DNA from: a virus | DNA: 26,686 bases | Strand: one strand, 5' to 3' | IMG/VR virus record: IMGVR_UViG_3300028025_000461 | Span: 1-26,686 of that record | Part shown: positions 1 through 26,686 of the stretch, in pieces | How positions within the stretch are numbered: position 1 is the stretch's first letter | Layout of the letters: each line of letters opens with the position of its first letter | Position numbers and translations under genes: made by a program | The notes under the pieces: generated by a model | What the model was told of the DNA's origin: nothing | Databases searched by the model: none | What the model saw: only the letters and a program-made list of their open reading frames with translations

Positions 1-568
1 CTTGCCAATTTCTTACAACTACTTCCTTCAAGGCATCTTCAAGGCTAAACCCAGCCTTGTCAGCTTCCTTTTGAATTCCATCAATCACCAACTGAGTGAC
101 CTGGGCTTTCTTTGACTTTCGATGATTTACGAATTCCTGCCAAACAGATTGTGAAACGCCGTCAGGCGTATTAACTGGTTGTTGGTTATTGGTTCTTGGT
201 TTATGGTTATTGGTTGCTATAAGGGGGGTTATAGGGGGGTGTATAGGGGGGCTATCACCACCCTTTGACCACCTCTTAGCCGCCCCACGCTTACCAGCTT
301 CAGAAAAGCCTTTATAAACATTGATCTCTTGCTCACACCTTGGTTGGTAGAAGCCATCTTCACGCTGTTCAAACATATCCTGCAAAACACCTGAAACCAC
401 AACGGCGTCAATTCGGATGCGTCTTGCAACCCAAGTTGTATCCAGTGGGATAGGCTTTTCTGTGTCGTAATACATATCCAAAAGACGGCGATATGCTAAA
501 TCTTCGTCATTTGATAAGTGCGTTGTGGCAGACCGATAGTCGCCTATATGGAAACTGTAATAGTGCAT
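1..568 (-). CDS. DUF1376 (YdaU-like) replication protein, partial
   Basis: The gene starts at an ATG at 568 and stays open to the left edge, so about 189 residues are visible and the C-terminus is missing. The N-terminus begins MHYYSFHIGDYRSATTHLS and continues NDEDLAYRRLLDMYYDTEKPI, the classic opening of DUF1376/YdaU proteins. In phages these sit where lambda O or DnaT-like replication initiators sit and are thought to help load the replicative helicase. After about 100 residues comes a Pro/Asn-rich linker (PPIHPPITPL, then NNHKPRTNNQQP) encoded by tandem DNA repeats at 176-253. A second domain follows (SVWQEFVNHRKSKKAQVT), which resembles the C-terminal part of such proteins. An AAGG precedes the start by a few bases. 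The family call is secure; the exact biochemical role is inferred. Confidence 0.85.
   Translation of the reverse strand, partial: MHYYSFHIGDYRSATTHLSNDEDLAYRRLLDMYYDTEKPIPLDTTWVARRIRIDAVVVSGVLQDMFEQREDGFYQPRCEQEINVYKGFSEAGKRGAAKRWSKGGDSPPIHPPITPLIATNNHKPRTNNQQPVNTPDGVSQSVWQEFVNHRKSKKAQVTQLVIDGIQKEADKAGFSLEDALKEVVVRNWQ
176..217. repeat. Six tandem heptamers TGGTTNN
   Basis: On the plus strand six perfect head-to-tail heptamers follow each other: TGGTTGT, TGGTTAT, TGGTTCT, TGGTTTA, TGGTTAT, TGGTTGC. They lie inside the linker of the DUF1376 gene. Seven is not a multiple of three, so the periodicity is a DNA-level one rather than a simple amino-acid repeat. Iteron binding sites or replication slippage are both possible. 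Confidence 0.8.
218..253. repeat. Three 12-base repeats with G6 runs
   Basis: Immediately after the heptamers come three units of about 12 bases, TATAAGGGGGGT, TATAGGGGGGTG and TATAGGGGGGCT on the plus strand. The G6 runs lie at 223-228, 234-239 and 246-251. They encode the PPIHPPITPL linker on the minus strand. Three G6 tracts so close together could also fold as a G-quadruplex on the plus strand. Confidence 0.8.
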
Positions 569-670
569 AAGAACCTTACATCATTGGTCATCATCACAGA
601 GGAAACATGGCAGGACGGTGATGAATCGTCTTTTCCCCCGCTAAAGGTAGCCCGTTTCCAAACATTTTAC

Positions 671-820
671 TTAAAAACAGTTTGTTGTGCAACTGCTGCC
701 ATAACAACAGGTTGTACAAGTGACGATTCGCCCACCAGACATGATGGTGTGAGTCGTACACGATGCCCAAACCATAGTCACTGCCAAACTCAACCAAACC
801 CCAATAATTGCCTTTTTCAT
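671..820 (-). CDS. Small Cys-rich secreted or lipoprotein peptide
   Basis: A 49-residue gene with a very strong Shine-Dalgarno sequence (AAAGGAG, seven bases before the ATG). Its start overlaps the stop of the upstream winged-helix gene as ATGA (817-820), which argues for coupled translation. The protein starts MKKAIIGVWLSLAVTMVWAS, a basic N-terminus and hydrophobic core typical of a signal peptide. Then comes a lipobox-like WAS|C at Cys21, although the Trp at -3 is atypical. The mature part holds Cys21, 35, 38, 39, 44 and 48, with three Cys-Thr-Thr triplets (SCTTHT, TCTTCC, SCTTNC) and a C-terminal Phe. I do not recognise a characterised family. Location in the envelope is inferred; binding of metal or disulfide bonding is possible. 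Confidence 0.7.
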   Translation of the reverse strand: MKKAIIGVWLSLAVTMVWASCTTHTIMSGGRIVTCTTCCYGSSCTTNCF

Positions 821-1191
821 GCTTGCTCTCCTTTGTGATAAATCAAATTGTCGCCAAAGCGACTTGGATACTTCAGAAAATCATAGCAACCCTGCCGAAA
901 CACATTTCTCCGCAGTTCTTTGCCATCATAGATTTCTTTGACAGACCCATTCTCAATCCGCATGGCTGCACCACTGATAGCCCGATTCATCTCCATGCGC
1001 CCGTACTCAGTCAGATGCCACTTCTCCTGATGGTTGATGACATAGCCGAACCTCTCCAGTTCAGGCAAGTATCTTTGATAGTGGAACGATACAGAGTTGT
1101 TGTCTGTATGGCTGTGGGTCATCTCTAGCATTGTCCTTGGGCCATTAGATAGGCGCTTGAGCAGTGTTCGATGGGTGAGGTTTAAACGCAT
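817..1191 (-). CDS. Winged-helix-like putative regulator
   Basis: A 124-residue protein starting at an ATG at 1191, preceded by AAGGA at suitable spacing. Residues of about 3-75 read like a winged-helix fold: LTHRTLLKRLSNGPRTMLEM, then a helix, then YLPELERFGYVINHQEKWHLTEYGRMEM, where the GYV-x-WHLTEYG part resembles a beta wing. It is the first gene of the leftward early unit and diverges from the rightward early operon across the 1192-1325 control region. That position suits a repressor or activator of one or both units. DNA binding is inferred from the fold-like pattern; no specific family was recognised. Confidence 0.6.
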   Translation of the reverse strand: MRLNLTHRTLLKRLSNGPRTMLEMTHSHTDNNSVSFHYQRYLPELERFGYVINHQEKWHLTEYGRMEMNRAISGAAMRIENGSVKEIYDGKELRRNVFRQGCYDFLKYPSRFGDNLIYHKGEQA

Positions 1192-1220
1192 TTGCAGTCC
1201 TTAAAAAACCTCAGTATGAT
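1192..1220 (+). promoter_or_regulatory. Candidate sigma70-type early promoter
   Basis: TTGCAG at 1192-1197 and TATGAT at 1215-1220 are separated by 17 bases. The -10 box matches five of six consensus positions; the -35 box is weak. Transcription would start near 1227 and run into the rightward early operon. This is pattern matching only. Confidence 0.35.
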
Positions 1221-1241
1221 GGGTTTTATAGTTTTATGCAC

Positions 1242-1260
1242 TAGGGAAAACACCTATTCC
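1242..1260. promoter_or_regulatory. Repeated early-region motif, copy 1
   Basis: TAGGGAAAACACCTATTCC. Its first 16 bases recur exactly at 2132-2147, and a 16-of-19 variant lies at 3426-3444. This copy sits in the divergent region just downstream of the candidate rightward promoter. It also contains an AGGGAA/TTCCCT inverted repeat when extended to 1262. It is a candidate operator. Confidence 0.5.
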
Positions 1261-1290
1261 CTGCATCTTTTTTCTGTGCGAAAGTCCTAT

Positions 1291-1308
1291 CACTGCAATA
1301 ACGCAGTG
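1291..1308. promoter_or_regulatory. Perfect inverted repeat CACTGC-N6-GCAGTG
   Basis: CACTGC (1291-1296) and GCAGTG (1303-1308) flank AATAAC. The palindrome lies 17 bases before the ATG of the first rightward gene, just ahead of its AGGAG. It could be an operator or, in the transcript, a hairpin that affects access to the ribosome site. Confidence 0.45.
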
Positions 1309-1325
1309 GTCAACAGGAGTTACAA

Positions 1326-1676
1326 ATGCCAACCGATGAAGAAAGATTTAAGTACGAGTGCTGGGCGATTGTCCAGGAGTTAGACCCAGAAGACATTGCC
1401 GATGCCATTGGTGACAGCATTGCTCTGGTGGAGGCCATCAAAGCAAACCATGCTGAAGATGTTGCAAGCATCGTGATGAAGCGAGTAGAACTCAAGGTTC
1501 GCCGCAGGGCTGAGTTGCGAGTGTTTGATGTTGTCAAGACCGCTTGGATTGATGACATTGAAGAACTCCAGCACTATCGCAATCTCCGCATTGAACGAGT
1601 CCAAAAAGCCCTTGAAGAACGCAAGATCATGGAAGCTAAAATGGATGCCCCTTTTCGACAAATGTTTGACGAGTGA
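1326..1676 (+). CDS. Hypothetical early protein (acidic N-terminus, helical)
   Basis: A 116-residue protein and the first gene of the rightward early operon. The ATG at 1326 follows AGGAGTTACAA, a strong ribosome site that is repeated almost word for word before the ERF gene. The N-terminal third is acidic (EERFKYECWAIVQELDPEDIADAIGDS). The rest is rich in Arg, Glu and Lys and looks alpha-helical (ELKVRRRAELRVFDVV, IERVQKALEERKIMEAKM). No domain is recognised. Being first after the control region, it is probably among the earliest made proteins. Function unknown. Confidence 0.75.
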   Translation: MPTDEERFKYECWAIVQELDPEDIADAIGDSIALVEAIKANHAEDVASIVMKRVELKVRRRAELRVFDVVKTAWIDDIEELQHYRNLRIERVQKALEERKIMEAKMDAPFRQMFDE

Positions 1677-1683
1677 GGATGAT

Positions 1684-1896
1684 ATGAAAATGAAATCACG
1701 CTTGCAAGACATTATTGAGGAATACACAGATGAGTTATCACATGAGTCCAATTGTTCTGCTGAAAACGGCATTCAAGTCGATTGCATCCTATTTCGAGAT
1801 TTGGACACCACTTCCCAACTCAGATACATCGCAGAAAAAGAGAAAGAAAATTCCAGCAAGGATGACCTACCCTTCAGTCTCAATCACAGACCCTAG
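1684..1896 (+). CDS. Hypothetical small early protein
   Basis: A 70-residue reading frame starting MKMKSRLQDIIEEYTDELSH, seven bases after the previous stop with GAGG before the ATG at 1684. It is acidic and hydrophilic with two Cys residues (SNCSAEN, DCILFRD). An upstream extension in this frame runs antisense-free through the preceding gene and is unlikely to be used. The 3' end overlaps the next predicted gene in another frame. No family was recognised. Confidence 0.55.
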   Translation: MKMKSRLQDIIEEYTDELSHESNCSAENGIQVDCILFRDLDTTSQLRYIAEKEKENSSKDDLPFSLNHRP

Positions 1897-2062
1897 ATTT
1901 GTATATACAAATCACGCAAACACTGACATATCTCAAACATTTGAAAAGGCAAAACATGAGCGACTTCAACGACTACAGCACAATGCTGATGGCAATCGAA
2001 AACAAGACCAAGGCACTGAGCAGCAAATGCCTGTCAAAAAACTACGCAGGGTTCACGGGTGA
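1862..2062 (+). CDS. Hypothetical small phage protein with DPRFVYT motif
   Basis: A 66-residue frame whose N-terminal half, SVSITDPRFVYTNHANTD followed by ISQTFEKAKHERLQRLQ, resembles a short module I associate with small proteins of Burkholderiales phages: a 'DPxFxY' stretch, then 'TDIxxTFxxAR'. The start is uncertain. ATG at 1862 has AAGG directly against it, which is poor. ATG at 1730 has GAGGA at good spacing but would overlap the previous gene almost entirely and give 110 residues. It overlaps the next gene by 107 bases in another frame. The family likeness is from memory. Confidence 0.45.
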   Translation: MTYPSVSITDPRFVYTNHANTDISQTFEKAKHERLQRLQHNADGNRKQDQGTEQQMPVKKLRRVHG

Positions 2063-2168
2063 CATAACTGCAATCCAGCATGAACTCACTATGCTGACAA
2101 TGTGGATCACACAAGCACAAGGAGAGCAAATTAGGGAAAACACCTATAGAATTCTCAACAAAGTCTGA
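1956..2168 (+). CDS. Hypothetical small helical protein
   Basis: A 70-residue frame starting MSDFNDYSTMLMAIENKTKA at ATG 1956, with AAAAGG upstream. The sequence is helix-prone (ITAIQHELTMLTMWITQAQ) and ends RILNKV. It overlaps the preceding frame by 107 bases. The repeated motif TAGGGAAAACACCTAT lies within its 3' end at 2132-2147. No domain is recognised. Either this or the overlapping frame could be spurious, although both have plausible composition. Confidence 0.5.
   Translation: MSDFNDYSTMLMAIENKTKALSSKCLSKNYAGFTGDITAIQHELTMLTMWITQAQGEQIRENTYRILNKV
2132..2147. promoter_or_regulatory. Repeated early-region motif, copy 2
   Basis: TAGGGAAAACACCTAT, an exact 16-base match to 1242-1257. It lies at the end of the preceding small gene and 53 bases before the ERF start codon. 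This position would suit an operator or activator site for the ERF and SSB-like gene pair. Confidence 0.5.
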
Positions 2169-2199
2169 CACAATTAAATCTCACTTAACAGGAGTTACT

Positions 2200-2811
2200 A
2201 TGAATGTATATCAAAAACTGAACGAGGCGCGTGATGAATTTCACCAAGCCAAACTTAAGAAATCAGGTCACAACAAGTTTGCAAATTACTACTATTTTGA
2301 ACTTGGTGACTTTGTAATCCCAGCACTAGAAATCTTCAAGCAAATTGGCTTGACTTCCATCATCAGCTTTGGCAAAGAAGAAGCCAGCATGACGATTGTG
2401 AACAACGACAAGCCAGAAGAAAAGATCGTTCTGACAAGCCCAATGTCTTCTGCGGCTCTCAAGGGTTGCCATGAAGTGCAGAACCTGGGCGCTGTTCAGA
2501 CCTACCTGCGCCGCTATCTCTGGGTGGCTGCCCTTGAGATTGTTGAGCATGATGCCTTGGATGGCACTGTTGGCTCAGAGAAGAAGACTATCAAGCCCAC
2601 TGATGGCGTGATTGTCTCCAAGGACAGGCAGAACATCATTGCAGATGTTGCGATTGCCATTGCCGACAGAATCAACGCAGATGACTTGATCGGGGCTTAT
2701 GAGGAATACCTGGGAATCCATGACCAGGAGGAAAAGGTGGCGCTTTGGGCATTGCTTCCAAGTAATGTTCGCAGCGCATTGAAAAAACATGGTGAATCAT
2801 TGAAAGGCTAA
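2200..2811 (+). CDS. erf: ERF-family single-strand annealing recombinase
   Basis: A 203-residue protein of the ERF superfamily, like P22 Erf. These proteins bind single-stranded DNA and anneal complementary strands, acting in recombination and circularisation or repair of phage DNA. Signature parts are visible: NKFANYYYFELGDF (about residues 25-38) and HEVQNLGAVQTYLRRYLWVA (about 91-110), followed by ALEIVEHDALDG. The latter is the most typical ERF stretch. The C-terminal third (from about 140) is more variable and helical. The ATG at 2200 has AGGAG seven bases upstream. An SSB-like gene follows after one base, the usual pairing of an annealase with a single-strand binding partner. No exonuclease gene is visible in the window. 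Confidence 0.92.
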   Translation: MNVYQKLNEARDEFHQAKLKKSGHNKFANYYYFELGDFVIPALEIFKQIGLTSIISFGKEEASMTIVNNDKPEEKIVLTSPMSSAALKGCHEVQNLGAVQTYLRRYLWVAALEIVEHDALDGTVGSEKKTIKPTDGVIVSKDRQNIIADVAIAIADRINADDLIGAYEEYLGIHDQEEKVALWALLPSNVRSALKKHGESLKG

Positions 2812-2812
2812 T

Positions 2813-3052
2813 ATGGAAAAGAAAAACAACTCAGGAGTTTTGTTCAAGTCGGACAAAAAGGAAACAGCTAACCATCCTGATTACAAAGGAAATATAACTG
2901 TTGATGGGGTGGATTATTGGTTGAGTGCTTGGATTAAAGAAGGAAAGAATGGCAAGTTCATGGGCTTGGCAGTCAATCCCAAGGATGCACAGCCTCCAGC
3001 GTCTAATCCACGCAAGGCAAAAGACATTGATGATTCGGACATTCCCTTTTGA
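2813..3052 (+). CDS. SSB-like protein with acidic DIPF tail
   Basis: A 79-residue protein starting two bases after the ERF stop codon's first overlap-free position, so translation is probably coupled. The body contains HPDYKGNITVDGVDYWLSAW followed by IKEGKNGKFMGLAVNP, a compact beta-rich pattern seen in small phage proteins that accompany annealases. The last nine residues are DIDDSDIPF, which copies the acidic D-D-x-I-P-F tail by which bacterial SSB recruits partner proteins. I infer single-stranded DNA binding and partner recruitment from the tail and from the position beside ERF. A canonical OB fold cannot be confirmed by eye. Confidence 0.75.
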   Translation: MEKKNNSGVLFKSDKKETANHPDYKGNITVDGVDYWLSAWIKEGKNGKFMGLAVNPKDAQPPASNPRKAKDIDDSDIPF

Positions 3053-3062
3053 TAAACCTCAC

Positions 3063-3080
3063 GGGGCTACGGCCCCATTT
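3063..3080 (+). terminator. Candidate hairpin terminator after SSB-like gene
   Basis: GGGGC (3063-3067), loop TACG, GCCCC (3072-3076), then ATTTAAT. The stem is short but all G-C. The following T-tract is weak, so partial termination is more likely than a full stop. Confidence 0.45.
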
Positions 3081-3094
3081 AATAGGAGTTGATG

Positions 3095-3433
3095 ATGACA
3101 AAATTAGATCAATCTTGGTTTGGTGGTGCAGTCGAAAAGTTCTTTGGAACTGCGCCGTTTAAACTGTCTCGCAAAGAAGACCCTGCCACTTCCCACATGG
3201 CAGCACAGGCAATCGACACCACAAAGATGGAGTCCTTGGTCTATGAAACCATTGCAGCCTATGGCCCAGATGGTTGTATCTCAGATGATGTACTTGCCAA
3301 ACTAGCATTCCTGCCCTATTCCAGCGTCACAGCCCGATACAAGGCGCTGATTGACAAAGGCTTCATCGAGGTCATTGGAACCCGTAAAGGGCTTTCTGGG
3401 CGACTCCAAAGGGTTATGCGTAAGATAGGGTAA
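3095..3433 (+). CDS. Winged-helix phage protein (DPATSH type)
   Basis: About 112 residues. Three in-frame start codons follow AGGAG (TTG 3089, ATG 3092, ATG 3095). ATG 3095 has the best spacing. Near residue 25 comes SRKEDPATSHMAAQA, a motif commonly seen just ahead of a winged-helix domain in phage proteins. The remainder (LVYETIAAYGPDGCISDDV, then TARYKALIDKGFIEVIGTRKG and a C-terminal RLQRVMRKIG) fits a helix-turn-helix plus wing. DNA binding is inferred. A role in regulating phage or host transcription, or in modulating replication, is possible but not shown. Confidence 0.65.
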   Translation: MTKLDQSWFGGAVEKFFGTAPFKLSRKEDPATSHMAAQAIDTTKMESLVYETIAAYGPDGCISDDVLAKLAFLPYSSVTARYKALIDKGFIEVIGTRKGLSGRLQRVMRKIG

Positions 3434-3444
3434 ATCCCTATTCC
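3426..3444. promoter_or_regulatory. Repeated early-region motif, copy 3 (variant)
   Basis: TAGGGTAAATCCCTATTCC, matching copy 1 at 16 of 19 positions. With the A before it, this copy forms a perfect inverted repeat, ATAGGG-TAAAT-CCCTAT. It begins in the stop codon region of the winged-helix gene and precedes the next small gene. Confidence 0.5.
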
Positions 3445-3474
3445 AATCTCTGTCAGACAAGGCAGAATTGGCGC

Positions 3475-3651
3475 ATGAACCAACAACAAACCAATCGTTT
3501 AAACGCTTTCTGGCAGGATGTGGAGGCTCACAAGGCTCTTAATCCATCCTCGCCAGAGAGTGCCCTTGTAGTCCTTAAATCTGTGGCCCTGGATGCTCTC
3601 CTTGCCGCACAAGACATTGAACAGATAGGAGTGAATGATGCAAACAATTGA
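3475..3651 (+). CDS. Hypothetical 58-residue protein
   Basis: A short frame starting MNQQQTNRLNAFWQDVEAHK, with ATG at 3475 in the first gap after the third motif copy. The ribosome site is weak (AAGGCAG about 12 bases upstream). The protein is helix-prone and mildly hydrophobic in the second half (SALVVLKSVALDALLAAQDI). It overlaps the next start by 14 bases. No family recognised. It fills an otherwise empty stretch in the operon direction, which is the main reason to accept it. Confidence 0.55.
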   Translation: MNQQQTNRLNAFWQDVEAHKALNPSSPESALVVLKSVALDALLAAQDIEQIGVNDANN

Positions 3652-3898
3652 ATTTGTGCCTTTTGAGTGGGAAGACGATGACTTCAATCCAGAGATTGAC
3701 CGCATTGAAGTTGATTATGAATGGCATGAAGCAGATGATTCTGTTGGTTTAATCGCATACTGTGAGAAAACAGTCAAGTGGATGCGCTTTAACCTGCAAA
3801 TCAAGGACATAACAGACGAGTTGTCCTATGCTGACTTGGCGTATCTGAAGCATGAAATCAAGCGCAACGATCAGGAGATTGCAGATGAAAGAACCTGA
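3638..3898 (+). CDS. Hypothetical acidic protein
   Basis: An 86-residue acidic protein starting MQTIEFVPFEWEDDDFNPEI. Two adjacent ATGs (3635, 3638) follow AGGAG; the second has better spacing. The first half is strongly acidic and the second half is helical (DELSYADLAYLKHEIKRNDQ). Strongly acidic small phage proteins sometimes mimic DNA, but nothing here proves that. It overlaps the next gene by 14 bases. Confidence 0.65.
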   Translation: MQTIEFVPFEWEDDDFNPEIDRIEVDYEWHEADDSVGLIAYCEKTVKWMRFNLQIKDITDELSYADLAYLKHEIKRNDQEIADERT

Positions 3899-4106
3899 AG
3901 ATGAGGCGTTTGATGAACTTAGTCGCAGACAAGGCGATTGGGGTCTTCAAGGGTCGCGCAAACACCAGATCATGCGTTATGTTGAGAACAATGCCAGGAA
4001 TGAAGTGATTGAAGAAGTCGCCCAACACATTGAGAAATGCACCCTAGCGTTTGGCAAAGACACGATTCAATCGTTTACAGCTTATGTGAGAGGAATGAAA
4101 AAATGA
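3885..4106 (+). CDS. Hypothetical small early protein
   Basis: A 73-residue protein starting MKEPEDEAFDELSRRQGDWG at ATG 3885, with AGGAG seven bases upstream; the longer upstream frame lacks such a site. Helical composition (YVENNARNEVIEEVAQHIEK). Its stop overlaps the next start as ATGA, so the genes are probably translationally coupled. No family recognised. Confidence 0.6.
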   Translation: MKEPEDEAFDELSRRQGDWGLQGSRKHQIMRYVENNARNEVIEEVAQHIEKCTLAFGKDTIQSFTAYVRGMKK

Positions 4107-4315
4107 CACAAGATGAAATCATTGAGATGGCACAAGAATGCAAGTTGATTGGAATGCGTCCGTTTATTGATGGCATTTATACCGAGGCGCTTATAGAGTT
4201 TGCCAAACTGGTAGCAGCTAAAGAGCGTGAGGCGTGTGCAAATATGGTAGACCACATTCTTAAAGAAGGTGGTGGTACACACGGCGATGCAATCAGAGCA
4301 AGGGGACAAGCATGA
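4103..4315 (+). CDS. Small phage protein of AKEREACA type
   Basis: A 70-residue protein starting MTQDEIIEMAQECKLIGM at ATG 4103, overlapping the previous stop as ATGA. The core FAKLVAAKEREACANMVDHI and the ending AIRARGQA are a pattern I recognise from many uncharacterised small phage proteins. It has no known function. AGAGGAATG before the start provides the ribosome site. The next gene again overlaps by ATGA. Confidence 0.7.
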   Translation: MTQDEIIEMAQECKLIGMRPFIDGIYTEALIEFAKLVAAKEREACANMVDHILKEGGGTHGDAIRARGQA

Positions 4316-4686
4316 CTGACAAAGAAGCAATGAAGCTGGCGCTGGAGGCGTTGGAAGATACGCACTATCGAATCATCAGTGCAGGCTTGCTTGACCAAGA
4401 CTTGTTAAACAGAAACTTCACTGTGGCAACCGCCTTGCGCGAGAGGCTGGCACAGCCAGAGCCAATCCAAAGCCTTCAATGCTTCCACTGTCAAGTCACG
4501 ATTGAAACATTGAATGACAAGGTGATGCACTTGCTGGCACAGCGCAAGCCGTTAACTGAGGAGCAAATTTGGAAAGCAATTCGACCACTTGCAACCACAG
4601 ATCAACTTTGCAAAAAGCTGATTGACATTAGTATGGATGAATATAGAGCCATTGAAGTTGCACACGGCATAAAGGAAAACACATGA
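4312..4686 (+). CDS. Phage protein of 'MTDKEAxKLALEALE' type
   Basis: A 124-residue protein beginning MTDKEAMKLALEALEDTHYR, with RLAQPEPIQ near residue 45, one CFHC pair near 58-61, and PLTEEQIWKAIRP plus YRAIEVAHGIK towards the end. These blocks recur in uncharacterised proteins of many phages and prophages, where they seem to be mosaic modules. The CxxC pair alone does not make a convincing zinc site. It starts inside the stop of the previous gene (ATGA). Function unknown. Confidence 0.7.
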   Translation: MTDKEAMKLALEALEDTHYRIISAGLLDQDLLNRNFTVATALRERLAQPEPIQSLQCFHCQVTIETLNDKVMHLLAQRKPLTEEQIWKAIRPLATTDQLCKKLIDISMDEYRAIEVAHGIKENT

Positions 4687-4835
4687 AAGCACGACAAGTA
4701 TTCCACGCACTTATGTCCTCTAAGGGCTATACAGAGGATGATTTAGCCATGAGTGGCGACAAGTACATTAGCCCTGCTATGCAAGGCAGATGGAACTACT
4801 TTATAGCCGGATGGGAAATGAGGGGGGTTATGTGA
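4683..4835 (+). CDS. Small hypothetical protein, 50 residues
   Basis: Starts MKARQVFHALMSSKGYTEDD at ATG 4683, overlapping the previous stop (ATGA) and preceded by AAAGGA. It ends with WNYFIAGWEMRGVM; the 'W-x-x-F-x-x-GW' part is a pattern common in short phage proteins. Too short for the usual 60-residue gene-finding cutoff, but the tight coupling on both sides supports it. Confidence 0.65.
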   Translation: MKARQVFHALMSSKGYTEDDLAMSGDKYISPAMQGRWNYFIAGWEMRGVM

Positions 4836-4936
4836 TCGAGACAATCATCACTATCTTTGCCCTGGGATTTCTAGGCATTGCGTTAGCCATTGGAGGCGTT
4901 TGCCTGATGGTTTGGATGGCTTTAAATGAAGACTAA
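4832..4936 (+). CDS. Single-pass membrane micropeptide (GTG start)
   Basis: A 34-residue frame beginning with GTG at 4832 and overlapping the previous stop as GTGA. An AGGGGGG tract lies upstream. The sequence (MIETIITIFALGFLGIALAI, then GGVCLMVWMALNED) is one hydrophobic helix with a short acidic tail, so it should sit in the inner membrane. Its stop overlaps the next start. It may be an early membrane peptide; there is no sequence evidence that it is a holin. Confidence 0.55.
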   Translation: MIETIITIFALGFLGIALAIGGVCLMVWMALNED

Positions 4937-5141
4937 GGGTGGTGCAAGACCTGGAAGTGGCAGGAAACCCACTCAAATCAGTGAATCCAGAGCATTGACG
5001 CTATGGAAAGATGGCGTGAGCAAGAAAGAGATTGCTAAAAGGTTTGGTGTTGCCTACCAAGCTATCTTGTACTTCTTCAAGAAACACAAGATATTCAATC
5101 GTGGAAAACTCAAGAACCAAGCACCGCAAAAGCCTCGTTAG
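4926..5141 (+). CDS. Small helix-turn-helix protein
   Basis: A 71-residue basic protein starting MKTKGGARPGSGRKPTQ, the GARPGSGRK box that opens many phage DNA-binding and small-terminase-like proteins. A helix-turn-helix follows (ALTLWKDGVSKKEIAKRFGV, then AYQAILYFFKK). The pattern resembles Hin-recombinase or terminase-small-subunit DNA-binding heads, but at 71 residues it lacks an assembly domain. It is the last rightward gene and overlaps the tail end of the endolysin gene by 32 bases, convergently. DNA binding is inferred. Confidence 0.7.
   Translation: MKTKGGARPGSGRKPTQISESRALTLWKDGVSKKEIAKRFGVAYQAILYFFKKHKIFNRGKLKNQAPQKPR
5064..5092. terminator. Long imperfect dyad at the convergent junction
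   Basis: Arms of 14 bases around a central C at 5078: ATCTTGTACTTCTT on the left and AAGAAACACAAGAT on the right, pairing at 12 of 14 positions. It lies 18-46 bases beyond the endolysin stop in the leftward direction. The hairpin would form in either transcript, but no clear U-tract follows, so its role as a terminator is uncertain. Confidence 0.35.
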
Positions 5142-5709
5142 TGTGCTTAATTCGATCATCCAGGCCAATAGTGCCACCATTGATCTTCTTGGTCAGTCCA
5201 ACCCAATCAGCAGCTTCTGCAAGATTGTTGCAATTGTGAGTTGACCAGAACCAACCAGCAGTGAGAGCCGCATACTTAGGCGTTGCCACAAGATCAGGCT
5301 CCATCACAAAGTCAACTCCCAGGGCTTGCCCAGCATGGAAATAGTTAGCATGGCCCGTCAACTGGATACAGCCACGGCCTCTGAACCGATACCCGTCACC
5401 AGATGCCTCATCCCTGTTGCCCATACGACTGCTGTACACCTTGTTGGCGATCTTTTTAGGATTTTTGGAATACTGATTGGCAATCTCAAGGGTGGGAAAC
5501 CTTGCCTTCCACAGCTTCATTAGGGTTTCAGCACGATAGTTAAGGTTTTCTTCAAGGGTCTTAAAGTTCCCACATTCATGCCCACACTGCCCGATAAAGG
5601 CGGCTTGCTGGCGCTGTGTGGCAATCCCAAAAGTGTTGAAGGTTTCATTGAGGGCATCAACCCACTCAGCCCCAATGTGGAGTTTCTTTAGTTGGTCAGC
5701 GGTTAGCAT
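5110..5709 (-). CDS. GH19-family endolysin
   Basis: A 199-residue lysozyme/chitinase-like enzyme that should cleave the glycan strands of peptidoglycan. The family hallmarks are GHECGNFKTLEENLNYR (Glu45 as the likely catalytic acid, Glu53 or Glu54 as the second carboxylate) and the motif YRFRGRGCIQLTGHANY at about 107-123. The length suits a single catalytic domain with no wall-binding domain. It starts MLTADQLKKLHIG without a signal peptide, so release needs the holin. The start at 5709 overlaps the Rz stop by 14 bases. It is the last gene of the leftward late block. Confidence 0.93.
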   Translation of the reverse strand: MLTADQLKKLHIGAEWVDALNETFNTFGIATQRQQAAFIGQCGHECGNFKTLEENLNYRAETLMKLWKARFPTLEIANQYSKNPKKIANKVYSSRMGNRDEASGDGYRFRGRGCIQLTGHANYFHAGQALGVDFVMEPDLVATPKYAALTAGWFWSTHNCNNLAEAADWVGLTKKINGGTIGLDDRIKHTNEAFAVLGS

Positions 5710-6187
5710 TCATCACCTCCATTACCTTGTTATAACTGTCCACGCAAGCGTTCAATTGCGCGGTGTTTCTGTCGCCTTGGGCGATGATTTCGGCAATGGC
5801 TGCGAGGGTTGCTCGTTCGGAGTCAGTAGTTTCATAAACCTGTCTGTTAGGTTCACTTCTCTCTTTTGGGCTATCTCCGGCGGGAGTGGGGGCATTTGCG
5901 GGGGCTTGTACACAACTTGTGGACGGGAGCCGCAACCTACCAGCACGAATAGCAGAATCAAGACTAGATTGTTTTTGAGTGATGACATTATTGGCCTCCG
6001 AAAGTTTGGTTGATTGTTCGTTCAATTGTTGGGCAAGTTCACGCTCTTTTTCCCGTGATTCTTCATTCTTTTTGGCAATCTCGACTTGCATCTCAGCATC
6101 CCTGTCACCCCATCCAACATGATGCCCATAGCCGTAGGCGCCGCCCACAGCAATCATTGCCCCAATAATGAAATAGGGGTTAACCAT
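5696..6187 (-). CDS. Rz: Rz-like inner-membrane spanin
   Basis: A 163-residue protein with an N-terminal membrane segment (YFIIGAMIAVGGAYGYGH, about residues 5-22). A charged coiled coil follows (EIAKKNEESREKERELAQQL, then NEQSTKLSEANNVITQKQ), and a Cys-containing C-terminal part. This is the layout of i-spanins, which span the periplasm and fuse inner and outer membranes in the last lysis step together with a lipoprotein partner. A complete o-spanin frame is nested inside it. Overlaps the holin stop by 8 bases and the endolysin start by 14 bases. Assignment rests on architecture and neighbours, not residue identity. Confidence 0.85.
   Translation of the reverse strand: MVNPYFIIGAMIAVGGAYGYGHHVGWGDRDAEMQVEIAKKNEESREKERELAQQLNEQSTKLSEANNVITQKQSSLDSAIRAGRLRLPSTSCVQAPANAPTPAGDSPKERSEPNRQVYETTDSERATLAAIAEIIAQGDRNTAQLNACVDSYNKVMEVMNANR
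5752..5988 (-). CDS. Rz1: Rz1-like outer-membrane spanin lipoprotein, nested
   Basis: A 78-residue frame wholly inside the i-spanin gene in another frame, the classic nested Rz/Rz1 arrangement. It starts MSSLKNNLVLILLFVLVGCG: a lipoprotein signal peptide with lipobox LVGC and lipidation at Cys19. The mature part is Pro-rich (KPPQMPPLPPEIAQ, QPSQPLPKSSPK), as o-spanins usually are. It should sit in the outer membrane facing the periplasm and bind the C-terminus of the i-spanin. Confidence 0.88.
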   Translation of the reverse strand: MSSLKNNLVLILLFVLVGCGSRPQVVYKPPQMPPLPPEIAQKREVNLTDRFMKLLTPNEQPSQPLPKSSPKATETPRN

Positions 6188-6695
6188 TCTTCACCTCTTG
6201 ACGAGCAAGAGCGATTTCTTCCCGCACAGAATCAGACTCTAAATGCTGGGGTGGAGTAGTGGGGGGAGGTGGGGGCGTCCAGGTTTCATCTAAAGGTGGA
6301 TTGACCCACACGGGCAAAGCACCAGATGGAGAAGTCCAGGTAGAGGTTGCAGGAGGGCTAGGAGGCGCAGGAACAGGCGTAGAAGGCGCATTAGCTGTAG
6401 TGGGTGGGGTAGGTGTGGAAATTCTGTCTGAAATCGCTTGAACGCCTTTTCTGCTCATCACGCCACCGATGCCACCAACAATGAGCAAAACAATATCGTT
6501 CATCATCTTCAAATATGCTTGATCGATGGGGGCCATGCTTTTTATCGGTTGAGTAACAAAGGTCACCGAGTACAGCATCGCCATCACAATACCCGCAAGA
6601 ATGACTGTCACAATCAAAACAACACTTGCCCAAACATAAGTCTCAACCAATTGAATTTTGTCGTTCATAGATTGCTTTGTGTCATTTGGTTGCAT
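6180..6695 (-). CDS. Putative holin with long Pro-rich tail
   Basis: A 171-residue membrane protein starting MQPNDTKQSMNDKIQLVETY. Two hydrophobic segments are visible: WASVVLIVTVILAGIVMAML (about residues 22-41) and NDIVLLIVGGIGGVMS (about 66-81). From about residue 95 a long Pro/Thr/Ser-rich region follows (APSTPVPAPPSPPATST; WTPPPPPTTPPQH), ending in a charged segment. Two membrane segments plus position directly before the spanins and endolysin argue for a holin. The Pro-rich tail is unusual for one. The start at 6695 overlaps the end of the lipoprotein gene by 14 bases; a longer frame to 6737 would mirror that gene's coding region. Confidence 0.65.
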   Translation of the reverse strand: MQPNDTKQSMNDKIQLVETYVWASVVLIVTVILAGIVMAMLYSVTFVTQPIKSMAPIDQAYLKMMNDIVLLIVGGIGGVMSRKGVQAISDRISTPTPPTTANAPSTPVPAPPSPPATSTWTSPSGALPVWVNPPLDETWTPPPPPTTPPQHLESDSVREEIALARQEVKNG

Positions 6696-6939
6696 TTGGA
6701 GCCTCTGCTTTCTTTTCTTCGGCTTTAGGTTGTTCAATCTTGTTTGTCAAGATGGGTGCGACAAGATACTCGGGGCAAGTTTGAGTAAACAGACAGCGGG
6801 GCTTTTGGCATTCCGGTAGATCGAATTTGTCGGGATTCTGACAAATATAGCGATATTTTTCCTCAAAGCATCCACTCAGCAAAAGAACCACCGCAATGGA
6901 TACAACAATCACGCCCCACAGGAATTTATTTTGATTCAT
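6682..6939 (-). CDS. Cys-rich lipoprotein
   Basis: An 85-residue protein starting MNQNKFLWGVIVVSIAVVLL with lipobox LLSGC (Cys24), so a lipoprotein is expected. The next part, YRYICQNPDKFDLPECQ followed by KPRCLFTQTCPEYL, has four regularly spaced Cys that could form two disulfides in the periplasm. A similar small lipoprotein, with 'C-Q-N-P' and 'T-C-P-E' blocks, occurs near lysis genes in many short-tailed marine and freshwater phages as I recall. The C-terminal tail is Lys/Glu/Ala-rich. Lysis accessory function or superinfection exclusion are both possible. Confidence 0.7.
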   Translation of the reverse strand: MNQNKFLWGVIVVSIAVVLLLSGCFEEKYRYICQNPDKFDLPECQKPRCLFTQTCPEYLVAPILTNKIEQPKAEEKKAEAPNATK

Positions 6940-7120
6940 TGCGTTGCCTATCTAGTTGTTGACGCTCGTACTCTAACTGTTGGCGCAGTCTCTCCATGCG
7001 CTCAATCTGCATTTTGCTCTCTCTTTGTGCCGCCAATGTGTCATAGTAAATGCTTCCTATCAGCGGAAGCAGTAGGACAAAGACCAGCACCATAGCAACT
7101 AATGCGACTAGAAACCCCAT
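6926..7120 (-). CDS. Small membrane protein with coiled coil
   Basis: A 64-residue protein from ATG 7120: MGFLVALVAMVLVFVLLLPL, one membrane segment, then a highly charged coiled coil (ESKMQIERMERLRQQLEYER, QQLDRQRNESK). The start has AAAGG close upstream and overlaps the previous gene's stop by 13 bases. An in-frame ATG at 7243 also has an AGAGG and would add 41 mostly Pro/Arg-rich residues, but that stretch mirrors the coding frame of the neighbour, so I prefer the short form. Architecture resembles an i-spanin in miniature. Function unknown. Confidence 0.6.
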   Translation of the reverse strand: MGFLVALVAMVLVFVLLLPLIGSIYYDTLAAQRESKMQIERMERLRQQLEYERQQLDRQRNESK

Positions 7121-7785
7121 CTTACCTTTCGATCCATTACTAGGAGGCTGAAAAACAGGAGGAGGTACAGGACGAACACTAAACAAGCTACCCCGTAGAT
7201 TGCCTTGTCTTGGATTGCGCTGATTACCTTTCTGCGTTGCCATTCAACCTCTCGTTGTTTCTTCTCTTGGGCCAGTCTTGCTTCTTCTTGTTCTTCAATG
7301 ATCTGAACCCGCATCGCATTGACCCGTGTGTACAAGTTCCCCAATTCTGGGGGTGACTGATACACCATAATCTCTCGAATCTCTTTGGCCAACTTCTCAA
7401 ACTGCGTCTTTGCAAGTTCTCTGTTTAGCGCCGACTCCATAATGTTTTGGTTTGGGTCATAGACAGTCTTAGACTTTTCTTCTTCTTCTCGAATGTGGTC
7501 TGCAAGCTGTTGCTGAACCTTGAAGAACTGCGACAGATTAGCCGCCAAGTCAGAGACAACCTTGTTCTCATCCCAAACCTCTGGTTCAGCTTTCTTTGCT
7601 TTGGCTGCAACTGGAGTTGCTGTGGGCTTGGGCTTTTTCTTCTTGAAGAACCCAAAGAAGCCACCCACTTCTTCAGCAATAGCCGTGACCTCTTTAACAG
7701 TCTTTTGGGCTGCGGCAACAGTTCCCTTGACCTCTTTATAGAGTTCACAGCCTTTGCGAATAGCTGCGACACAGCCATTTGCCAT
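7108..7785 (-). CDS. Membrane-anchored coiled-coil virion or lysis protein
   Basis: 225 residues from the ATG at 7785 (MANGCVAAIRKGCELYKEVK). A frame extension to an ATT codon at 7809 adds MDPLTLLA and has an ideal AAGGGG site six bases before it, while ATG 7785 has none, so the true start may be 7809. The middle is charged and helical, with a Lys-rich hinge (FFKKKKPKPTATP), long coiled coil (EEQEEARLAQEKKQREVEWQ) and one C-terminal membrane segment (YGVACLVFVLYLLLFFSLLV). I recall similar proteins in cyanopodovirus-like genomes beside ejection genes. A role in genome delivery or lysis is inferred from position only. Confidence 0.65.
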   Translation of the reverse strand: MANGCVAAIRKGCELYKEVKGTVAAAQKTVKEVTAIAEEVGGFFGFFKKKKPKPTATPVAAKAKKAEPEVWDENKVVSDLAANLSQFFKVQQQLADHIREEEEKSKTVYDPNQNIMESALNRELAKTQFEKLAKEIREIMVYQSPPELGNLYTRVNAMRVQIIEEQEEARLAQEKKQREVEWQRRKVISAIQDKAIYGVACLVFVLYLLLFFSLLVMDRKVRWGF

Positions 7786-7819
7786 CGCCAGAAGGGTAAG
7801 AGGGTCAATCTTGCGCCCC

Positions 7820-9922
7820 TTACATTAGCCCACGGGCTTTCATTTCAGCCTCGTATTCCATGAGAGATGGGATAGGTGCTGTTTCTTGTTCCGTAGAAGG
7901 CATTTCTGGGCCAACAGTCTCAAGCATTGGGCCAGCACGAACGCCACCAACAGCCAAGGCTTTTGCAAGAGTTTGTGTTGCCCCAATAGCCTTATCCAAG
8001 GTTGTTTTTGGCTTTGACAAATCAAGCATTGCTTTTCTGTAATCTGGGTTATAAATAACATCAGCAAATGCCTTTGGGCTTGCAATAATGTCCCGAATTA
8101 ACGGGATGATTTCTCTTGCTTGAAGCCTTGTTCTTGCACTTCCACCTAAAGCGCCAGTAATGCCATAAGCATCGCCAGCAGCAATCCCAGGTGCTCCAGC
8201 CGCAGATTCAGATTGAAGTGTTCTACGCATCCAATTCATTGCAAGTCTTGCATCAGTAGCATCTTTTGCATTTGGAAATAGATTGGCAAAATCACTGCTT
8301 TTTTTGTCAAGTTCTTTGAGTGCAATGTTTATATTAAATGTTGGATCATTTATCGCCCCACCTTTGGCTTGTGCAACAGATAAAACATCATCAAAATTCA
8401 TCCTACGAATTGTGTTTAAAACTTCATTCACTTGAGAATTAGGACTGTTTTGCATCACTTCAACAAGAAACTGTTGCTGAGATGGAGGCATCTTTTTTAG
8501 CTTGGCAAGTTCAGTCTCTGGAACCAAGTCAGTAACATTTTGAACATCAAATGCTTTTGTCAGTGGTCTATCAGAAAACTGCTCAATTTTTTGGATGTTT
8601 TGTCTAAACTTATCACGGGCATCAACAAGTTTATCTGCGCCAGGAACTCCAGCATCAATTGCTTCATCAAGGGAATTTTTAAATCCGTTTAACACTGATA
8701 TTGCAATTCCTTTTGCTTGACCAGGAGCAACACCCTCAAAGATGTTTCCTTTGCCAAAATCTGCTTTTCCAGAATAAGCCGCTTCACCCCATGCAGACAA
8801 GTTTTTCTGCAATCGATCAATGTTTATTTTTAAATTTGACGCAGGAATAGCAGGAGTAATTGTTACAGATGCTGGAGCGCCAGTTGGCCCAAGAATTGTC
8901 GATGGGGTTGTAACTGATGGAGTTGCTGGAATTGCATACTCATCAATAATTTTTTGCAAAGCATTCCTAACTGGGTCAAGTGCTTTTACTTCTACTGGTA
9001 TTTCTCCCAACTTAGATTGAATAACTGAAACAACTGGCGTTGTATCAATCAATCCACCAGCACCTTTTGCGGCACTAAAGTCTTTTGCAGCATCGCTTCT
9101 TAATTTTGAAGAAAGCGATTTGCCATAGTTGTTAAAAGAAGAAACAACTGCTTGAACAGCATCTGGTGGACTAAGTGTTTTGTCGCTTGCCTTGTTAAAC
9201 AAGTTTGTTAAAAAAGACTCAACATCATAAGCCTGTGCCTTCTTGAACTCAGATGGTAATGCTCCTGTTGATGGTTCAGCAGAAATTCTTGCTTCTGTTG
9301 CTAATTGCTCTCTGTTTAATCCAAGTTCACCAGGAGTAAGTCTTCCAACTCTTGTTAATTCACTTGTTTCTGCTGTTTGCGGGAAAAGACCTGCTGGCTT
9401 TGTCATTTGCTGACCAGCAACAGTAAGTCCACCTTTGGCAACATAAGGAGACATTTGTAAGGCCAATTGAGCCGTTGGACTATCTGGTGCAACTTGTTGT
9501 GCAAGAACTCCAGTTGTTCCAGCAGTGCCAAATTCCCCAAGAGTTCCCTTGGCTCCTCTGCCAAACAATCCTGGCACACCAACAGCAGTTAATGCCGCAG
9601 CAGGAGCGCCAGCTTCTCCAAACTCATAAGCACCACGATAGCCTTGAATTGATTGAATGTTAACGCCAGTAAGATTTTTTACGGCATTTGCAATTCCTGC
9701 GCTAGAAAAAGCATTTGGGTCTTTGCTACCTTTTAGGTAGTCATACAGGTTCCCCCATCCACCAACAAGACTGACAATGCCTTTAGCCGAACCTTTAAGC
9801 AAAGATTCGCCAAACTTTTTAAACTCAGAAACTCCACCTTCTTCTGGATCAAAAACAGATTGACTAGAGGTTGTCAATCCTCTGCGTTGCATTTCTGCTT
9901 CAACATCTTGTAGACTGCTCAT
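7820..9922 (-). CDS. Large ejection-type (internal virion) protein
   Basis: A 700-residue protein starting at ATG 9922, overlapping the previous stop as ATGA. Near residues 40-180 is a Gly/Ala-rich hydrophobic region (SAKGIVSLVGGWGNLYDYLK; EAGAPAAALTAVGVPGLFGR) of the sort that inserts into membranes. The rest is mostly helical with Gln/Asp/Lys-rich stretches. Short related segments lie at both ends: SLQDVEAEMQRRGL at the N-terminus and SLMEYEAEMKARGLM at the C-terminus. Size, composition and place after the tail genes point to a protein injected with the genome by short-tailed phages. No enzymatic motif was seen. Confidence 0.7.
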   Translation of the reverse strand: MSSLQDVEAEMQRRGLTTSSQSVFDPEEGGVSEFKKFGESLLKGSAKGIVSLVGGWGNLYDYLKGSKDPNAFSSAGIANAVKNLTGVNIQSIQGYRGAYEFGEAGAPAAALTAVGVPGLFGRGAKGTLGEFGTAGTTGVLAQQVAPDSPTAQLALQMSPYVAKGGLTVAGQQMTKPAGLFPQTAETSELTRVGRLTPGELGLNREQLATEARISAEPSTGALPSEFKKAQAYDVESFLTNLFNKASDKTLSPPDAVQAVVSSFNNYGKSLSSKLRSDAAKDFSAAKGAGGLIDTTPVVSVIQSKLGEIPVEVKALDPVRNALQKIIDEYAIPATPSVTTPSTILGPTGAPASVTITPAIPASNLKINIDRLQKNLSAWGEAAYSGKADFGKGNIFEGVAPGQAKGIAISVLNGFKNSLDEAIDAGVPGADKLVDARDKFRQNIQKIEQFSDRPLTKAFDVQNVTDLVPETELAKLKKMPPSQQQFLVEVMQNSPNSQVNEVLNTIRRMNFDDVLSVAQAKGGAINDPTFNINIALKELDKKSSDFANLFPNAKDATDARLAMNWMRRTLQSESAAGAPGIAAGDAYGITGALGGSARTRLQAREIIPLIRDIIASPKAFADVIYNPDYRKAMLDLSKPKTTLDKAIGATQTLAKALAVGGVRAGPMLETVGPEMPSTEQETAPIPSLMEYEAEMKARGLM

Positions 9923-11304
9923 GGTTTTTTGGCTTTCAATTTGTTAAATTGATTCATCAATTCTTCATTGCTTAATTCTGACAATGGCTTTGGAGCATTT
10001 GCGCCTAAATTAACAATTGGAATTGTTGGGACATATCCTTTAAGCCCTTTATTTTCTCTTGCATAGGTTTCCAATCTAGTTGTTTCATCAACAATTCCTT
10101 GATTCTTTTTAACCATAAACTCAATAAGTTGCTTACGGGCTTGTGGGCTATTTTCCAATTGAGGAACAAGACTTTGGATAAATTCACGATCTGCATTTGA
10201 AAATCCTGACCCAAGTCTTCCGCCAAGAGTAGCAAGAATTACATCGCCCGCAGTCTTTTGATAATTTTCAGATTTTGCAAGTACATCTTGATCCTTAGCA
10301 CTCGTAAGACCAAGTGTATTAAGCAAGTTTGTTGCTCCTACTCTGCCACTTGCAAAAGAACCGCTAATCAACGCATTTTGGTCAAGTTGATTCAATCTCT
10401 TTAATGAGCCTAAAGCGGCAAGAGCTGAATTTTTTGTTTCCATTGAACTTGCAACGGCTTTTGCATCAAGTTTTCCAAGCTCTTTAACAAATTCATTTTC
10501 TCCAGGATCTACTTGAACTTTTGTAGTTGCCGTTGTTCTATCAACGCCACCAAAATAAGGAACACGCATCTGCTTGCCATCTACGCCTTTTTGGTAGATG
10601 AATTGCTGGTCTTGATTTACATCAAGGTAAACAGGCTCTCTGCTTCCCATTGCAACACCAACTTCTTTTACATTGCCAGCCTTTGGTTCTTTTGCTGTCA
10701 ATCGTGCTAATTCTGATCTATATTTTTCAACATATTGAGGCGATCCAACAGGAAACTCAGCGCCAGCAATTGCAGCAGCATTTCTCATCTCATTAGATGT
10801 TGACTCTGGTTTTGTTGTCAACTCAGTCAATTTATCTTGATATGCTCTATTGAACTCAGGAGAACCAGGGCGACCAACAGATGCCGCAAAAGCCAAAGCA
10901 TTTCGTTGCTCAGAAGTCATCTTCTCCGCAGTACGCTGTTGCACCAAGGCCAAATCACTAGCCGCTTTACGAGCATAGTCAGCCAATGCACTAGCAGTAG
11001 CCGTATCGCCCATCTGAGCCGCCATCTGTGATCCACGCATGATGGACTCAGGATCATTCATATCAATCTGTCGTGCCAAAGCATTGCGTTGACTAATCAG
11101 TCGTAGTTGTGGGTCTTCTACACCCATTGCAGAGGCAAATGCACCGCCCAATTGCTGACCAGCCCTGGCAGCACCATAGGATGCTTGCTCAAGCGGGTCT
11201 AGTTTTGCCAATTGCATAGCCCGTTGACGAGCCATCTGATCTCGCTGTTCTTGGTACAACTCTGGGGTCACGCCAAATAAACTTCCAACAATCTCTGATG
11301 CCAT
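9919..11304 (-). CDS. Ejection-type virion protein
   Basis: A 461-residue protein starting MASEIVGSLFGVTPELYQEQ with AAGGA before ATG 11304. The N-terminal 130 residues are Gln/Ala-rich helix (QMARQRAMQLAKLDPLEQAS; ARAGQQLGGAFASAMGVED). Further helices follow with a central region resembling a linker (SREPVYLDVNQDQQFIYQK). It ends LSNEELMNQFNKLKAKKP. It sits between two other large Ala/Gly-rich genes and couples to the next by ATGA. This trio matches the usual set of three ejection proteins of P22-like and T7-like phages; exact correspondence is not established. Confidence 0.65.
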   Translation of the reverse strand: MASEIVGSLFGVTPELYQEQRDQMARQRAMQLAKLDPLEQASYGAARAGQQLGGAFASAMGVEDPQLRLISQRNALARQIDMNDPESIMRGSQMAAQMGDTATASALADYARKAASDLALVQQRTAEKMTSEQRNALAFAASVGRPGSPEFNRAYQDKLTELTTKPESTSNEMRNAAAIAGAEFPVGSPQYVEKYRSELARLTAKEPKAGNVKEVGVAMGSREPVYLDVNQDQQFIYQKGVDGKQMRVPYFGGVDRTTATTKVQVDPGENEFVKELGKLDAKAVASSMETKNSALAALGSLKRLNQLDQNALISGSFASGRVGATNLLNTLGLTSAKDQDVLAKSENYQKTAGDVILATLGGRLGSGFSNADREFIQSLVPQLENSPQARKQLIEFMVKKNQGIVDETTRLETYARENKGLKGYVPTIPIVNLGANAPKPLSELSNEELMNQFNKLKAKKP

Positions 11305-11313
11305 GACTATTCC

Positions 11314-13698
11314 TTAGAAATTTGTGTTTACATCGTTGGCACGACTTGCCGTACCATAATTTGTTCCAGAAGAACCACCACTTATAAAGTCTTGAAGTGC
11401 AGTTTTAAATGATGGATCATCTGCAAGGCTTGTAAACAAAGAAGCGTATGGGTTTCTAGATGCAGTTGGCAACAAAGTGTTTGCTGCATTGCTTGCCGCA
11501 GTAGTCCTTCTGCCACCCAATTCAGCACCTACATCCAATGCTTTCGCACCCATTGATTCAACAGTGCCAGCGGTACTCAACAGAGTCTTAAATGGATCAT
11601 AGGCAGAAGTCTGACCAGCAGTGTACTTGCCAAGGAACTCGCCACCAGCACCAAGCAATCCCTTGCCAAACAGAACACTCTGTTGACCAGCTTGCTGTGC
11701 CCCTGCCGCCAAAGCAGCATCTTGTTGAGCCAGTGCGTTGTAGTAGGCTTCCATCTCAGGAGTGGTTGCACCAAGACCTCTGGCGCCACTAGGACGGGCG
11801 CTTGTTGCACCAACAGACAAGCCACCACGACCCGTTTGGAACAAGGTGTTTTGCAACTGAGACAGTTGACGCTCACGGCTAGGAGCCAGCAAGTCTTGTT
11901 GCTTTGCCATGTAGTCAGAGGCAACTTGCTCTGGAGTTTTAGCAAGATACGATGTACCCAAATCAAACAGGCTTGCAGATGCCTTTTTCAGAGGATCGTA
12001 CAGGTCTGCAACTTTCTTTGCCTCATCAAGACTCAGGGTTGCACCAGACATCAACTTATCTTGGATTGCCTTGAGTTCTGGGGTCAGCGTGTAACCAGCA
12101 GTTTTAAGATTGCCTTCAGCATCGTATGTGTAGTCTGTTGTGCCAAACCTAGTGGTCACGCCAACAGGCTTGAACTTCTGTGCTTCAGCGGCAGCTTTAG
12201 CGGCAGCAGTGGCAGTATCAGTAGCCAACTTAGTGCCAAACAATCCAACACCACCAGCAATCAAACTGGTTGCAGTTTTAGCAAGATTAGGATTATCTTT
12301 AAAGAACTTAACAGCATCTTTAATTGTTAAACCAGTTCCTTTTGCATAATCCTTGACTGCATCGCTTACAGTGGCTGTATATGGATCATAGTTTTGATCG
12401 TCAGCGCCAACAAAGTATTCCCCAGTTACAGGGTCAAGCAGTGCGTATGGATCAGCTACATTACTCCCAGCATAGCTTGTTGCCATATCTACTTCAGTGC
12501 CTCCGCTGTAGCCATACGGGTCTTCTGTGTAACTTGTTGCCATATTTCCTCCAGTATTTCCAGTAATCGGTGTTGTAGGTGTTGCAGTGGTTATCGGTGT
12601 CGCTGGCTGCGAAACAGTAAACCCAGAACTATCATCAATAATGTCTTTTGTGTCAAATGCTGATGCAGTTGTATCCACCTCAAAAGGAGCCAACTGATTC
12701 TGCAAGTCTTGTTGACCAGCAGTGACCTGTGCTTCATTGGCAACTGTTACGCCAGTATCTGGGATTAGAGAATCTAGCTTTACATTGCCAACACCTTGAG
12801 CCAAGGATTGCTCAACATTCTTTCCAGTAAGTAAGCCAGCAGTGGTTCCTGCCGCCAATTGACCAGCAGCCGCAGAACCAGTTTCACCAGCAATAGTGCT
12901 TCCTACAACGCCAGCACCAGCGCCAACAACACCACCTTTGAGTGCTTCTTCTGGTGTCTTTCCAGTAAGAAGTCCAGCAGTCGTTCCTTGTGCAACCTGT
13001 CCAGCAAGAGTAGAACCCGTAGCGCCAGTAACAGCAGAACCAACGCCTAACTGACCAACAAGCGCTGATGCTCCATAACTCAGTGCGGCTTCTGGTTTAC
13101 CAGTTGCGGCAAGTCCACCAGCAGTTCCAAGAGCAACAGCAGTACCAAGACCAGGGAGAGCTAAATTTAATGCCGCTGGCAAAATTGGGCCAGCTTTTAA
13201 GATTTCCCTGCCTAAATCGGCTAAAAATCCACCACCGCCACCAGTTCTAGTGTAAGTTAGAGTAGTAGTTACACTTTGTCCAGCCTTATCTAATAAGGTG
13301 TAAGCTGATCCATCGGGTGTAGCTTGAGCATAATAAGGAACGCCATCTTTTATTGTGTATCCTTGAATTGCCCCATATGAAGCACTTGGCACATATCCTT
13401 GAACGGTAAAATTACCTGCATTTATCTTATTAAAATCATCTGCTTTCCAAACAAGTCCTTTTGTTGGCTCTTTGTAAAGTGATTTTGCTGAGGCTGTTAA
13501 AGAAGAATCGCTTGGCAAAGTAAAGGCAGATGCCGTACTCAGTGCTCCAGGAGTTAAAAAATCTGGATTCCAATACTGGTATCCATCTTGTACAAAACCC
13601 TTTTCTACGAATTCTTGAGGGGCAAATACATACTTCTCACCATTGTCTGCGGTGATGTCGTAGTATCCCCTACCAGAATAAAATGGTTTGATTTCCAT
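11314..13698 (-). CDS. Large Gly/Ala-rich ejection-type protein with repeats
   Basis: A 794-residue protein; its ATG at 13698 overlaps the upstream stop (TAATG). The N-terminus (MEIKPFYSGRGYYDITADNG) is beta-like with many aromatic residues. From about 165 to 310 it is Gly/Ala-rich and hydrophobic, with two similar blocks (AGQVAQGTTAGLLTGKTPEE and AGQLAAGTTAGLLTGKNVEQ). Then come two MATSY segments, and a helical C-terminal half (LAPSRERQLSQLQNTLFQTG; ALAQQDAALAAGAQQAGQQS). The Gly-rich region could form membrane-active helices. I infer a role in DNA delivery from composition and position. Confidence 0.65.
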   Translation of the reverse strand: MEIKPFYSGRGYYDITADNGEKYVFAPQEFVEKGFVQDGYQYWNPDFLTPGALSTASAFTLPSDSSLTASAKSLYKEPTKGLVWKADDFNKINAGNFTVQGYVPSASYGAIQGYTIKDGVPYYAQATPDGSAYTLLDKAGQSVTTTLTYTRTGGGGGFLADLGREILKAGPILPAALNLALPGLGTAVALGTAGGLAATGKPEAALSYGASALVGQLGVGSAVTGATGSTLAGQVAQGTTAGLLTGKTPEEALKGGVVGAGAGVVGSTIAGETGSAAAGQLAAGTTAGLLTGKNVEQSLAQGVGNVKLDSLIPDTGVTVANEAQVTAGQQDLQNQLAPFEVDTTASAFDTKDIIDDSSGFTVSQPATPITTATPTTPITGNTGGNMATSYTEDPYGYSGGTEVDMATSYAGSNVADPYALLDPVTGEYFVGADDQNYDPYTATVSDAVKDYAKGTGLTIKDAVKFFKDNPNLAKTATSLIAGGVGLFGTKLATDTATAAAKAAAEAQKFKPVGVTTRFGTTDYTYDAEGNLKTAGYTLTPELKAIQDKLMSGATLSLDEAKKVADLYDPLKKASASLFDLGTSYLAKTPEQVASDYMAKQQDLLAPSRERQLSQLQNTLFQTGRGGLSVGATSARPSGARGLGATTPEMEAYYNALAQQDAALAAGAQQAGQQSVLFGKGLLGAGGEFLGKYTAGQTSAYDPFKTLLSTAGTVESMGAKALDVGAELGGRRTTAASNAANTLLPTASRNPYASLFTSLADDPSFKTALQDFISGGSSGTNYGTASRANDVNTNF
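12822..13015. repeat. Diverged intragenic duplication in Gly/Ala-rich gene
   Basis: Two blocks about 140 bases apart encode AGQVAQGTTAGLLTGKTPEE and AGQLAAGTTAGLLTGKNVEQ. The DNA copies have diverged but keep runs such as TCCAGTAAG and CCAGCAGT in the same order. The boundaries given are approximate. Confidence 0.6.
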
Positions 13699-13970
13699 TA
13701 GACAGTGCCATTAGCCACAATGTTGCCCAACACAGTCAGGTTCCCAGAACTATCAATCTTCATCACATCAGTTCCTGAATGACGAATAAGTAGATTAGTG
13801 CCACTTTCAACAAAGCTGAAGTTGGTGAAGGTTCCATCTGCCTTAGTAGCAATGGCAGTCTGAATGTTGGTGAACTCAGTATCAATCTCAGTTCCCTTGA
13901 CAACCTTGTTTGCATTCCCTGGCGACAAAGAATCTTTAGCCGCAAAGTTGGTGGTTTTCGTGTAGTTCAT
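13698..13970 (-). CDS. Short fibre-like virion protein
   Basis: A 90-residue protein starting MNYTKTTNFAAKDSLSPGNA and continuing NKVVKGTEIDTEFTNIQTAI. This opening is common at the N-terminus of phage fibre proteins, where it attaches the fibre to the tail. The rest (VESGTNLLIRHSGTDVMKID, SSGNLTVLGNIVANGTV) is a fibre-type beta repeat, and the ending IVANGTV echoes the C-terminus of the larger fibre at 22942 (SVTNIVANGTP). It has no receptor-binding head. It may be a stub that other parts build on. Confidence 0.7.
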   Translation of the reverse strand: MNYTKTTNFAAKDSLSPGNANKVVKGTEIDTEFTNIQTAIATKADGTFTNFSFVESGTNLLIRHSGTDVMKIDSSGNLTVLGNIVANGTV

Positions 13971-13981
13971 CGCAAATTCCT

Positions 13982-15538
13982 TTAAACCAGTTTGCCGTTC
14001 TTGGCTTGAATCTCAATCTTTTGAATGCTCACAGGATAACCATTGATCTCAACTTCATAGCCCGTCTGCACAGTCTTGCCAGAGCCATTTGTTTGACCAA
14101 TCAATGTCTGCAAAGCAATGCCCTGAGAGTAGTACGCAACAGGAGAGCCATTTGCTCCATACTCAGCAATTCCATACTCTGCCACAGTAGATGGAGGGAT
14201 AGTCAAAGTGGTGGAGTAATACTGACCAGAGAAGTCATATCCCCACTTAATGATAAAACCTTGATTCGAGCCACCAATCACCACCACAGCAATGCGTTTC
14301 AGAATAGATGTGACATTGGGCTGTCCCAGGTCAGCATAGGTGGTGAAATACTGCAATCGGTATGTGCTTGCATGGTCAAGATAGGTTCCATACTTGCCCA
14401 CATAACCATTCTTGCCAATCAACAAGTCTCCATTGCGTTTAGCAAGGAAAGCAGTTGGCGTGATGGAATCCCATACAGTTACCCGCGCAGAACCATCTTG
14501 CAAAGCCGCTTTGGTGTCAAAGCAGTAGGTTTGGGTGGCAAGAGGAAAGTTAATCAGATAGAAGGCATTTGACTCTGAGTAGACTGCCTTGATGTTTGCC
14601 AATGTCTCAGCATTCACAATTGTCATCAAGTCATCGCGGACATTCTTAGACAAGTCACGCAAAGGTGCAGACTTCTCTTGAATGGTTCTAAGCAATGACC
14701 GAACACCACTGTTTGACAAGAAAACCACATCACTGCCTGTATTGGCAATAGAGTCCCTTGCAATGCAACCAACATTGCTGATAGTGTCACTCAGAGACAG
14801 GCTTGATGGAGTAGTCGCATTTGCATAAATCAAGACTTGACGCTTGCCAAAGATAAACAAGAATCCATTGTGTGCCGCCAACCCTGTAATCTCATCAGAG
14901 CCATTAGGCCATACCCGTGAGATATCCAAAGAACCAGCAGTTCCTGTTGACCAGACATGACCAGCAAGCAAGTCAGAGAAGTAGACAGTTACAGTGTCAG
15001 CAGTGCTACTAGCAGTCCACAAGCGACCATAGGCAGAGATAACAATGTTGGTTTGGGGAGCAGTCGCAACATAACCAGTTTTCTCACTCACACGCCTGTA
15101 TGTGGTGGTACTTACAGCAGGGTCATAGATCAGTGGGTCATAGCCTGACTGAAAGAAATATGTGATTCCATTCAAAGAAGCACAATGCCAGTTGCTTGCG
15201 GTAATGGTGGGGCCAGTACCTCCCCCCCCATAGGTCAACTCAACAACACTTGTTCCACTCAGTTTAAACAGCTTGTTGTTTCCAGCAAACAAAACAGTCA
15301 AAGTGCCATCAGTCTGCACCAACTCATGGATAACACCAACATTGTTGGCTCCCAAGTTGCCAGAGGATGTATTTACCCTTGACCAACCCTTGCGAGAGCC
15401 AATGCGCCCATACTGGTCAATTACGCAGTTTGTAGCAATTGCAGCGTATCCAGCCGCTAAATCAAGCGGAGAGTCCTGTGTGTTCAGCCCATAAAAGCCT
15501 GGGGCTGAAACAGAAAAGGTCTGGATTTGCTGTGTCAT
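13982..15538 (-). CDS. Tail hub / stabilisation-type protein
   Basis: A 518-residue, mainly beta protein starting MTQQIQTFSVSAPGFYGLNT, then NCVIDQYGRIGSRKGWSRVN. This 'N-C-x-x-D-x-x-G-x-I-x-x-R-x-G' opening is typical of podovirus tail proteins that follow the adaptor (P22 gp10-like and related). Later segments (HNGFLFIFGKRQVLIYANAT; SNSGVRSLLRTIQEKSAPLR) resemble the beta-propeller-like body of these proteins. The start overlaps the adaptor stop as ATGA, as expected for neighbouring tail parts. It should form the short tail below the portal. Confidence 0.78.
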   Translation of the reverse strand: MTQQIQTFSVSAPGFYGLNTQDSPLDLAAGYAAIATNCVIDQYGRIGSRKGWSRVNTSSGNLGANNVGVIHELVQTDGTLTVLFAGNNKLFKLSGTSVVELTYGGGGTGPTITASNWHCASLNGITYFFQSGYDPLIYDPAVSTTTYRRVSEKTGYVATAPQTNIVISAYGRLWTASSTADTVTVYFSDLLAGHVWSTGTAGSLDISRVWPNGSDEITGLAAHNGFLFIFGKRQVLIYANATTPSSLSLSDTISNVGCIARDSIANTGSDVVFLSNSGVRSLLRTIQEKSAPLRDLSKNVRDDLMTIVNAETLANIKAVYSESNAFYLINFPLATQTYCFDTKAALQDGSARVTVWDSITPTAFLAKRNGDLLIGKNGYVGKYGTYLDHASTYRLQYFTTYADLGQPNVTSILKRIAVVVIGGSNQGFIIKWGYDFSGQYYSTTLTIPPSTVAEYGIAEYGANGSPVAYYSQGIALQTLIGQTNGSGKTVQTGYEVEINGYPVSIQKIEIQAKNGKLV

Positions 15539-16182
15539 TGCGGAACAAACTCTTGATTCTCAGGATAACGACTGCCCTCCAAGGCAATGTAATCCGACAA
15601 CATGGATCGAAACAGTGTGTAAGCCTCAGATGAAGATAGACCACCATCTTCACCACGCTCAACCAATGCCCTTGCATAAGCGCCTTGAGCAACAACTACA
15701 TCAGGAACAAGAATGACAGTGCCATCTGCCGCTAATGGAGCCTGTGGAACTGCCAAAGCAAACATAAGGCTATAAACGCCATCTGGCCTTGGATACACTG
15801 TTACTTTGGCGTTGTAGCTTGCATCCACGCCATCAAAGTTGTATTCGCTTGGGATACCTGTCATAACCACAGAAAAGTTCTGCTTACGATTCATATCCAC
15901 AAAGGTGGTGTTTTTCAGGCCAATATTGCTCGTTGCATTGATGGCATCCATCACTTGGAACTTCTGTCCAGCACCAGTTAAACCATACTGATAAGTGCCA
16001 GCGGCAGTAGTAATAGTGACTGTTTGACCAAGTGCATTCCAGCTAAAAGCATCTTCAACCTGACGCTTTGTGTCATTGACAAACTTGGCAATCAGAGTGG
16101 AATAGGTGGTTTCGTTGTAAGTGGTTACAACAGGCTCACGCAAGCGAATCAATACATCGTTGACAAGTTCTAGTAGTGTCAT
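15535..16182 (-). CDS. Head-tail adaptor protein
   Basis: A 215-residue protein beginning MTLLELVNDVLIRLREPVVT, followed by LIAKFVNDTKRQVEDAFSWN. This helical opening and the W near residue 47 are typical of gp4/gp11-like adaptors (tail tubular protein A type) that form a ring under the portal. The body is beta-rich (TVTITTAAGTYQYGLTGAGQ), and the last third returns to helix (VAQGAYARALVERGEDGGLS). Overlaps both neighbours by four bases. Confidence 0.75.
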   Translation of the reverse strand: MTLLELVNDVLIRLREPVVTTYNETTYSTLIAKFVNDTKRQVEDAFSWNALGQTVTITTAAGTYQYGLTGAGQKFQVMDAINATSNIGLKNTTFVDMNRKQNFSVVMTGIPSEYNFDGVDASYNAKVTVYPRPDGVYSLMFALAVPQAPLAADGTVILVPDVVVAQGAYARALVERGEDGGLSSSEAYTLFRSMLSDYIALEGSRYPENQEFVPQ

Positions 16183-16514
16183 GCTCTAGTCAACCCTTCT
16201 TGTTCAAATGTGGCTATAAAACTGAAGGAGCTTCCCGCCTCAGTAGTTATTTTTAACTTGTCATCTTCTTCTAAAACAATGTAGGCATTGCCATCAAACT
16301 GAAGATATGTTTTTGATTGAAAACTATACTGAGTCAATATATCAAGAGTGGTATTAGCACTTGCGTCATACCATTGAACAGTTATATGCTTGGTAGAGCC
16401 ACCTGTATTGTGTATATACATTACAGTAAATTTGGCGTAATAGCCCTTTGGACAGGTATAGACTGTTGTGTCTACTTCTGCTGTAGGACTAACACCAACT
16501 GATAATGCTCTCAT
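16179..16514 (-). CDS. Small beta-rich virion protein
   Basis: A 111-residue protein starting MRALSVGVSPTAEVDTTVYT. It is almost wholly beta-strand-like (YAKFTVMYIHNTGGSTKHIT; YLQFDGNAYIVLEEDDKLKI) with short turns, the composition of a head decoration or tail-accessory domain. It overlaps the adaptor gene (16179-16182) and the upstream basic protein gene (16511-16514) as ATGA. A structural role is inferred from composition and place; no motif settles it. Confidence 0.6.
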   Translation of the reverse strand: MRALSVGVSPTAEVDTTVYTCPKGYYAKFTVMYIHNTGGSTKHITVQWYDASANTTLDILTQYSFQSKTYLQFDGNAYIVLEEDDKLKITTEAGSSFSFIATFEQEGLTRA

Positions 16515-16813
16515 TTCGCCTTTGCCTTGTTCCTTGCGGATATAGCTTTAGCTTTTGCCTTTGCGTCAGCTTTGGAGTTTGCACCCCATGCCTTTAGCGA
16601 AAGAAGCAGTCTCGTTGGTTCACCATTCTTGAACTCAGGGCCATCCATGTTGCCCATTCGAGCCAAGAAACTTGCTCTACGGGGATTATCCCCTGATTTG
16701 ACAGGAGGCTTTAAGTCCCCGCCAGTTGCCGCATTATAAGATGATCTGCCCTTGGCATTCAAGCCGCCTTTTGGATTTTGACCAGCTTTTGTTTGCCAAA
16801 CAGGAGATTTCAT
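16511..16813 (-). CDS. Small basic phage protein (DUF6321-like)
   Basis: A 100-residue basic protein starting MKSPVWQTKAGQNPKGGLNA, then KGRSSYNAATGGDLKPPV and RRASFLARMGNM. The N-P-K-G-G-L-N-A-K-G-R block and the R-R-x-S-F-x-A-R-M-G-x-M block match a small conserved phage family I recall as DUF6321. The C-terminal 30 residues are Lys/Ala-rich (SKADAKAKAKAISARNKAKAK in outline). The ATG at 16813 follows the upstream stop directly (TAG-ATG). Lys-rich ends suggest nucleic-acid contact. Confidence 0.7.
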   Translation of the reverse strand: MKSPVWQTKAGQNPKGGLNAKGRSSYNAATGGDLKPPVKSGDNPRRASFLARMGNMDGPEFKNGEPTRLLLSLKAWGANSKADAKAKAKAISARNKAKAK

Positions 16814-16972
16814 CTACTTCACCTTTTTAACCTTCTTTGCAGTCTTTGCAGCTTGTTTAAAGTCAGCGGCAGTAGGCGCACCCTTGGCCCCTACCTTACG
16901 CATCTTCTCGCCAGAACCTTCAGCTATACGCTTACGCTTTGCTGCGATGTTGGAATAAAGTCCAGGCTTCAT
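16814..16972 (-). CDS. Very basic 52-residue phage protein
   Basis: Starts MKPGLYSNIAAKRKRIAEGS at ATG 16972, overlapping the upstream stop as ATGA, and continues GEKMRKVGAKGAPTAADFKQ with a Lys-rich tail (AAKTAKKVKKVK). The pattern 'G-L-Y-x-N-I-x-A-K-R-K-R-I' is shared with short proteins in related phages. It is too small for a 60-residue cutoff. The charge suggests DNA binding or packing inside the head; this is inference. Confidence 0.75.
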   Translation of the reverse strand: MKPGLYSNIAAKRKRIAEGSGEKMRKVGAKGAPTAADFKQAAKTAKKVKKVK

Positions 16973-17142
16973 TTCTTGGCCTTCTTCTTAGGTTTTGCCA
17001 TGCCAGCTTCAGACAATGCAATGGCAATTGCTTGCTTGCGGGAAGTCACTTCTGGCCCCTTTTTAGACCCAGAATGCAAAGTTCCCTCTTTGTACTCACG
17101 CATGACTTTTCCAACCTTTTTAGCCGATTTGGTCATTTTCAT
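16969..17142 (-). CDS. DUF6496-like basic 57-residue protein
   Basis: Starts MKMTKSAKKVGKVMREYKEG, then TLHSGSKKGPEVTSRKQAIA and IALSEAGMAKPKKKAKK. The M-R-E-x-K-x-G-x-L-H-S-G-S-K-K-G-P block followed by R-K-Q-A-I-A-I-A-L-S-E-A is the signature of DUF6496, a small family found in bacteria and phages. AAGGA lies before the ATG at 17142. It couples to the next gene by ATGA. The high Lys content suggests nucleic-acid contact. The function of the family is not known. Confidence 0.78.
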   Translation of the reverse strand: MKMTKSAKKVGKVMREYKEGTLHSGSKKGPEVTSRKQAIAIALSEAGMAKPKKKAKK

Positions 17143-17151
17143 AGCGTTTCC

Positions 17152-17436
17152 TTAGTACATAATCTTAGCTGTGATGGTTCCAGTGACAAAAACAGTGCAA
17201 TTTGCTCTCAAATACTTGGGAGCATTGGCGACAGTAATGATGCCATTTGCAGTCAATGCAGTGCCAATAGTTGACCAGTTTGTGCCATCCAAGCTACCTT
17301 GCAAGGCTACAGTTGCACTGGTGATACCAGAAACTTGCAGGAATGCAGGTTGACCAGCATCTGCCTGAACTGCTGTAGATGCACCAGTTGCAACAACTGC
17401 GTTTAAAAGGGTGATGGGGGCGGTTAAAGATGACAT
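17152..17436 (-). CDS. Small beta-rich structural protein
   Basis: A 94-residue protein starting MSSLTAPITLLNAVVATGAS. It has the repetitive Thr/Val/Ala-rich beta composition (VSGITSATVALQGSLDGTNW; STIGTALTANGIITVANAPK) of small phage head or tail decoration domains; the 'L-x-G-S-L-D-G-x-N-W' part recalls jelly-roll domains in phage virion proteins. The start overlaps the upstream stop (TAATG at 17436). A structural role is inferred. Confidence 0.6.
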   Translation of the reverse strand: MSSLTAPITLLNAVVATGASTAVQADAGQPAFLQVSGITSATVALQGSLDGTNWSTIGTALTANGIITVANAPKYLRANCTVFVTGTITAKIMY

Positions 17437-17594
17437 TATTTTGCCTTTTTAGCTTTATTCATCATGTTGGTGGCAGTGCGCTGACCCTTTTTAGGGAGCA
17501 TCTTTGGTTTCCCAATTGCTACCATGACAGTGACAGGAACACTTTTCTTCTTTGAAGAAGACTTTGACTCTTTCATTGGCTTGCCGTACATCAT
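17436..17594 (-). CDS. Very basic 52-residue protein
   Basis: Two adjacent ATGs (17594, 17591); the first overlaps the previous stop as ATGA and has AAGGA upstream. The protein starts MMYGKPMKESKSSSKKKSVP and continues VTVMVAIGKPKMLPKKGQRT with a basic tail (NMMNKAKKAK). About a quarter of residues are Lys. It belongs to the same run of tiny basic genes as those at 16511-17142. No family recognised. Confidence 0.65.
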   Translation of the reverse strand: MMYGKPMKESKSSSKKKSVPVTVMVAIGKPKMLPKKGQRTATNMMNKAKKAK

Positions 17595-18001
17595 GCTTTT
17601 TCCTTGGTTATTGGCCCACCAGACTTCCAGGCATCACAGGTGCGGGCCGCTGCACAGGTGAATTGAAACAAATCACAGTATCCCAGGTTAGCCGCCTTGA
17701 CAAAGTTCTCGTCATAGGACAATTCACCCTCGTTTTCATCCTTTTCCAACCCAGATGTGATGCACTCCATCATCTTGGGCGTCTGAATGAAAGCGGCACA
17801 GTTTCCACACACCATGCCTTTGATGGTAGATGTGGGAGCGTTATACATCTTGGCCTTTTTCAGCCAGAAAGCATCATTTGCTTCATCAGGGTTAGGTGGG
17901 CCATAGCCAAACTCTTTGAATGCGTTATTCCTGTTTTTCAGGTTAACAGTCACATCCTGAGTGGCAATAGGGCAAGACTTGCCTGAGAGCAAGCCCTTCA
18001 T
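17591..18001 (-). CDS. Conserved Cys-rich phage protein
   Basis: A 136-residue protein starting MKGLLSGKSCPIATQDVTVN, with GPPNPDEANDAFWLKKAKMY, then VCGNCAAFIQTPKMMECI, then LGYCDLFQFTCAAARTCDAW. The blocks C-P-x-A-T-Q-D-V, C-G-N-C-A-A-F and C-x-A-A-R-T-C-D-A-W recur in uncharacterised proteins near head genes of many short-tailed phages as I recall. The Cys spacing resembles a metal or iron-sulfur site (HiPIP-like), which is a hypothesis. The start at 18001 overlaps the upstream gene by four bases. Confidence 0.7.
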   Translation of the reverse strand: MKGLLSGKSCPIATQDVTVNLKNRNNAFKEFGYGPPNPDEANDAFWLKKAKMYNAPTSTIKGMVCGNCAAFIQTPKMMECITSGLEKDENEGELSYDENFVKAANLGYCDLFQFTCAAARTCDAWKSGGPITKEKA

Positions 18002-18201
18002 TTGAGCAACCTCTCACCAACATAGGTAAGTATGCCGCCAACAGTGGAAGCAATGGTCATTCCCATCCAGAATCCACCCTTACTCTTGTTCGCCAACTCA
18101 AGCAAAGCCTTTACATCTTTGCTCAAAGTATGAACTTCATTCTGGAGAGCCTCGACTTGAGCCTCCAGTTTTCCAAAATCTCTAGCGTCAATATCAGACA
18201 T
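17998..18201 (-). CDS. Coiled-coil plus C-terminal membrane protein
   Basis: A 67-residue protein from ATG 18201 (MSDIDARDFGKLEAQVEALQ). A coiled coil (NEVHTLSKDVKALLELANKS) is followed by one membrane segment (GFWMGMTIASTVGGILTYVG). This layout matches small XhlA/holin-accessory-like proteins and the T7 gp17.5-like group in general form. A longer frame to 18237 is unlikely because AAGGAAAG precedes the ATG at 18201. It overlaps the previous gene by 8 bases. A second lysis-related protein far from the main cassette is possible. Confidence 0.65.
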   Translation of the reverse strand: MSDIDARDFGKLEAQVEALQNEVHTLSKDVKALLELANKSKGGFWMGMTIASTVGGILTYVGERLLK

Positions 18202-18409
18202 TTGCAACTTTCCTTGGGCGACCCATGCGCCGTACAACTGGCGGTGTGAAAGCAGTGTCTGTTCTCACGGCATTGGCATCATACGCATCAGGTTCCTTTT
18301 CTTGCTCGTCAATACGAACATAACCTTGATGACCCTTCATTGAGTCAATATCATGTTGCAAGGTAAAACTAACTGTGTTACCAGACTGAAGACAGCGAAA
18401 AGTTGCCAT
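18194..18409 (-). CDS. Small conserved phage protein
   Basis: A 71-residue protein starting MATFRCLQSGNTVSFTLQHD, then IDSMKGHQGYVRIDEQ, ending VVRRMGRPRKVANV. The pattern F-R-C-L-x-S-G-N-T-V-x-F followed by M-x-G-H-x-G-Y recurs in short proteins near phage capsid genes. The R-x-M-G-R-P-R-K end looks like an AT-hook (G-R-P), which may contact DNA. GGAG precedes ATG 18409, and the gene begins just 22 bases after the strong terminator. Confidence 0.65.
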   Translation of the reverse strand: MATFRCLQSGNTVSFTLQHDIDSMKGHQGYVRIDEQEKEPDAYDANAVRTDTAFTPPVVRRMGRPRKVANV

Positions 18410-18431
18410 TGATTAACTCCAAAACAAGAAA

Positions 18432-18447
18432 GGGGGGCGAACCCCCC
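18432..18447 (-). terminator. Strong Rho-independent terminator (UUCG loop)
   Basis: Read leftward: GGGGGGTTCGCCCCCC followed by TTTCTTGTTTT. A six-base all-G-C stem, a stable UUCG tetraloop and a T-rich tail make this a textbook terminator for the leftward transcript. It lies 5-21 bases after the stop of the gene at 18453-18776 and directly before the next gene in the same direction. Confidence 0.85.
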
Positions 18448-18452
18448 AATCT

Positions 18453-18776
18453 TTAGACCATACGAGCAATTACCAATTTGACAGTGCTTGACGCCAAGTC
18501 AACAGCACCACCAGTTGTATTGGTAGTAGCAATGGTCACAGTGTCAGCAGCAGAGACATAAGCGCGGCGAACAAGACCCGCCTCACTTACGCCAGCAGAC
18601 ATACCAATCACCATGTCGCCAAGGACAACGCCAGGGACAGTCACGGTATCAGTTGCAGCAGCTTGATCTGAAACAGAAGCAGAGTTCAAGGTGCAAGTAA
18701 CTGTCCATGTGTCATTGAACAATCCACGAAAAGAGTCATTGTTTCTATCTGAAACAACAGCGGTAGCAGCAGCCAT
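18453..18776 (-). CDS. Capsid-associated (decoration-type) protein
   Basis: A 107-residue protein starting MAAATAVVSDRNNDSFRGLF, with AGGAG seven bases or so before ATG 18776. It is Ala/Thr/Val-rich and beta-like (TVTCTLNSASVSDQAAATDT; VTVPGVVLGDMVIGMSAGVS) with the repetitive hydroxyl-rich look of a head decoration or minor capsid protein. It follows the major capsid gene and is isolated between two terminators, which suggests an expression level set separately from its neighbours. Function is inferred. Confidence 0.65.
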   Translation of the reverse strand: MAAATAVVSDRNNDSFRGLFNDTWTVTCTLNSASVSDQAAATDTVTVPGVVLGDMVIGMSAGVSEAGLVRRAYVSAADTVTIATTNTTGGAVDLASSTVKLVIARMV

Positions 18777-18796
18777 TTTGATTTCTCCTAATTAGG

Positions 18797-18830
18797 TTAA
18801 AAAAGTCCCCCCACCACTAGGGCAGGGGGC
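18797..18830 (-). terminator. Rho-independent terminator after major capsid gene
   Basis: Read leftward: CCCCC-TG-CC, loop CTAGT, GG-TG-GGGGG (nine pairs including two wobbles), then ACTTTTTT. It lies 11 bases or so after the capsid gene stop and before the ribosome site of the next gene. Confidence 0.75.
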
Positions 18831-18840
18831 GCAACTGCAA

Positions 18841-19818
18841 TTAGGAAGGCACAACCAAAGCGAACATGGATGCGGCATTCGGGTCAGTGCCAGTGGTAGA
18901 AGTGCGGAGAGCCTTCACACCATAGAGCGTGTCCGAAGTGAACAGCGTACCCAAGTACTCTTGTTTGTACTGAGTCTGTGAGCGGATGCCCACTTGCTCA
19001 ACCAAAACCATAGAGTCACGATGGCCCATCAAGCAAACACGGGCGATTGCAGTACCAGATGCGGGGAAAGTCGCAGTGGCAGATGCAGAGTCAGCGTTGC
19101 TCGAAGTGAACACGGGGATGCCGTACAAGTTGCCGATCTCACCATTGCGGATGGTGTTGCCATCACCAACAAAGGCTTGCTCAGTGTAACGAGCCAAACC
19201 CATCAGCGTGTTACGGCTAGACGGGGGGATGATAAAGAAGCGACCATCCATAGGAGTGTCGTTGTCATCCAAACGCTGAATGGTGCGGCGAATAGCAGCG
19301 TCAGTCAGAGCGGTGGCGTTACCAGTGTTGGTGTTAGCCGTGTAGTCGAAGGCAGTCGTGCCATCACCACCGATGAAGCCACCAGCATAACGAGCGTTGT
19401 CAGCAGTACCGCCGTTGGCAGAACGACCCAACTGGATCAAGTCGGTATCGACTTGTTTAGCCAGGGCATAACCAGCATCATTGGTATAGAACTGACGCAA
19501 GCTGTTCAGGGCTTGAGCCTCAACGATGTCTTCAATCAAGCGGCTATATTCATAGTGCTTGTTGATCGACACTTGAACTTCAGTCTCAGTGGCTGCAATC
19601 AGCGTCACTGCGGTAGAAGCGGCCTTGGCAGAAGCAGAACCACGATAAGGTGCAGGAATGTGAACAGTGTCACCTTTCTTGCCCTTGAAGTTCATCTTCA
19701 TAACCAAATTTGCCAGCACCAAGTTTTTCTTGTATGCGGCAACAATTTCATCACTCCAAATTTCAGGAATGAATGTAGCGGCGGTAGTCGTGGTTACCGC
19801 AGGGGTAGGAAATGCCAT
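18841..19818 (-). CDS. Major capsid protein
   Basis: A 325-residue protein starting MAFPTPAVTTTTAATFIPEI, then WSDEIVAAYKKNLVLANLVM and FKGKKGDTVHIPAPYRGSAS. This opening, with 'F-I-P-E-I-W-S-x-E-I' and 'K-G-D-T-V-H-I-P', is typical of P22-type/N4-like major capsid proteins of short-tailed phages. EVQVSINKHYEYSRLIEDIV follows, and DGRFFIIPPSSRNTLMGLAR near residue 190. The fold is HK97-like by family. It follows the scaffold gene by 29 bases with AAGGAGA before the ATG, and a terminator closes the unit. The protein forms the icosahedral shell. Confidence 0.9.
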   Translation of the reverse strand: MAFPTPAVTTTTAATFIPEIWSDEIVAAYKKNLVLANLVMKMNFKGKKGDTVHIPAPYRGSASAKAASTAVTLIAATETEVQVSINKHYEYSRLIEDIVEAQALNSLRQFYTNDAGYALAKQVDTDLIQLGRSANGGTADNARYAGGFIGGDGTTAFDYTANTNTGNATALTDAAIRRTIQRLDDNDTPMDGRFFIIPPSSRNTLMGLARYTEQAFVGDGNTIRNGEIGNLYGIPVFTSSNADSASATATFPASGTAIARVCLMGHRDSMVLVEQVGIRSQTQYKQEYLGTLFTSDTLYGVKALRTSTTGTDPNAASMFALVVPS

Positions 19819-19847
19819 GATGTTTCTCCTTAGAAACGAAAGTTAAG

Positions 19848-20606
19848 TTACTTGACCCGACCTTCAGAATACGCAGCAAGAATTTCATCATTCAGTGCCT
19901 CGTATCGAGCCGGATCGGTCATTTTCAGCCGAATCAGGTCAGCCCGTCTGTATACCCTCTTTGAACTCTCACCAGTTCCACCAACATCCACTTGTGCGGC
20001 CTTCATGCTCTGCTTCCTGGCGGTTTCACCCGCTTGCTCAGTCTGCTTTGACTTGACACCACGCAACTGCTTGTAAGTAGACAGCAACTCATTCGCACTA
20101 TCGTAATCGAATTCACCATCAGCTTTTGCATACAGACCAAGGCGAATAGGCGAGGATTTCACCCAATTCACAAAGTCCTGATCTTGAGCAATCTGAGTGT
20201 AGTCAGGATGCTCTTGCCCTAGCTTTTGCTGAATCTGCATCCTTTTGAAATCTACACCCGCTTGACGGGCGGCGAGAACATCAGGATGGTTATCAATAGT
20301 CTTTTGAACTGCCTTCTGTGGATTCTCAAAGAAATCTACTTCAGGTTCTTCCTCTTTAATAGGTTGCTGTCGTGAACTGAGGTTCTGCTTAATGAGTTCA
20401 TCAGCGAGTTTCCTTACCTCTCCCACTTCTTGCGCTTGCTTGCCAATTAGCTTTTCAGCCTCTTGGTGCATCCGAACAATGTCTTCCAAACTTTTGTCCC
20501 TGTATTTATCAGGGAGTCCAGGTGCTGTTGGCGCAATGGTGTTAGATAGCTTGGATTCTTCAGCTTCTAACTCACTTTTCATCTCAGGTTCGTTATCAAT
20601 CAACAT
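19848..20606 (-). CDS. Capsid scaffolding protein
   Basis: A 252-residue, highly charged, helical protein with no Cys: MLIDNEPEMKSELEAEESKL, then YRDKSLEDIVRMHQEAEKLI and EVGEVRKLADELIKQNLSSR. It has long coiled-coil-prone stretches and a basic C-terminal region (RRADLIRLKMTDPARYEALN; DEILAAYSEGRVK). The C-terminal basic helix is where scaffold binds coat in P22-like phages. Position directly before the capsid gene supports the call. GGAAAAGGG precedes the ATG at 20606. Confidence 0.85.
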   Translation of the reverse strand: MLIDNEPEMKSELEAEESKLSNTIAPTAPGLPDKYRDKSLEDIVRMHQEAEKLIGKQAQEVGEVRKLADELIKQNLSSRQQPIKEEEPEVDFFENPQKAVQKTIDNHPDVLAARQAGVDFKRMQIQQKLGQEHPDYTQIAQDQDFVNWVKSSPIRLGLYAKADGEFDYDSANELLSTYKQLRGVKSKQTEQAGETARKQSMKAAQVDVGGTGESSKRVYRRADLIRLKMTDPARYEALNDEILAAYSEGRVK

Positions 20607-20660
20607 ATTTTCCCTTTTCCTGCCGTTTCGGTTGTAGGAGAATCAACTCGACATTTCTGT

Positions 20661-20888
20661 TTAAGAGTTGGCTTTGCGTTCAGATTTTAGCTTATCAAGG
20701 TGGCTTTTCTCGAACTTTCCATGCGCTGATGGAAAAGAACCAGACCATCCCTCTAACCTAAATGCTGGCGCACTAAGAATGCGATTGGCTGTTTCACCGC
20801 ATTCACACCTAAAACTCTGCGCCTCATAAACACAGAGTCTTTCGGTTTTATGCCCGTTTGCACAGGCAAATTCAAACATTCTTTTCAT
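20661..20888 (-). CDS. FmdB-like zinc-ribbon protein
   Basis: A 75-residue protein starting MKRMFEFACANGHKTERLCV, with RCECGETANRILSAPAFRLE. The C-x-x-G-H and C-x-C-G motifs form the two halves of a zinc ribbon like that of FmdB-family proteins, with the typical 'R-I-L-S-A-P' after the second pair. GWSGSFPSAHGKFEKSH follows, as in phage members. It overlaps the previous gene by 17 bases; GAGGA precedes the ATG at 20888. Zinc binding is expected; what it does next to head genes is unknown. Confidence 0.8.
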   Translation of the reverse strand: MKRMFEFACANGHKTERLCVYEAQSFRCECGETANRILSAPAFRLEGWSGSFPSAHGKFEKSHLDKLKSERKANS

Positions 20889-21111
20889 TTAGTTCCTCGT
20901 ATGCTCTCTCGCTGACCTGTCTCAAGGTTTTCAGCCAAGTAAGTATAGAAAGTTCACCTTTTTTGAATTGTAGGCTTTGTTCATCAGGAATCACAGATAT
21001 ATTATTCAAGGATGCAATCATGGAGTCAATATCTTCCATAAGGTCTTTCCATCCATCACTTCCCATCATTGAGAAGCGATCCGAATAGTATTTGTCAAGT
21101 TCAGGACTCAC
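20872..21111 (-). CDS. Small helical phage protein (GTG start)
   Basis: A 79-residue protein read from GTG 21111, which overlaps the upstream stop as GTGA; a TTG three bases earlier is an alternative. It contains DKYYSDRFSMMGSDGWKDLM, then DEQSLQFKKGELSILTWLKT, ending VSERAYEELNEKNV. The Y-Y-S-x-R-F-S-M-x-x-x-x-G-W-K-D-L block and the 'F-x-x-G-x-x-x-I-L-x-W' block occur in short phage proteins lying between portal and scaffold genes. Function unknown, perhaps a head-assembly helper. Confidence 0.7.
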   Translation of the reverse strand: MSPELDKYYSDRFSMMGSDGWKDLMEDIDSMIASLNNISVIPDEQSLQFKKGELSILTWLKTLRQVSERAYEELNEKNV

Positions 21112-21401
21112 CAAGGCACTCCAGTAGCAGTCACAGGGTTTTTCTTGAATTCAATTTGAGCCTCTAAAGAAGCCTCTACAGCCGCTTTATCCACACCATT
21201 GGCCCAAATCCAACCCAACACTGTTTCTTTCGTTAAATCAGCATAGGGAATGGTTGCAGTGCCTTCACTCCATGAACAAGTGCTGTAAGCAGATGCGGAG
21301 TAGTCTCCATCGGTTGCGGTGGCTTGCCAATGTGCGGTGGTGACAAAACCATCTGATGTTTGTCGATCAAGTTGGGAAATGTTCCAAACGATTGTTGACA
21401 T
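21108..21401 (-). CDS. Small phage protein downstream of tail fibre
   Basis: A 97-residue protein starting MSTIVWNISQLDRQTSDGFV, then TTAHWQATATDGDYSASAYS, and ending EFKKNPVTATGVPW. The 'D-R-Q-T-x-D-G-F-V-T-T-A-H-W' stretch recurs in small phage proteins that follow fibre genes as I recall. It has beta-like first half and a helical second half (GWIWANGVDKAAVEASLEAQ). AAAGGA lies before the ATG at 21401. A chaperone or cap role for the fibre is one possibility. Confidence 0.65.
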   Translation of the reverse strand: MSTIVWNISQLDRQTSDGFVTTAHWQATATDGDYSASAYSTCSWSEGTATIPYADLTKETVLGWIWANGVDKAAVEASLEAQIEFKKNPVTATGVPW

Positions 21402-21410
21402 GGTTTTCCT

Positions 21411-22928
21411 TTAAGCTACTTTTACAATGATTTTTGCTCTGCCATCAGACTCGATGGCTATGACTTTACCAACGGCAGTTTGGTACTGCTCAAAAGTTGG
21501 ATTGCTTACTGCTTGGCCTTTGATTGCACCGTTGTTGTTGACGGGGATGATGTATTGCCCTGCGGTTGCACCCGTGACATTGACAGGCACTTGACCAGCA
21601 AAGGCAATGCGGTCTACACGCTGACGAGCAGCCTCTAAGCCTTCCGCATCATCTTCAAAACCAACACCCCAAGAATCACCGCCAACATAGGATGGTTCGG
21701 TTGACTTCACCATAAACGACACGGCATCAGCAAACACATTGGTCAGCTTGCCATTTGTGTCAATTCCAACCACATCACCTTTGGCAACTGTAAAGTCACC
21801 AGCTTTGGTCATGTACTCAGCATAGTCTGCACCAGACGCATTTATAGTCCCAGCGGCGTTAATTGAACGCGTATTTCCAGAATCCTTATTAATTCTTATC
21901 ATTGTTCCAGAAGAATTTGCCCCTGTTGCAACACCGTTAACAATACTGCTGCCTTCAGTCCAATAAGCAGCATTGGTGGAACTAGCAGTAGACCAAACCT
22001 GATGGCTAATTGAATTTGCCGTTGCGCCAGTAACTTTAAACACAGCGCCAGCAGTGGCACTCGTAGTCCCCACCAGCAAGTTACCGCTGGAGTCGATACG
22101 GGCTTTTTCTGCCCAAGCAGACCCGCTGTATGTCCAAAAAGCTAAAATGCTTGCGGCTCCAGCCGAACTTGCCGAAACTGTGCCAATTTGCCCGGTGCTG
22201 TCATACCCTATAAACACACCACGGGCAGTAGTTGTATCTTGGACGAATGAGGCAACGCCGTAAGCATTTCCTAAAATATTATTGCCAGCACCAGCGGCTA
22301 GTAATTTAGCAGTAGTGCTTGTGGCTCCAATACTCAAGTTACCGCTGGAGTCGAGGCGCATACGCTCTGTGCTGTTGGTTCCAAAAGCCATAAAACTATT
22401 TTCATAGTTGTAAATATAAGCCTCTGAACCATTGCAACTTAGCTCAAAACCATCTGTTGCGCCAGAGCCAGATGCTGTTGTAGCAAGTTTTAATCTTGAA
22501 GTTGTCCCGTCAAGAATGGAAATGCCTTTGCCGTTTGTAAATGTTGGGCTTGTAGACCCAATACCCACATTGCCGCCAGTTGAAACAACCAAAGCGGAAC
22601 CCTCGCCGCTTCCATAGGGTGTTATGTGAGCAAATGAGTTTGCTATTGTTCCTGAATCATAAACATAACCGAATTGAGCGCCTTGGCTTGTTCCAGTTGT
22701 ACCCATCAATAAAGATGAATATGTTTTTGAACTTACCGTGTATGTTCCATTTATCCTTGCATTTGGTGATGCGGCATTTGTTAAATCCAACTTATAAGCT
22801 GGCGAACTCGTCCCAATACCCACATTTTGTGAAGTATCTACAGTAACTGCATTAGTAGTTCCATTACTTTGTAAAGTTAATGCGCCGCTACTGGCTACGC
22901 CTGTTGAATTAAGTGTAATTTGTGCCAT
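21411..22928 (-). CDS. Tail fibre-like protein with C-terminal peptidase G2-like region
   Basis: A 505-residue protein. The first 340 residues carry repeated fibre-type beta units with a shared core: DTSQNVGIGTSS, GGNVGIGSTS, DSSGNLSIGATS and DSSGNLLVGTTS. The last third begins ADYAEYMTKAGDFTVAKGDV and continues DAVSFMVKSTEPSYVGGDSW. The D-Y-A-E-Y plus 'F-V-x-x-S-x-E' layout recalls the autoproteolytic peptidase G2 (IMC-like) domains that trim and trimerise phage fibres. That assignment is by pattern. The position between the portal and scaffold genes is unusual for a fibre. Confidence 0.75.
   Translation of the reverse strand: MAQITLNSTGVASSGALTLQSNGTTNAVTVDTSQNVGIGTSSPAYKLDLTNAASPNARINGTYTVSSKTYSSLLMGTTGTSQGAQFGYVYDSGTIANSFAHITPYGSGEGSALVVSTGGNVGIGSTSPTFTNGKGISILDGTTSRLKLATTASGSGATDGFELSCNGSEAYIYNYENSFMAFGTNSTERMRLDSSGNLSIGATSTTAKLLAAGAGNNILGNAYGVASFVQDTTTARGVFIGYDSTGQIGTVSASSAGAASILAFWTYSGSAWAEKARIDSSGNLLVGTTSATAGAVFKVTGATANSISHQVWSTASSTNAAYWTEGSSIVNGVATGANSSGTMIRINKDSGNTRSINAAGTINASGADYAEYMTKAGDFTVAKGDVVGIDTNGKLTNVFADAVSFMVKSTEPSYVGGDSWGVGFEDDAEGLEAARQRVDRIAFAGQVPVNVTGATAGQYIIPVNNNGAIKGQAVSNPTFEQYQTAVGKVIAIESDGRAKIIVKVA
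22077..22354. repeat. Exact 20-base direct repeat in fibre gene
   Basis: CAAGTTACCGCTGGAGTCGA occurs at 22077-22096 and again at 22335-22354. Both encode the D-S-S-G-N-L core of the fibre beta units. Such exact repeats could allow recombination that changes fibre length. Confidence 0.8.
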
Positions 22929-22941
22929 GATTTACTTTCCT

Positions 22942-24315
22942 TTAAGGTGTTCCATTTGCAACTATGTTAGTTACAGATGTAATGACTCCAGTTGAAGACA
23001 TTGATGCAATAGTCGTTGCCCCATACTTGAATATCAACTTGCCACCACTTTCTTCAATCGTGAAGTTTGTAGTCAAGAGTTTAGGTGTAGATGCCGCAGT
23101 TCCTGTGGTGTTCTGATTGAATGTTGGGAATGAGGTCAGAGATGCGGCTGATCCATTAGGAGCCAACACATCAGTACCAATCACCAAGCCAAGGTTAGTT
23201 CTTGCCCCAGAGGTAGTAGTTGCACCTGTACCACCATTTAAAACCGCAACAGTACCCGTCACATTGGATGCTGTACCTGTGGTGTTCTGGTTGAAAGTAG
23301 GAAAAGAAGTCAGGTTTGCAGCCGAGCCACTTGGAGATAGAACATCTGTTCCTATGACCAGACCTAGATTGGTTCTGGCATCACCAGCAGTAGATGCGCC
23401 CGTACCACCATCAGCAACTGCTAAATCTGTGATACCCGTGATTGAACCACCAGTGATAGAGACATTGCTTGCCGCTTGAGTAGCAATCGTTCCAAGACCA
23501 CTAATATCAGCAGTGGTCAGGGTAATAGCACCAGTGCGCCCTGCAACTGAAGTTACAAGGTCAGTGTTATCAACTTTCTCCCAAGCAGTGCCATTAAAGA
23601 TGGCCCAATCGCCTTGCGTCCAAGTCGTAATGCCATTGAGATTGGTTGACCCTGTTACAGAAACAACATAGTAGTCTCCCTTTGTGCCAACACTAGAGAC
23701 AAGGGTAGGTGTATTAGTTGATGCGTTCCAAGTGCCTTCATAGTTCACAAATCCAGCCATAGCTGTAATTTGAGACTGAAGACTTGTCAGAGTATCAAGT
23801 ACAGACTGAGAAGTACCGCCACCATTGGTAATAACTTTGATGCGTTCAGCAACATCAAAAGGAACAACCTCACCAACATTGATCTCACGACCATCATCAA
23901 GAGTGATGATAAGGCTACCATCAAAATCAATGCGAGCAGCGGCAACGCCAGTGCCGTTAGAACCATCAACTCCATCACGCCCAGGAAGACCATCTCGTCC
24001 TGCTGGCCCTGTTGACCCTGCTGGCCCTTGTTTGCCATCCCGTCCATCTTTGCCATCTTTGCCGTCCCGACCATCTTGCACAGAGGCAACTTTGCTCTGA
24101 ATCTCGCCATTCAACTGAGCAAACTTTTGCTCCATGTCTGACTTGATCTTCTTCAAGCCTTGGATAACAAGTTCAGCACCCTTGCCAATAGACTCACTCT
24201 TAGCCTTAGCAATCTTCTCTGCGGCAGACTGTTGCAAAGCAGTAATGATTTCCATCTGCTGTTCAGCAGAGATTCCATCAATTCCTAGCTTACGCTCAAG
24301 ATCGGCAATATCCAT
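22942..24315 (-). CDS. Collagen-like tail fibre protein
   Basis: A 457-residue protein. Residues 1-80 are a coiled coil (ISAEQQMEIITALQQSAAEK; GLKKIKSDMEQKFAQLNGEI). Residues of about 81-122 are collagen-like Gly-X-Y triplets (GRDGKDGKDGRDGKQGPAGS; TGPAGRDGLPGRDGVDGSNG). A carbohydrate-binding-like segment follows (GFVNYEGTWNASTNTPTLVS; GDYYVVSVTGSTNLNGITTW). Then come two diverged fibre repeats (NLGLVIGTDVLSPSGSAANL and NLGLVIGTDVLAPNGSAASL). It starts inside the portal stop (TAATG), so it is translationally coupled to the portal. It is probably a trimeric virion fibre. Confidence 0.82.
   Translation of the reverse strand: MDIADLERKLGIDGISAEQQMEIITALQQSAAEKIAKAKSESIGKGAELVIQGLKKIKSDMEQKFAQLNGEIQSKVASVQDGRDGKDGKDGRDGKQGPAGSTGPAGRDGLPGRDGVDGSNGTGVAAARIDFDGSLIITLDDGREINVGEVVPFDVAERIKVITNGGGTSQSVLDTLTSLQSQITAMAGFVNYEGTWNASTNTPTLVSSVGTKGDYYVVSVTGSTNLNGITTWTQGDWAIFNGTAWEKVDNTDLVTSVAGRTGAITLTTADISGLGTIATQAASNVSITGGSITGITDLAVADGGTGASTAGDARTNLGLVIGTDVLSPSGSAANLTSFPTFNQNTTGTASNVTGTVAVLNGGTGATTTSGARTNLGLVIGTDVLAPNGSAASLTSFPTFNQNTTGTAASTPKLLTTNFTIEESGGKLIFKYGATTIASMSSTGVITSVTNIVANGTP
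23102..23411. repeat. 174-base tandem duplication in collagen-like fibre gene
   Basis: The segment near 23102-23237 recurs, diverged, near 23276-23411 at an offset of 174 bases (58 codons). Matching landmarks are CCTGTGGTGTTCTG at both left ends and GTACCACCA at both right ends. It encodes the repeated NLGLVIGTDVL unit. Confidence 0.75.
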
Positions 24316-26375
24316 TATCTGAGTTCCTGAGAAAGACGATTGAGAAATTCATCTTCAACGCTCGACATTTTGCCCTTCTTGTCAGCCATTTGCAACTCGA
24401 CAATCTTGGATTTGTTCTTAATGTCAGCTTCTTTGAGCATCAATTCAGCAATCTTAACCCGCTTATCAAACTCTTTAGAACCAGCATCATCTTGGTTTGG
24501 CAAGTTCTTGGTCATTGCAGCCATGTTCTTGGCCTGAATCTCTTGAGGCATCAACTGAGTCTCTACCTTCAATTTCTCAGCTTCTGCCCGATTCTGTTCA
24601 GCTTGGGTTGCATTCACAGCAATCTGAGCCTGTGCAGCTTGCATCGCCAACTGTTGCTGTACTTGAGCCATTTGCTCTGCTTGCGGATTAGGTTGACTCA
24701 TCTTGTCCAACTGCTCCATCAGTTCATAGCGGTTGGTCAGTGAAGAATTAGCTAAAACACCCTTCAGAATCAGTGGCAACACAGGGGTGTTAGGGCCAAG
24801 AGTCTGAAGCAAGCCAATGAACATCTGTTGCTCATGCTCACGGGCAATGATGCCCAAGGTAGCAGTAGGAATGAAGGTCATGTCCACAGAGGGGTAACGC
24901 TCTGGGTCAAACTGCATATAGCGGAATGCCGCCTTCTGAATGAAGGGGATCAAGAAGTCTTCTTGGAAGTTCACCAGAGTGCGCTTGTACTTCTTGATGA
25001 TGGTGGCGATAGCCATAGACATACCGCCCTGGCCCATGTCTCTAGCGCCAGCAGTAACCATGCCTTGAGAATCCAAAGTTCCGGTGGATTGCAGGAGCAT
25101 TCGCTCGAAATCCTTGGCAGTCGCCATGTTGTTGCCATCAGTCTGCCCAAACTTGAATGGATACAGAATCTCTGAGGGTGCGCCATTGGTAAGAATAGCT
25201 TTCCCAGGCTTGACTTCAAACTTAGCACCACGGGGCAAACGGGTTGCATCCATTGCAATCATGGGGCTAGTGGTCAGCGCCAATGAATCCAAGTGAGAGC
25301 GAATCTGAGCATCAATAGCTTTTTGCATATTGAAGGCTTTTTCCACTGTGCCACGGCCCAAAAGACGATTAGGAATCGTGTCATCTTGGTATGTCAGAAC
25401 AGGGCGATCCTTCATCATGTAAGGATTTGCCTCTGCTTTGAGCAACTGCCCATCATTGGCAATCACGACAATGGCCTCAACCATGTCTGTGTATTCTTCA
25501 GCAGTAGAGTTCTCAGGGAACAACTCGACAATCTCTCTGCTTTCCTTGAGATTTTCCAAGTATTCGCGGGGAACCAGACCATAGTAGGTCAGCAAAAGCA
25601 CTTTTTCGTCCTGATACTGGCTCACCTCTTGGGTGGGTTCCAAGTCAGTGTCTTCACCAGCAGTGCCAATGTCTACTTTGCGGTAGATTCCACGCTCAAT
25701 GCCTTCAACAATCTTGTGGATAGAGATGTATTTCTCAATTGCCACCCCCATACAGTCATCAACTGATGTTCCATTGGGGTCAAAAAGGAAGTTTTTTGGA
25801 TTTACAGGTGAAATTTTGACTGCAATGCGGTCTTTTTCCACAACTCCAATGGCAGCTTGGCCCATTTGCCCAGGAATCGGCTGAGTAGAAGGCACATATT
25901 GCTTTTCTGTCTTAACAACAATCTCGCCAATGCCTGTACCGTAAATTTCTGCCATCAACTCGATCTGGTCAATGGATTTGCGAATCTTGTCGCGCTTGAA
26001 ATCTTCCATCAACTGGGCTTTGATGATGCCCACATCGATGGGGTTGTTGTTCACATCTCGAATATCATCTTGAATGTCAAAGAACTCGCCTTGACCAAAG
26101 ATGGCTTCCATGATCTCAGCATGGCGGGTCTCTACGGCTTGTTGTGTGGCAGGGGTTACGATGCGTGAACGCTCAGAGTCACGGGTTTTGTCTTCAACAG
26201 CCCATTGACCACGAAAGATTCGCTCGTATTCAAGCCAATCTGGAAGGAAGTTAGTATCCCGATAGTCACGCCAGCGATTGCAATGGTCAACAACAAAATC
26301 AGTCAGTTCTTTGTCAGCCTGTGTAGGCTCATAGAATTGATTTTGCTCTAGCTTATCTTGCTTATCTGTTGCCAT
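24315..26375 (-). CDS. Portal protein
   Basis: A 686-residue protein from ATG 26375, which overlaps the terminase stop (TAATG) and has GGGG upstream. The longer frame to 26408 lies within terminase and is unlikely. Hallmarks include FLPDWLEYERIFRGQWAVED, DSERSRIVTPATQQAVETRH and DDTIPNRLLGRGTVEKAFNM with AIDAQIRSHLDSLALTTSPM. A Gln/Ala-rich helical C-terminus follows (AEQMAQVQQQLAMQAAQAQI), like the barrel of P22-type portals. The protein forms the dodecameric ring through which DNA enters and leaves the head. Confidence 0.92.
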   Translation of the reverse strand: MATDKQDKLEQNQFYEPTQADKELTDFVVDHCNRWRDYRDTNFLPDWLEYERIFRGQWAVEDKTRDSERSRIVTPATQQAVETRHAEIMEAIFGQGEFFDIQDDIRDVNNNPIDVGIIKAQLMEDFKRDKIRKSIDQIELMAEIYGTGIGEIVVKTEKQYVPSTQPIPGQMGQAAIGVVEKDRIAVKISPVNPKNFLFDPNGTSVDDCMGVAIEKYISIHKIVEGIERGIYRKVDIGTAGEDTDLEPTQEVSQYQDEKVLLLTYYGLVPREYLENLKESREIVELFPENSTAEEYTDMVEAIVVIANDGQLLKAEANPYMMKDRPVLTYQDDTIPNRLLGRGTVEKAFNMQKAIDAQIRSHLDSLALTTSPMIAMDATRLPRGAKFEVKPGKAILTNGAPSEILYPFKFGQTDGNNMATAKDFERMLLQSTGTLDSQGMVTAGARDMGQGGMSMAIATIIKKYKRTLVNFQEDFLIPFIQKAAFRYMQFDPERYPSVDMTFIPTATLGIIAREHEQQMFIGLLQTLGPNTPVLPLILKGVLANSSLTNRYELMEQLDKMSQPNPQAEQMAQVQQQLAMQAAQAQIAVNATQAEQNRAEAEKLKVETQLMPQEIQAKNMAAMTKNLPNQDDAGSKEFDKRVKIAELMLKEADIKNKSKIVELQMADKKGKMSSVEDEFLNRLSQELR

Positions 26376-26686
26376 TAAACCCCCGATATGATGTCTACAG
26401 GCTCCCACTCATCATCTTCTTCACCCTCAAAGTAAGATGTTACAGCCAATTGGTCAATATAACTCAAGGCATCAGGAAGGTCATCGTGTACGCCATTGGC
26501 AGGAAACATCAAGAGTTGATCGGTGAAATCATCCCAATCTTCTTCAGAGTTCAGCACAATTCGCCCATGCTCAAACCGCCCTTGGAGACTCCAGATGATT
26601 CTGTCTGTCTTTTTCCTGTTGCCATGCGTTAGGTCAACTATGTGGGAATATACATTATTTTTCCGCATCAGGTCACTGAGGTACGG
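26375..26686 (-). CDS. terL: Large terminase subunit, C-terminal part
   Basis: 103 residues remain, open to the right edge of the window. The visible part starts PYLSDLMRKNNVYSHIVDLT and contains ENGRKKTDRI-type phage terminase sequence (THGNRKKTDRIIWSLQGRFE). GVHDDLPDALSYI near the end is the conserved Asp-containing motif of the RNase H-like nuclease domain that cuts concatemeric DNA. The ATPase domain lies outside the window. It runs straight into the portal gene, with stop and start overlapping as TAATG. Confidence 0.85.
   Translation of the reverse strand, partial: PYLSDLMRKNNVYSHIVDLTHGNRKKTDRIIWSLQGRFEHGRIVLNSEEDWDDFTDQLLMFPANGVHDDLPDALSYIDQLAVTSYFEGEEDDEWEPVDIISGV

Follow-up and report, generated by a model that had tools for sequence, protein, structure and literature searches.

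The Escherichia coli regulator CRP recognizes TGTGA-N6-TCACA, the early promoter of phage Mu requires the host protein IHF, and the staphylococcal LuxR-type response regulator NreC recognizes TAGGG-N4-CCCTA. CRP sites in E. coli are located at -41.5 in class II and at -61.5 in class I promoters (PMC5957442), and the consensus of E. coli Lrp is YAGHAWATTWTDCTR (PMC5554404 and others). The phage locus described here carries a repeated box that can be compared with each of these systems. As at CRP promoters, the predicted location of the box is either near -42, where the -35 hexamer is poor, or farther upstream along the same face of the helix, where the -35 hexamer is better, but TAGGK-N5-MCCTA is not a CRP site and the upstream positions fall near -52 and -63. 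If, as we propose, these phages start early transcription with a host protein, they resemble Mu with IHF; here, however, many unrelated phages have the one box in common, and that they depend on a host protein is something that we infer. Lrp/AsnC sites resemble the box in consensus only: both are 15 bases long, have YAG and CTR as their outer letters, and are A/T-rich at the center, but positions 4 to 5 and 11 to 12 are GG and MC in the box. The half-site letters of the NreC site are identical to those of the box, whereas the spacer of the box is 5 bases and NreC belongs to another phylum. The resemblances to Lrp/AsnC-type and LuxR-type sites may serve as leads to the protein that reads the box.

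The window, meaning the whole stretch of DNA that was analyzed, is an IMG/VR virus record of 26,686 bases. Its boxes and the genes around them are as follows.

817 to 1191, minus strand: divergent protein, predicted winged helix (fold prediction and weak family matches)
1242 to 1256, plus strand: box 1, TAGGGAAAACACCTA, between the divergent gene at 817 to 1191 (minus strand) and the operon from 1326
2132 to 2146, plus strand: box 2, TAGGGAAAACACCTA, in the 3' codons of the ORF at 1956 to 2168, ahead of the Erf gene
2200 to 2811, plus strand: Erf-type single-strand annealing protein (Pfam PF04404, phrog_155), first gene behind box 2
2813 to 3052, plus strand: small single-strand DNA-binding protein (SSB; phrog_18154)
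3092 to 3433, plus strand: small protein with a weak winged-helix signal (sequence searches and prediction)
3426 to 3440, plus strand: box 3, TAGGGTAAATCCCTA, overlapping the end, including the stop codon, of the ORF at 3092 to 3433

A portal protein is also encoded in the window. The product of 817-1191, for which a winged helix was predicted over the first 73 residues and which gave weak MarR/PadR-like matches, is probably a winged-helix protein over that portion. Three runs of six G's were also observed within about 30 bases at positions 223 to 249.

A scan of the whole window bore out the 16-mer that the initial annotation had reported, TAGGGAAAACACCTAT, which is exact at 1242-1257 and 2132-2147. 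The third copy, at 3426-3441, is TAGGGTAAATCCCTAT, with 3 mismatches to TAGGGAAAACACCTAT; the agreement of copies 1 and 3 at 16 of 19 positions had been counted correctly. Copy 3 had also been called a perfect palindrome, but only its arms, TAGGG and CCCTA, are perfectly inverted, and the central TAAAT is not self-complementary. The three copies lie, as had been described, upstream of three gene groups, which begin at 1326, at 2200 (Erf and SSB), and at 3475. At up to 3 mismatches, no further site for TAGGGAAAACACCTAT was found in all 26,686 bases. Across 100 dinucleotide shuffles of the window, 0.29 ± 0.46 matches were obtained per shuffle and three matches were reached in none, in line with the earlier judgment that such a 16-base repeat is unlikely by chance. 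With the shuffles, the conservation, and the placement in unrelated phages all against it, the probability that the repeat is a chance match is negligible.

Use of the Erf protein as a query retrieved 80 related viral loci. In a close group, represented by 25 to 26 distinct versions per site, all three boxes were kept. Among the approximately 26 relatives, the invariant columns numbered 15 of 15 in box 1, 14 of 15 in box 2, and 12 of 15 in box 3. The flanks were invariant at 27 of 45 upstream and 33 of 60 downstream positions at site 1, at 6 of 45 and 10 of 60 positions at site 2, and at 13 of 45 and 45 of 60 positions at site 3, where downstream conservation is high because the sequence is coding and would be conserved anyway. 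The clearest conserved island is site 2. Most of the more distant Erf phages lacked the box; in some, it was found several hundred bases upstream of the Erf gene, in the space between divergent genes. At one locus (L022, 3154 to 3198), two boxes, one of them TAGGGAAAATACCTA, were observed in tandem ahead of the Erf gene at a distance of 30 bases. Erf relatives in bacterial genomes comprised five loci, none with a box.

An IMG/VR scan with the core TAGGGWAAACACCTA alone returned at least 120 stretches, from phages of diverse gene content. The counts for the core and for the reversed pattern were both only lower bounds, so that the raw counts are no evidence, and placement was compared instead. 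Of the 98 non-redundant core matches listed, 19% lay in ORFs of at least 60 codons, compared to 92% of 74 reversed-pattern matches (Fisher, P < 1e-15). The sequence of box 3, TAGGGTAAATCCCTA, was likewise located in ORFs in 20% of 45 occurrences in unrelated phage contigs and outside them in 80%. A downstream element, CCTAGAAAATAATTNTTG, was found in 82 stretches (12 for its reverse), and about 39 of 45 non-redundant stretches with this element had upstream either TAGGG...CCTA, a sequence differing from it by one letter, or TAGGTG...CCTA, with variable, A/T-rich inner bases. The conserved unit is the 15-mer TAGGK-N5-MCCTA. In other phages, the A/T-rich sequence GAAAATAATT often lies between the box and the -35 hexamer. 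This tract resembles an UP element and would suit a reading of the box as an intrinsic RNA polymerase element that acts with no further protein, but the invariant TAGGG...CCTA is not rich in A/T, and it is retained at each of three distances and, in the window, where the A/T tract is missing; such a reading is very improbable.

Two isolates also carry the motif: Limnohabitans phage DC31 contains TAGGGTAAACACCTAGAAAATAATT exactly, and Xylophilus phage Lumi contains GAGGGTAAACCCCTAGAAAATA near both ends of its genome, for which terminal repeats have been reported (PMC9959647). The box was sought in Polaromonas phage Tiera and Caulobacter phage Kuura and was found in neither. A scan of a plasmid collection gave unrelated partial matches only, and a search of the literature on the motif or on box promoters found nothing direct. 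The largest number of boxes among the records examined, six separate ones, was on a 37-kb contig (IMGVR_UViG_3300010933_000005; G606, with loci L327 and L328). A different sequence, TAGGGTAAACACCTATTGAC, was present in the G/C-rich contigs L095 (three times), L133, L137, and L195, with no clear -10 hexamer downstream, and may be another kind of element.

The initial annotation had named lack of enrichment near gene starts in related genomes, or frequent occurrence in late genes, as the outcome that would count against a regulatory set. In relatives and unrelated phages, the boxes were mostly intergenic and upstream of predicted promoters, and in the late region of the window a scan to 3 mismatches found none.

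The positions of predicted promoter hexamers relative to the box were examined. The Rayleigh test did not separate the periods, with few control points, and histograms and bins were therefore used. Predicted -35 hexamers started predominantly 0 to 1, 10 to 12, 20 to 23, and 31 to 32 bases past the box. Starts fell within these bins in 39 of 53 cases in the first set, from which the bins were drawn, in 16 of 27 cases in the set defined by the box 3 sequence, which is hence the fairer test (P = 1.6e-4), and in 4 of 17 control cases. The -10 pattern TAnnnT peaked 22 to 23 bases past the box (21% of boxes versus 3% of the control), with further peaks at 32 to 34 and, weaker, at about 44 to 46 bases. 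TAnnnT and -35 quality were counted only in sets whose selection took no account of the downstream sequence, with contigs selected for a downstream TTG left out. With the first -10 base taken as -12, the box centers fall near -42, -52, and -63 relative to the predicted starts. As in class I and class II sigma70 promoters, the box is thus placed near -41.5 or upstream on the same helix face. A good -35 hexamer (at least 5 positions of TTGACA) was present at 1 of 33 class II placements, where the hexamer is generally poor, versus 18 of 50 class I placements (P = 3.5e-4).

Helical phasing and a weak -35 hexamer beside the box are the expected marks of an activator that contacts RNA polymerase, and they point to activation here. 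Repressors, too, typically use inverted repeats near promoters, and a Cro-like gene lies beside the box at some loci (L107), as might be seen if the boxes were repressor operators that shut off the early promoters. However, repressor sites need neither helical phasing upstream of the -35 hexamer nor a weak adjacent -35 hexamer, and the majority of boxes are upstream of the promoter core instead of spanning it, which makes repression improbable. Of the earlier suggestion of a phage operator or activator set, the general idea stood, with phasing and the weak adjacent -35 hexamer favoring its activator half; the protein named as reader was not supported. We infer that the boxes activate and do not repress, where the transcripts start, and that the reader comes from the host. 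A box followed by a phased promoter should provide a practical marker for early promoters in metagenomic phage contigs.

In the window, candidate promoter cores were recognized directly behind the three boxes, together with a hairpin.

1257 to 1285, plus strand: predicted class II core of box 1, with TTCCCT at 1257-1262 (-35), 17 bases, and GAAAGT at 1280-1285 (-10); inferred start at about 1292
1291 to 1308, plus strand: hairpin CACTGC-aataac-GCAGTG (from sequence), at the inferred 5' end of the first transcript
2147 to 2174, plus strand: predicted class II core of box 2, with TAGAAT at 2147-2152 and CACAAT at 2169-2174; inferred start at about 2181
3441 to 3468, plus strand: predicted class II core of box 3, with TTCCAA at 3441-3446 and CAGAAT at 3463-3468; inferred start at 3475

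The putative -10 hexamer of box 1 is offset 23 bases from the box end, and relatives have GACAGT, GAAAGT, or AATAGT at this place. Those of boxes 2 and 3 are offset 22 bases; most relatives have CACAAT or CAAAAT at box 2, and CAGAAT is invariant in 25 relatives at box 3. The hexamers in the window fit the consensus only in part, so that their role as -10 elements is putative, and the predicted sites fit the class II form. If CAGAAT is a -10 hexamer, the transcript of the ORF at 3475-3651 would be leaderless, starting at the A of the ATG at 3475. Hairpins with a stem of at least 6 at the predicted start were found in 15% of phased promoters, compared to 4% of shuffles, and are possibly protective 5' ends. 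A hairpin just past the predicted -10 hexamer was also observed at L127, L162, L198, L236, L572, and L622. The stems of these start hairpins vary (CACTGC, ATGGC, CATCGC, GTGTTC), and the loop often begins with AAT or AAC.

Two neighboring phage proteins, both named as candidates in the initial annotation, were considered as readers of the boxes. Boxes that act as operators of the 817-1191 or the 3092-3433 protein would be consistent with the predicted winged helix of both and with their constant position beside the boxes in the close group. Both families are nearly missing from other box-bearing phages, however: the 817-1191 family was found in none of 21 other near-complete box-bearing phages and in 7 of the 120 box-found loci listed, and the 3092-3433 family, rejected as reader likewise, was found in 1 of the 21 and in 8 of the 120 listed. 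The latter family was present mostly at Erf loci without the box (20 of 21 distant Erf loci longer than 7 kb). That either protein is the reader has little probability.

When 1,495 ORFs of 22 box-bearing phages were clustered, no common family was found except repetitive tail proteins (in 20), and no regulator common to all box-bearing phages was detectable by BLAST. Because no family is common to the 22 phages and the local candidates are scattered, a conserved phage-encoded reader is unlikely. The reader could still be encoded by the phages if its sequence had diverged too far, or were too short, for BLAST to unite it as one family; small DNA-binding proteins diverge fast, the contigs are partly incomplete, and bacterial genomes almost entirely lack the extended element (the box with GAAAATA). 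Yet the box is near-identical across phages while every regulator differs, and phage DC31, the smallest set, has a single box but no regulator that matches one of the others at E 1e-4. We consider this alternative unlikely, with a probability well short of even; were it true, it would mean an unrecognized regulator family with a strikingly constant site.

With no common phage regulator, a host protein is the simplest thing that these phages could have in common, and the isolates DC31 and Lumi, from Limnohabitans and Xylophilus, fit a host-encoded reader. We therefore favor, at slightly better than even confidence and from sequence comparison, the reading that the boxes are activator sites which unrelated freshwater phages share on their early promoters and which are most likely read by a host protein. 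A dimeric activator would bind the inverted repeat TAGGK-N5-MCCTA and would help sigma70 RNA polymerase to start the three early operons. In the window, the box would abut a weak -35 hexamer with its center near -42, the class II position; in other phages, it would act from the class I position, upstream by another one or two turns of the helix, with a better -35 hexamer. Many unrelated freshwater phages would in this manner exploit a host activator to switch on their early genes. More tentatively, a single activator of freshwater Burkholderiales hosts could be the common early-gene switch of many unrelated phages that acquired the same box at class I and class II positions, and its loss could then confer resistance to many phages at once. 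If so, the host activator would be a vulnerability common to these phages and would help to tell which bacteria uncultured phages infect.

Burkholderiales genomes were searched for the same elements. Against a host reader, the extended element was essentially absent, with an occurrence in 1 of 294 genomes sampled, at 2 mismatches, and the exact core gave 5 matches in 300 genomes, which is near chance; these lay outside annotated-length ORFs as far as seen. The extended and downstream elements gave only chance matches in 200 genomes, most of them inside genes. The palindrome TAGGG-N5-CCCTA occurred 6 times in one genome (G058), versus 0 for the reversed pattern, and 50 versus 11 times in the 61 genomes of its Burkholderiales family. 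The recurring host palindromes represent at least two differently organized elements, may be bound by proteins other than the box reader, and are only suggestive as support for a host regulon. The sequence TAGGGCATTCCCCTAGTG was conserved in seven genomes (L638, L639, L640, L643, L649, L658, and L659), where a conserved stretch, GGTGCANAAT...CATGCAGGTGAGGAGAC or similar, comes after it, and it is probably a separate host regulatory element. A different palindrome, TAGGGTAATACCCTA, was observed in approximately ten Burkholderiales genomes (G121, G227, G160, G095, and others) and was twice paired at a distance of 139 bases.
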